Origin: Metellina segmentata
Taxonomy: Eukaryota; Arthropoda; Arachnida; Araneae; Tetragnathidae
DNA: 64,000 nt
Assembly (NCBI GenBank): GCA_947359465.1
Contig: OX375875.1
Coordinates: 11,873,038 to 11,937,037 of the forward strand
Direction of reading: 5' to 3'
The notes under the pieces were generated by a model. It was not told the origin of the DNA, ran no database searches, and worked only from the letters and a program-made list of their open reading frames with translations. A program made the position numbers and the translations under genes. Shown here in pieces: positions 1 through 64,000 of this stretch. Positions within the stretch are counted from its first letter, which is position 1. Each line of letters starts with the position of its first letter.

Positions 1-74
1 GTTCTAATATGTAACTGTCCATGAAGAGAAATCGCGAACTCATGAAGTATTCATTGACGTTTTCTTTCACAAAA

Positions 75-299
75 TTAGTTGCACAAAATTACTTTAGCGT
101 CACTTTTATGTAAATTGGTGCCTGTATCGGAATCTAAATCCAATAAGAGAGTTTCCCCACCATCCGAATCATTTTCAGCAAGGTCTCGTATCAAATTAGC
201 AATTTCTTCAGAACATTGACCTTTCTTACGAACTGTCGTTTTCGTGTCTACACTACACAGGGTTCGAAAATCGAATCTGCTTATTTTATGAGTAGACAA
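75..299 (-). other. Open frame of unknown origin at the window edge
   Basis: A 74-codon open frame with an acidic stretch (ENDSDGGE, followed by DLDSDTG). Acidic, Ser/Asp-rich starts occur in piggyBac-like transposases, so this could be the 5' end of a transposase read leftwards off the window. There is no catalytic motif and no homologue that I recognise. It may equally be chance or a host exon. Low confidence. Confidence 0.15.
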
Positions 300-562
300 A
301 CAAATATAAACGACTAAACACTTTTAGACCCAATCACACAAGTATAATTTATTCGTTTCCGCAATGAACAAACATTGTATTCAAATTCAAACAGATGTGC
401 GATAAGAATTTGGTGTGTTACCAATGTTTGTTACTCAATGATCTCTATTTGGAAAGATAAATTCTATTGGTGTCAAAACAACACCGGTGGGCGTTCTAGG
501 TAAATTTTGCTGTAAAATCTTTATTAAATATTCTAGACCAACAGAATTTCTACATCTAGATA
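300..562. other. Short AT-rich spacer
   Basis: No coding potential, RNA gene or repeat structure seen between the edge frame and the first SINE. Confidence 0.5.
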
Positions 563-890
563 ATGGTAATTTTAGTTAACGTCGTACTAGAGCAACACAA
601 CGGGCTATTGACGACGTTCCGGAATCAGTCCCTTAAGGGAAAGATTCGAGGACAACACCTCGTAATTTTGAACCACGGTCAGATGACGAAGCAACACCTG
701 AGCTGGCACCCCACTCTTCAAACTTCCACGCCAACCCAACGTGAGGACTTTCGGCCACGACAGATTTAACGTGCACCAGCCGCCTCTACACCATACGTAT
801 ACAAACATCCATACAGCCCGGACCCGGATTCGAACCAGGAACCTTCCGATCTATAGGCTAACACCTTAACCACTATACCGGTTGGTCGGC
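563..890 (-). repeat. tRNA-derived SINE, head type I, near full length
   Basis: Reverse complement of the same ~320-bp unit found intact at 52676-52995. Read on the minus strand it starts with a tRNA-like head: an A box in a segment ending GGTTAAGG, and a B box GGTTCGAATCC near 835. Next comes a body shared by all copies (ACGTTGGGTTGG, then CATCTGACCGTGGTTCAAAA). It ends CCCTTAAGGGATTGATCCC, then GTCGTCAATAGCCCG and GCTCTAGTACGACGTTAA. Transcription by RNA polymerase III and LINE-driven mobilisation are inferred from the class. Confidence 0.85.
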
Positions 891-1039
891 TTCTACATCT
901 AGAAAAATGATTAAAAATCACCAAAAATTTTCAAATTTAATAAACAAGTGCGGAGAGAACAAAATTATCAAGCTCCGGTGTCGAATCGACACCGACGAAC
1001 GTTCTAGTCTTTATGCACCAATGAGGGAGGTACTTTATT

Positions 1040-1337
1040 TAATTGAGTTCAAACTGGAGCAATAAAATAGGTTATTGGCAACCGGTACGGGGTCAACCTT
1101 CGAAAGGAAAGATCCCAGAACAAAACCATGGAATTTTGAACCACGGTCAGATGATGAGGTCACATCTGAGCAGGTAACCCACTATTCAAACTTCTACACC
1201 ACTCCAACGTAAGGACATGTAAAGCCATGACAGACACCATCACTTTTGAACGCGACGGTCTTTTTGTTGGGTTTGAACTCGCAACTCCACGGTGGCTAGT
1301 TCGTTACTCTTCCAACCACGCAAACGCAGCCCCTATG
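1040..1337 (-). repeat. tRNA-derived SINE, head type II, diverged
   Basis: It shares the body of the other SINEs (TTTTGAACCACGGTCAGATGA read on the plus strand) but carries the second head type, recognisable by CGTTACTCTTCCAACC near 1300-1318 and a B-box remnant at GGGTTTGAACTCGCAAC. It is more diverged than the copy at 563-890. Confidence 0.75.
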
Positions 1338-1680
1338 AAGCAATGGGAGGGATTTGCATTGTAAACAAACAAGACCGAATTTAAAGATTTAGCTTCATAT
1401 ACCCAAGTGCTCTAGAATGATGCAGTACGGAGGGGGGCTTTAAATATCTGTAATCACTGTTGGGCAACGTTTCGCGTTAACACTTTTGCTGCCGATCTCA
1501 CACCAGCGCGTGATGTAGCGAGCCAATCACGCGCCAGCGAGTAGTACTGAGTGATTTATCAGTAGCCAGTCACGCGTTCGCGCGGGTAGAGCTGCGCCTT
1601 AACATTTATTATCAGCTTCAATATCGGCTTTATATGTTAGGTGTCTTTGCTGGTATTGGCGTGCAGTAAAGGTTAGAAGC
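1338..1680. other. Unique-looking spacer
   Basis: No gene seen. The part around 1470-1620 is relatively GC-rich with repeated GCGCG/CACGCG words. This could be an old TE end or ordinary host sequence. Confidence 0.4.
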
Positions 1681-1905
1681 TACGAGGGACGTTCAGTAGA
1701 AAATTATCATAATTTTTTTGAAGATGATTAAAAAAAATCAAGAAAAATATAATTCATATTGAATTTGCAGTTGGATAAGTGGAGAATAGATAGCACAAGT
1801 TTCACGGTCATGACGTCATTGCTGAGGCCTTGGCAGCCGGCCAAGAACGACTAGTTTTACTTTCGCCATGTAAAGTCACATCCACAGTCACATTAAAGTC
1901 ACATG

Positions 1906-1940
1906 TCACATCCATTTCGCCTACGGCAAAATGGATGTGA
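1906..1940. repeat. Perfect 12-bp inverted repeat around the mariner start codon
   Basis: Arms TCACATCCATTT (1906-1917) and AAATGGATGTGA (1929-1940) with an 11-base loop. The start codon at 1931 lies in the right arm, and short TCACAT repeats sit just upstream. This could be a chance feature of the mariner 5' UTR. Confidence 0.6.
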
Positions 1941-2290
1941 AACGCGAGGTGCAATACACTGCATTGAAATTTTATTTTCGCCTTAAAAAATCGTCAGATC
2001 TTTCAAAAACCACTGTCATATGTCTTCTCCATCCTCCATATAATCCTGTTGCCATGCGATTGTTTTTTCTTTTAACGAATTTGAAGAAACGCCTCCAGGA
2101 ATAGCGGTTTTCATCATCACAGGCAGTGGTAAAAGTTGCATAGGCGATTTTGAAGGACCTGTCAAAAAATGGCTTCCAGCATGTGTTAGAAGACTGGAAA
2201 AGAGGATGGATAAGTGCATTGCGTGTAATGGAGATATTTTGAGAAATACCATAAACACTTGTGTGATTAGTACAAGACATTATTTTTTAT
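1931..2290 (+). pseudogene. mariner transposase remnant (N-terminus fused to C-terminus)
   Basis: The frame opens MDVKREVQYTALKF, which matches the start of mariner transposases. After ~25 codons it jumps to HPPYNPVAMRLFFLLTNLKK, the mariner C-terminal segment whose usual form is PPYSPDLAPxDxxLF. A stop follows at 2102-2104. Further C-terminal sequence (LSKNGFQHVLEDW, then a frameshift to DKCIACNGD) continues to about 2290. The helix-turn-helix and the first two catalytic aspartates are deleted, and the S-P-D-L-A-P-x-D signature has decayed, so the product cannot be a working transposase. Confidence 0.8.
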
Positions 2291-2326
2291 TAATTTATGA
2301 TCATTCTTTATTGAACAGCCCTCGTA

Positions 2327-2828
2327 GTTGGGAAAGAATGTGGTTTCAGTTATTAAAAAATATTGTAATATGAGTTGCAGAGACGATAGTTTTGCAGGGT
2401 CTTCACGCCCCAAAAAAGAATAACACAATCTAATAAACCTATACACGAAGAGGAAATTTCAAATTTGTTGGCTGAGCTTTCGCCAATCTATTCTGATATT
2501 GACGTGGTTCTGCTATTGACTTCTAGGAAAAAAACCTTTTATACGGCGGAGCAATAACTATCAGCATAATCCTCACGTGACCGGCAGTCAACGAGTAAAT
2601 CCTTCAAAAACCATATTTCAATTCGGAATTCATTCTTAGGAATTTTTATCGGCTGACAGTGTATTTAAAAAAAATTCCAAGTGACGTCATGTGAGGAATA
2701 CGTACAGGAGACACGATCCACCACTTACATTAGTTTGTCCGAAAATGCCTTTCTGATACTTCATAAACTCATTTGATGATCATAAAAATAGAGTTTTGCT
2801 CTCACTTTCGGTATAATCTTCGAATATG
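2327..2828. other. No gene; possible decayed TE
   Basis: AT-rich, with two CACGTGA/CATGTGA-type words around 2575 and 2690 in opposite orientation, possibly the ends of an old TIR element. Nothing coding. Confidence 0.3.
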
Positions 2829-3325
2829 TGGTGCCGTAGCTGAATGGTTAGCTTTCTGAATAAGGCGCTCGGTGCACACATACGGTTTATCAACGTGCGG
2901 CACCGAAGCCCAACTATGCACACATAACCGTGAAATGACGCACGAACTCATTTCGCTTCATTTGCGATTTATATTCAATCGAAGATATATTTCGCTTACT
3001 TGGTGAAAAAAAAGTATGTTTTGAAACAAAATAGACGTTACTGGATACAACCATTTATTAATTATTATTTATATTCCATTTGTTTATGAAAACAAGGTAC
3101 TTCAGAACGGAGACTCAAGTGCGGCGACGTGGGGAACTGCGGTACAAATTGCACGCAAGTTGGACGTGCGTCGCCCCAGCGGCGCTGGAGGCATGTGTGC
3201 ACTGCTCCATTGGATCTAATGTATCTCAGACCGCACTTGCGTTGCGGCAGCGGCGCCGCACGTTGAAAAACCGGATGTGTGTACCGGGCCTAAGTGTTTA
3301 ACAGATTCTGAGTTTGATTCATGGT
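2829..3325 (+). repeat. tRNA-like sequence (tRNA pseudogene or SINE head) interrupted by a MITE
   Basis: Left part 2829-2863 reads GTGCCGTAGCTGAATGGTTA, with an A-box fit at TAGCTGAATGG. The continuation after the MITE (from 3291) contains GAGTTTGATTC, a weak B box. With the 427-bp insert and one TAA copy discounted, the two halves are spaced like a tRNA D arm and T arm. It is probably a SINE head rather than a functional tRNA, because I could not pair an acceptor stem. Confidence 0.45.
2864..3290. mobile_element. MITE with ~40-bp TIRs and TAA duplication (PIF/Harbinger-like)
   Basis: The left end has CGGTGCACACATACGG then TCAACGTGCGGC. The right end read inward has CGGTACACACATCCGG then TCAACGTGCGGC. 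TAA flanks both sides (2861-2863 and 3291-3293). A 3-bp TWA duplication is the hallmark of PIF/Harbinger elements. The interior is unusually GC-rich for this window and non-coding, so it is a non-autonomous element. Confidence 0.8.
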
Positions 3326-4307
3326 CTCTGAGATTGTGAATTCATGATCGTAGTGATTAGTCGTGTAATGCTTTATGCCAAACTTAATACTTGGTGTAGT
3401 TACTAGTATCAATTTATATTTAACAGTATGCGTAGTTCAGAGTTAAGTATTTTGGAGTTATGCGTATTAAAACAACATATTTTGTTGAAAATATACTGTT
3501 TTTAATTACGTTAACAGTTAAATCTTTTCGAAAGGAAAGAGGCGTGTTTCCTATAAAAGCCCTAGAGAATGTAGTATGGGACGTAGATTATATTATATAG
3601 CAGTTCTGTATTATAATGGTATTCAAGAAATTTTTAATTTTTATTCTTGCGTTACATACTTTAATATTACTTAATCGCCACACTGGCTTCCATATATTAA
3701 TTATTCTTCCATCAATGAATGGAAAAATCGGTTTATCTCGAAAGTAATTCATAAAAGTATTGTTTATATAACTCCAAAGCACATTTTCAGAGGTTTTGAA
3801 CGAAATTATGTGACAATATTTTTATATCTTATAGTATAGAACATACGATATAGGTCATACAATTTTTCTGAGACTTCTGAAAAAAAGGTCTCAATCATCA
3901 TGGTGATGTAACTTGGCTTTCAAAAGAATTTTCTTAGAATAGAATTTTGAAGATTTGTATCTAAAAGAGAGAGATGATATCCCGATCTTATATTTTGTGC
4001 AACTCAACCTTAGATGTCACATTCCATTCGGAGTTGGACTGATATAGTTGTTCGTTTGTATTTTTTGTGAAATTTAATTTCATAACATACTTTTGTAAAA
4101 AAAGTTTAGTTTTATAAAATTTGAACAAAATATTTCGTACACCACTGCCTCTAAACATTTATTTTTAACTATCTTCGGCAAAAAAAGATATTGCTAATTT
4201 TTGTTATCAGTTATATAGCCAACAACGCTGTCTTTGAACATTACCACTTTTACTCTTCAAATAATTCCCTTTTTCGTATAGTGTATTTTGTGACGTCCTT
4301 CACGCCC
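3326..4307. other. No gene
   Basis: AT-rich unique sequence. The few open frames lack recognisable domains. Confidence 0.5.
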
Positions 4308-4342
4308 CTTTGGAATGATTGTTCGCAACAATCATTCCAAAG
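4308..4342. repeat. Perfect 16-bp hairpin with 3-base loop
   Basis: Arms CTTTGGAATGATTGTT (4308-4323) and AACAATCATTCCAAAG (4327-4342), loop CGC. The pairing is perfect over 16 bp. There is no U-run directly after it and no gene beside it, so it is not a conventional terminator. Confidence 0.8.
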
Positions 4343-4479
4343 AGACACTATTGTTGGTGCCCGTCTATTTGGGGTTGCGTGATACGAATTGTCGAGTTGA
4401 TGGATGAATCGTGATATTTTGTATCATTGATCACATCTCAGTACTCAAATATCGGCTACCTTAACCCATGGTTGTGTCA

Positions 4480-4985
4480 AAGAGATATCTCGTCATCACA
4501 TAAACAAAAAACTTGACCAGATCTGGCTGATCTAGAAGAATCTCGTCATTAGAAGAAAATTGACCAGATCTTACTGACCGAGAATCTCGTCTTTAGACGA
4601 AAATTGACCAGATCTTACTGACCGAGAATCTCGTCTTTAGAAGAAAATTGACCATATCTTTCTGATCAAGAATCTCGTCATTAGAAGAAAATTGACCAGA
4701 TCTTACTGACCGAGAATCTCGTCTTTAGAAAAAAATTGACCAGATCTTACTGACCGAGAATCTTGTCTTTAAAAGAAAATTGACCAGATCTTACTGGTCG
4801 AGAAACTTGTTATTAGAAGAAAATTGACCAGATCTTACTGGTTGAGAAACTTGTTATTAGAAGAAAATTGACAGGATGTTCTTCTCGTCGTCATAAAAAA
4901 AAATTGACAATATCTTGATGACGAGATATCTCGTCATTGGCATAATTGGTCACATCTTGATGGACGAGATGCCCCTTCGAAAACA
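4480..4985. repeat. 44-bp minisatellite array
   Basis: About ten units of TTGACCAGATCTTACTGACC followed by GAGAATCTCGTCTTTAGAAG. Successive TTGACC starts near 4560, 4604, 4648, 4692, 4736, 4780, 4824 and 4868 give an exact 44-bp step. The edge units are more diverged, and the last contains the 16-bp palindrome GACGAGATATCTCGTC. The unit is related to the 43-bp array at 46470-47310. Confidence 0.9.
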
Positions 4986-5154
4986 CTTAGAGGAATGAAT
5001 CCAATGTCTTGCATGGCGGGTCTTTATGTATTGTTTGGGTACCATATCAGGGAAATGTCATTCTCAAAGGTCAAAAAACCTCTCAGATGAGGATGCAATT
5101 ATTTCTTAAAGATATAATAACATCCCAGAAGTATCTGTAGATTCTAAATAACGA

Positions 5155-5400
5155 TCTTCATTCTATGGTACAGACTATGTTTCCCCTGTGGAGAGGACGA
5201 CAATGCTCCAATCCCAACTGCTAGGTATGTCCAATCTTAAGTCTAGCATGAACGCGAACTAAATCATCTACCCTGATGACCCAGTCCCCAGACTTGAATA
5301 TTAATGAACCTGTCTGGAGTATTCGATGGAATAAACTTAAGAGTAGATCACCACAACCTGTTTCCGTCAAGGGATTCACATCCCTATTGATTGAAGAGTG
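5155..5400 (+). pseudogene. Tc1-family transposase C-terminal remnant
   Basis: The reading frames contain HSMVQTMFP, then after a frameshift DDNAPIPTARYVQS (second catalytic Asp of the Tc1 DDE triad), two stops, and SPDLNINEPVWS, which carries the third catalytic residue (Glu in PxxE). After that comes LLIEE followed by a stop. This matches the order and spacing of Tc1 transposase C-termini. The N-terminal DNA-binding domain and the first Asp are not identifiable upstream, and no TIR was found. Non-functional. Confidence 0.7.
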
Positions 5401-5960
5401 ATTCACAATAAGAGAAAACTCACATTAATGCCGTTCGTGATTTATATTCGAGTGTTCATGAAAGAACTTCAGCAATATTTTCCTTATTTATAAAAAACGT
5501 GATATTTTGTTGGTGTTTAAAATATTTTGCCCTTGTATATATACCTACGTATATATAACGGCTGAAAAATATATACATCGTAGGATATGGCTCTAAATGT
5601 GTGTGCTTACGAGAAAAACGTCACGATTCTTTAACAACAGTAGATATCAAATAAGGAATTTTAAGGCATATAAAAGATTGATATCTGTAGTAATCGCAAC
5701 ACTGATTCAAAAGACAATAGTGATGAAATAGTGAACACTTCGAATTTAGAAACTGAATTTTTGTTAAAAAATTAATCACCTTTGATATTTTAATCAATTA
5801 ATTCAATAGCACTAAAATACTATCAAGCAACAAAAAAAATTGGGCACTTTGTTTATCATATTTAGTACATATAGAGTCTGAGGTAGAAGATATCACACCC
5901 GACCGTTTACTTTCGACGATGAGGTGCAACGTCGGCATCATTAAATCCAAGATAAACTTT
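5401..5960. other. No gene
   Basis: AT-rich sequence leading into the tandem repeat. A short TATATACC/TATATAAC tract lies near 5540. Confidence 0.5.
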
Positions 5961-6854
5961 AACAAGAAATACGAAATGTGCTTCCCACATTGCCATCAAC
6001 AGATACAATCAATAGATCCTTGAGCACAGTCCCGGGAGTGTTGACGAGTTGATGAAAATTCAACATATATTCTCTAAATAAATAAAATATGTGGATAAAC
6101 ATTTCATTTCCAAAAAATATTAGGATCCATGTTGTATTTTCACAGTTATCGTATTTAGTTTTTACTCACGTTCGAAGATGGAATGAAAGCTTTCAAAATA
6201 AGTGAATCTGGTTGGAGCAAGAACTGACCAACCGGTACCATTGCCGAACTTCTTAACAAGATATATGATATGTGCTTTCCATATTACCATCAACAGATAC
6301 ACTCAATAGACCCTTGAGTAGAGTCCCGGGGAGTGTTGACGAGTTGATAAAAACTATACATGTCGTCTCTAAATAAATAAAATGTATGGATAAACATTTT
6401 GTCCAAAAAAATATTAGAATCCATGTTGTATTTTCATAGTTAACGTATTTATTTTTTACTCACGTTCGAAGACGGAAAGAAAGCTTTCAAGATCAAGATA
6501 AGTGAATCTGGATAAAACAGTAACTGAATAACTCATACCATTGCCTAACTTTTTCACAAGATATATAAGACATGTGCTTCCCACATTACCATCAGCATAT
6601 ACACTCAATAGAATCTTGAGCAGTGTTCCGGGAAGTGTTGACGAGTTGATGAAAATTCTACGTGTCTCTTCTAAATTAATAAAATGTGTGGATAAACATT
6701 TTATCCCAAAAAATATTAGGATCCATGTTGTGTTCATGTTGTTCATAGTTAAACTATTTATTTTTTACTCAAGTTCGAAGACGTAAAGAAAGCTTTCAAG
6801 ATAAGTGAATCTGGAGGGAACAGAAATTAAACAACCGTAACCATTGCCAAACTT
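5961..6854. repeat. Three-copy tandem repeat, ~294-300 bp unit
   Basis: Units begin at 5961, 6255 and 6555 with AACAAGAWATA-type words followed by ATGTGCTTYCC. Each then carries GAGTGTTGACGAGTTGAT (the third unit reads AAGTGTTGACG), GTGGATAAACATTT and CTCACGTTCGAAGA. Copies have diverged by scattered substitutions and small indels. No reading frame is shared by all three, so it is non-coding. Confidence 0.85.
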
Positions 6855-7605
6855 CTTAAATTTCCCTGGACGAGACAGCAAATGTTTAACTTAAGCTTCA
6901 GAAGATAAAGCCACTGCACACTCTTGCTTGACTCCACTTTTTATATTTTAGCTTAAATCACTGTCTTAGTCGGTTTTATTTTGTAGCCCTATAGAAAATG
7001 AAACCTCCTTTCGCTTGCCTGTATAACGAAAATTTATGCTCTCTAACAGAAGAGCGAGCAGTTCGTATGCAAGAGAAAGGATAAAACATACAGAATTGCT
7101 TACCCCAAAACAAGTAGCGTGTAATATCCTTATTCATATACAATGCATTCCAGCCTTTTTAACAAAATTCCACATTTGTGCATTTTCGTATTAATTTTCG
7201 TGGAAAAATCCTTGACTCTCCGACCCCTCATTTCTTCCGCAAGGCAAGAAGCCAAGTAGTTAAAGCAAGCCATGTGTAAAATCTATTACTGGAGCGCTCT
7301 TTTTCGTTTTCAAACTTTTTTGCAGAATAAACATTTTATGGCAACTTTTGTTGCGAAAACTAAATTTAAAAATTCTGATGCGGTACTGTTTCGGAAAACA
7401 ACCGTTACATACGTGCTATGAGTGGAATAATAGAATATATGTACCACTCTTCTGAATTCTTTAGGAACGTGTTTTGGATGCAAATATATGAGATTCGTAT
7501 GTAAAGGAATTTGAATGCATATTTCTCCTTAGGGGCTAATCTGTGGGTTTCCAATACATTTATTTTGTGTTCACCATTCGTTGTGTTTTGTATAACTATT
7601 TCAGC
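6855..7605. other. No gene
   Basis: No supported feature. Sequence preceding the 204-bp array. Confidence 0.5.
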
Positions 7606-8420
7606 AAGCAACTGTCGTGTAGAACTCTCAAATTGTTTAGCGTTTAGAAAAAGCTAAGTGTAAAGCGCGGCAGTGTTGTTGTGGTGGTATGTACTTTCTA
7701 TTTTGTTGCGGAAGAGAGTGTCGTGACAACCATCTTGCTTGATTATAATTTCAGTGCGTCACTTGTAGGATTAATCGTATATTCTATTTTTACAAATGTT
7801 TCCGTAATCAAATGTCGTGTAGGACTCTCAAGGTGTTTCATGAAAGAAAATTTAGAAAAAGCTAAGTATAAGGGGCGGCGGTGTTTTTGTGATGCGATAT
7901 ATTTCCAATTTTATTGTGGAATCGTCGTGACAACCATCTTGCTTGATTATAATTTCAGTGCGTCACTTGTAGGATTAATCGTATATTCTATTTTTACAAA
8001 TGTTTCCGTAATCAAATGTCGTGTAGGACTCTCAAGGTGTTTCATGAAAGAAAATTTAGAAAAAGCTAAGTATAAGGGGCGGCGGTGTTTTTGTGATGCG
8101 ATATATTTCCAATTTTATTGTGGAATCGTCGTGACAACCATCTTGCTTGATTATAATTTTGAAGCGTCGCTTGATGGATTAATCATCTATTCTACTTTTT
8201 AATAACTATTTCCAAAAGCAACTGTCGTGTAGAATTCTCAAATTGTTTTATGAAAGGACGTTTAGAAAAAGCTAAGTGTAAAGGGTGGCAGTGTTGTTGT
8301 GGTGGTATGTACTTCCTATTTTATTGTGGAATCGTCGTGACAACCATCTTGCTTGATTATGATTTCAGTGCGTCTCTAGTAGGATTAATCATCTATTCTA
8401 TTTTTACTAACCAGAAAAAA
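7606..8420. repeat. 204-bp tandem array, about four units
   Basis: The word TCGTGACAACCATCTTGCTT occurs at 7721, 7925, 8129 and 8335, so the unit is 204-206 bp. Units two and three are almost identical over their length; the outer units are more diverged. Because 204 is divisible by three, an open frame (7681-8202) runs through repeats of the same 68 residues (VVTTILLDYNFSASLVGLIV and on). I regard the frame as a by-product of the repeat length, though a repetitive membrane-like peptide cannot be excluded by eye. Confidence 0.85.
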
Positions 8421-11400
8421 CATCTGTGATATTAGTTGCATAAGTTATTTCATGAAACCTAACTCAAATGTTTCCACACAAATAAATATAAAGAAGAGGT
8501 ATCGTACACGAAATACATTTAAATAGGTAATAAATAAAATTTTAAAGTAAATTTGTTGTAAGTAATAATGTATTTATATACATAAAGATGTACATGCTAG
8601 AGTTGCTAGAGTGTCATTCCTGTAATTATGTTTACTTTGAAAATTTATCTTATAAGATACAAATATCATTTATACTCATATTCATGTAGTGAATTACTAA
8701 ATAATATACATAAATGGAATATGTAGGGACTTAAATGGAAGATATATTATGAAAAACAAGACTTGCTTTGTATATTCCAGTTAATTAATTGCGGGAATAT
8801 CAAATACGAAACTAAATACATGTTTCTGCCTTCGAAAAAAAGCTTGCTTCTCGCTGAAAGCTTTTCTAAGAATCTCCATCATTGCAAAATAACCCTTCGT
8901 ATATATAGCCATAAGTTTCCTTCGCATATATTCTTGAATCCAAAATTCCCAAATACACATAATAATCTTGTAAGATGTGCATCTTTAAAGAGCACAAATC
9001 AGCCGTGTAAAGTGTGTATAGAAGACCACGTCTGGCGTCGCTTTGTGTACATAGGAAAATAAATGACATTATTGTTCACGATGAATTATTACCGCTTCAT
9101 GATGACAGATGTGTCAGTGATGAATAGCCGTAAGAGTAATCGTTTTTCTTTTTTATTTTGGACAAATATCAACCAATTGTTTGGCTAAACGATTATTTGA
9201 CTGTTATCAAATGATGTTTACGAGGCAACAACTTTCCACAATGCGATAGTATTGTCGATTTTCAGCATCCTAGATAAGGCTCTCTTTTCTGTTGTCCAGA
9301 TTCGAAGATGCTTGATCGGTTGCTTGATTTTGATATAATGACATCCATTGTCGATCCACTTCCTGTCTACACCAAAGTAAAACACATCTCAATTGTCCTT
9401 TTTAGTTATTTAAAAGTGAAGGAGCCAATAAACACGGGAATAGTCATTTGCTCTAACGTAGTGTATACAAGAAAAAATTGAAGATTTCAAATATAGTCCT
9501 ACAATTATGACGCATGAAGTCACACGACCGTTCTCTACCACAGATGGCAACATCAATTTATGGTGTACATTGCATGGCTCTGATACACCAATGATTACTG
9601 TTTTAAAATTTGAAAAGGGTCAGTCACCACGTGGACAAAGTACTGAAAGAAGGCTACATAATACGCAGTGTTTCACAACAGTTTTTGCCCCCACCCCCCA
9701 CCCCTCCTAACGTTTATTACTATTTTCATGATTTTAATACGAAAGCAGTTAGAAGTAGAGAGATTGTAATAAGGAAGATTAAGAAAAAAGATTTTAATAC
9801 TGAAGAGACTTTATAATTTTACTAAATAAAAACTCTTTCTATTTTAGCCTTATCAAAACAACCGAAAAACTATTAAAAAAAGCTTTGAAAAATATTTAAA
9901 ATGGAACGGAATTAATGATGAATTTTTTATGGTGTTGCAAACTCTAGGTTTTGTACATTAATTAAATTTCGGAGTTCTTTTATAAAGGGTTTCATATTAC
10001 ATCCCTTTTTAAGTATTTCTGGCGTAAATGTATTTATTTTTAGAAATTTGGAAGTACCAAAGAGATGTTTGTCCTGTTTAACTCTTCATTGGAAAAATAG
10101 CAGAACGAACTTAAATTGTGTTACTGTGTTTGCTTAGTTATGACTTGAATGTACTGATAAAACCTTAAGAAAATTATTAGGCTATGATTTGGAGAGCTAT
10201 TGTATTGTATTTTTCCTATCCACTGTCTGCTTTACTTTCCTGTGGGATGTGTTTTCAACCAGATGCTTCCTCTGGTTCCCTTTTGGTTCCATCCTTCCAA
10301 GTTGATTTCGTATGAAGGCATACTGTCTTCGGTCAGCCATGGCCCCTTTCACGAAACGAAGTTTTTTTAGTGGTTCCTCCCGACATCCTCTTTTGCAGCA
10401 AAAACATAAAACTCTTCCCCTCTCTGAAGGAATGCAGTAGAAGCAGAGTCAACGCTCAACACCCTTAAGTTCATTACTCGACAGCGGTCTTCGCCCCCCC
10501 CCCTGCTGCGGGTGGACGCCGTCCAGATGTAGAAAGAGGGAGAAGATGATCGTCTTGGAGCCCATAAGAAAATTTACTTGCCAAGATGTACTCCATCCGA
10601 AAATTTCTGGAAGGATGAAAGCATGGCAAAGCATTGTTGGTTATAAAATGGGATGACAACGAGAAAACGGGGCTTTTTTTTTCTTTTGGACGCGGCTATG
10701 CACTCCGTGAATAAGACATTCTAATAATGCCTGCTAACTGGGCTTTTGGCTGGATGTGGGGACGCTCACGCGATGGTTGTGGATACTTGGTAATGTAGCT
10801 TCCGGAGCCATTTTTTTTAAATCTCTTCTACCTCTTTCTTCAGTCTCTTTCGTTCCTGCCTCATCTTATAGGAACAATAAAATGTGAATTCAAAGGTTGA
10901 ATTAATTATGTGTCATTGAACTAATTTTAAGTCGCACTACTGATCATTATCAATGAGTTATTTGTTGTAATTAGACAAAAATAGTTAAGATCGTTTGAAT
11001 CAGAAAATCTAAATGCCCATCTTGTCAATGCTTTTTACAAATGTAAATAAATATTTCATTATTCAAGTTATTATATTCTGATTTTGGGCATTTCTTTTCT
11101 ACTCGTCAACACAGACAACAGCATGTGTCAGATTTATCTGTTATTGTTTTAATCTTATTGTTTTAATCCTTTAACGTATTGCCTAACCACTATCATGATC
11201 AACTTATTCCTTGGCCATTTTAAATTGCAACCTTCATAGCGGCTGCATCTTGCTACACGGCATTTGTCACAAAAAGTACTTGGTTACATTTCGTAATAAG
11301 TACAAATGTTGAACAAGAACATGGAAAAAGGTTCTGCAAGAATGTATCTATTTATTCTTACACCCTAGATTGCTTTAAGTCTAAATATCATTGTTTACCC

Positions 11401-13160
11401 CCTATATTTTATCAAATTGGAACGAATTTTATTCTATTCTGCCTGAAGGTAGATTCTCAATGAGGTTAACTCTTTCGCGATACGAAAAATGTGTGATTTT
11501 TTCACACAAGTAAAACAAGAAACAAATAAAAATAATGAGGACAGATTTCAAGTCGTTTGTGGGATCTTTTAAGTACTCATCAGATATTTATATGCCCATA
11601 CTTCTTTTGGGATTACTGACAAAGTAGACTAAAATATAAATATTAATTAAGATTTACCACCACTTTTGAAAAATTCCTTTTTAAAAAATCAATATATACA
11701 TACGACTGCCGATGTGCACATATAATCAAGGATGGATTGACGTGTGAGCAATTTCCGACGCTGAATCAATAATCTTGTAAATTTAATCAAGCAAAAAAAA
11801 CAAACTGAGTGAAAGAAGCTGAAATAAGAGAGTTCGATCAGCGTAATATTCTTTCAACTGTCAAACTCAGGGTACTGTAGTAGTAGATTGAATATATTGC
11901 TTGCTCTAAGGTACAACATTAAAGTTTCGATTTTGATCTAACATATCGTTTCCACCCACGCCCAAGGCACTAATCTGTAAAATTGCTGCTACAAAAAGAC
12001 GTTCAAAGTTTGAATGCTTCCGTTAAAAATATAGAGTTACGACTCAAAAATTATTTTCTCATGAAAATCGGCATTTTCACTAAGAATCAAGATTATTCGT
12101 GGCCATTTGTAAGTGTTTTTGTCGGAATGAAAAGTTAATGCAGTCAAATTAAACACAACAAACCTATACCTACTGATTTCCATTTACAAGCACAATCCAA
12201 CACGTTTTTATAATATTTTTTACTGCTAATATTATAAAAGAAAGCATGGTAAATGAAATTATAAAAAATTAATAGAACAAAAAGTATGGTATTATAAATT
12301 CCCTTGTGTTTCTTCGTTTATTTAAGTTTGGTGAAACCACAAAAATATGTTAGAGTATGTGTAAATTTTTTTTTGTCAAGAACAACAAAAACGTAAGGCA
12401 AAACCTAGTTATCTAATCCTCTTTTCTTTGAAGGCCATTTGCAGTTGACGCAATGGAAAGTTAATGCAGTCAAATAAAACACAAATTCAACCTAAAGATT
12501 TCAATTATAAACACAGTCCAACACGTTTCTAACTCAATTAATCTGCATGGTAGCACTGTGCAAAACCAATATAACCGTCGCAAGAACATGTTTTCCATTT
12601 AATTACTTCAATTCCCAGTACTTTAAAACCTCTCTAAAACCTATCCAGCGTCGAAACCTGTTCCTGGGAGAGAAGTTTCGTCTCCAAAGCAATTAAGCTG
12701 TTTCGCCATCTGTTAACTAGCCAAAGGCGCAGTCAATTATTGCACAGTGCGAAAGAGAAGGTAACTATTTCGGAACATAAACACGGAAGACAGTACGTTT
12801 TCGGCCGAAAACTATTCTCTGGAGCCGTAATGGGATAATTTCGTTCTCTTTGATGGCGTTAAGCTTTCGATGTGTTCCATTTTGCTTAGCCGAAACTGAG
12901 GAATCCATTTTAATTCTTCCCTAATTAAAGGCGTACGACGTTTGTTATTAATCACTACTTGTTTCTAGAGATAACAGTCATTAGCTAAGATCCATGCATT
13001 TGCATCGAATACTCTGAACTAAGGAGGTGTGTTTAGTAAGAGTTTATTTGTTTGCTGTCTAAATGTAACTTAAAGAACTATGTGATTCTTCGCGGTTCCA
13101 TGAATTCGGTTGTTGAGGAATTTTAGGAACTATGTAGGAATACCGAAAGTAGTTGCAACA
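8421..13160. other. 4.7 kb without a recognisable gene
   Basis: Mostly 60-70% AT sequence with scattered small frames lacking domains. The segment 10240-10680 is GC-richer with a C run. The stretch 12540-12990 looks like unique host DNA and holds a perfect 16-bp palindrome GTTTTCGGCCGAAAAC at 12797-12812. The word AATGGAAAGTTAATGCAGTC recurs with variation near 12127 and 12450. I see no TE ends. Confidence 0.45.
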
Positions 13161-13189
13161 AGAGAAGTTTAATTTATGTCGTACTGGGA

Positions 13190-13510
13190 GGCAACACAAA
13201 CGAAATATTGGCAATTATCCGAGATCAATCAATAAGATTCGAGGACACCTGATAATTTTGAACAGTCAAATGACTAGGTCATAACTTGACCTGGCACCCC
13301 TCTCTCTAAATGGAATTCCAAATTCCAAGAGAGTTGTGTGCAAATAATAATGCGTTCAACACAATCGAAGTACTGGCGATGATCCGAGATCAATCCCCTA
13401 GATTTGAGGACACCTGATAATTTTGAACAAATGACGAGGTCATAACCTGAGCTGGCACCCATCTCTCTAAATGGAATTCCGAGAAAGTTGGGTACAAAGA
13501 ATAATGCGAG
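13190..13510 (-). repeat. Two tandem copies of a truncated SINE body
   Basis: GAGGACACCTGATAATTTTG (13241) recurs as the same word at 13406, a 165-bp step. Both units contain CCGAGATCAATC, the SINE body and TCTCTCTAAATGGAATTCC. Each lacks the tRNA head. The tandem arrangement suggests duplication of one truncated copy rather than two insertions. Confidence 0.75.
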
Positions 13511-13792
13511 GAATATGTGTTTTTAATATAAGAGGGTTGAGTCAATAATTATGACAATACCAATACCCGTACTTGCAAATAATGCTTTTCTTTAAGAAAC
13601 GTATCCATACTTTGTCAGAAATTTTGCTGATTTAAAATGAGCTATTTAAAACAATAAATAGCAGAGTTCATTGAGTACAAAACAGAAAAATTTCTCTTTT
13701 TCTCTCTTAGTTCCCAGAGTTGGTTGCTGTTTCAACTCAACAAGCCACCCAAGTATGTAACCTATGTACTTTTACATTTATGTTGTGTTCCT
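13511..13792. other. Short spacer
   Basis: No gene or repeat recognised. Confidence 0.4.
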
Positions 13793-14135
13793 CCAGTGGG
13801 ACGTATAGGAAGGTTCCTGGTTCGAATTCAGTTCAGTGCATGGATATTTGTAAGCAGTAAGGTGTAGAGGCGACTGGTGCACCTTGAATCTGTCGTGGCC
13901 AAAAGTTCTCACGTTGGGTTGGTGTGGAAGTTTGGAGTGCCAGCTCAGGTGTTGCCTCGTCATCTGACCCTGGTTCAAAATTACGTGGTGTCATCCTTGG
14001 ATCTTTCCCTTAGTTCCCCTAAGGGAAATTTCCCAGGACGACACCAGGTAATTTTGAACGACGGTCAGATGACGAGGCAACACCTTGATCCCGGACCGTC
14101 GTCAATAGCCCGTTGTGTTGCTCTAGTACGGCATT
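13793..14135 (+). repeat. SINE with an internal palindromic duplication
   Basis: Head type I (B box GGTTCGAATTC at 13820-13835), normal body to about 14014, then an inverted copy of the body back to 14084, then the normal tail (TTGATCCCGGACCGTCGTC onwards). The palindrome runs 13948-14084 with arms of ~67 bp: GGTGTTGCCTCGTCATCTGA on the left and its exact complement ending at 14084. Such a transcript would fold into a long near-perfect hairpin. Confidence 0.85.
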
Positions 14136-14499
14136 AATTAATAAAAAACTACCAAAAATTACCAGTGCGACGTAAATTCAATTACCTACCTAACACTTAA
14201 GTATTATTCGTGTGTTGTGGCACAAACGTAGCACTCAAGTACTTCGAAATATCGTGATCTTAGAGGGTAAAACCAATTGCACTGATTTTGTAATATCAAG
14301 TCCTGTACGTTATTGTTTTGAAATAGAGAGTCGTACACGAGAACTTACTGTACCTTATGGCCATAGGAAAATAAACGAAGGAAAAATCTCAATTTTCTCC
14401 TCAATTTTCAGCGAATGACAAGGATACGATATTTATGGACTAAATGTATTATTCTATGTGAAACATTGCTTTAGACTTATTCTTGAGTGTAGGATCTCA
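14136..14499. other. No gene
   Basis: AT-rich spacer after the SINE tail; no supported feature. Confidence 0.4.
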
Positions 14500-14537
14500 G
14501 ATTGATCTAGTTGTTGCATGACACGACTAGATCAATC
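14500..14537. repeat. 12-bp inverted repeat
   Basis: Arms GATTGATCTAGT (14500-14511) and ACTAGATCAATC (14526-14537), loop of 14 bases. Function unknown. Confidence 0.6.
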
Positions 14538-14615
14538 ATCACGCGATGATGCTCGTACATCAAATCTGTCAAAGGAAATACACAAACTTCAAGGAATTCC
14601 ACCTGATGGACACTA

Positions 14616-15042
14616 TTTACTCTACTAACTAACTATAATGTGGTTCCATCGAGAAGCAATCGAACTGGGGTCAGTCGATTTTCGAAGAGGTATGAAATTG
14701 CGTCATTAGAAGTTGCCATGCGCTGGTGACATGAATGGCGATTGCCGTTGCATTTTTCTCCCATGCCAATTCATTATCACTGCCATCCCTTTTGGCTTCG
14801 AACAATAAACTTGAAACCTGAGCCCGCTCTTACGACACTAATGAAGGAAGGGATGTGTTTACGTTACCACCAGTCCCCTAATTTAACTAATAGACTCGTT
14901 CAAGACCACGTGACTCGACTGCCTTCTCTCGAGAGCGGCACTGTAGTTGTGAAAATTATTTGAATCTTAGATGGCGCTGGCATCGCTTACGTTGCATTTA
15001 CTCTACTAACTAACTATAATGTGGTTCCATCGAGAAGCAATC
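14616..15042. repeat. 46-bp direct repeats enclosing ~335 bp
   Basis: The words TTTACTCTACTAACTAACTA then TAATGTGGTTCCATCGAGAA occur at 14616-14661 and again, identical by eye, at 14997-15042. The enclosed sequence is GC-richer than its surroundings and non-coding. It could be a recent segmental duplication, or short terminal direct repeats of an unrecognised element (no TG..CA ends). Confidence 0.7.
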
Positions 15043-15110
15043 TCGCCTTCCCTCCTCTCACACCTGCAATTTTTGAAAGAAAGTTGAAGTTAGGCTCCAG
15101 GTTTGAATTC

Positions 15111-15320
15111 GAAAGAACCTAAGCGTTCTTAGTTTTGATTTATTTGATCGATTCGATATGCATTAATATGCAATCTTTATCCATACCTGAAACTAGTTTA
15201 AAATAGTAATTAAACTTTAATTTAACTGAAAGAATCTCTCCAATCGTCATTTTCGTGTTTCGAAAAATTCCACTGAACCAATTCATACTAGAAATCTCGC
15301 CATTCTGCGCCTGTAGACAC
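15111..15320 (+). repeat. Dispersed repeat, copy 1
   Basis: Contains AATAGTAATTAAACTTTAAT, GAATCTCTCCAATCG and CCAATTCATA. Related copies lie at 45060-45285 (same strand) and 39045-39215 (opposite strand). No coding frame and no clear terminal repeat; family unknown. Confidence 0.7.
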
Positions 15321-16489
15321 ATTTGCGCTACGTTTTATATTGCTTAGGATTTTTGATGGTAACACACTGTGTTGCTTATGTCCATTTATGATAATGTCCT
15401 ACTGCTTATGTGTACTGATATAATTTCACATAGCTTATATCTATTGGTGGAAATATTGAATTGTTTGTGTCTATTGACGGCAAAATCAAATCCTTTATGT
15501 CGATTAATAGCAATGTAACATAATATTTGTCGATTGATGGCGTATTTCATAGCTATTAATGGCACCTTATTTAAATAAATGTGCTATGTCGTGGAAAAAA
15601 AGAACTCTCTTTATTTCGAGCACTATTTATAATAGAGCAAATTCAGGGATCATCTCTACATTGAAAGTAGCTATTCATAGATCGAGATTACGTGTTGTTA
15701 ATCAGGAACTGTTAATTTGTTGCTCTTGACTAAAAGAAGATTACATTAATAGGTACTTCTAGTTGTTTTCTTGATAAAGTAACTTGTTGTTAGCAAAATT
15801 ACCAAATCATGATGGACAATAAATTTTGAAAGAGAATGATACTCAATATTTACAGTTTAAATCCACCGTCAACTTCCATTTTTACCAGAAAAGATAACTA
15901 TTAAAATTATTCAGTAACTATTGAATACGCTTTCACAATAAATGTTATAGCAAGTTAGCAATAGCGTTACGACTGTTTTCGCAAAACATAGTTTCCCATC
16001 TCTACAAAAAATTGACCATTGTTAAGCTGTAAGACAAATGAGAGATAGAAGGAAATTCCCGTTATATTATAAAAATTATATTCCCAAACATGTTTAAAAG
16101 AATTACACATTCCTTGGATTTGTTATAATTTGTTTCAAATTTTCGATTCCCCTAAAACCACAATAGTAACGGAAATTTAGGTGTTGCGAAAAAACTACCC
16201 AGAGGAAAGAGCTGAATTTCCTTATGGTAGTTATAAAATAGTTACTAAATCGATTTCTGTCAAAGTTTTTTTTAAATACTAATTTATTAATTAATATTGC
16301 AAACTAAAAAGTATTTAAAACTAACATATTAAGTATATTTCGTTTGCACCTTGATAGCAACATGCTACAAAATATAAGCGCAATACGAAACTATCCCAAT
16401 ATCCCTATAAAAGTCTGTTTCACTGATTTAACAGTAGGAGCCCCAATATTTTTTTTATTCATGAATGACATGAATATTGGTATCTTAAG
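15321..16489. other. No gene; degenerate short repeats at 15340-15560
   Basis: From 15340 to 15560 the words TATGTC(T/G)ATT and GATGGC recur at roughly 50-60 bp intervals, a very decayed tandem repeat. The rest is AT-rich with no feature. Confidence 0.35.
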
Positions 16490-17900
16490 TTAAATTGTGT
16501 GATATAGGTACACAAAATTTTGTACTAAAAAAGGTTTTACTTTTTGGAAATTATGAAGTTGGTATTGAATTTAATAAGAAGACGACCCCTCTTAAAAATT
16601 TTATGTGCTTAAATTTATCCAAGGCATTACTCCTTGTCAAATGCCAACTTTCAATTGATTCTACTGTTAAAATTGTTCGGATAAAGAAGTGTAGTATATG
16701 CTTTTTTTACCGCGAATGTATACTCGTCAACAAAAAAAACGACTCACACGATGTCAATTTTGTAGCACAATTTATATCACAGAACAGAAGGTAGCAATCG
16801 ATAGGGATTAATGTTTTCTAAAAAAAAATATCAATATTTAAAATGTGTCAAAGGGCTGACGTCATATTAAATTGACTGCTTTCTCTGTTAATCCAATACG
16901 AACCCCGATATTTCATCACAAATTTGGATTCTACACACAATTTCAAACGATTTGATAAAAAAAAATTATATAAAACGGCGTAAAATTGACCGAGAAAATC
17001 AATAAAAACCATTGAGGGAGCGTGTAAATGTTCGTTCAATCACATTATAAATATTAATAAAGACGTGTAGTGGCCGTCGCAGTCAACGACCTGTTGCAGG
17101 CGCCTTAGTATGGATTTCATTAAGATGGTGACCGAGTCAAAATCTATTCTGATTGAATCCCAGAGTCCGTTGGCAGAAATTTCTGTTTTCGCTTTGTGAA
17201 TAATCCCCAATAACGATAATAATCATCGAATTGGCAAACGGTCTCACTGCGCTACTAATTATGCACGTAATGAGCTGAAATTTGGAATTCCGACGTTCCA
17301 GTAAAAGTTGAATCATAAGGGGAAAAAATTTGACCATGTTTCTATTCATAATTTTTATGAATATTAATTTCATAATTGATAAAAAATAGTACATTTAGTT
17401 TGAGAAGTAAAATGTTTATAGATTGTGTTTGGGTTTTTGATAGCAAAGTATGAAAACACAAGTTCCTAAAAAAATTAATGTATGTAGTAATTATATAAAA
17501 AAAAGTAAAACACCAATTTAACAATAAGGCATCTATTTTTCAAACACTTACAAATCGGTGAAAAATCCAATACAATTGATGAGCTTTTCGTATTTCCATC
17601 TGAAATTGCTTGTAGAATTCAAATTTGTTACAAAATATGGGAGTTCGTATTGACATTATCGATTCAAGCATCCAGTTTAATATGAAGACGACGGCCCCTT
17701 AAACCAATTTTAAATATTGACACTTGTAGAAAACATTCAATCCCATTGATTGCAACCTTCGGTATTGTTCTACGATGTAAATTTTTATATTGTTATCTCG
17801 TAAGACGGTTTTTTGACGGGTGTACAAAAGCATAAACATGGAAGATTTTCAAATGGAGTTAAATTGATCGCAACGCTTAAACAGCATTTCATGTGATTTT
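16490..17900. repeat. Diverged inverted-repeat cluster
   Basis: The segment 16690-16970 is the reverse complement of about 17590-17850. For example TTTAATATGAAGACGACGGC followed by CCTTAAACC on the right answers AAGGGCTGACGTCATATTAA on the left, and CAATACGAACCCCGATATTT answers AAATATGGGAGTTCG. A third, direct-orientation copy begins near 16495 (AAGAAGACGACCCCTC). The arms have mismatches and indels. Probably an old foldback or TIR element; no transposase frame seen. Confidence 0.6.
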
Positions 17901-18352
17901 TACTGGCGTTAATTATTATTACCAGTTAGAATTGCTTTAATTATTAAGTATTCAACAGAAAATACACCCCTTAAGTTACCTTCATCACGTTTATTTAGAT
18001 CACATTAGCTTCTTCAAAGGCTATTTTTTGACAGCCTATTTTCACATTCGCTTACATTTTCTCTTCTATTCTGATTTCTATATACTGGATTTAATATTAC
18101 TTTCGTTCATTAGAATGCTCGAAAATTCCACTGAAAATTTCACACTTTACCAAGCAATTTTCGTAGCATCTTGTAATTACAAAGTTCTAATCAAACATTT
18201 TTAAGGAGGAAGACTCTCGTAGAGACTCATTTTACATTGTTAATATATCCAACTAATGTCGATCTCTGCGGCTACTTGCGTTAATGAAATATACATAGGT
18301 GTTTGTTTATAATACTAGCGATAATCGAGACACTTTATAAGTTAATGCTACA
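17901..18352. other. No gene
   Basis: AT-rich spacer with no supported feature. Confidence 0.4.
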
Positions 18353-18354
18353 TA

Positions 18355-19019
18355 CAGTAGAACTCCAATTATCCGAATCAATTGGGACCGGACCCCATTC
18401 CGATAGTCAAAAATTCGGATAATTGTATTGTTTTCGAAAAAAGGGTATGTTTGTATTTTAATTAATTACTGCATGTATGGTTGAAAATGGGAGAAAAAAA
18501 AACTATCTAAAAAGAGCTTTTAATTAATTAAACGAAAAGGGAACACTTTTACATGTTAAACGTACTTACAAGTGCTGTACATTAGTACAGTATGTACGTA
18601 CCGTACTGTAAATGAAAGTCATTGCTTGTTAAACATTTCTCTCAAAGTAAGCTGTTTGACTGTCTGCATCCGTTTTCGGGCAACCAAGTCGCGCATCCGC
18701 TTGACAATGAGAAGTTGCAAGTGGTCACACTCGGGCTGTCGCTCCATCCACTTCAACACAGTTTCAAAACCGGCAAATGCTTCACTAGCAGATGGTCCCG
18801 TGTCTGCTTCAACTTCGACAATAAGGTCATCTTCTTGAACGACACTTTCTTCTCTCAAACTTTCAATAAGTTCATCATCATTTAGAATTTGAAACCCAGA
18901 ATCATTGTTTTGCGAATCGCAATACGTTTCCGTCTTAATTTTTTTTTCTGAAAATCTGAAAGTGATTCGGATAATCAGCGATTCGAATAGTCGCAGTTCG
19001 GATGATTGGCGTTCTACTG
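18355..19019 (-). mobile_element. Tigger/pogo deletion derivative with TIRs and TA duplication
   Basis: The left end reads CAGTAGAACTCCAATTATCC. The right end read inward is CAGTAGAACGCCAATCATCC. TA flanks both sides (18353-18354 and 19020-19021). CAGTA ends with ATCCGAA-rich subterminal motifs are typical of pogo/Tigger elements. At 665 bp it keeps only the transposase C-terminal tail. Confidence 0.85.
18619..18990 (-). pseudogene. Tigger/pogo transposase C-terminal tail
   Basis: The open frame contains LNDDELIESLREESV, an acidic stretch (EDDLIVEVEAD), then SASEAFAGFETVLKWMERQ and VKRMRDLVARKRM. Pogo/Tigger and jerky-type proteins end with an acidic linker and an amphipathic helix bundle of this kind. 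The CENP-B-type DNA-binding domain and the DDE domain are absent. The frame is still open over its whole length, so loss of the 5' part was by deletion rather than decay. Confidence 0.75.
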
Positions 19020-19021
19020 TA

Positions 19022-20095
19022 CTAGATTTCACTAGTGTTATTTAAACCTATTATTAAACCTCTATCAACAACGAATCCCATGGTTATGCATTTAGAAGGG
19101 CACAACGAGAAACCCCGATAGTTTTAAATATTCATCTCTTCCGGAATCTACAAGACGGTGAAATCGTAAGTAGAACCGAAATAATTCTAAAGAGAATTCA
19201 GTTAAATTGTTAATATCATAGTACAAGCAAAATTAACATTTGAATATGTAATACATCTTGTAAAAATGACTTCATTAGATTTTCTCATTATTATTGAGGT
19301 GATGACATTAATATCAACAGATTTTATTCATATCTTTAATTATACTCTAAAAATACGTTTTGAATTATTTTTCATATTTTTCATTGAATTTCTCTACACA
19401 ATTTATTCGACCCACTTTCAGATACATTAATGCAAGCATATTTAAATCAAATATAATTGTGTGCCAAAGTTAACAGAATAGCCACTCTTCGGGTAATGAA
19501 AAATTATCCCTGGTGAGTTATTTATAACTCAATTTTCGACATGCTCAAGGCGTCCTTCCCTTGCTCTGTGATATTAACAATCGATACTGAGTTTCAAGTA
19601 GGTGGGAGGAATTTTTATTATTAAAAAAATGTTGAGTTACGCTTCGAAAAGGATAATATACGGTATACATTTAACTAATCCTCATTAAAATGCGAGTTTA
19701 TAAACAATTTTTCATATCATGACTACGCGTAAGCTTGTTTGAACAATTATTCGGAATACCTTAATATACTAATGTAAAAACATTATAAAATTAACATACA
19801 ATGCTCGGTTTGAGTTCGGTAACTAAATTTTAGACGTGGTAAGGCTAATCCTTTTCCAATATTTATAGAAAAATCCGAATAAAATTTAAAAGTGCTCAGA
19901 AAATGGTATTTTGACACTGCCTTTGACGTTTGTATTTGAAATTTATTTTTAACGTTAATACTCCCACATCGCTATGCCCACAGATATAATCCATTCCACA
20001 TGCATCCCACAGGAGCAAAAAAAAAGTATTAAAGGAGCTACTATAGAAATAGAATTTGAGTTTTAGAGTAATTGCGAATGTCCCTGTTTTAAGTT
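19022..20095. other. No gene
   Basis: AT-rich spacer; nothing supported. Confidence 0.4.
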
Positions 20096-20213
20096 TCGTC
20101 ATTTGACCGTGGTTCAAAATTACGTCGTGTTGTTCTCGGATCGTTCACTTGGGGAAATATCACAGACCGACGCCAATAATTCAGAGAGTTGCTCCAGTGC
20201 GACATAAAAATAC
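20096..20213 (+). repeat. SINE 3' fragment
   Basis: Body and tail words TTTGACCGTGGTTCAAAATT and GTTGCTCCAGTGCGAC; the head and first half are missing. Confidence 0.7.
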
Positions 20214-20384
20214 TTACCCACCCTGATTAATTTCCTTTCCTGTAAATGGACAAACGTAAGGAATTCGAAATCGCAAAAATGACGAACTTACCGTGAATAG
20301 TCTTGCACTCTCTTTTGTTATCAGCATTTTGATTTCCTGTGCTCTTTCACAAGGCATGTGACAAATCCTGATTTCACCATAAAA

Positions 20385-20978
20385 CACTACCGTACAATAA
20401 TGGACTGGATAGCAAGATGTGATGGTATAAGGGAAAGAATACATGCTTTAATAGGTGGGTGGGAGGGGTTTCCTCATGTGCTGCAATTAAACTAGCAACC
20501 CTTCTTGGCATACTTTCAACAAGGTTTTGATACACGGCTATGGGTATTTGTGTCCATCCCTGCTGCAAGAATGTCGCCAGCTCAGCTGTAGATTTCGGAC
20601 GTAGTTCCCTGCTTCATAAGCGTCGTTCTAACGCGTCACACAAATGTTCTGTGGGGTTTAGGTCGGGACTCTGAGCAGGCCAGAGGTAGACGTAGGAAGG
20701 GTAGACTTTTTACATCCATATCTTTATACCACTGCTTGACAGAGGCTACAACATGCCATGGAGCGTTGTAGACCTGCCAATAACATTCGTCCATTCCATA
20801 AAATTGCCAGAGTGTAGGAAGTACCTGGTTGTCCAAAATGTTCATGCATGCGACGGGGTGCAATTGACCTGGAAGAACATGCAAAGGTCCCAGGCCATTA
20901 CCACGAAAATCACCCCCAAACAAGTAGTCGAATTTTATGCAAATCCGCTGGCGTCCGGTCCATTATTGTAGGGTAGTG
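20385..20978 (-). mobile_element. Tc1 deletion derivative, copy A
   Basis: Ends CACTACCGTACAATAATGGA on the left and, read inward from the right, CACTACCCTACAATAATGGA. The right side is followed by TA. Only 594 bp. Just inside the right TIR the sequence joins directly to the transposase C-terminal half. Copy B (49586-50155) has the same internal junction, so these belong to one non-autonomous subfamily. Confidence 0.85.
20440..20940 (-). pseudogene. Tc1 transposase C-terminal half (copy A)
   Basis: The minus frame runs from GLGPLHVLPGQL through NILDNQVLPTLWQFYGMDE, the region of the second catalytic Asp, then VVASVKQWYKDMDVK. After a frameshift near 20700 it continues with the region before the third acidic residue and EPRPKSTAELATFLQQGWTQ, IAVYQNLVESMPRRVASLI. 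In the complete family the N-terminal paired-like DNA-binding domain and the first catalytic Asp would precede this; here the TIR takes their place. The Asp-rich FQDDN motif reads WQVYNAP in this copy, so the active site is also lost. Confidence 0.8.
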
Positions 20979-20988
20979 TATAAGTAGT

Positions 20989-21250
20989 TTCATTAACGTC
21001 GCACTGGAGGAACAGTGATAAATCCCAATAGAAAAGCTATGTGGATAACACCTCGGAATTTTCAACCACTGTCAGATAACGAAAACAATACTTGAGCTGG
21101 CACGCAACTCTTCCGAACTGTAAGGTCACAACAGATTTTACATGCACCATCCCCCGACGACCAATCGTTGGAACGAGTCCCCAACGCGCAATCTTCCAGC
21201 TGCCAGGAATCTATAGTTCCAGGATTCTGCTAGTCGATCTATAGTTTATG
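20989..21250 (-). repeat. SINE, diverged
   Basis: GTCGCACTGGAGGAACA tail, body (TTTTCAACCACTGTCAGAT), and a rearranged head end around 21200. It lies ten bases from Tc1 copy A. Confidence 0.65.
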
Positions 21251-21536
21251 CACACTTCCAACTGTGAGACTGCGGCATAATACTGGAAGGATAAGAAATG
21301 GATTTCCCACTATATTCATGATTAAATTATTTTAAAGCAAACAGGGTATTTCATTCTCACTAATGGAACAATCATACATATTTCTTTTAGTCAGGTTATT
21401 TTATAATTATTATTTTATAATTATTTGTATCTGCATATTTTATAGTCTGTATATTTTATAATTATTTTAAACCAAAATGTATTCTTACTCAATCTATTTG
21501 ACGCCTGTCTCTGTTGCTGCTAAGCCGTAAGTTGAA

Positions 21537-22268
21537 GCTAAGAGCCTTCACACCAGCAGCGACAGCAATTTCTTTGCGCATGCGCATAACTTTCTTTTTC
21601 GAAAGCAAAACATTTATTTCTGATTCTGCAAGATGGCTGACAGATCGCGTCTCTACGCCTTTGATAAAACTACTTTTATTCTTGTTGGACGTGCTTAGCC
21701 GCCTTTATCTCCTGTAGAACAGTTTTGGTGGAGTGACTTAATTCTAAAATAGAATGCCCAGAATTTAAAAAATAGTAGAAATAAAATAAAATAAGTTGTT
21801 TGGAACTAAACAAGTTGAGCTTGCGTATGTGATTACTGGTCTGAGATAGCTTAGGTACACGAGTATTTTGTTTTCAATAGTCATTGGCGAATTCCGAGCA
21901 ATTAGGTGGAAAAGTTTACGTTTTACGTCTAGGAATTTATGGATAACGTTTTTTGTGTTCTGATTCCATGTGAGTCTTCTGTCTATGATAATACCTAGGT
22001 ATTTAGCTTCCTGAGCCAATGGGATTTCGATATTATTAATTTTTAGCTTGCAGGTTGAAAAACATCAACCGAAACAGGATTAGGCTTTATTCTGATTGGC
22101 TGTCAGCATGGCGACAGAGACAACAGTTGAACTTTCTCCAAGACTTGAAAGCTCAACGACAGCGACAGAGACAAACCGAGAGAAACAAAATTTGTTTGTA
22201 ATACGCATGTGCAAAGCGAAGAGACATATGTTTTTGTCGCTGTCGCCGTTGGTGTGAAGCCACCATTA
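21537..22268. mobile_element. TIR element with GACAGC-rich subterminal repeats, enclosing a LINE scrap
   Basis: The left end CCTTCACACCAGCAGCGACA is answered on the right by the complement of GTCGCCGTTGGTGTGAAG. GCGACAG words cluster inside both ends. Target duplication not certain (perhaps GCC or none), so superfamily not assigned. Between the ends lies a minus-strand Jockey-type RT fragment. Confidence 0.6.
21765..22055 (-). pseudogene. Non-LTR retrotransposon reverse transcriptase C-terminal fragment
   Basis: The frame reads IPLAQEAKYLGIIIDRRLTW, then ARNSPMTIENKILVYLSYLR followed by PVITYAS. The YLGIxxDxxLxW motif and the LRPxxTYA motif are the thumb-region signatures just after the RT domain of Jockey/R1-type LINEs. 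The catalytic YADD region and everything upstream are absent. It sits inside the TIR element, so it either inserted there or was captured. Confidence 0.75.
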
Positions 22269-22556
22269 GCCTCTAGATTGTAAGATTCGTGGTTCGAATA
22301 CGGGTCAGTGCATGGATGTTTGTAAGCGTGTGGTGTAGAGGTGTCTGGTGCACATTAAATCTGTCGTAGCCGAAAGTCCTCACGTTGGGTTGGTGTGGAG
22401 GTTTGTAGAGTGAGGTGCCAGCTCAGGTGTTGCCTTGTCATCTGACCGTGTTTCACAATTACGTGGTGTTGTAATCAGATCTTTCCCTTAGGGGATTGAT
22501 CCCGGACCGTCGTCAATAGCCCGTAGTGTTGCTCTAATTCGACGTTAGTTAAAAAT
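22266..22556 (+). repeat. SINE, head type I
   Basis: B box GGTTCGAATACGGG near 22292, body with CTCACGTTGGGTTGGTGTGG, tail CCCGGACCGTCGTCAATAGC. The first part of the head is shortened. It begins exactly at the right end of the TIR element. Confidence 0.8.
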
Positions 22557-22758
22557 GAAGATTACTCTAGGTATCTAGAGTAGGATCGGGAGAGTGCATC
22601 GATCACTTAGATGAGGTAGGACTGTACTTTATAGAAGATAATTTGAATGGACAGGGCTCCCTACAGGAGTTTTCACTTTTTCTGCTAAAGCCAAAATCGA
22701 CCGCATTTTAACAAATAATTAATTACTTTTAAATTATGTAGGTAGAGTAGATAGTCTA

Positions 22759-23056
22759 ATGAAAGTCGCACTTGAACAATACAAAGTACTATTGGAGATG
22801 GTCTAGGATTAATTCTAAACCGAAAGTTCCAAAGAACACCACCACGTAATTTTGAACCACCGTTACGTGACATGGCAACACCTGAGCTGGCACCCCACTC
22901 TACAAACTTTCACACCAAGCCAACGAGAGGGTATTTGATACCACGACAGTTTTAACATTTACCAGCTCCCCTCGTACACGACGTATTTTGATTCGAACTC
23001 GCAACCCTCCAGTCACTTATACGTTACTCTTCCAACCGAGTTACCTTGGCCCCAAT
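22759..23056 (-). repeat. SINE, head type II
   Basis: Complete enough to show head type II on the minus strand: A box in GGTAACTCGGTTGG and B box GAGTTCGAATC, then the shared body. Its 5' edge forms the first unit of the 134-bp array. Confidence 0.8.
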
Positions 23057-23535
23057 ACAAAAGATAGAGGACCTTGACTAACCGTTACAAGCAAAAGTAT
23101 TGTGAGCACTTAAAGTCGGTTAAATATGTCAATCGCAACCCTCCAGTCACTTATACGTTACTCTTCCAACCGAGTTACCTTGGCCCCAATACAAAAGATA
23201 GAGGAACTTGACTAACCGTTACAAGCAAAAGTATTGTGAGCACTTAAAGTCGGTTAAATATGTCAATCGCAACCCTCCAGTCACTTATACGTTACTCTTC
23301 CAACCAAGTTACCTTGGCCCCAATAGAAAAGATAGAGGAACTTGTCTAACCGTTACAAGCAAAAGTATTGTGAGCACTTAAAGTCGGTTAAATATATCAA
23401 TCGCAACCCTCCAGTCACTTATACGTTACTCTTCCAACCGAGTTACCTTGGTCCCAATACAAAAGATAGAGGAACTTGACTAACCGTTACAAGCAAAAGT
23501 ATTGTTAGCACTTAAAGTTGGTTAAATATGTCAAT
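23000..23535. repeat. 134-bp tandem array seeded at a SINE edge
   Basis: CGCAACCCTCCAGTCACTTA starts at 23000, 23134, 23268 and 23402, an exact 134-bp step, four units with very few differences. Each unit holds the 5' half of SINE head type II (with the A box but not the B box) plus ~80 bp of flanking DNA (GAGGAACTTGACTAACCGTT, then AGTCGGTTAAATAT). The array therefore formed after the SINE inserted. Confidence 0.9.
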
Positions 23536-23895
23536 TGTCTGCTACGGATTTTCTGTAAAGCTACCTATCGAAGATGCTAGTGTTTAGGTAAGTCCATTTT
23601 TAGCTTGTGGTGCAATACTTATACTAACTACTTTCCTGAAATTTACCGTCAAACGTTCATAAATCGATATTTATTTTGGGTCATGTTGGGCCATGCTACG
23701 ACGGACACAAAACACACGATATTAAGTAATAGACATACAAAATATAAGGTTATACTGACGCAGAAGAGTAACATAGAACCAGGAAGGAATGCCTCTGACA
23801 GAAATCGAATCTGCGTCGCCTACAGCTCGGAAGTTTGATAGAGCAGAGTAGATAAATTTAATTAGTTTCTAACAGGAAGAACTTTTCATCTGCAA
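23536..23895. other. No gene
   Basis: Spacer before the Helitron; a 77-codon frame here has no recognisable domain. Confidence 0.4.
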
Positions 23896-26264
23896 TCTAT
23901 ATATATATATATATATAAAATTCAAATACCACTCACTCATTGACTCACTGATTGACTGACTGACTCATCACTGTATCTCAAGAACTACAAGTCCTAGGAA
24001 GCTGAAATTTTGCAGGGTGTTTCTTCTGATACCGTAGGGGTGCACTAAGAAAGGATTTTGAAAAATTCGAATCCTAAGAGGCCTAAAATTGACCTAAGGC
24101 CTAAGCCAAAAGCAATTTAAAATCGCCATAGAAATAACATTCAGTATAAAACTATTGCTATACGCATTTCAGATTGCTTTACCAGTGTTGATCGAAAAAC
24201 AATTTTCTTAAACCAAATTAAATTATAATGTTCATGTTTGAACTGAATTTTTACTTCTTGCCATGATGAAAATAATATTTATAAATTTGATTAATGAAGA
24301 AAATATATTTAGAACATGTAATTTCATATTTACTTAAATTTTATAATGTAGCATGAAAAGCCCAAACGATAAACTCATTGATCATAAAAGCTTAATTTTG
24401 CTACTCGGTATCTGGTAACCTGAGAATTAATGTTTAATTTTTTAATTCCATTTATAATTCTTTTTTGGGGTATTTGAGTTGAAAACGAGATGGTTGCAAT
24501 CAAATTTGAGGATTCCCAAGTATTATAAATATGTGTTCTTTTTTGCTTATAAATCATTTTCTTCATCAATATTGTTCAAGTTTTTGTCGAATTGTTTTAC
24601 TTCAGAATATATTCAAGAAGTGGAAATTCAACACGCTAGAACAGATATTTTTTTCAGAATTCTGCCTTTTTTAAGGATTGGAATTTTGTTTCTGTTTGCA
24701 TTATGGTGTTGCGGTATATTACCTATACCAGAAATATTATTTCGGAGTTGGATTTTATATATTTTTTTCCTGCAAAATATCACTAGATATGGGTACTTTC
24801 ATGGTAGTATATGTATATATGTCCACCAACTTTCTTTAAATCTTTGGTTCATTATGTAATAGTGTGTAGATAAAAAAAAAAATTTACGAATCAAAATATT
24901 TTTTAAGTTTGTAGTTTGTTATTTTAAAATGACATGAAAAATTTCAAAGATAACTTTAAAACAAGATGGGTTACGTTAAATTAAAACTGGTGGTCATACT
25001 TTGTAGTTCAAAATATATTTCATAATTTTGAAATAGTTATCATTGAAAGACGATTAAAATAAATTTAATTTAATATGTTTTTCGCGTTTCATGGGTGTTA
25101 TTGAAAGCTGTACTCCATAGTCAAGTAACTACATATATCACTTTAAATAGACACGTGTTTTCCATTTAGAAACCAAATTTTTTATCTTAAAAAGTACCAT
25201 AAGGGTTCAATTTAAAACTGTATGTGCGTTGGAGAAAAGGGAATTTTTAACAAGACTTTGTTGATCTTGGAATAATATTACACTAAGTAATTTTGAAATA
25301 TATAAATTTTATGTCTCAAGAGACAGAAAGCCGAGGTTGCTTACTCTATTTATTGAAGCTGTTCTTACGTAACTTAGATGCATGTGAACCGCTCGTTGAA
25401 AGTGATTTTCTTTTTGTAAAAGAGCTGTAAAATCAACCTTCTGTTTATTAAAAAATTGTTATCGATTGGGTTTAATTTGTCTATTCTGATGACATGTATT
25501 CCTAACAAAAGCTCTGTTATTCCACATGGCAATGAATGGAATTTTCTGGAAGAAGTGCCGTTTGCTTTAAATTAAATTAGTCACGAATGCCGTAAATTTT
25601 TAGCCCCCTTGGACAAAGAACCCGGGTTAATATGTAGTCTATCATATCCACAGGGTTCTCAAATATATGTGTTCCAAATATGTAGATTGGTCAAAAGGTG
25701 GATTAGTGTAGAGAACAGACAAACGTCAACTCTGCTTTATATATCTAACACAAGTTCCGTTATTCCACCTGCCGCTGAATGGAATCTTCAAGAAAAATTG
25801 CGTTTGCTTCAAACTAAATTAATTACGAATGCTGTAACAATTTAATTTACTTTCTTCCTCATATTGATGATGAAATACGAAAATATCGCATACTAGGTGA
25901 AAGAATGGCACAATGAAAACATATTCATAGGAAAACTAAGTGCAAGACTATCCACCGAAAATTCGCCAGTTTTACTGAAATTGAGTGCATGGGAATATTC
26001 GTAGTCACTCGAAAGCTTAAACTTAAATCTTCAGCAGAAGTGTGATAAATATGAAATGAATTATATGGTTGGATACAACATATATATATGCATATTTGTG
26101 TCTGAAGTAAATTGTAGAATCAATGGAGAAATAAAATTGGTAATAAATTTTTTCCCCCGTACACTTAAATGATACTAAGATTCTTTTAAGAAAAAGAATT
26201 GATGATGACTTATCAATCAACATATTGTTAATTCAACCCGAACAAAGTCGGGTCTTTCTGCTAG
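23896..26264 (+). mobile_element. Non-autonomous Helitron with both termini
   Basis: The 5' end is TCTATATATATATATAT after a host A. The 3' end has a hairpin ACCCGA-(6 nt)-TCGGGT at 26236-26253, then 7 bases, then CTAG before a host T. TC...CTAG ends, a subterminal hairpin ~10 bp from the 3' end and A/T insertion without duplication are the Helitron hallmarks. The 2.37-kb interior has no Rep/helicase. Two related ~100-bp internal segments (near 25500-25610 and 25745-25845, with TCYGTTATTCCACMTG) suggest an internal duplication. Confidence 0.8.
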
Positions 26265-26297
26265 TATTTTATATGGTGTAAAATTTTCATAATTTAA

Positions 26298-27192
26298 TCT
26301 CTACTATTATAAAATGAAGTTAGTGTATTGGGTGTTCACCGTTTCCTGACGAATCTATGGCACTTACAATAATGAAATTTGGCATACAGATAGTCCAAAT
26401 TTTTTGCAATTTTATAGTCCAGTCCGAATTTTAAAATTTAATCTAGAGCATTTTAAAATGAATTTAATAGTTTTTTTCTCCTTTGGACCTTTTTTTTTCG
26501 TCCCGCTCCGGCAATTAGGGGAAAATATCAGAATTTAGTTCTTTCTTCCATGACGTCACATCACAATCGTCACTACAGACGTCAGCCTTTGAAACCATGC
26601 CAAATTTTTCACCTTCCGCTTTTAATTAAATGGGAATGCGTAGTCTCCACTCAAACTTTTGACTGTCATTGTTAGTTCCTTTTTGTAAAATCGGGATTAT
26701 TAAAGATAGATTGAAAATTTCAACGGATTTGAAATCTGCGAAACATTTTTTTCTATAAAGATACCTTGGGATTTTCTTTGATAAATAATTTTTCAATTAA
26801 ATATTAATATATTTTCGCAAGAGGTCGTGACGTTAAGCCGATTGGATCTCTTCGACGTTTGACTTTGTTTCAATAAATAATTTTTCAATTAAATATTTAT
26901 ATTTTTTGCAACGTCATAACTTGGCACAATTCCAAAGGACGAAAAACGCAAAATTCTTTGCTTTCTTCAATCAATCGTCTTTGACGTCATCTCCGCAAGT
27001 GAAGAACCGGTGGGGAAAAACCCAATAAATTTAGGTTAAATTTTAAAAATTGGGCTTCGAGGTGTTTCAGTCACTTTTACGACTATATACGTGTGCCAAA
27101 TTTCTGGACTGTAAATGGTATTGATCTTTGTGACGATATTAGTCCCACACATATGCAGACACACAACCACTCCCTTTTAAACTACTAGAGAT
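26298..27192. mobile_element. Helitron-derived segment with two facing 5' ends
   Basis: The left end TCTCTACTATTATAAAATGA resembles the 5' end of the minus Helitron at 42465. The right end, read on the minus strand, TCTCTAGTAGTTTAAAAGGG, is another decayed 5' end. Interior words shared with 41273-42465 include ATTTCAACGGATTTGAAATC and GCCAAATTT. No CTRR end between them; probably two truncated copies head to head. Confidence 0.55.
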
Positions 27193-28632
27193 TTGACGAC
27201 TCTGAAAAACCCTTCCCGCGCACATGAAAGTGAATAAAAATAAAGTACAATTGTATTTTAACCTGATACTTTATCTCTGCCTTAAAAATTGTGTAACAGT
27301 GGTCAGCCTCGGATACCAAAGCCTGTTCCTAACTGTCATTAGTTCTAGTCAAGGTACAGTTTGTTCTTACTACATGAATATTTACTCCCCTTGGATTAAT
27401 TGAGCAGTTTTGTCCTGGCGAGAAATCTTGAACAAGATATCACCAATCAATATCCAAATCCCACACACATGATTTGGAATAGTTCTACCCACGCAATATA
27501 ACCGATCTCTTGTAAAATTAACACACACTAATGCCATTTATCAATATCCAAATGAGAGTAAATTCGAGTGAAATGCTGTTACGTCATTCCTTTGTTTTGA
27601 AACGAGATCGAGATACTTGATTACGGCTAAAGGTTTCAAGCAGTTGAGCGTATCTTTAACACTACGAACCCCTCTCAAAGGATACTAAAGCTATGGTCGC
27701 TTGTCAAAAGGACTGACAGATGGTTGTTTGATGGGAGTTTGGGTCAGTTACACTTCTATTCAGAGAAAGGGGAAGCTTTTGTAATTGGAAGTCTAATAAT
27801 ATATTGTTCGTCGAGCTGGCTCATAGTTTTCAATCGAGCTTTGTTTCGGGTTTGAGGAAATTTAATTTAATTCGGATATATTTGAGCATGTTTGTAATAG
27901 GTCTACATATGCACTAGAATTTTGTTTTTTAAATTTTGACTTTAAAAATCCAATGTTTAAACATTAGTTTGTATCCAAACTCATTTCAGTTAGAAAAATG
28001 CAGATTAATCTAATCATTAATTATCTAATTTAGATATAATTTTATAAAAAGCTTAATTTTTGAACAGGGATATCTCAATTTTTAATTTGTTCAGATACAA
28101 TTCCTATTGAAAATTGTTCCTACTATTATTCGTCTTGTTTTGACCCTCAATCAAATTTAGTTCACTATAATAGGTTTCTTTTATGCAACCGTTTCACCAA
28201 GGAAGTCTGAAAAGTCAAGTTTTTTTCAGGAATTTTGACATTTAAAAATCAACACTGAAAGTTAATTTCTAAGCCAATAACTTGTATTGAAGGTCAAAAC
28301 CATTGCCGTAAGTAGCCATTCCTGTGCCCTGGCTCAATAATTTGTATTTAGGCCCCTTAATTTTAATTAGGTATTATTTCAGAAAATTCATTAATTAAAC
28401 ATCTTCATAATTAATATTTTCAACGATATTGTATTACCTTGAAATAATAGAAAGATTGGATAATCGTTATTGTCCGATAGTTGATCTTAAATCATTTTTT
28501 ATTAATTTTAACTTGCTAAAACTTCTCTTGCACGAAGCAATAGAAACAGGAAAAGTTAGAAATATTCGAAGAGTGACATTGATGTTTGGGTAAGACTCAA
28601 TTTAACCAAAATCTTGAAGAGCCTGTTGAGTA
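27193..28632. other. 1.4 kb without a recognisable feature
   Basis: AT-rich; 27300-27900 looks like unique host sequence. No exon with convincing splice sites found. Confidence 0.4.
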
Positions 28633-28636
28633 TTAA

Positions 28637-29342
28637 GGGGGTCCGAGACACAAAAATCGTCAAGTTTTCGATTTTTTTTAATATTTTAAGAAATTCTCTT
28701 TTTTTGCTTAAAATGACGTCTAAATCATGTTTCTATCTTAATTAGAACTAGAGATATAATAATTTTTGTGGTGCGTTGTTTTGAAAATCTAACACTCTTG
28801 ACAGTTGTTGTCATGGCAACAATATCTGTCTTTAATACTTTAAATGCGTTTTTCTCCATGATATGTTTTTTCAAGATTTCCTCTATGCAAATTGCTATAA
28901 GTCGAAAACCAATAAAGTTTAAGGGTTGAAATTTGGAATATATCTTTTTCAAACATTATACTTTAATTTTTATTCAGCAAATTTGAAACAAATATTTACT
29001 TTTAAAAATATGACTTTAAAAAAAAAGTACCTTAAAATTTTTAAAATTTTTCATTCAAATATTTTTTATTTTTTATTAAATTAATATTTTTTTTTAATTG
29101 CTGAATCAAAATTAAAGTTTATAAATTTGTGACAAATTTACTGCAAGAATTTTGAAAAATGATCAAGAATATTTTGAGTTTTAGCAATTTTAAATGACCC
29201 CTCTTTTTATCAAAACATTTTCATTTTAAATTTTTAAAAAACTTTTGGAAAAATTTTGTGTTGTGATTTTGTTTATTAGTAATCGCTTATTAGTATGGGT
29301 AATCAGTACAAAAAAATTCAAAATTATGTGTCCCGGACCCCC
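28637..29342. mobile_element. 706-bp TIR element flanked by TTAA
   Basis: The left end is GGGGGTCCGAGACACAAAAA. The right end read inward is GGGGGTCCGGGACACATAAT. TTAA flanks both sides (28633-28636 and 29343-29346). TTAA duplications occur in Kolobok and piggyBac elements. The GGGG start resembles the large Kolobok-like element at 54878-57945 (GGGGACATACGACT), but internal sequence does not obviously match. Non-coding, hence non-autonomous. Confidence 0.8.
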
Positions 29343-29409
29343 TTAAGTGGAGATGCAATTTCTATATTTGGTATACAAGCCGTTACTTAAAACTTTCAAT
29401 TTCACATGT

Positions 29410-29738
29410 GAATTCATACTTTTTTAAAACTTTGCTATATTTAATAGCGAGATCAGCTTTTTTTTTAATTCGGCAACACTCATGTTTTGTAGACAAGCCG
29501 TAGAGAAAGCAAAAATCGTCACAGATAGTTTATATTTTTCAAAACGCCTATCTATTTGAGACAATAGTGTGTCAAGAACACTGTAAATTTGTATTTTAAA
29601 TAACTCTTCGGGTGTCAAGTTACTTCTTTCATTAGGTGTTTCATCTATTTTCATTATCTCAACTTTTCTCTTTGGGTTCTCTCTCTCTCCTTTGGGCCCC
29701 CCTTTCAAGTGAGCCCTATGCGGGTTCACCTGTTGCAC
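29410..29738 (-). pseudogene. hAT-like (ZMYM1/DUF4371 type) transposase fragment
   Basis: The open frame contains NLTPEELFKIQIYSVLDTLL followed by SQIDRRFEKYK and, later, SVAELKKKL. hAT-derived ZMYM1-like proteins have an LTPEExFKxxxYxxxLDxLxxxIxRRF segment between the catalytic core and the C-terminal dimerisation domain. Both of those neighbours are missing. The first ~30 codons (MQQVNPHRAHLKGG and on) do not fit the family and probably come from other sequence. Fragment only. Confidence 0.55.
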
Positions 29739-29796
29739 CTTGCTTAGTTAAGGCACTGGTCAAAACGTCTCTTTTATATAGATTAGAATGATACTA

Positions 29797-30364
29797 CCCT
29801 CGGGGGAGCCTGTAACCCCTAGAGGGCGCGTCCTCAGGTGGCGAATAGAGGAAAGCCTCTCCATTGGATTTTCCTTTGGATGGTAGAAGGGAAATAAAAT
29901 ACCTTCCGCGGACCAACAGGTAGAAGTCCAACCTCTTCGGAGGCAATGGCACCCTTTTCCATGGATAGTGCAATATTATGTGATAAATATAATGTTACCG
30001 CGTTCGGGGCAGCCGACGCACCACGAGCTGATTGTCCCAGAAATATCACATCCACTATTGCCAGGCTTAGAACTGAGCATTATAAGGGCATGAAGATCCA
30101 TCCGGACAAAACAAGAACCTATGCCCATTGTAAAAACTGACCCGAAGTCCAACTCACGCCCAACCACATCTGGGAATGCCCAACTGTTGCGGTGAATCTT
30201 TTGAAGATTGGAATGGTTCCACTCAGGGGCTCATTACGGGAGATCCTCTACAGCTGGGATGCACCAACATTGGCAGAGGCTGTGACCAATGCTTTTGATG
30301 GAATCTAGACCGTTTCCCCACTACAATATTGCTTGTACATGGACACGCGAACAACAACAGCAAC
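29797..30364 (+). mobile_element. Internally deleted LINE (half-LINE) with 12-bp target duplication
   Basis: Flanked by AGAATGATACTA at 29785-29796 and 30365-30376. It starts CCCTCGGGGGAGCCTGTAAC, a GC-rich 5' UTR-like block. It then runs into the C-terminal end of an ORF2 (ARLRTEHYKGMKIHPDKTRT, LTPNHIWECPTVA, EAVTNAFDGI then stop) and ends in a CAACAACAGCAAC tail. The His/Cys segment is the zinc-knuckle-like C-terminus downstream of RNase H in I/R1/LOA-type LINEs. One in-frame stop follows YAHCKN. The endonuclease and RT are missing, so it would rely on a complete LINE. Confidence 0.75.
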
Positions 30365-30664
30365 AGAATGATACTATAAATTGTCATAGATCAATTCATT
30401 ATTGTTATCAGTGTTTGAACAAAACATTAAATTGCAAAAACACAATTCTTCAGATATCAAGTTTTAAGTTTTGGAAATATGTTGTATGTACTATGAGATC
30501 GTAGCGGCTGGAGAAAGAATTGTTTCTACAAGAAGGGAGCCGACAGCCACATGTGTGGAAATAACTCAGGGTCGGCGTCCCTTTCTTGTGCACCCCGATT
30601 TCCACCTGACAGCTGGTGTATGTAAAGGACCACCGGCTGACTGTTTCACGAGCTTTTCGCACGT
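30365..30664. other. Spacer with short G+C-rich segment
   Basis: A 65-codon plus frame and an overlapping 70-codon minus frame (30450-30668) lack recognisable domains. Confidence 0.35.
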
Positions 30665-31032
30665 GTAGGGGATCTGATACCCCTTAGCGTGGGTGATTTT
30701 TTAAAAAGAAGTGGCGAGGAAAAGGTCGATGCCCCGAGAAGGAAGGTAAAGGAGATTCGAGCCAGAGAAGCCACAGAGGAAGGTGGTGAACGTGGTAGCT
30801 CTCTGGACAGCTATGCGGGGAAGTCAAACCCCGGGGAAAACAAAAAGACAAACTATAAGAAAAGAAACTTACTGTTTCTACAGGAACAATTGTGCAGTGA
30901 TCGGTTGTGTAAATACAGTTGTAAATAGTGGTCCTATTGTATGGAAATTCTTTTGAGTGTAATAAACTGCTTAAAACGGAAACTGCTTAGTCCCACTCCA
31001 TTTGTATAAGTGTGGTGCCCCAAAACACCACA
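30665..31032 (+). repeat. Possible solo LTR
   Basis: Starts TGTAGGGGATCTGATACCCC and ends GGTGCCCCAAAACACCACA, with an AATAAA about 70 bp before the end. TG...CA ends and an internal polyadenylation signal fit an LTR. No target duplication or partner LTR seen, so this is tentative. Confidence 0.35.
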
Positions 31033-31479
31033 GTACATGGTGATAGTGCCTTTTATGAAGACCCTTGTAACTAAAACTTATTCAAAATATTTACACGAAC
31101 TTGGTATCATTTGAAAGCTAAGGAACTGGAAAATATTTTTAATTCATAAAACAAGCATCCTTATTCTAGTCAATTTTCGTGATTTTTAGCGTATACATAC
31201 ACTTTTAAATAGACGTGGTTCAAGAAAATTCATACTGTTTTGTCATGTATTTATCACGTGGTTTTTCCGCCTCCACGTGGGTTATCTCAGTGAGTGGTAG
31301 TTGATTTTGGGAAGTAATGTGGCGAAAAAGACAAATTTTGTATCTATGTCTTTGAATCTTTTTCTTAAAATGTGTGCAAAGTAACCACTCCAGGGCTGTC
31401 ACCCTAGTTAACGGCTTGTGTCTTTTCTTCATTTTTTGGATACTATACTTTTGTTTACTCTCTGTAATAGAATGCATAC

Positions 31480-31628
31480 CTGTACAGACACAACGATTCA
31501 TTAAGTAAGTACATTAGTCTGTCTGGATCAGCAGTATTATTCACTGCGACGTCAATAAGATCAAGACAACAACTACGGTTCATTCTTGTCATGTCAGAAA
31601 TTCCACACAAAAGGGCAAGTTTAAGAGT
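31480..31628 (-). CDS. Candidate single coding exon of an unidentified host gene
   Basis: On the minus strand the segment is preceded by a pyrimidine-rich tract ending TTTTGCTTTCAG and followed by GTATGC, good acceptor and donor sites. All 149 bases are open in one frame (phase 0 in, phase 2 out). The peptide begins TLKLALLCGISDMTRMNRSC and ends PDRLMYLLNESLCLY. It looks like a helical segment with balanced composition, unlike the surrounding chance frames. I do not recognise the protein, and no second exon was found, so the rest of such a gene would lie outside the window or escape detection. It could also be a TE fragment. Confidence 0.4.
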
Positions 31629-31925
31629 CTGAAAGCAAAATTAGGGAAAGATGATTTTCCAAATAGTCATGTCCAGTGAGAATACGAGCCGCGATAGCCC
31701 GTTAAGCTTTGGTTTCCTAAGAAAGTGAACCGTTATCTAACAGCCGTGATACGTCATGATGCCGCGGGCATAACTAGATGGCAGTCTAAACAAAAATCCA
31801 GAGGTGTCAACTTAGACGGACAGAATACGTTGGAGAATGGGCAACACAGACGGCTGTCGTGGTTTATTTTATTCGAGAGACAAAACAAAGTGGTTTTTTA
31901 TCCTCTAGTTTATAGTTTCTAACTT
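31629..31925. other. Spacer upstream of the candidate exon
   Basis: If the exon is real this is intron. No feature otherwise. Confidence 0.35.
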
Positions 31926-32400
31926 CGGGATCGTTGAAGGTAGAGTAAAAATTTCAACAGATTTCAAATCAGCGTAAATTTCTACGCCAGATATCAAAAA
32001 CATACATATCAAAACCCATACAAAAACAAACAGAAATATCAAAAACAGTTTTATTATTCAATTATTTACCATTTGATTATTTAATTATTTATTAAATAAT
32101 TAATTATTTATTTAAAGAAAATCACATTTAAGGTATCAATCTTTTGAAATTTTCCTTTGAAAATATCCTTTGAAATTTTTATTGTGTGTTTAACGATCCC
32201 GATTTTACAAAAACGAATTAATCAATGGCAGTCAAAAATGTTTATTTATTTCGCTCCTCTTCGTTCGAATCGTTTGGAGCAGGAAATGAAATCTTGCCGC
32301 TACAAGAGAAAAAACGTTCCCCAACTGTTTGAGACCGCTATGACGACAGTCATGGAAATGGCGGCTCCGATCATTTTCGTTACGCTCACAAACAACGCTC
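31926..32400. repeat. Helitron-related foldback sequence
   Basis: The left arm starts CGGGATCGTTGAAGGTAGAG and contains AATTTCAACAGATTT. The right arm near 32150-32201 ends TTTAACGATCCCG. Interior words match the foldback at 44704-45010 and the Helitron at 41273-41979 (for example GAGCAGGAAATG near 32277 and 41450). Confidence 0.55.
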
Positions 32401-32409
32401 TCTAGGAAA

Positions 32410-33240
32410 CCAACAACATTACTATAAAATGTCTTAATTTCATCCGGTATCACAGTTTCTTCAACGACGACATTAAATGCTGCAGAAGTATGGGGTGTAA
32501 TTCCACCATTGAAAAAACCTTGTACACATCAACCAAAAATCTCTTCCGCAGCAACAAAATGTTTACCTAAAAGCTTTAAATTTCCCATTACTATGTATAA
32601 CAATCCGTACCCACAAAAAGAGTTACTCTATCCTTACAATCGTATGAGTCAGCAAATTGTAAACCTTTCAGGTTCTCCTCTACGAAATGTCCCCTCAAAT
32701 TGGGAGGCGGTAAATCATAACTTGAAATTTGTTTTGTTACTAGATCTTCAATTATGATTTCTGAGTTCTGTTTGTCTCTATTTTTTAATTTTATCCTAAC
32801 CACATCGAATGCAGAGTGTCATTTCCGTAAGTTAATACTGAAAGAGTTTCTATTCAAATAACAGGAAACCTTAATTTATCTCCAATTTCTTGTTTTGAAA
32901 ATGTTCATATGGAACCATTGTCTAGTAACAATCGTATCGGAATTGACTCCAATTTTTTTTTTTAACAACACACAACAGGTGTGAAGCAAAATGCCAAAAC
33001 GTTTGTAAAGAGAAAGAGCTGAAAATACATCTTTCTCTCAATTCCACTTCACTATTCTTTTTTTTTTTTCATTTTGATTTTTATCAACCCGAAAACAAAT
33101 ATAACTATTATGCCTACCCTTGCATTCTGTGCAAAACATATTCGTTCTGCAATCCCTGATTCTATGTCTTGTTCCGAGACATAAAAAACAACTCTTTCTC
33201 TTCCACAGTTAAACACTAACATAGTTCCTAATCATGCTTT
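32410..33240 (-). pseudogene. BEL/Pao retrotransposon relic: zinc knuckles and protease region
   Basis: Read on the minus strand from about 33230 the frames give CFLCLGTRHRIRDC then CTECKGRHNSYIC, a pair of CCHC-type knuckles as found at the gag-pol junction of BEL/Pao elements. After a frameshift comes LLLDNGS (aspartic protease region, DUF1758 type), GTDCYT, and AAFNVVVEETVIPDEIKTFY. Numerous stops and frameshifts. The RT and integrase are not seen. The gag-like sequence at 38530-38980 is probably the upstream part of the same element, displaced by the transposon between them. Confidence 0.6.
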
Positions 33241-33950
33241 GCAAAAGAGGCAACTATCCGTTAGGATGGAGCGAAAAACACGAATTTCGGAAATTGAAAA
33301 CGCCTATGGTGGGAATAGTTGGAGACTACCATGCTTATTAATATTACAAAATGTGAGCTAAATCAATAAAAATCTTCAAGTGCCAAAATCACTTAGAAAT
33401 TTCGAAAATTTTCCAATTTCTTCACAAAAATAATAATAACGCATTTAAAAAATTTAATACATCGTATTTAAAGCCATGGGTGGGTGAAGTGAACTTCCCA
33501 GACTGTAAAAAAAGTGTTACACCTAACGTTATCCCGGAAATTAAAAAAATTCCATTTTTTTAGAGCGCTATATCACGCACGTCTCCACTCCTCTCAATAG
33601 ACTCATCATTGCATTCCTCGCTGCTGGGGTGCTCGGTCGCTTCCCTTTCTTTGCTTGTTTATAAGGGGTAAATCACTTTTATTTCACCACATGGAGTGGA
33701 GGTGTCTGGGTTTCTTTAAATACCCGCCCACTAATTTTGCAAGTATCTAGTAGGTGTATGCTCCTGCAAATGCCCTACCGATATAGTCTATCGAAGAAAA
33801 CTAAGTTCTTTGTTCAAATTGATTCGCTTTCGTTTGTTGGTGCGTATTTTACTGTGTATTTTTAATTATTTTAGATATTTTTTACATCGAATTTTAATTT
33901 TAAGTTCAGTTTTGTTTGTTAAGGATACACGCTTCTGTGAATAAGTCGGA

Positions 33951-34798
33951 ATGCCTAGGACACGATCAGTAGATTTATGTCCCGTGTTTGGAATGGCTGA
34001 AATAATGAAGCCTAACATGTTTCCAACATATGTAGATGTTATGAGGCATTATCTTTGCATAAAGAACGATTATAAAAGTGATGCTAGAATGTGGCTGATG
34101 TATGTTGAATTTTAATTAGAGAACTTAAAGGATTGTGGGGGAAAAGTTCGATTCCAAGTGTAAAAAACAAACAAATAATATATATGCTGAAAAATACCAT
34201 AAAGCGTATAGAAATATTAAGAAACTATTAAAAAATACTTGCAAAATAGATTTCTCGAAAAAGGTTGTGTCCTTCAGGGAATCAGCAGAAAAATATCTAT
34301 TTGATATTACCACATGTAAACGTAAGAACTTTGTCAGTTGTACTTTCAAAATGAAAGTACCTATTGCTGAAAGAGCTTTTTTAACAGATCAAAGGACATT
34401 TCGAAAAATGGTTAGTGGAAATGTTGACAATAAAACCAGCAGAATGCTTGAAGAAAAGATTGCAGTGCAAAGAAAGAGAAGCAGAGAGCCAAAACGTTCA
34501 GCTCAAAGAATGTAAAGGAAAACAATCCAAAATACTCTCGCCCTCTATTACGGGAGCTACTTTGAGTTTTAATTTGCTTAAGAATTCCAATGACACTATA
34601 AACACAATCATTGATAATAATTATCCGACAACTGCACAAACGAGAACTAAACTTCCAAATGTAGCTCAGGCTTGTGACAGAACTGTTGTTTCCGATAGAT
34701 CGGTAGCAATTCTAATAAATGCTACTTTGAAGGATATGGGGAAAATTTACAAGGATGATTCTTCAAACATAGTTGATCGTAGTAAAATTAGAAGATAA
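33951..34798 (+). pseudogene. Transposase-like gene of the long-TIR element, 5' part
   Basis: The ATG at 33951 opens MPRTRSVDLCPVFGMAEIMK. A stop near 34113 and frameshifts follow. The sequence continues in two further frames as ESAEKYLFDITTCK, KVPIAERAFLTDQR, then ACDRTVVSDRSVAILINATL and VDRSKIRR. I recall a multi-copy spider protein family with the same order (CDRTGVSDR, VVDRSKVRR), which I take as the transposase or an accessory protein; this is memory only. The remainder lies beyond the nested insertion, at 36951-38010. Not functional. Confidence 0.6.
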
Positions 34799-34931
34799 AG
34801 GACAAAGCCCCGCAGCTACCTGAAAAGGAAAAATGAGGAAACTATCTCTTTATCAGAATATTGAATATACTTTAATGAGCGAAAGGATTAAACTTTAGTA
34901 ATGATTAGAGAAAGAGAAAGGATTTCTAGAA

Positions 34932-36935
34932 GGGTCATTCTTGTGAAATAGGAAAAATTGGCTTCTTAAAATTTTTTCAATCGAATGTTTTTAAAACTTT
35001 ATTTTTTTGGCCTAATAATTTTCTACTATGTTCATTAAGTAAATTAAAAATATCAGCAATCTAAATTATTAACATTTTGTTAAGGAAAAAAATATTTCAC
35101 AATATTGGAAGGCAGGACAATGACAAACCTGCCAGGACAATGATGAAAATAGAAAAAAATACATAAATTTCTTGTTGAACATTTCATATGACCATGTATT
35201 TTTAATTCAGCTGATTAAGTATATAAATAAAATTACTAGGAACATGACACTTCAGGAAATTATGGATTCCCGAATATTTAAGTATTATTAGAAAGTAGGA
35301 ACATTGTGGATAGTTATTACTGCAACTTTTATGCTTTTTTAACAGATTTCGTGTTTTGCTGTGTGGTGTTAAATTACTGCAATCAATTCTCAGCTATTTG
35401 TTATCTGTAGTATTTCTTTTTGTATTTTTCCATTTGCCTTGTATATTTTTAAAATTTTTCTTTCAGTTTCTTTGTACGAATGTAGGTCTCTGCTCTATCT
35501 CTTCTAACTTTTTTTCTTAACATTATCATCTCTTGTTGTGTCTGGGTTTGAAGAACCTGAAAGTTGAATATCTATACCACTTTCACTTGGTTTAGGTAGC
35601 CAATTCTATCGGATGACAATTTCTAGTTCAAGCGATAAAGTTTTGAATTTTCTTTCCTATGTTTATAATTCTCCTTTTTTCTGCCTCAAACTCATTTTAG
35701 CTAGAGGCTTTACCACTCATTTCTTCTTTCGGTTAACATATATTTCACATGCCTCTTCAATTTATCTTGTATCAAACGTTATGGAATTTTTTTTAATATG
35801 CTCCTGACGACGTTTCTCAGCTAACCTTTTCATTAACAACCTTTCCTCATATGTTTGTTTCTTTTTACCACTCATATCTGTCCATATATTGTTTACAACT
35901 TACAAAAAGGAGCATGTGATAACGGATATTTAGTAATAACTAGACATTTTTAGGTGCAATGACAAAAACATGTTTTAAATAAAAGAAACAAATAAGTTTC
36001 AAAATTTCAAGCCCATTATAAGGTATTTTACTATTAAAAAAATTACAATGGATAATAAATAATCAAAAGTTAATAGTTAAAAGTAAAGAATAATTTGTCT
36101 TCAGTTAATAATTTAAATATTTATAAAATACTGAACATAAAACATCATTTTCCTGTCTTGACATCATTGACTTGGTATGTTAAAGGCAGGACAATGATGG
36201 CCATGATAATGATGAAATAGGCTTTTTCAGGGCTTAATGGATGAACAATTAAAAATTTCAGTTTGAATTTCACACACATTTAAGAAATATCTTTTATACA
36301 CTTGATAATAAAAAAAATTTAAAATTTACTACAAACATTTAATTTTTATCAAAGCCAGGAAAATGATCTTCAATATACATAAACCTTGAACTCTGAACTT
36401 GCATGTGCTGACCAAAAAAAAAGTTGATAACTTTTCAAAATTGCAGTTATTTATTTAAATAACCTCAACCCCAGATTACTTGAAAAGTATTCTTCTAACT
36501 CAGTGCTGTCATCTATTAATTGCCCACATAATGATATCTGAGATACCAGGAAAATGATGATATTACTTGGGACAATAGTTATTGAAGTTACTTTTGGAAA
36601 TTTTTGCAATATTATTTCCATTATTGTAACTAATAACCTTTCAAATGTATAAAGAAGCAGAATAAATTATTTACAAGAATATATAAATAAATATTAAAAC
36701 CCTAATGAATGAAGAAAATGTAAAATTTCACTCAGGGACATGCCAGGACAATGATATTTGATATTTTAAAGTTTTAAAAATGTATAAAATAAAAAAATAT
36801 GTCATTAATTTTCTAATTCTGTAGATTATAAAAGTGATCCTAAACTATTCTTGAAAGTTGACAAAATCTTCAGAGTGATAGAATTCTATAAATTTTGAAG
36901 GGACATGAATTTTGCCTATTTTGCAAGAATGACCC
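34932..36935 (-). mobile_element. 2.0-kb TIR transposon nested inside the long-TIR element
   Basis: Ends GGGTCATTCTTGTGAAATAG on the left and, read inward from the right, GGGTCATTCTTGCAAAATAG. Flanked by AGAA (34928-34931 and 36936-36939). Subterminal copies of CCAGGACAATGAT or close variants occur near 35111, 35131, 36185, 36354, 36545 and 36741. A minus-strand remnant starting MSGKKKQTYEERLLMKRLAE (about 35875 downwards) resembles a basic N-terminal domain I associate with some insect and hydra TE proteins; it is riddled with stops. Confidence 0.75.
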
Positions 36936-36950
36936 AGAAAGACGGTAACA

Positions 36951-38010
36951 GAAGAACATATCGTTCTATTACTAGAACCAGGATCAAAATATATGGGACG
37001 TGTCACTCCTACGACTGGCTCTTTTCAAAATATTAAAACAAGTATTTTAATACTTTTGGAGAAAAATATCGATCTTTCTTAGATGCAAGTGGTTGGTTGT
37101 GATGGTACAGTGGTAAATACAGGTTTGAAAAATGGAATCATTCGACATATCGAGCACTTTTTAGGACGTCCTGTGCATTGATTTATTTGTTTATTACAAG
37201 CAAATGAGCTACCCAGCTACCTTTACGTCATTTGTTGCAACATTTAGAAGGGAAAACCACTGAACCAAAAGAATACAGGGGAGAAATTGGGAAAATGTTA
37301 GAATCTTGTGAAAAATGGTTTACGACGACAAATAGAATTTTAAGGTTATATGTTTCAACAGAAGATCCAACACATAACGTGAAAATATTAACAGAGTATG
37401 TTGTGAAGGTACACTCATATGTGTGGTTTAAAATTAAAAGTTAGTCATCATGTTGGTACGGGAGTCTTCATTTTTACCATATTTTAAATAAATCGAGATT
37501 TTTGCCTGATGATTTAAAAATTGTAGTAGATATAACTTTGTAAAGATATGCTTATTATGTCCATCCAGAAAATATTATTTTGGTGATGTTAGCTGATGAT
37601 CGAAAACACATCAGAGAATTGAGCCTTAGAAGAATTTAAAATTAAGACACAAAAAAATAACGTAGAAAAGAGTATTTGAGAGTTCAAAATTCCCAAGTTA
37701 AACTTCGAAGCAGACGATTACATAAATCGAATTGAATGGCAATCAGACTCCATTACAGATCCACCATTTACAGTATCTCTTTCTGATGATCAACTCAAGT
37801 CTATCATTCTAGATGTTCCAACCTATGGTAACATGTTTAACTTTCCATGCCATTCACAAGCAATAGAACGTTGCGTTAAATTAGTAACTGAAGCATATAG
37901 TACAGTATGTGGTACAGAGGCATGAGATGGATTTATTCGGTCAAGAATTGCTTCTAGATTTGCTTTACCCCGATTTGAAACCAAAAGCCAATATCAACCA
38001 CTTGTAAGCT
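36951..38010 (+). pseudogene. Transposase-like gene of the long-TIR element, 3' part
   Basis: Continues the gene broken at 34798: EEHIVLLLEPGSKYMGRVTP, VVGCDGTVVNTGLKNGIIRH (an Asp-containing strand that could supply a catalytic acid), CLLQANELP, KWFTTTNRILRLYVSTEDPT, TEYVVKVHSYVWFKIKS, and finally FPCHSQAIERCVKLVTEA-like sequence near 37840-37910. At least five stops or frameshifts. The order and spacing fit a DDE-type transposase, but I cannot place all three acids. Confidence 0.6.
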
Positions 38011-38529
38011 AAACCACTTGCCACTAACTTCAGTTTAATTTTTTAGGGTAAGCTAGTAACTTAAATTGAAATTTTTAGGGGGGGGGCGGAACTCGTTATG
38101 CAGCCACCTCCTCGTGCTGAGTTCTGGGTTGTTTTCATACTGCAAAAACAGCGAAGATCTACAAGGAGAAGCTCCCGTGTAAACGCGTGGTTGCAATGAT
38201 GAGTCTATTGAGCGGAGTGGAGACGCGCGTGATGGCGCTCTAAAAAAAGGGGACATTTTTTATTTTTCGGGATAATGTTAGGTGTAAAACTTTTTTTTTA
38301 CACGCAGGGAAGTTCATTTCACTCACCCATGGCTTTAAATAAGCTGTATTAAATTTTTTAAATGCGTTATTATTATTTTTGTGAAAAAATTGGCAACATT
38401 TCGAAAATTTCAAAGCGATTTTTTCACCTGAAGATATTAATTGATTTAGCTCATATTTTGTATTATTAATAAGCATAGTAGTCTAGGAGTAATTAGCATA
38501 GTAGCATAGTAGTATACAATTATTAATAA

Positions 38530-38980
38530 GCATAGTAGTTTAGGAAGACGAGTTGTTTCGTTTAGATCTTGAGAGTCAACGGATTCGTTGAGAACAACAA
38601 TGTTTGCATTATCCGAAATGGTGTTTTTATGCATTTCTTTTAATTTTATTTTTGCTCTTAATTGCCTAAGTTGAATTTTCTCTTCATACTCTTGTGCTAA
38701 AGCGATTTCAGTTTCATTCTCATCCGAATCAACCTTTAAATTGCAGTCGGTTTTCGTCTAATTCTTTTAGTATTTTTGCTTTTGCGAGTCATTAATCCAA
38801 ACTTTCTTCTAACGAGATTACATTACATTCGTCTTTCTCGAAATCTATTTCTATCTTTTTCAAAGCTTTTGAGACCGAGGTGCTAGTAGCTTTTCGTTTT
38901 GATTTCAATTTGGTAATAATCTCATCTGTCACTTTTACTAATATTCAAATAAATCCTACCTTTAGCAATCTCGCACATAA
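38530..38980 (-). pseudogene. BEL/Pao gag-like relic
   Basis: The minus frames contain KRKATSTSVSKALKKIEIDF, then after a stop ELDEN, and finally EYEEKIQLRQLRAKIKLK and NETTRLPK. BEL gag N-terminal regions have this coiled, Lys/Glu-rich form followed by a conserved LPK. The sequence breaks immediately after LPK, where the long-TIR transposon begins. Its partner pol fragment is at 32410-33240, in the same strand and correct order. That they were once one element is inference. Confidence 0.5.
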
Positions 38981-39044
38981 ATGCTAATCCAATAAGTGTA
39001 ACTTCAAACATATCACACATTCGTGGACCGATGCACCATGACGC

Positions 39045-39215
39045 AGAATGGAGGAATTTCAAGTATCAAATTGGTTCAGTGGTATTTTTTGGTCTGTACA
39101 AAAATGACGATTGGAGAGATTCTTCAGTTAAATTAAAATTCAATTACTACTTTACAGACGCATAAAAAGAATACATAATTATGTAAATCAAATTAAGAAC
39201 GATTAGGTCCTTATC
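39045..39215 (-). repeat. Dispersed repeat, copy 3
   Basis: Reverse complement of the repeat at 15111-15320 and 45060-45285 (CGATTGGAGAGATTCTTCAG on the plus strand). Confidence 0.65.
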
Positions 39216-39298
39216 GAATTCAAATCAAGGTCTAACTTCAACTGACAAAAGCCGTAAGGTGTGGGAGAAGGGAAGGCGCTATCTAACATTCAAATAAT

Positions 39299-39362
39299 TT
39301 CCACAGGGATTGATCCCCCACCGTCGTCAGTAGCCCGTTGAGTTGCTTCAGTAAACGTTTAT
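39299..39362 (+). repeat. SINE 3' tail fragment
   Basis: GGGATTGATCCCCCACCGTC followed by GTCAGTAGCCCGTTGAGTTG; only the last ~60 bp of the SINE. Confidence 0.75.
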
Positions 39363-40240
39363 TATAATTCCTACCTACTAATGAGAATATAAAACCCATC
39401 AATTTCTATACTGTTACGTACACCCTGTGGTAACTAAAGCCTTCATGAGGTAATTCTGTCCTTTTCTTTAGTTATATCTTTATAAATATTAAGTCTGGAA
39501 TGCTTTAATTTTATATTTTACTGCTTCTTGTGTACGGTACTAAATGTGAGGACGTTACTGGGGTTATTTGGAAGGGCCTTAGTTAAAACATGAGCCAATT
39601 CATTACCATTAATACCAGCGACCGAGGATACACTGTAATAGATCGTCAATTGACTACAATATAATTTATTGACCAATCAACTACCATATATAATTTCGAA
39701 ATTTTTTACCGCCACGTGCCGAAAGTTTATTTGATAAATAAACCAAGTGACGACACGTATGGAATACTCACAGAAAGCATGTTCTGCGTGAAAAGTACTT
39801 GTATTTTATTTGGCAGAAAAAAAAATCTCTTTTAGATGAGCGTGTGGCTAACTTGATACTTCTTTACATTCTAGAACATTCTTTAATATAAATTTTTTTT
39901 CATACAAATATAGTCATGAATGTTTCCACGTCAACTTTAAAATGAAATAGACTGATCATGTGCACTTAGCTTCATATTCTTGCCTATGTTCACTCGTTTT
40001 GAATACCTCCGAGTGATGGTTATAAGTTATTGGAAGATAACAGGAATCCCATAGCAGGATCAATTGAAATTAATCCCATTGCCCCCTTTATAGCCCATTG
40101 GCCCAAGTCGATTTTTAAGATACGTGACTAAAACTTTTGAAATCTTACTGTAGTCATGCTCCATCTATTTCATTAGAAGGGTGATGCTTTTTCAGAGAGC
40201 TCATTCTCTATACATAACTTAAAACCACAAAATGTAAAGG
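39363..40240. other. No gene
   Basis: AT-rich spacer; nothing supported. Confidence 0.4.
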
Positions 40241-40608
40241 TGCGTATACATTTGCGAACCGGACCGTTCGCGAGCCATTCGTGAACCGTTCGTTGAAATT
40301 ATTTTCACAACGAGCTTCGAGCGATCCATGGGAAATGAAGGAACCAACTGCGAGTGCGAACCACCACGCAGTCATTTGTTAGCCACCGGTGATGACGATG
40401 GAGTCTGGAGGTTAGTGAGTATAAAGAAAAGCAATGAACTACTCCCAACGCCGTCCCAATCTGAACCGAGAACGTCTTTGTGTTCGTCGAAAAACCGACA
40501 GAAAGCAGATCGCCACGAGCGGTTCATGAGCCGCTCGTTTGGCGACCAAAACACCGATCTAGACTAGAAGATCGCGAACCGTTCGGCTCGCAAATGTATA
40601 CACGGGTC
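40241..40608. mobile_element. 368-bp TIR element (MITE)
   Basis: The left end GTATACATTTGCGAACCGGA is answered on the right by the complement of TCGGCTCGCAAATGTATAC, and CGTTCGCG-type words recur inside both ends. The interior is GC-richer than its surroundings and non-coding. Target duplication unclear, so superfamily not assigned. Confidence 0.7.
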
Positions 40609-40794
40609 AGGAACAGTAAAGTATGAAGAGTTTTGTATGGATAAGCCACCATATTTGGCAATGTATAAGCATTATGCAAATTTAGGCAGCATTTACCAAC
40701 ACATGTGTCTATATAATACATGTTCAATCTTCTATTTATTTTCATCAGCGTAACAGTATGATCTGAACACATTGGATACATACGCGTTTGATTC

Positions 40795-40862
40795 CTTGTC
40801 CAGATCGTTGTCAATAACCCGTTGCTTTAATATGACGTTAATTAAAAATTACCAAATTACCT
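40795..40862 (+). repeat. SINE 3' tail fragment
   Basis: GTCAATAACCCGTTGCTTTA then GACGTTAATTAAAAATTACC; matches the SINE tail. Confidence 0.7.
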
Positions 40863-40883
40863 TGCCCAGATTTAATTTAATTC

Positions 40884-41056
40884 ACGATTTAAGAAGCAAT
40901 TACGGGACGACAAGTTATGGTTGATTCCTTTAACTACACATATCTTACTCTGTGTGTATACCACTAACACTGCCCTGAATAATGAGTTCACACACAAAGC
41001 ATCCGAAAATCTTCACTGTCCTCTAATTAATTCCATCTCACTTTATTTCGGTCCAT
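40884..41056. repeat. Segmental duplication, copy 1
   Basis: Shares GTTGATTCCTTTAACTACAC (C in place of T once), CCACTAACACTGCCCTGAAT and CTCTAATTAATTCC with 42553-42724, in the same order and orientation. The two copies bracket two minus-strand Helitrons. Confidence 0.8.
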
Positions 41057-41272
41057 GGAGTTTGTCCAACCAACTGTTACTTATCCATTCGGAACTCATT
41101 CTTTGAAATTTTTAGTGACCAAATGATATTCGGAAAAGCTAAGTGATGTCGCGGTTGGAACACTAATGGAAGCACGTTCCACTGCAGAAACACCAACGCC
41201 GTTTACATTTAGCTTGACGTAAAAAGCCAATCAAATAATATAACACACTTGCCACTAACTGGCTAGCACGGC

Positions 41273-41979
41273 GTTGCCCGTGCGCGTGGTGTAAGGTAGT
41301 AATATTTTGTAAAATTTTCCGGAGATTTCAAATCCGTTGAAATTTTTAATCTCTCTTTTCCGATTCCGATTTTCTGAAAACAAACTTAACAGTCCCAGTC
41401 AAAATTTTTTATATTTTTTTTATTGCTCTCCTTAGCTGAAATGGAGTAGAGCAGGAAATGTTTTTTTTTAACACGAAGGGCAGAAAATACAATCGGTTTA
41501 TTTCTGGAAAGCGAAAATTCACGTGACGTTACATTCTCTTGCGAAAATATAAAATATATATTCAACTTAAAAAAGATTTATTTTAAGAAAATCATATTTT
41601 AAGGTATCGATTTTTACTATATCTTTAACGGTCAAGGAGATAGAAAAGAAGAACTAAGTAACTCCAGTTAAAAGGTTATGTATTTTTTATCGTCTGGCTA
41701 GAAAACCATGCCTCTGCGCAAAATCAAAACGGAAACGAAAAAAATAAATTTACTATCTGTCATCCTCTATGCTGTTGCATTCGATAATGATTAAATTTCA
41801 TTAAATTCATTTTAAAATGTGCTCGATTGAATTTTAAAATTCGCCTCGACCCTATAATTGCAAAAAATTCGAACTACCTGTGTGCCAAATCCCATTACTG
41901 TAAGTGTCATAGACTCGTCAGGACTTTGCGTGCAAGAAACAAACAAAAAAAGAAATACTTCCTTTTATAATATTATAGA
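41273..41979 (-). mobile_element. Non-autonomous Helitron, minus strand, copy 1
   Basis: Read on the minus strand it ends with a hairpin GCACGGGCAACGCCGTGC directly followed by TAG (forming GCTAG), the classical CTRR end with subterminal hairpin. It begins TCTATAATATTATAAAAGGA. About 0.7 kb, no Rep/helicase. The interior contains an inverted pair related to the foldback at 44704-45010. Confidence 0.75.
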
Positions 41980-41994
41980 CTAAGCACTGCGTGG

Positions 41995-42465
41995 ACAGCA
42001 TGGCGTTGCCCGTGACAATCTTTTTGTGGGGTCATGTGTGATGCTCGCCAACCTCCGGTGATTTATACGTATTCCCATTTGACTTGCTTGGCAAATGAAC
42101 TCTACAGACACATCGTGATGGCCTCGAAATGTCTATTATGAACAACGTTATTCAAAACACGCTATAAACGGAGAATGGTTCCAAAAGCATTAAAACGAAA
42201 AATGCTTGTGACGTCAACGATTGAAAATAGCAAAATCCTCGCCTTTCTTCAATGACGTCACATTCCGCAAAAAGGAAAGAAAGGTGAAAAAACTAATAAA
42301 TTAATTAAAAAACGTTCGAGATAACATTTTAAAATTCGGACTCGACACAAAAATCGTAAAAAATTCGGACTACCTGTGTATCAAATTTCATCGTTGCAAG
42401 TTCCATAGATTCGTCAATTCACTACACACCGTACACTGACAAACACTTCCTTTTATAATAGTAGA
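41995..42465 (-). mobile_element. Non-autonomous Helitron, minus strand, copy 2
   Basis: The 5' end is TCTACTATTATAAAAGGAAG after a host A. The 3' end is a decayed ACGGGCAACGCCATGCTGT (CTGT instead of CTAG). It lies directly behind copy 1 in the same orientation, a tandem Helitron arrangement. Confidence 0.7.
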
Positions 42466-42552
42466 TATATTCAATTTCTCCTATTTCCACACAACGTGAC
42501 CAAAGTATATGAGCAAAATAGATAGAGTTGCTTGAAGTTAGCTTTTACTCGG

Positions 42553-42724
42553 CGATTTAAGCGGCAATTACGGGACGGGAAATTACTGTTGATTCCTTTA
42601 ACCGCACATAACTTCCTCTGTGTGTTTGCATACCACTAACACTGCCCTGAATAATGAGTTGACATAAAGCATCCGAAACCCTCCACTATCCTCTAATTAA
42701 TTCCCTTTCACTTCATTGCGGTTA
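42553..42724. repeat. Segmental duplication, copy 2
   Basis: Partner of 40884-41056, about 1.67 kb apart; scattered differences only. Confidence 0.8.
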
Positions 42725-43439
42725 GGGGTAGGGGAATTTGGTCGCCATTATTTGGGGAAAATTGCTGCCCCCCCCCTCTGTTTGCGTAGGAGATGTCGGA
42801 CGGGGGGCTGGATGCTGTTCCGGGTCCGGGAATTAGTTTACGCACTTTAATTGTTTAAGAAGTTAATAACGCCTTCTCGGTTCATACGATTACTTTGTTT
42901 TTTGTGTTCTAACGGTGGAAACAGCAACTAATTTCTTGCTCGGAATGAGTCCAGAGTTGAGGATTTGAGCAATTTTCTAATTTACATAACTGCGAACTGT
43001 TTAATAGGTGTTGTAAAATAATTAAGCAGGTATATAACCTGCTTGACTGTGCCTTTTCGATGATAAAAGCTTGCCAGTTTCTACTGAAAGTATCACCAAC
43101 ATTATACAAAGTGTGGAAAGTATTTAAATACAGAAGCGGAAAATGTTCGCACATTTTTTTGACGATTTTGGTCAACGGTAATAAAAAAATCGTTTGCTGC
43201 AAAAGAAATAATTGCAGTTGTACTCTATGTTTTTAAAAGTCAAAAATATCATCTGCGGCTTGAAAGGTTTGTTTTTATTCAAAATTGCATTTTTAATGAA
43301 TCAATTGTTCGAAGTCTCTATTTATTCTCTTTCCGAAGAGTAATATTCATATTCCGTTATCCAAAACCGATGTGAGAGTCATGGATTTGTGATATCTAAA
43401 GGGTCGATAGGTAATATCGTCAACAAGAAAGGATAAAAC
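42725..43439. other. No gene
   Basis: Includes G- and C-rich tracts (around 42720-42830). A 97-codon minus frame at 42909-43202 has no recognisable domain. Confidence 0.4.
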
Positions 43440-44370
43440 GTTAAATTGAAGACTCAAGTTGGACAAAAATTCCAAAAAAGTATCCAAGGAAGAAACGTAC
43501 ATCTTCGACTATTGCAAAGGTACGTTGTTTAATGTTAAAAGAAAATCCCCTTAGTCAAAGGACAGTTGCAAAATCATTAAAATGCTCGGTATCCACTGTA
43601 AATAAAATGATAAATGTTGATTTAAATCTTAAGAAAGCGGAAAAACGCAATGTGCATCGTCTTTCTCCAAACCATATCGCTGAACGCAGGACACGCTGCC
43701 GAATTCTATATGAGAAAAACACTTTTCCAAAGAAAAATGGAAAAAAATTGTCACAATAGATGAATCATGGGTGTATTTAAATGATTGCAGCAAAAAAAGA
43801 GCCATTTATTATCATAAAAGGGGAGAAAAAATTTTAAGTACATGGTTAACAGAATCGAAAGAAAGTTTTTCTAAGGGATTCATGATTGTTGCTGGTTTTT
43901 CATATGATGGCACGTTAAAAATAAAGAGAGTGGGAAAAAAAATGTCAAGATTAACTCCAAATGCTATCAGGAACATATTTTATTGCCAATTTTTCTGAAT
44001 GAAATACCATCGCTTTACCCACAGTACCATCAATCTGTGGAACTCCACCAAGACAAAGCTAGCAGTCACACATCAAAATCAACTGTAAATTTTCTAAAAT
44101 AAATGGAACAAAAAACCGGTATCAAGGCCATACCCTTCACTGATAACCCTACTAAATCTCCCGATGTATCACCTATGGATTTTTGTGCTTTCTGACTTTT
44201 AAAATCTGCATTATCCAAACGTCGTCCCAGAACTCTTACAGTACTCAGGAAAGCTGTTCAGGAGGAATGGGATAGAATACCTCTTCTGACAGTTCAAAAG
44301 GCATTATTATCCTGAAAACTACGGTGTCGAAGATAGTTCAGAATAAGGGCTATCAAATAGAACATTTAAA
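43440..44370 (+). pseudogene. mariner-like transposase pseudogene, DD41D spacing
   Basis: Parts in order: an N-terminal helix-turn-helix (SQRTVAKSLKCSVSTVNKMI, 43556 onwards), HRLSPNHIAERRTRCRILYE, then after a frameshift VTIDESWVYLNDCSKKRAIY (first catalytic Asp). Next come FMIVAGFSYDGTLKIKRVGK, another frameshift, ELHQDKASSHTSKSTVNFL (second Asp), a stop, and SPDVSPMDFCAF (third Asp), followed by RRPRTLTVLRKAVQEEWDRI. Counting the stop codon as one position, 41 residues separate the second and third aspartates. At least two frameshifts and several stops. No TIRs identified. Confidence 0.8.
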
Positions 44371-44593
44371 ACACAAGAATTTTATGTAATTTAGTTTGTG
44401 AATACAATATACATTGTCGAAAAAATGTGTAAACAGCCTCTTTTTTTTTCTTTTTTGGCGCTGACATCAAGTGACTTCCTTGCTCTATCAAACCTGCAGC
44501 TGCTGTTAGAATCTTGATTTCAATTCGATAAGAACCTAATGACATGTTCACTTGAGACGTCGTTTCTGAGGTCAGTTTTCCTTTTAGCATTAA

Positions 44594-45010
44594 ATTATGT
44601 TTTTCATTCCTCTAATTCAAGTTTCTATCTTTGCGATCGTTGAAGATAAAGTGACGGCGTTTCCTAACACGCGTTTTCAAATCTTTTCTTATACATTACA
44701 TTATGTTTTTTATTCCCTTAATTGAAGTTTCTATCTTTGCGATCGTTGATGATAGAGTAAAAATTTCAACGGATTTGAAATCAGCGTAAAATTTTACGTC
44801 AGATCGATACCAAAAACAGATTTGTTATTAAATTATTTATCCTTTGATAGTTTAATTATTTTTATTAAATAATTCATTATTTACTTAAAGAAAATCACAT
44901 TTAAAGTATCGAGCTGGTGTAAAATTTTCCGCAAATTTGAAAACCGTTGAAATTTTTACTCGATCTTCGACGATCAAAAAGATAAACTTCAATTAGGGGA
45001 ATAAAAAACA
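44594..45010. repeat. Foldback (long inverted repeat) element
   Basis: Arms 44704-44810 and 44906-45010 are complementary over ~105 bp (TAATTGAAGTTTCTATCTTT, AAAAATTTCAACGGATTTGA) around a ~95-bp AT-rich loop. A partial third copy of the arm precedes at 44594-44660. Related arms occur in the Helitrons at 26298 and 41273 and at 31926, so this is probably a Helitron-internal foldback now standing alone. Confidence 0.75.
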
Positions 45011-45059
45011 AATTTTATGAACAAGAAAAGCTGATCTTGGAAAACGCCATATGTGAAGA

Positions 45060-45285
45060 GGTCCTAAGGGTTCTTAATTTGATTGATTAGATTAATGTTT
45101 TGAATCACATAACTATGTAATTTTTCTTTTTCTGTATCTGTACATAGTGTAAAATAGTAATTAAACTTTAATCTAACTGAAGAATCTCTCCAATCGCCAC
45201 TTTTCTTTTAGTCAAACTAAGATCTAAAGATACCCCTGAATCAATTCATTATTGAATTGAAATCCCGTCACTCTGCGTCACAAAG
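45060..45285 (+). repeat. Dispersed repeat, copy 2
   Basis: Shares AATAGTAATTAAACTTTAAT and GAAGAATCTCTCCAATCG with copy 1 at 15111-15320. Confidence 0.7.
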
Positions 45286-46469
45286 TATGTCATCGTTAAC
45301 TTAATTAACCCCTCCCTAAATTGTTTAGTTAACTCACTACAATCCACGTATAAATAGTAAACACGTCAACTATATCTAATATATTTTTAATCTACGTGGT
45401 AGTTTGTTTTATTTTTGATTTTTCTATAAGATTGACTGTTACCCTTAAGAGGAAAACGTTTTTTTTTTTTTCAACGGAAATTATTAGGAGTAATAACTAA
45501 TAAATGCAGAAAATACTCGTGTTCAGTTTTTCATTTTGCTAAAAAAAAAAGCCTTTTATCAATTAGCTCTGTTCTAACTCAGTTATTACTTAGGACAATA
45601 TCTGCTTTCCATATCATCTTATGAATTTTTGTTTGTTTAATTTACGAATATCATGGGCATTTGTGGATAAACATTTCGTAGAAGCAACTGTTTCCTTGTA
45701 CAGAGAGATTTCAGTATAATATTTTGATTTCACGCAAAAAAATACTTTTAATTCTGTAATAAATTACCATGTTTTATAAAAGATAAGCGTGTTATTGACA
45801 CCGAATCACGATTTTTATTGACAGGATTTGAACTACCACGCGTATTGAAAATATCTGCAAATATAAAGTATATATATTTAAGCGCAGAGATTAATCCTCT
45901 CTTTGAAATCTGAAATGAGGAATTAAATGTAAGTCCACATCAGCTTAACGTTACCTATGTTTTCAGTAAGTTCTCAATTCCACTGTTTTGCAGCGTAAAT
46001 TCAGATGAAAGATATTAATCGTTCTATTCATGTAAGCAAAAACTACTAAATTTTATCAAGCAAATAATTTTAAATTAATCCTTCTCTTGTTACAACTATC
46101 TCATATGAAAATATTTGTAAATCTCACAATACAATTTCTTTAGACTGACTCACTAATACCTTAAATCTTATTTTTAATGCAGATTAATCTTTAATTATAC
46201 AGATGTATTAGAATTACTTGAGATATTTTCTGCAAATAATTGTTTTCTAATGAATGAATACTTTCGATTACAATCATCTTTATAATAGGGGTGTAACTCG
46301 GCTTAAGGAAGGACATAATGTATAGAGAGATATCGATGTTATTTACTTGATAGGACTCTTCAGCACGATACAAGACGATCAGGGAAACAAAGAACAGACA
46401 TCATCATCTAGCCATTATAAGATGGCTAATCCCCTCTAACGCTTACCACAACTTCTTTCATGTTTTGTC
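45286..46469. other. No gene
   Basis: AT-rich spacer; nothing supported. Confidence 0.4.
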
Positions 46470-47310
46470 ATTAGTTGTCGTCATTATCAAAACTTACCAG
46501 ATCCTGATGGATGAGAAAGCTCGTCATCATCAAAACTTACCAGATCCTGATCGATGAGAAAGCTCGTCATTATTAAAACTTACCAGAGCCTGATGGGCGA
46601 GATATCTTGTCATTCGCAAAACTGAACAGATCATGATAGACGATATATCTCATCATTTGCAAAGATTACCAGTTCTTGATGGACGAGATATCTCGACATC
46701 AACAAAATTTACCAGATTCTGATGGATGAGATAGCTTGTCATTATCAAAACGTACCAGATACTGATGGACGAGATAGGTCGTCATTAGCAAAACGCACCA
46801 CATCCTTGATGGACGAGATATATCGTCATCAGCAAAACTTACCAGATCCTGCTGGATTAGAAAGCTCGTCATTAACAAAACTTACCAGAGCCTTACAGAC
46901 GAGATATCTCGTCATTCGCAAAGATTACCAGTTCTTGATGGACAAGATAGCTCGTCATTAGCATAACTGACCAGATCCTGATGGACGAGATAAATAGTCA
47001 TTAGCAAGACTTATCAGATCCTGATGCACGATATATCTTATAATTTGCAAAGATCCTGATGGACGAAATAGCTCGTCATTAGAAAGACTTTCCAGATCCT
47101 GATGGATGGGGTATCTCGTCATTAGCAAAACTTACCAGATCCTGATAGATGAGATATATCGTCATTAGCAAGACTTACTAGATTCTAATGGACGAGATAG
47201 CTCGTCATCGGATGAAAAGTAACTAGATCAATCACATCAACAACAAAAAATCGACAATAGCTTACTTCGTTATTTGTAAAATTGGTTAGATCTTAATGAA
47301 AGAGATGTTT
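46470..47310. repeat. 43-bp minisatellite array with palindromic core
   Basis: About 18 units of CTTACCAGATCCTGATGGAC, GAGATATCTCGTCATTAGCA. Unit starts near 46496, 46539 and 46582 give a 43-bp step. The centre of the ideal unit is a perfect 16-bp palindrome GACGAGATATCTCGTC, decayed to varying degrees in individual units. Related to the 44-bp array at 4480-4985. Confidence 0.9.
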
Positions 47311-48074
47311 CGTTGAATCCATTTGAAGCTTTCAATACGATTTATATTAATAATACTTGGTTTCCAACTAATGGATAAAATACTCACTTTAAAGTTGATC
47401 GACGAAACTTAAAAAGACAGTAAGACATAAAACACGCTTATTGAACATATCGTCTTATGAGTAGGGCAACTTTTTTGTTGCAATACAAATGGGAAAAGTT
47501 GCATTTATCATTCCCTCAAGTTGCATTTATGGAAATAAAGTTGCATTTCATTTTGATACACTAAATTCTAAAATAAATTATTCGTAAAAAATGAAAAAAT
47601 TTCAAAATATATTGACAATTTTAGTCGTGTACAGCAGTATTACAATACATCAATAAATACGGAAGAACGTTAAATGGCAGATCATTGACAATTATTTCTT
47701 TAACATTGAAAAACAGCGTTAGTCGCAGTCATATAATGTGTTGTATTGGATTGCAGAAACGCAAAATCCTATCGCTCAATATTCAGAGATTTTAAAATGT
47801 CATCTACAAGGCGAACAAACATATTAATGATCGACACTCACCTCGCAAACTCTGCAATCGATTACGCAAGTTTCCTCTGGATTATCAAGAGTGCCAACCA
47901 ATGTGTTAAAAGTTACTTCTTGCAATTTAATTCACTTTCTTCTGTTAGGACAAACCCCTTCGCAATACTTCGGCGTTCGCAAGATCAGACACACATGATA
48001 GAAGGGTTGGTTATGAGGGCAAAAAATGAAATATTAATTTTATATTTGTTAATTTTAAGCTAAATTTTAAAAAG

Positions 48075-48782
48075 GTTTCATCCGAAACCCTTACCATTGA
48101 ACAGTCTTTAGATCGGAGATCATAGCAATTGGTGCAGCCCTTAATTATGCACAGTCCACTGATAAAAATTGTATTTGGATTTTGACTGATAGTAGGAGTG
48201 CTATACAGTATTTCAAAAATTGGTCAAAAATATTTGATATCCCAGACCAGAATATTCTGAAGCTTCTCTGCAAGGTTGGCCTGAAAACACCAATAACCCT
48301 CCAATGGATTCCATCGCATATCGGGGTGTATGGCAACGAGACAGCCGATGTACTCGCCAAGAATGACTGTGATCTCCCTATAGACTGTTTAAATCGTCTC
48401 ACTCCCACTGAGGTCCACTCCCTGGGAAAACAGCGTTTGCTTTCCGTGTGGCGCCGTACGCCATCCCACCATTGGTATGCTGGCAATCGCCCTGGACTAT
48501 CAATCTCATGCTGTGGCCCTCGGCCTTTCTAATCGGCCATGGCCAGATTTCGAAGTGGCCATCTTAAATGTATAAAATTTCAGAACGGGGAGAGAATTTT
48601 CCCTCCTTGTTCCTGTTCCCTACCTGCCAGTCCTGATCACCTTCTTCTCTGTCTTGACGATTCGTATAAACAGCTGTTGGTTGATCAGGACTTTTTGCAG
48701 GTATATGGGGATCTGGCACGAAGGGGCCTTCTTGACCTGGTGTAGGCTTTCCTACACCAGGGGGATGTGCAACAACAACAAC
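48075..48782 (+). mobile_element. 5'-truncated LINE 3' end inserted in the hAT element, 18-bp duplication
   Basis: AAGCTAAATTTTAAAAAG flanks both sides (48057-48074 and 48783-48800). The 3' end carries a GGGGATGTGC(AAC)n tail. Truncation at the 5' side and a long target duplication are typical of target-primed reverse transcription. Confidence 0.85.
48110..48745 (+). pseudogene. LINE RNase H domain and C-terminus (I/Jockey-type)
   Basis: The RNase H motifs appear in order: the second acid in VFRSEIIAIGAALNYAQSTD, the third in CIWILTDSRSAIQYF, and the fourth in QWIPSHIGVYGNETADVLAK. The open frame runs to a stop near 48532. It then shifts to another frame for ARFRSGHLKCIKFQNGERIF, where PCSCSLPASPDHLLLC gives the Cys/His C-terminal motif, and it ends at DLV then stop at 48745. 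Missing: endonuclease, reverse transcriptase, first RNase H acid. One frameshift. Confidence 0.8.
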
Positions 48783-49252
48783 AAGCTAAATTTTAAAAAG
48801 TTGCAAAAGGTTGCATTTATGCAAAAGTTGGTTGCATTTATGCAGAGTGTTGCATTTATGTTGCGGTTATAACTCACTTACAATACACCCCATGAAGGAG
48901 GAATTTTGGTTTTAGTACTTAACATGCAGCGTAGAACGTGTGAAAAAAAGTTGCAACTTTTGCAAAAAGTTGCCCTACTTATGAGATATGCGTTCATGCA
49001 AGTCTGTATTTGCTATGCAACGTATAAAAAAACAACCTTGTTTATACATATTTGAATGCCATCTTATTCTATAAGTACATTGAATGGAATCCTTTCACAC
49101 ATTCCTTGCCTTATTTAAATCTATTTTTATGTTATAATCATCGAGATACGCACTCATTATAATGAAAATTCACGAACACATTCAGCAGCATTTCTTGTAC
49201 TCTTTTTGGGTAGGTATTTGCTAACACCGCACACGATCAACACAAAGGGCTT

Positions 49253-49506
49253 TGGCGACGGTCCTGGTTCAATCCTGAAAGAAAAGAGCCGAGGACAACA
49301 CCACTTAATTTTGAACCACGGTCAGATGACGAGATCACACCTGATCTGATACCCCACTCTCAAAACTCACGGCTACATGAGGTCTTTTGAGTCCTTTAAT
49401 GATTTAACGTGCGCCCCTTTTTGTACGAAACGATCTTTGATTGGATTCGACCGCGCATCCCTCCTTCGCTATCCCGTTACTCTTCCAACCGTGAAACCCG
49501 TGTGCG
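49253..49506 (-). repeat. SINE, head type II, diverged
   Basis: Body TTTTGAACCACGGTCAGATG and head end CGTTACTCTTCCAACCGTG on the plus strand. Confidence 0.7.
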
Positions 49507-49585
49507 CTTTAAGATTAGTTTCTGATAACACACATGGCAAACCTGAAAAGCTCAGTCATTTTATCACGGTTTGCATTCAAACGTA

Positions 49586-50155
49586 CACTACACTATAATA
49601 ATGAACCGGACAGCAAGATGTGATGATATAAAGGGAAGAATACTTGCTTTAATAGGGAGATGGTCCCCTATGGGCTGCAATTACACTAGCAACCCTTCTG
49701 GGCATACTTTCAACATGGTTTTGATACACAGCTATGGATATTTGTGTCCATTCCTGCAGCAAGAATATCGCCAGCTCAGCTGAAGATATCGGACGTGGTT
49801 CGCTGGTCCGTAAACGTTCCTCTAACTCGTCCCACAAATGTTGTATTGGATTTAGATCGGGACTCTAAGCAGGCCAGGGAAGACGTTTTACATCCATATC
49901 TCGATACCACTGATTGACAGAGGCTGCAACATGACATCGACTGTTGTCGTCCTGGAAGTAACATTCGTCCATTCCATAAAATTGCCAGAGCGTAGGAGGA
50001 ACCTGATGGCCTAAAATGTTCATGTAGGAGTCGGCCTTCAATTGACCATGAATAACGTGCAGAGGTCCCAGTCCATACCACGAAAAACACCCCCAAACAA
50101 GTAGTCGGATTTTATGCAATTCCGCTGTTGTCCGGTCCATTATTCTAAGGTAGTG
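49586..50155 (-). mobile_element. Tc1 deletion derivative, copy B
   Basis: TIR CACTACACTATAATAATGAA on the left. The right end read inward is CACTACCTTAGAATAATGGA. TA flanks both sides. At 570 bp it has the same internal junction as copy A, with the TIR-proximal MDRTTAELHKIRLL joined to VWGCFSWYGLGPLHV. Confidence 0.85.
49660..50140 (-). pseudogene. Tc1 transposase C-terminal half (copy B)
   Basis: An open frame from MDRTTAELHK through VWGCFSWYGLGPLHVIHGQL, LPTLWQFYGMDE-type sequence and CYFQDDNSRCHVAASVNQWY (second catalytic Asp intact, at FQDD) to DMDVKRLPWPA. A stop follows at 49865. The next part is in another frame: WDELEERLRTSEPRPISSAE and VYQNHVESMPRRVASVIAAH. The third acidic residue lies in the broken part. 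The N-terminal domain is deleted exactly as in copy A. The short 5' coding block continuing from the TIR suggests the deletion derivative once had a short intact frame. Confidence 0.8.
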
Positions 50156-50383
50156 TATACTTGAATTCTAACCCATTCACCTGCTAATGGCGATTCAAGG
50201 TTTTTTTTTATTTTATCTCTAAGCCATCTTCCAGTTAACTCAGTTATTCTGCGATAATTTTTACTTTCATGACTTCTCAATGCTACCTATAAACAAACTG
50301 CTAAACAATTTCAACCAAAGTAGCAAGCTTTCAACAAGGTATTAGCAATACCATAGCGTACGCTAAGAAAGTAGAATTTACGA

Positions 50384-51310
50384 ATGAGTCCCATAGCGAT
50401 TGATGTAGAAAGAGCTGACAGGGAGAGGGTAAGAACAGCACGGACTGCAGACGTCGAACAGAATGTGCTGCAGCATGTACAGGGGAATCCAAGAACGAGT
50501 ACACGAAGTGTAGCAAACGCAGTCGGGGTTTCCCATTGCAGCGTCTGGAGGAATCTCCGAGAAGAAGACATGCATCCGTTTCACGTGCAGCGTGTCCAGA
50601 CACAGCAACCAGAGGATTATGCACCTCGTATTGCTTTCGCACAGTGGTACCTTGGAAAATGTGCTACAAATCCCCTTTTTCCTGCTGAAGTGTTGTTTTC
50701 CGATGAGGCATCCTTCACAAGGGAAGGAATTTTCAACACGCATAACGACCATATCTGGGCGGTAGAGAACCCGCATGCAATACGACGTCGTGCAGCGCAG
50801 ATTCGATTTTCGGTCAATGTATGGGCCGGTATTATGGGAGATCACCTCATCGGACCTTACCTGTTACCGTCTCGTCTAACCGGACCTAACTACTTGCTCT
50901 TTCTGCAGCAAGTATTGCCACAACTTTTAAGAGATGAACAGATTTCTGCATCGACGCAATAGACAATGTGGTTCCAACACGATGGAGCCCCTGCCCATTA
51001 TAGCGGAGATGTTCGTAACTACCTGGATGTCACATTTGGTCAGCAGTGGATCGGACGTGGTGGTCCCGTGCGTTGGCTTGCTCGGTCACCCGACCTATCA
51101 TGTCTTGATTTTTATTTCTGGGGTCATCTGAAATCGCTAGTTTATGACACCCCTGTTGACAATGTTGAGGAGCTGGTTGCAAGAATTGCAGTAGCTGCCG
51201 GAGAAATTCGAGATATGCCTGGAGTATTCCAGAATGTTCGGATGTCCATGCGTCGGAGTTATGAGGCGTGCATTGTAGCCCGTGGAAGAAACTTCGAACA
51301 CTTACTTTAA
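50384..51310 (+). pseudogene. DD41D mariner-like transposase with a single in-frame stop
   Basis: From ATG 50384 one frame runs to a TAG at 50960-50962 and continues in the same frame to 51310, so a single stop is the only break I see in ~309 codons. Order: N-terminal helix-turn-helix (NPRTSTRSVANAVGVSHCSV), HPFHVQRVQTQQPEDYAPRI, first Asp in VLFSDEASFTREG, ENPHAIRR, VNVWAGIMGDHLIGPY, stop, second Asp in MWFQHDGAPAHYSG, third Asp in SPDLSCLDFYFWGHLKSLVY, then C-terminal helices. Exactly 41 residues separate the second and third Asp. The family (often tagged DUF4817 in annotations) catalyses cut-and-paste transposition at TA. One TIR-like end (CTGAAACACCCGTAT) lies at 51490-51512; the left TIR was not found. 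Confidence 0.85.
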
Positions 51311-51508
51311 TCCATGTACCTTTTGCTTCTTTTCATGTATTATTAAAACGATTTCTCACTTACGGTCTCTTTTCTTTACGGTGCTTCTGTGTACAACACC
51401 GCTTCAGGAAAGCATTTCCGACCCCACATTGCTATATGATTTCGAGTTGTGAGGATGTATCCTACCCCTCTTAGAAGTTCTGAAACGGTTCACTGAAACA
51501 CCCGTATA
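51311..51508 (+). other. 3' flank of the DD41D element
   Basis: Non-coding, ends near GGTTCACTGAAACACCCGTA, a plausible right terminal repeat. Contains the expected spacer length for a mariner 3' UTR. Confidence 0.35.
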
Positions 51509-51860
51509 TGCCGTAAAACGAATATAAATCTTAGATGTCTGAATCCAGTTTGTGTTGTTTATATCAGCTTGTTTTTCTTTTTCCAATACCCAAATTACTT
51601 CGACTTCTTTGTTAGCAAAGTAGCTACTTGAGTATAAAGATGCGTGAACTCAAGAAGTTTCTCTCGAAAATAAACACTGCCTATTATTTAAATTTTCTAA
51701 AGAATGCTGGTGAGCAAACGTCGAATGCACGACAGGAAACTAAAAAGTTTTTTAACGTAACAACGTAAGTTGACTTAACGGATTTTGTATCTTAAATAAT
51801 AAATGCCGCAAAACGAATATAAATTTCAGACATCTGCATCCAGTTTGTGTTGTTTAACTT
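51509..51860. repeat. ~55-bp direct repeats 293 bp apart
   Basis: CGAATATAAATCTTAGATGT, then CCAGTTTGTGTTGTTTA at 51520-51565, recurs with few changes (CGAATATAAATTTCAGACAT, then the same second word) at 51813-51858. Could be a local duplication or short terminal repeats of an unrecognised insertion. Confidence 0.6.
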
Positions 51861-52675
51861 CCAAATAACAAAAGACTGCAGATCTAAGGCTTTCGCTCAA
51901 CCCAACAAAACGCGTGCTTTCACTTCATGCAATAAAAAACAAATTACTTTATTTATTTTTGCCGTCGCTTTGTCTCTATTTTCTTTTTCAGAATCCAGGA
52001 AAATATTCAATTACCGGTCTGTGAGAATCGCTCTAGTTGAGGAGTGCTTCCCGGCTTGAGGGCCCATGCGGTCCCACTGGGCAAGCCAGTCCAATACAAA
52101 AGACTCAAGCAATGCGAGACAATGAAAAAAACACCCTGTTGGCACTCCTTTTGATTTGAGAGGGAGGGTTTTTATTTACAGAGGTAGCTTCTTTTTATTG
52201 GTCCGATATTTGAAGTCTCAATTGAAATTCTAAGGAATAGTTCAATATAAACTTCTCGCAGCCTGGGGCGTAAGGCTATTTTATTTCTTGTGATTGGGAT
52301 ATATTTAAGGTTTCCTTCTCATTTTTTTTTGCGTCCATGGATGTGGAAGAAAACTTTATACAGTTGAGATTGATACTTTATTTTTTTTTATTTTTCCCCC
52401 TGCCATCTTGGGTGTCAGGTAATATTCACAAGAGCGGGATGATGTTGAGATGAAATGTTTTTTATCTTTCTTTGTTAACTTTTTTATGGTTTTTTTTCAC
52501 TTCGCGCATCAGTTTTAGCAACTTGAAAGTGAGAGTACAGCAAAGAGTGGATTGCTACCGCGACCCGTGAAGTGGATTGTTGTCTGAAAGTTTTGGGAAA
52601 CGGAAACTTTCTAAATTGTGTTGCAGCTTCACGTGAGTTGGAGTTTATGGTATGTTATGTTTCCTCGCTCATCGG
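51861..52675. other. No gene
   Basis: Spacer; several T-runs (around 52320, 52380, 52490). Nothing coding supported. Confidence 0.4.
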
Positions 52676-52995
52676 GCCAACAACCGGTCTGGTGGTTAAG
52701 GTGTTAACCTCTAGATAAAAAGGTTCCTGGTTCGAATCTCCGGGTCAGTGCATGGATTTTGTAAGCGTAAGAGGTAGAGGAGATTGGTGCACCTTAAATC
52801 TGTCGTGGCCAAATATCCTCACGTTGGTTTGGTGTGGAAGTTTGGAGAGTGGAGTGCCGGCTCAGGTGTTGCCTCGTCATCTGACCGTGGTTCAAAATTG
52901 CGTGGTGTTCTCCACGGACCTCTCCCTTAAGGGATTGATACCGGACCGTCGTCAATAGCTCGCTGTGTTGCTCTAGTACGTCATTAATTAAAAAT
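52676..52995 (+). repeat. tRNA-derived SINE, reference full-length copy (head type I)
   Basis: Head GCCAACAACCGGTCTGGTGG, with A box TGGTGGTTAAGG and B box GGTTCGAATCTCC spaced as in tRNA genes. Then the unique body (CTCACGTTGGTTTGGTGTGG; GTTGCCTCGTCATCTGACC) and the tail CTCCCTTAAGGGATTGATAC, ending CTCTAGTACGTCATTAATTA. Best copy for defining the family here. Confidence 0.9.
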
Positions 52996-53167
52996 TAATA
53001 ACATTTAAGCATTGTTTCTTCATATAATGAAAATGGCAAAATTTAAACAGATTCACGATCAAACGTGGAATCATTTGACTTCAACCAATATTCATGGAAG
53101 ATGTACCAGTTACCCAGTTTCAAGCAAACAAAAATTAAATACATTTAAGTAAGGTAGATATTCTAAT

Positions 53168-53440
53168 TAACGTCGCACTGGAGCTAAACAATGGGCTATT
53201 TACAACTTTCAGATACAAATCCCAAAGGGAAAAATTGCAAGAACAAGCCTACGTAATTTTGAAGCACGGTCAGATGACGAAGCACAACCTTAGTTGGTAA
53301 CCCACCTTCCTCAACTTCCACACCATGCCAAAGTGAGGACATTTGAGGCCTCGACAGATTTACAGTGAACCAGGCCCCTTTGTCGACGACTGTCTTTTGA
53401 TGGATTCCAACTCGCATCCCTCCGGTTGCTAATAACGAAT
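53168..53440 (-). repeat. SINE, head type II
   Basis: The tail GTCGCACTGGAGC at the left, then body, and head remnant TTCCAACTCGCATCCCTCCG at the right. It abuts the start of Tc1 copy C, so it may have truncated that element. Confidence 0.75.
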
Positions 53441-53528
53441 GTTCCTTCCAGGATGCAACGCTCCATTTCATGTTGCAGCCTCTGTCAAGCAGTGGTATCA
53501 AGATATCGATGTAAAACGTCTTCCCTGC
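53429..53528 (+). mobile_element. Tc1 derivative copy C, left piece (split by BEL)
   Basis: Encodes GAATGTTCCTTCCAGGATG (the ECxFQD motif with the second Asp, one base deleted after it) and, in the next frame, HVAASVKQWYQDIDVKRLP. It stops at the BEL LTR. The continuation is at 62488-62769. Confidence 0.8.
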
Positions 53529-53751
53529 TGTTGTAGCTCAGGATAGCACACACAATGAAAATACTCGCGGACTGTATAACAACACAATTTCTTAAGATAC
53601 TCAGCAAATGACCATTGCTCATCTATTAATGCGGCTACATTCCCCGCATGACACGTCACTCCACAAGGGATCTTACTCGAACACTGACTAAATTCACACT
53701 TTTTCCAAAAGGTGGCGCTGCTGCAACAGCGCTTGCGGTTGTTACGGAACA
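53529..53751 (-). repeat. BEL 3' LTR
   Basis: 223 bp, TGTTGTAGCTCAGG at its left edge and GTTACGGAACA at its right on the plus strand. By eye it differs from the other LTR at five positions (about 2%), which implies a fairly recent insertion since LTRs are identical on arrival. Confidence 0.95.
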
Positions 53752-53882
53752 TTCCGCCCCACGTTGCAATGGTTACATTCAACCATTTAATTATACAATC
53801 ATCTCAAAATGTAAATAAATATGAAATAAGTACAAGTATGAAAAACACTGAACTACACATAAGAAAAAATACTAGTATAAGA

Positions 53883-54877
53883 TTACACATTAACAGGTAA
53901 AATACAGATTTTTGCAATGGGCCTTTTGAAGACTCCAGACTTAGTTTTTATCTTAACAACTCTGACCCGTTTGTCATCACCGAAATAGAGCTCAATTATT
54001 CTACCTAATGCCCATTTTTGAGGTGGTAGATTTTCCTCCTTGAGAAGCACTAGCTCATTCAAATTCACATTATCTTTCTCAATCATCCACTTGGACCTCT
54101 GTTGCAAATTATTTAGATACTGTACTTGCCATTTCCTCCAAAAAATTTGAATTATTTTGGCTAATTTTTTCTAGTTGGACAATCTATTGTCTTTAACTTC
54201 TATTAAATTTGGCTCTACAACAGTATTTAAGGATCTGCCGATTAGGAAATGAGCAGCGGTTAACACATCATACACATCAGTATCTGACGACAGAGGTACA
54301 AGCAGTCTAGAATTTAGGATGCCTTCTATTTGGGTAATGACTGTTAGGAATTCTTCATACGTCAGTCTGGAATTTGCTACAACTCTTTTAAAATGATACT
54401 TAAAGGCCTTTACACCACTTACCTATAGGCCACCAAAATTAGGAGCTCTAGGTGGGAGAAAGTTCCAGTCGATACCCTCAGTTGACATATAATTAGCAAG
54501 GCTTTCGTCTGGTTTTACAACTAATTTATGTAACCTGGAAAGCTCCTTATTAGCACCTGTGAAATTTTTAGCGTTATCCGAAAATAATTTTAAACACAGA
54601 CCTCTGCGAGCCACAAATCTTTTTAAGCAAGCCAAAAACGCCTCTGAAGTCAAATCGGTTACAATCTCGAGATGGATGGCCTTCGTAACTAAGCACACAA
54701 AGAAACACACATATACTTTATGAAAAACACCCTTTCTTTGATGTTTATATTTAATAAGGAATGGCCCGCAGAAATCTACTCCTGAGCAATTAAATGGGAA
54801 ATCAGGAGTCACTCTCTCTTTGGGTAAATCACCCATTAATTGTTCAACTCCTATGGGTTTAACTCTAAAACACTTAA
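53883..54877 (-). pseudogene. pol: BEL/Pao integrase core and C-terminal domain, disabled
   Basis: Resumes immediately after the nested transposon with the fourth zinc ligand (the Cys in KCFRVKPIG). Core: first Asp in NCSGVDFCGPF, second Asp in LKLFSDNAKNF. At the third site the usual GGLWE reads GGL, stop, Val, so the catalytic Glu and its preceding Trp are both lost. Beyond the stop the frame continues with GVKAFKYHFKRV, a second stop near 54172, and the DUF5641 C-terminal domain (SKWMIEKDNVNLNELVLLKE, WALGRIIELYFGDD) ending at 53883. No integrase activity is possible. Confidence 0.9.
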
Positions 54878-57800
54878 GGGGACATACGACTGTTAAACCT
54901 CGAAAATGTTCGATTTTTTGAAAAAAATATATGTTATTCAACAGTGTTTTCTGAACAATTTAAAATATTCCGCGTTAAAAAATTCCTATAATTATGAAAG
55001 TTATGAGCGAAAATGCATCAGCTGTTTAATGTAAACATTGGAAAGTGCCACGCCCTTTTCTTTGACTGACTGAATGCTAATAGCTAGACACACGATTTAT
55101 ACATCAGAAATATATTATTTTTCTTGATGATTGAGAAGAAAAAGTACTACTCAACTCCTCTCTAAAGTTTGTGTACAATTTTCAAACGATTGCTACGCAC
55201 GTTTATTTTCAAAGCTCTCTTGAAATATCGCTAAATTTTAGCAGCGTGAATTCGTTTTTGGATTTTTGTTGTTTTACTGTTTAGCTTTTGGATTCTTTTG
55301 ATATGAATTCCATTCAAGTTAAAAGAAAGTCTGGTCAACGTCCTAAAAAGAGACGTTTTTATGGAAATCAGCATTCCAAAAAACCGATCGGATTTGATAT
55401 CAACGCTCTTGTTTTATCTGATGGTTTTGACTCGGACAGCGAGAATTTCGACGAATCTTCTGTGAATGCCAGTGTATCAGAAAAACCAGAACCTTTCCCC
55501 AAAAGTGCTTCCGGGAAAAAAATTGATTTGGAATCGTCTTTTACCAGAACATTTGAAGGAAACATTATCTGTGATAAAGATGTGTTGTTTTCATTCCTGG
55601 AAAATAATTTATGTTGCAAAGTGTGTTTTGGTGCTATAAGCATTCTTGATGAAAAAGTGAGTGGACTTTCTTCATCAATTTCTATTACTTGTAGTTCATG
55701 TAAAATTAAAGTATCAAGTAGAAACTCAAAGTTGCTTGGCCCGAAAAAAAACATTCCTGAAATCAACCGAAGGATGACATATGCCATGCGTAGTGTTGGC
55801 CAAGGGTTGGAAGGTCTGAAAACGTTTTGCGGGATTATGGACTTCTATCCCCCTGTTTCGCAAAATGCATACGACAAAATTTGTGCACGTATTGATGCTG
55901 CCTCAAAAATAGTGGTAATCGACAGCATGAAGAAAGCCGCTGAAGAAGAGGTTGCTGCTACAAACAGCACAGACAACCGTGAGTGGTGATGGAACCTGGA
56001 AGACGAGGGGCCACACTTCTCAAATCGGTGTTTGCACCGTTATAGGTGCTGACACAGGGAAAGTTATTGATGTAAAGGTTGCAGCATATGGAAAGGGCCT
56101 CGTTTTGGCAGTGCCTTCAAAAAGTGGCATGCCAAACATTCCCAAGTGTGTCGAAAAAACCATACTGGCTCATCTGGTAAAATGGAAGCAGATGGGATGG
56201 TGAAACTCTTTCAAAGATCTGAAAGTGAAAGAGGTGTGCGATACTTAAATTACATTGGGGATGGGGACTCTAAAACTTTTGTTTCCATATCAGACTGCCA
56301 TCCGTATGGTGAAAATTTCAAAGTGTCGAAATTAGAATGTGTTGGACACGTTCAGAAGCGGATGGGCTCTCGTCTTCGGAAATTAAAAAAAGAGTATGGT
56401 GCTAAAAAGCTGCAAGATAAAAAATCTATTTCGGGGAAAGGACGGCTGACAGATAACGTCATCAACCAGCTATCTGTGTACTATGGGAATGCAATTCGTC
56501 AGCACTCCAGCTCGGTAAAGGAAATGAGGAATGCCATATGGGCAATATATTTCCATACACGTTCAACTGACGACGAACCTCTGCATAGCTTCTGCCCAGC
56601 TGGTGAAATGTCATGGTGCAAATACAATCGAGCAGTAGCAGAGGGAACAGTCGACGATTTTCACCATAAATCTAGTTTTCCACCAGCTGTTATGGACGTG
56701 ATATAGCCAATTTTCAATGCTTTATCACATCCTCAGTTACTAAACCGCTGCCATGGTGCTTTTACACAAAATGCCAATGAGTCAATGAACTCTCTGATTT
56801 GGCAAATTTGCCCAAAGATATCAGGCAGCGGTCGCAGAATTGCTGAAATCGCGGTACATGAATCGGTTGTACTGTTTAATGAAGGCCGCATGGGTAGATT
56901 ACAAACTATGCTTAAACTTCGACTTTCTATAAGCGAAAATGCCATCAATGCACAAAAGTTAGCTGACATGCGAAGAATTTTACATGCAGACAGGAGAGCG
57001 AAGGAAAACACGATTTTAAAAAGAAGAAACAAGAGAAGAGCAAAATCGCTCTCTGAACTGACATTTTCTAAAAAGGAAGGCTCAACTTATGAACCAGGTG
57101 GATTTTAGCTATTTGGTAAGTTAATCACATAAATTTTTTAAGCCAAAAATTCACTTTAGTAATTGAAAACTTTTAAAAAATGTCTTTTTCGAGAGTAATT
57201 ATTTTCTTGCACCGTAAATATATATTCCATTTTCCTTCAATTACTAAAAATTTTCTGATTGTATTTGTGAGAAATTTTAATAACAAGTGTAGAGCATAGC
57301 ATTATACTTAAATTTCACCCCTTTTTAAAGTGCTGAAATATAAAAAATTTATGTTATAGTAAAAAATAACTTTAAAGTCATTTATCTCAAAATGAGTTTT
57401 TTTGATGATACGCGCACAATATCTAAAGAACTATTGAATATTTTTACTTGAAATTTTCACAGAATATGTATTATGCTATGTTCTGCTAATTGAACCACAA
57501 TTTAGCTTCATTTTCTCTTTTAAAAAGTTTTGTGGGGGAGTAGTAAAGTTGAAATTTTAGCTATTTTTAACCCTTTATTTTAATATGGTACATAAAATAG
57601 AAATTAGATTTAAATGTGAAAAAATTGTGCTTCAATTCCTTCAACTGACTGTTACGAATACCTAGATACCCAAAATATTGTGTTTAGACCAATATTTTGT
57701 CAGTAATCATACGCGTAAGGTGGTTAAATAATATTTTCTTCAAAAATTATACCTGCATTTATTACTCTCTCAAACAAATACATACCAATATTATGGGTTG

Positions 57801-57945
57801 TAAAAGTTTGTACTAAAACAAAAAGAACAGATATTTTTCTTGAAAAAAAAAGTTAAGCTCTCATATGTATTGTTTGGGAGATATGAGCTGTCGAATTTGA
57901 CTGATTTTTCCCCACTTTATCGAGTTTTAAGAGTCGTATGTCCCC
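54878..57945 (+). mobile_element. Kolobok-like transposon with TTAA duplication, nested in BEL integrase
   Basis: 3068 bp. TIRs: left GGGGACATACGACTGTTAAA; right, read inward, GGGGACATACGACTCTTAAA. TTAA flanks both sides (54874-54877 and 57946-57949). TTAA duplication with G-rich ends fits Kolobok (piggyBac is the alternative, but the transposase is not piggyBac-like). It carries one plus-strand transposase gene, broken. 5' UTR ~410 bp, 3' UTR ~840 bp, both AT-rich. Confidence 0.9.
55288..57108 (+). pseudogene. Mutator/Kolobok-like transposase, three breaks
   Basis: Start ATG 55288. An N-terminal basic region (KRKSGQRPKKRRF) is followed by two Cys pairs (CCKVC, CSSC), probably zinc-binding, at residues ~110-145. 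Next is AMRSVGQGLEGLKTFCGIMD. A frameshift near 55975 leads into TTVSGDGTWKTRGHTSQIGV (first catalytic Asp in SGDGTW). A second frameshift near 56080 leads into CSIWKGPRFG, W...H...C, NHTGSSGKMEADG, YIGDGDSKTF (second Asp) and KLECVGHVQKRMGSRLRKLK. An in-frame TAG at 56704-56706 comes before TQNANESMNSLIW (candidate Glu), and the basic tail ends at 57108. The family is tagged 'Mutator-like transposase domain' in many spider proteins. Confidence 0.9.
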
Positions 57946-57949
57946 TTAA

Positions 57950-58670
57950 TACAATCGTGCACGACTTTTCTGCACGATGATTTACCCTGTACTGGCCAAA
58001 ATTTTTGCCTAACATAATGCAGCAAAGCGGTAGGGCCTAAATGAAAATACCGCTTATGATATGATTCTAAAACGAGCTTAGTTAGTTTATGACTCTTTGG
58101 CAGGATAATAGGGAATCTACTTTCGAAATTTACATTAGCATGCTTTATTCTGCCGTTCACTCTGATTATTCCCTCTTTGCCTAAAAAGGGGTTTAAACAT
58201 CTCATCTTACTTTTGTCAGGAACACTTTTTTGACGACTTAAACATCTGAGTTCCTCTGGGAACTCTCGACTCTGAACCTCTTTCACAGTGAAAATTTCGC
58301 TCCTTTTGATCTCCTCTGTGCTCAAAGGTCCCAATTTCTTTTCAGTTCGGTTCCTCAGGTTGTATATAAATCTGAAAAGATAGTTTACAACATGCAATAA
58401 TTTGGTGTAACTGTTACTAATACTAAATAACTCTTGGCGAAAGGAATTAGAAGTTACAGTAAGCACAGGTGAGTCACTTTGTTCTGAATGTTTAAGTTCA
58501 AACGTGAACTCGTCTCGTATGACTGATGTAGGAATTTCACGACTGGGATACTCCCGGTCAGTTAGGAAAGAAGGACCCCCAAACCACAGTTTGCTCGTAG
58601 TCAGCTTCTCAGGGTCCATCCCTCTGGAAATAAGGTCCGCGGATTGTTCTCGGAAGACACATGACGCCAC
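57950..58670 (-). pseudogene. pol: BEL/Pao pol continuation: end of RNase H linker to integrase zinc finger
   Basis: Picks up after the frameshift with ADLISRGMDPEKL and continues through the linker (FLGKEGIIRVNGRIKHAN) to the integrase H2C2 finger. Both His are visible (HKRYFHLGPTALLHYV, positions ~58020-58060) and the first Cys lies in VVHDC. The frame is cut by the nested transposon at the TTAA at 57946-57949, one residue before the last Cys of the finger. Confidence 0.9.
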
Positions 58671-61294
58671 TGTTTAACTGTTGTTAAGTCTTGTATATTG
58701 GCTATACGGTTTGCCACGAACGTTTTTAGCAGGTAGGGCTCTTTCCGTATCCATGAAAGTACAATCATGGAATCACTCCATAAATAGATGTCACTTATCT
58801 TAAGATGTAAGGCACTCTTCACTTTGGTTATCAACTTTGCTAAAAGAACAGCTGCACATAGTTCTAATCTCGGTATTGTAGCCCGCTTAAGAGGCGACAC
58901 ACGTGACTTGCTACAAACCAAGTTTACTTCGAAAGCTCCATTTTCTGTTGTTGACTTGCAATAAATGACGCATCCATATGCAGACTCGGACGTGTATGCA
59001 AATCCGTGAAGCTCAATATGCACTGATTTTTCTATCAATATGCACCTCTTAACACTCACGTTGTTTATTGCTGGCAAGGATTCGACGAAGTCTTGCCACT
59101 GTAGCTCTTCCGCTTCAGGAAGTGGATCGCTCCAGTCTAAATTCAAGCACCACAGTTTTTGTAAAAATATCTTTGCTCCTGCCACCACCGGACCTAAGAG
59201 TCCAAGGGGGTCAAAAGTTCGCGCAATAGTGGAAAGCACTGATCTCTTCGTTGGCGGAACTACGTTTTCCAGCTGAATTTGGAAAGTAAAGTGGTCAATC
59301 GTAGGTTTCCACAAAACACCTAACGCCTTTGTCTCTTCTTGAAAATTGTAGCTACTGTCAGGCCCAGTTTGTAATTCAGGATTATTACTACACCACTTGT
59401 GTAGCATCATGCCTCCGCTCTTGAGAGCCTTTATTAACTCCGACTGAAGCTCCTTTGCTTCGCTCAGAGTGTCGGCACCACTCAGCACATCATCCATGTA
59501 GAAGTCTCTCTCCAAAACTGGTGAAGCTAACGGATAATTCTCTTGTTGATCTCTAGATAATTGAAGTAACACCCTGGTTGCGAGATGAGGTGCGCTTACT
59601 GTGCCGTACGTCACTGTTTTGAGCTCATATGTTTTAACTGGTTCATTCACTCCCTCCTTCCAAAGAATTCTTAGAAGCTTCGTTTGGCTGGGGTCAATTA
59701 AAATCATTCTATACATTTGTCTAATGTCAGCCACAAAAGCATTAATATGCTTACGGAACCTCACCATTATTTCAAAAAGGTCTTCCTGATTAACCCCACC
59801 GTTATATTGTAAGGAGTTGAGTGAATTACCTACGGTTGTTCGTGAAGAAGCATTAAAAACTACACGAAGTTTTGTCGTACTTTTATCAGGGCGATAGACT
59901 CCTAAATGCGGTATATAGTAAGTTCCCACTTCTTCCTCACACTCCGAAATTTCTTCCATGTGTCCCAATTCCTCATATTCGCGCAGAAATTCCTTATATA
60001 ATGCTAAATACTCTGGCTCTCTTAAAAAACGACTCCACAGCGAATTTAATTTCTTAAGGGCAATATCTCTGGATTTTCCTAAACATTTTGGATCCTCTTT
60101 TAGTGGCATTTTTACTATATATCTCCCCGTACTATCTCTCTTAACGTTTTTCTCAAAATGCTCTTCACAAATCATTACTTCTTTATTTTGGGGTACCTCT
60201 ATCTCCACATTTTCCATTTCCCAAAATTTCTCCAAAGCTTCGTTTAAACCAATATTATCCTGAATGAACCCACAGTGTACGTTTCCCTCAGTTGTAATAG
60301 GTATACTTCCACTAACTACATATCCAAAATCTGTATTTTGAAGAATCAAATTACTATTAGCAGGATAAATCTGACCTGGCCGTAACAGCTCATAAAAGAT
60401 TTCAGCGCTCAAAAGCAAATTTACTCGACCAGGCACATTAAAGTTTTCATCCGCTAGTTTTACATATTTTAATTCTGGCACATTAACCTTAAGCATTTTT
60501 GACGGCATGAAATCCGTAATTCTGGATACAACCAAAAAATCTAGTTTTTTCTCAAAGTTACCCTCAAGGTTTGAGATTGTTGCATTAACCACAGATTTAA
60601 TTCTTGTGATTGTATCACCTATCCCGCAAACTGTCATATCAGTTTTCTCTCTTTTTAAACCGAGACTATTCGCACAGTCTGTCGTCATGTAATTATTCAT
60701 GGCCCCTTGACATAAAATAGCTCGTGACTCGTATAATTTTCCTCGATCGTCCCTCAACATACAATTCACAGTACTCAGCAAAACGGTTTTCGACTGGTTT
60801 ATCACTCGTGTTGAGAGGACGGAATTGTTGTTTTGACTGCTCTCAAACGTCTGCGCAAAAGGAGAAAGGGATGATTCACTAACAGCTGTACAACCCCTTC
60901 CCCCACTTGGATTCGAACGCAGGTCACGGTCACCCGCGTTGGGTTCACTCGAAGTACGCACATACTCATGGTTTCTAGGGTAATGCAATGAATAGTGATG
61001 CCGTCTCTTCTGCCCCTCTCGATTACACAGATAACAAGAAAAATGGGATTTACAATTATTGACCAGATGCTTGCCCAGACAATTAAAACAGCAATTATTT
61101 TTCTTAATGACCTCCACTCTTTCAGAAACAGGCAAAACCATATAATTATTACATTTAAACAAAGGATGATTTTCGGGACACAGAATGCATTTTGAACTTT
61201 TACAATCAGAAATAAATATTTTAGGCATATTTCTCGAATAGGATGTTTTAACGCTTTGATTATTGTCCATCGCTAGCGGTTTTCCCCGGGACAC
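58601..61294 (-). CDS. pol: BEL/Pao pol N-terminal part: zinc knuckles, protease, RT, RNase H
   Basis: 897 codons. Zinc-binding Cys/His clusters at residues ~36-100 (CCFNCLGKHLVNNC; CYLC). DUF1758 protease region at ~190, where the expected Asp-Ser/Thr-Gly reads LCQGA, so the protease active site is probably lost. RT has its first Asp in FVADIRQMYRM (~520) and the catalytic pair in FYMDDVLSG (~597). The Peptidase_A17/Pao region carries FDPLGLLGP. RNase H is at ~730-880, with ELCAAVLLAKL and LWSDSMIVLSW. The frame leaves the polyprotein at NNP because of a one-base deletion near 58635; the true continuation is the frame at 57950-58670. Confidence 0.9.
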   Translation of the reverse strand: MSRGKPLAMDNNQSVKTSYSRNMPKIFISDCKSSKCILCPENHPLFKCNNYMVLPVSERVEVIKKNNCCFNCLGKHLVNNCKSHFSCYLCNREGQKRRHHYSLHYPRNHEYVRTSSEPNAGDRDLRSNPSGGRGCTAVSESSLSPFAQTFESSQNNNSVLSTRVINQSKTVLLSTVNCMLRDDRGKLYESRAILCQGAMNNYMTTDCANSLGLKREKTDMTVCGIGDTITRIKSVVNATISNLEGNFEKKLDFLVVSRITDFMPSKMLKVNVPELKYVKLADENFNVPGRVNLLLSAEIFYELLRPGQIYPANSNLILQNTDFGYVVSGSIPITTEGNVHCGFIQDNIGLNEALEKFWEMENVEIEVPQNKEVMICEEHFEKNVKRDSTGRYIVKMPLKEDPKCLGKSRDIALKKLNSLWSRFLREPEYLALYKEFLREYEELGHMEEISECEEEVGTYYIPHLGVYRPDKSTTKLRVVFNASSRTTVGNSLNSLQYNGGVNQEDLFEIMVRFRKHINAFVADIRQMYRMILIDPSQTKLLRILWKEGVNEPVKTYELKTVTYGTVSAPHLATRVLLQLSRDQQENYPLASPVLERDFYMDDVLSGADTLSEAKELQSELIKALKSGGMMLHKWCSNNPELQTGPDSSYNFQEETKALGVLWKPTIDHFTFQIQLENVVPPTKRSVLSTIARTFDPLGLLGPVVAGAKIFLQKLWCLNLDWSDPLPEAEELQWQDFVESLPAINNVSVKRCILIEKSVHIELHGFAYTSESAYGCVIYCKSTTENGAFEVNLVCSKSRVSPLKRATIPRLELCAAVLLAKLITKVKSALHLKISDIYLWSDSMIVLSWIRKEPYLLKTFVANRIANIQDLTTVKQWRHVSSENNPRTLFPEGWTLRS

Positions 61295-62142
61295 AAAAAC
61301 AGGTCAATTTCTGTTGATAATTTTATCGGATCAAACCAGGTATCTGATTGCCTAACACTGATATGGGACGCGGTTTCTCTGTCTAATGTATGAAACAATT
61401 TGTCTGATACTATTAACTCATTTAATTTTTTAAAGTCCGACACTTTCCTCAATTTTAAATAGTACTCCCAACTCGTAATCAAACGAGAAGCAAATTGCGT
61501 ATAAGTCTCATTAGGTTGGCGAGTTGTTTTTCGAAATTGTTCTAGACACGATTGAGGAGTAGGCTCAAATTCACGCAACACAATAGATTTGACTTTTGCA
61601 TAATCAGTCAGCTCATCATCCCCAATGTAAGTGATAACATTGGAAGCTCTCTCCCCAAGTAAATTTAACAAAATTTCTGATTTATATTTCTCAGGAACAG
61701 CTTTCGAAACAAATGCTCTTTCTAAGGAAGCAAAAAAGTAACTCCAGCCTTCTGGCCTACTCGGAACTTTTATTGTCAACGTCCGAACACTCTTCATCAA
61801 AGAATCTAGAGATTCACAATTTTCCACTTCATTCTCAGATTTGCTGTTTAGTTTTGTTTCGGCTCGGATTTTTGCAAGTTCAAGTTCTGCCTTAGCTCTT
61901 TCTAGCCTAAGCTTTTCGAGTTCCATTTGCTTCTGTTCCGACTCAATTTGTTTCTGTTCATTATTTTTGCGATCTTCGACGGTTGAATTTATCAATTCCG
62001 TGACCATTTGAATATCTGATGTATAGTATTTATTACTTTTGATGAGCTCAATTAGCTGAATAACGGTCATTTTCTTATTTACCTCTTCACCTAACTCAGC
62101 GGCAATCTGCCTAAGATCTTCCTTTCTACTGTTATTAAACAT
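61273..62142 (-). CDS. gag: BEL/Pao gag-like protein
   Basis: A 289-residue open frame starting MFNNSRKEDLRQIAAELGEE (a SAP-like helix-hinge-helix start common in spider BEL gag). A long charged coiled coil follows (residues ~60-95, EQKQMELEKLRLERAKAELE). Then comes a DUF1759-type capsid region with FFASLERAFV, KSEILLNLLGERA, VLREFEPTPQSCLEQFRKTT and WEYYLKLRKV. It would form the particle that packages element RNA. The frame ends 22 bases inside the next frame, which suggests either a programmed shift or a small indel between gag and pol. No internal stops. Confidence 0.85.
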   Translation of the reverse strand: MFNNSRKEDLRQIAAELGEEVNKKMTVIQLIELIKSNKYYTSDIQMVTELINSTVEDRKNNEQKQIESEQKQMELEKLRLERAKAELELAKIRAETKLNSKSENEVENCESLDSLMKSVRTLTIKVPSRPEGWSYFFASLERAFVSKAVPEKYKSEILLNLLGERASNVITYIGDDELTDYAKVKSIVLREFEPTPQSCLEQFRKTTRQPNETYTQFASRLITSWEYYLKLRKVSDFKKLNELIVSDKLFHTLDRETASHISVRQSDTWFDPIKLSTEIDLFLCPGENR

Positions 62143-62264
62143 TTTTCTTAGTTTTGATACTCAATACAAATAGCCTTCTCATACAAGTTCAAATTTTTCA
62201 CTTACTTCACAGACACAAGCTCGCACTTTTTTATTCAGTTCTCTCCGGCGTGGTAAGGACCAGA
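62143..62264 (-). other. BEL untranslated leader
   Basis: Between the 5' LTR and the gag start. Contains the presumptive primer-binding site next to the LTR and short AT-rich sequence. Confidence 0.6.
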
Positions 62265-62487
62265 TGTTGTAGCTCAGGATAGCACACACAGTGAAAATAC
62301 TCGTGGACTGTATAACAACACAATTTATTAAGATACTCAGCAAATGACCATTGCTCATCTATTAATGCGGCTACATTCCCCGCATGACACGTCACTCCAC
62401 AAGGCATCTTACTCGAACACTGACTAAATTCACACTTTTTCCAAAAAGTGGCGCTGCTGCAACAGCGCTTGCGGTTGTTACGGAACA
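62265..62487 (-). repeat. BEL 5' LTR
   Basis: 223 bp partner of 53529-53751. In element orientation it is followed by TCTGGTCCTTACCACGCC, the expected place of the tRNA primer-binding site beginning TGG; which tRNA is not clear. Confidence 0.95.
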
Positions 62488-62769
62488 CCTTCCCTACTCA
62501 GAGTCCCGACCTAAACCTCATAGATTTGTGGGACGAGTTAGAGCGACTCCTACGGACCAGGGAACCACGTCCGAAATCTACAGCTGAGCTGGCGGCATTC
62601 TTGCAGCAGGAATGGACACAAATACCCATAGCTGTGTATCAAAACCTTGTTGAAAGTATGCCCAGAAGTGTTGCTAGTGTAACTTGGTGGACCATTCCCC
62701 TTTTAAAGCAAGTATTATTTCCCTAATACCATCACATCTTGCTGCCAGGTCTATTATTGTAGGGTTGTG
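62488..62769 (+). mobile_element. Tc1 derivative copy C, right piece
   Basis: Continues the frame interrupted at 53528: ESRPKPHRFV in one frame and SPDLNLIDLWDELERLLRTR in another. The third catalytic position reads D where Tc1 has E in SPDLNPIEHLW. Then AELAAFLQQEWTQIPIAVYQ and NLVESMPRSVASV. It ends with the TIR complement CTATTATTGTAGGGTTGTG and TA. Same subfamily as copies A and B. Confidence 0.85.
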
Positions 62770-62828
62770 TATCTCTCGTACGCATGGAGTACATCACAGA
62801 AAATCAGCGTACTTCCAAATTATAACTA

Positions 62829-64000
62829 CAGTAAGTTCCCGTTACAACGAACTTCACGGGACAGTAAATTTTTTTCGTTATAACGGAAATTTCGTTGTAA
62901 CGAAATTTTCCAACTCGAATAAAAAATAACATTTTAAATACGTAAATTCGGCTTTGTTTCGAAAGATTACATATAATACTATGATTAGCTACTGCAATGA
63001 GAAAGTTTATTGCAATTCATTGAAATCAGCCAGAGAAAAATATTTTTTTTTCTAATCAAAATACATTATTATAGCATTTTCTATAACCTGAAAAACAATT
63101 GACTTACCTCTTTTGGGAAACATTAATCCTAAATGAACAAAATGCGAGGAAACAAAACTTTATTTCAGAAAATCTATGATTTTCTTCTGAACAAGGTTTG
63201 CTGTTGTATTTGAGAGTAAATAATTTTGCAGCTGGTGAATGTTTGTAAAGATAAAGTCCGGCACATTCCTTTGTGGCGAAATAAATGTCCGCATTGTCTC
63301 AAACTTGTTAAGGCTTCTGAAGAAGCGACATTGCGCACATCATCTCCAACCACAGCCTCTTCATCTTCACTACTTTCATTGGCCTCATATTAGCTGTCTT
63401 TAATGGATTGGATGATGTCTGCTTCGGTCAGTTCATAACATATTAAAACGTTGTTCTCCCCCCCCCTCCCCATCTACACTGAGATAAATTTTAAAATTCA
63501 CGTCGTCAGGAACCAAAGTTTTATTTTTTTGTAGCGTTCCAAATTTTCTCCAACTCAGATTGCTGAATGACGTTCGTATTTGATTCATTTTTCGAAACGG
63601 CTTCTTTTGAATCTGAATTTGCGTCTTTGGCTGTGGTTCCACATGTTTTCAACAGTTTGTTATTGTTGATTGACTGATGTCATCCCAATATCCACATACC
63701 CATTCGATAGCTTCCTTCACGTTGCATTTTCTTTGGATATTTTTCTCAAAATCGTATAAAATTTGAAGTAACAAAAAGGTTCTGTAGCGTGATTTTACAG
63801 CTCTGATGATGTATTCGTCAAGATGCTGAAGTTTTGCCGTGCAATTTGGCGGGAAATACGGTTACGACAGTGACAAATATCTGCTTGTTTCTTAGAAAAC
63901 CAGTCTTTATTTTGGCAGCTGGTTTTAGGCAGACTAAAACGAAATTCATTGAATCTAAAGAAACTGCATGCTTGTTATCCGTTGAGTGAACCATGAAAGG
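62829..64000 (-). mobile_element. Tigger/pogo element, right part off the window
   Basis: Preceded by TA (62827-62828), the end reads CAGTAAGTTCCCGTTACAAC, followed by subterminal direct and inverted CGTTRTAACG words at 62870-62910, typical of Tigger/pogo ends. A minus-strand transposase follows and runs off the window. The other TIR is not visible. Confidence 0.8.
63140..63990 (-). pseudogene. Tigger/pogo transposase, C-terminal half, degraded
   Basis: Read leftwards from the edge: LVCLKPAAKIK, then the third catalytic region and its follow-on (YFPPNCTAKLQHLDEYIIRA then VKSRYRTFLLLQILYD), AIEWVCGYWDD, and an acidic linker (ANESSEDEEAVVGDD) with the terminal ALTSLRQ helix near 63300. Tigger transposases have exactly this PPNxTxxLQPLDxxIIRxxK sequence after the catalytic core. 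Several frameshifts and stops, including one at about 63392. The CENP-B DNA-binding domain and the first catalytic Asp would lie beyond 64000. Confidence 0.8.

Follow-up and report, generated by a model that had tools for sequence, protein, structure and literature searches.

BEL/Pao retrotransposons duplicate 4-6 bp of their target upon insertion. Nested transposons are common, as is stated for plant LTR elements in the part of PMC6911290 used here, and the interest of a further nest is therefore modest. Kolobok elements are defined, in the sections of Kojima and Bao that were available (PMC9587614), by TTAA, by 5'-RR and YY-3' ends and by a DDE region, in which a C/DxxH motif lies between the second D and the E together with a zinc finger, and a CCHC is present in some lineages. 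The same sections call the transposition pathway of Kolobok unknown. A THAP domain is usual in Kolobok transposases, according to an excerpt of PMC6004289.

The locus lies in a stretch of 64,000 nucleotides (the window, C3:11873038-11937037) of a genome of 1.67 Gb in 173 contigs, which was searched as a whole. Three transposons are nested in it: a Tc1/mariner remnant contains a BEL/Pao element on the minus strand, which in turn carries a 3,068-bp Kolobok element in its integrase region. This nest, Tc1 > BEL/Pao > Kolobok-like, had been proposed in the original prediction together with its order of arrival, and both were borne out by the boundaries and by empty sites, as Tc1 and BEL copies without the insertions were found in the genome. 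The nest is of an ordinary kind, but it is unusually well documented: its boundaries, both empty sites and the order of insertion could be established. It is almost certain that a Tc1 derivative was hit by a BEL/Pao element and that a Kolobok element, with TTAA on both sides, later inserted into the latter. The first to be present would have been the older Tc1/mariner derivative, which is non-autonomous and has a complete length of about 600 bp. The BEL/Pao retrotransposon would then have hit it, duplicating 5 bp of Tc1, and Kolobok would later have entered the integrase region of BEL, where it left a TTAA on either side. Both insertions were presumably ordinary integrase and transposase events.

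The outermost element and the repeat beside it comprise the following features.

53435..53528, plus strand: Tc1/mariner remnant, left piece (89% to 49968-49875, 85% to 20790-20698)
62493..62772, plus strand: Tc1/mariner remnant, right piece, reaching its 3' inverted end
52681..53433, no strand: foldback-like family repeat with internal inverted arms, the end of which adjoins the Tc1 remnant

The two flanking Tc1 pieces match two copies within the window, 49584-49968 (minus strand) and 20384-20790. The first of these, an uninterrupted copy at 49.6-50.2 kb, aligns without gaps across position 53528 joined to 62493 and represents the empty Tc1 site; in the 20-kb copy, 16 additional bases lie close to the join. 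The Tc1 frame is cut at 53528 as had been predicted, but resumes at 62493, after removal of the duplication, and not at 62488. The 49-kb copy matches DDE_3 with an E value of 9.9e-7, just above the cut-off, and the nested pieces with 6.8e-4, below it. Since a match to the Sleeping Beauty transposase 5cr4 (E 2.5e-11) was found as well, the element is assigned to Tc1/mariner, with which it also shares an SPDLNP-type block. Inverted ends are present in the 20-kb and 49-kb copies, and the nested copy has no left end. By eye, TA could be seen beside both ends of the 49-kb copy and beside only the left end of the 20-kb copy. Unlike Tc1/mariner, this is a derivative of about 600 bp that has kept only the C-terminal part of the transposase, and here it is truncated on the left too.

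This truncation lies at 53434/53435, where the remnant is cut by another repeat. The nest had been expected to start at 53429; instead, Tc1 homology begins at 53435, adjoining the foldback-like repeat, which is self-inverted at 68% over 52785-53372 and has further copies in the window at 22266-23021, 570-884 and 13810-14144. When the genome was searched with 53300-53528 (a query of 229 bases), 4,324 candidates were obtained, of which 40 were scored. Besides the window's own, there are 39 scored matches; they end at query position 129-136 or begin at 135-138, except for one spanning 14-151, and both sides of the junction were covered by none of the 39. As judged from these matches, the stack has a fourth member, the repeat truncating the Tc1 remnant on its left, because Tc1 homology starts where the inverted-arm repeat ends and no match covers both. 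The missing 5' part of Tc1 was not found elsewhere within the window at an E cut-off of 1e-8.

The BEL/Pao element that interrupts the Tc1 remnant is composed as follows.

53524..53528, no strand: BEL target-site duplication, left copy, CCTGC
53529..53751, minus strand: BEL/Pao LTR, the 3' LTR of the minus-strand element
53886..54170, minus strand: C-terminal piece of pol, DUF5641 (E 7e-33)
54423..54873, minus strand: integrase core piece, cut by Kolobok (rve E 7.3e-7, 29.8 bits, cut-off 32.6)
57950..58673, minus strand: pol piece with Integrase_H2C2, cut by Kolobok (E 3.7e-6)
58601..61303, minus strand: reverse transcriptase and Pao peptidase of pol (Peptidase_A17 E 9.7e-52), with a frame change near 58.6 kb
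61273..62160, minus strand: first frame, gag-like by position only, with no Pfam matches above the cut-off
62265..62487, minus strand: BEL/Pao LTR, the 5' LTR of the minus-strand element
62488..62492, no strand: BEL target-site duplication, right copy, CCTTC

Both LTRs are 223 bp long, as had been claimed, and have the termini TG...CA. Between them RVT_1, Peptidase_A17, Integrase_H2C2, rve and DUF5641 were identified, all on the minus strand; RVT_1 scored 23.6 bits in the broken frames, below the Pfam cut-off of 29.6. With its LTRs, Pao peptidase, reverse transcriptase, integrase, DUF5641 and 5-bp duplication the element resembles BEL/Pao, and nothing notable differs, apart from frame breaks in this copy additional to the insert. 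In the genome, 40 scored LTR matches of 169 candidates had 95-100% identity, counting the two of the window. Alignment of 53529-53751 with 62265-62487 gave the five differences that had been counted, each of them private to one LTR (two left, three right) when compared with six other LTR loci.

The near-matching 5-bp duplication could be confirmed: five bases are duplicated because the 49-kb Tc1 copy runs gaplessly over 53528 joined to 62493, which leaves CCTGC and CCTTC as copies identical at four of five positions. As a point on the other side, the copies thus differ at one of the five bases. Only a duplication of 5 bp restores the frame LPCPTQSPDLN on both sides (lengths of 4, 5, 6, 9 and 10 were tried). 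A duplication of 9-10 bp, considered as both flanks contain CTTCCCT, was excluded by the frame and by the gapless 49-kb copy. Two other LTRs, L004 and L005, are flanked by 5-bp duplications without mismatch (AATAC and AATAT), and a third (L006) matches at four of five bases; for L004 and L005 no internal region was found at either expected place. Once 3,072 is taken off the LTR spacing of 8,736, 5,664 remains, which is also the spacing found for two LTR pairs on contig C10; the remaining listed pairs have other spacings (5,614-6,607).

Within BEL, the TTAA-flanked transposon of the original prediction was located between the H2C2 and rve integrase pieces.

54874..54877, no strand: TTAA, left flank of Kolobok
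54878..57945, plus strand: Kolobok-superfamily DNA transposon of 3,068 bp with inverted ends
55303..57108, plus strand: Kolobok transposase frame, broken (PF20700 match in two pieces)
57946..57949, no strand: TTAA, right flank of Kolobok

The insert begins with GGGGACATACGACT, an inverted copy of which forms its other end. Its frame is disrupted by three lesions. Two are private to this copy, being present in 0 of 15 other aligned copies: the loss of 2 bp near 55974 and a stop codon at 56704-56706. The third, a 22-bp deletion near 56068, is shared with L056 only. When the genome was searched with the coding part, 40 scored matches of 151 candidates were obtained, and the 20-base end had 41 exact matches. 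TTAA borders the element at both ends in 15 of the 20 loci tabulated, window included; L066-L068, which are among the 15, have identical flanks and may be one insertion. TTAA is missing on the right in L070 and on the left in L071, L073 and L075, and L062 has an 8-base duplication, TCGCTTAA. A frame of 609 aa is kept in nine of the 20 copies (L057-L065), and because of this the family looks recently active.

The 609-aa protein of a sibling copy matches only PF20700, 'Mutator-like transposase', in Pfam. Among the 120 relatives listed, the closest named one belongs to Araneus ventricosus, an orb-weaving spider, with 74% identity over the whole length; further named relatives in this list are from other spiders, a cockroach, a thrips and a wasp. 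On this basis the genome is probably that of a spider. In an alignment of 12 proteins, which comprised that of the sibling L057 and 11 taken from the 120 relatives, D230, D328/D330, C354-H357 and E501, a D-D-E triad with CxxH, are invariant in all 12. The same holds for H436, C439, C447 and H463, zinc-finger residues between CxxH and E, and for C265, C268, H287 and C291, a CCHC after the first D. The termini GGGGAC...GTCCCC fit 5'-RR ... YY-3'. The element is placed in Kolobok because TTAA, GG/CC ends and these residues of the DDE region are the features given by Kojima and Bao. Unlike usual Kolobok transposases, the 609-aa sibling protein has no THAP domain in Pfam, a domain that is usual rather than defining, and unlike KolobokP no long direct terminal repeats were seen. 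The TTAA target and flanks are shared with piggyBac, but the PF20700 transposase and the GG...CC ends are not. That the insert is itself a piggyBac element was excluded, as Pfam gives PF20700 only and no piggyBac family.

The relative ages of the insertions could be shown weakly. LTR divergence is 2.28% (K2P), or 1.1% per lineage (95% Poisson 0.36-2.6%). The window copy of Kolobok has 10 private substitutions in 3,068 bp, 0.33% (0.16-0.60%), compared with 15 copies; only complete uninterrupted copies were aligned, and the very divergent L073 was aligned yet excluded from this count. The BEL flank, of which about 600 bases were compared with 15 copies (two target bases excluded), has six private changes, in agreement with 1%. 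Kolobok has proportionally fewer private substitutions than the LTRs (10/3,068 versus 5/446 bp, one-sided p 0.033), which is the direction expected if it is younger than BEL, but the age difference is only weakly significant. The proposal that LTR divergence bounds the age of Kolobok from above was sound, and 0.33% versus 1.1% agrees with it. At an insect substitution rate of 2.9e-9 per site per generation, which is perhaps not the host's, the LTRs would be near 3.9 and Kolobok near 1.1 million generations old.

Two other accounts of the nest as a whole were considered. All three families are repeats, and pieces of Tc1, BEL and Kolobok with no original connection might have been put together by misassembly. 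The junctions are exact to the base, however, duplication, frame and length arithmetic are concordant, and the two window LTRs share a base that was found in 0 of 6 other LTR loci, which makes this extremely improbable. Kolobok might also have been captured, by template switching for example, into a BEL element that had yet to insert, so that both arrived together. This would fit with the lack of TTAA at the target in the relatives read, but Kolobok is missing from all 37 other BEL copies read, the TTAA and complete inverted ends seen on each side are as expected from transposition, and the private substitutions of Kolobok are proportionally fewer than those of the LTRs. Joint arrival is considered very improbable, and successive insertion into Tc1 and then BEL is preferred.

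These 37 copies, the BEL copies without insert that had been sought in the same genome (at least 37 were found), comprise a first set of 17 places, in which L007 and L010 count once, and a second set of 20; a single tandem array on contig C4 accounts for three of the 37. At the Kolobok site 33 of them read ACAA, three TCAA (L115-L117, the most divergent) and one ACGAA (L054, with an extra base), and TTAA is present in none. A genome search of the BEL site gave 39 other scored matches of 56 candidates, to which the 37 belong. All 39 begin at query base 3, after TT, so the remaining two also fail to match TT. Like the fourth repeat that truncates the Tc1 remnant, this mismatch between the TTAA flanks and the target in the other BEL copies read goes beyond the original prediction. 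At the majority of informative sites near the target, the window BEL agrees with the divergent copies, and it has the T in common with the TCAA copies. A single C-to-T change could therefore have given TTAA before the insertion. Two private substitutions at the target were also considered; this was set back, as the divergent TCAA copies need only one. About 3% of the TTAA sites in the window BEL would be expected to have arisen newly through one private substitution, and about 0.04% through two.

On these comparisons we lean towards the ordinary reading, in which one C-to-T change from TCAA would have made TTAA before Kolobok inserted. A different target step, which leaves the nest and its order unchanged, is that the site at which Kolobok integrated was not TTAA but TCAA or ACAA, and that the element brought TTAA on its ends, as piggyBac does via hairpin opening, with repair keeping the donor TTAA on both sides. 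The absence of TTAA from the site in all 37 other BEL copies read, the start of all 39 scored matches after TT and the low expectation of about 3% for a new TTAA by one substitution speak for it. An excised piggyBac transposon retains a TTAA overhang (PMC7351741, in the portion available), and KolobokP excision footprints imply, within the sections seen of PMC9587614, that the element may take flanking bases along on excision. Such chemistry is known from piggyBac but not shown for Kolobok, and according to the same portion of PMC7351741 altered piggyBac flanks leave integration into TTAA unchanged. One ordinary C-to-T suffices where the most divergent BEL copies read TCAA and the window shares their T. 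The sibling Kolobok L058, inserted in another repeat, also argues against carried TTAA, as four of the five empty copies read have a single TTAA and the fifth has CTAA. In a tree of the BEL site region with the target columns omitted, the support for the window copy is only 35. Carriage of TTAA is thus rather unlikely, and the C-to-T change remains the preferred reading.

Because empty counterparts of both insertions are present in one genome, three families are ordered in time at one place, and two clocks, LTR changes and private changes of Kolobok, can be compared there. A specialist might follow up two points, the mismatch at the target site and the Kolobok family, which is apparently recent and for which nine 609-aa frames among 20 copies make a bench test possible. 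TTAA flanks at a place where the sister sites are not TTAA give a testable lead on how Kolobok chooses and remakes its target. The locus might be a natural footprint of a Kolobok element that carries its flanking TTAA through transposition and, at TCAA or ACAA, wrote its own TTAA on both sides; this is conceivable but quite unlikely. If true, the chemistry of Kolobok would be like that of piggyBac, although their transposases are from different families.

The Kolobok copy in the window and one other genomic copy (L055 and L056, respectively) have a 22-bp deletion in common, located near window position 56068. Comparison of the aligned copies showed that, by other shared sites, L055 and L056 belong to separate Kolobok sub-lineages. 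Since the deletion is common to both copies despite this separation, it is attributed to recurrent deletion or gene conversion. It adjoins a GATGTA repeat.

Among the further Kolobok loci, the copy at L062 was flanked on each side by TCGCTTAA, an 8-base duplication compared with the usual 4 bases. In three loci among the matches listed (L066-L068), a 638-bp insert was found within Kolobok at nt 2911, and in nine others among these matches (L076-L084) only Kolobok nt 1169-2911 was present, followed by 348 bp of the same 638-bp insert. This pattern perhaps reflects a chimeric element that carries a piece of Kolobok. At L076, a 245-bp inverted repeat (100%) was located in the two flanks.

Several other repeats were identified in the window:

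20384-20982, longer copy of the Tc1 derivative with inverted ends, ∼600 bp
22999-23535, tandem repeat of four 134-bp units, 97% identity
49585-50159, longer copy of the Tc1 derivative with inverted ends, ∼600 bp
52681-53433, foldback-like repeat, present several times within the window and in many copies across the host genome

One end of this foldback-like repeat adjoins the truncated Tc1 remnant.

For the BEL family, the LTR search of the host genome identified four LTRs on the same strand at C4:118272582-118289861 (L014-L016), with consecutive spacings of 5687, 5685, and 5685. This region looks like a tandem array, in which three BEL internal regions would share their LTRs.
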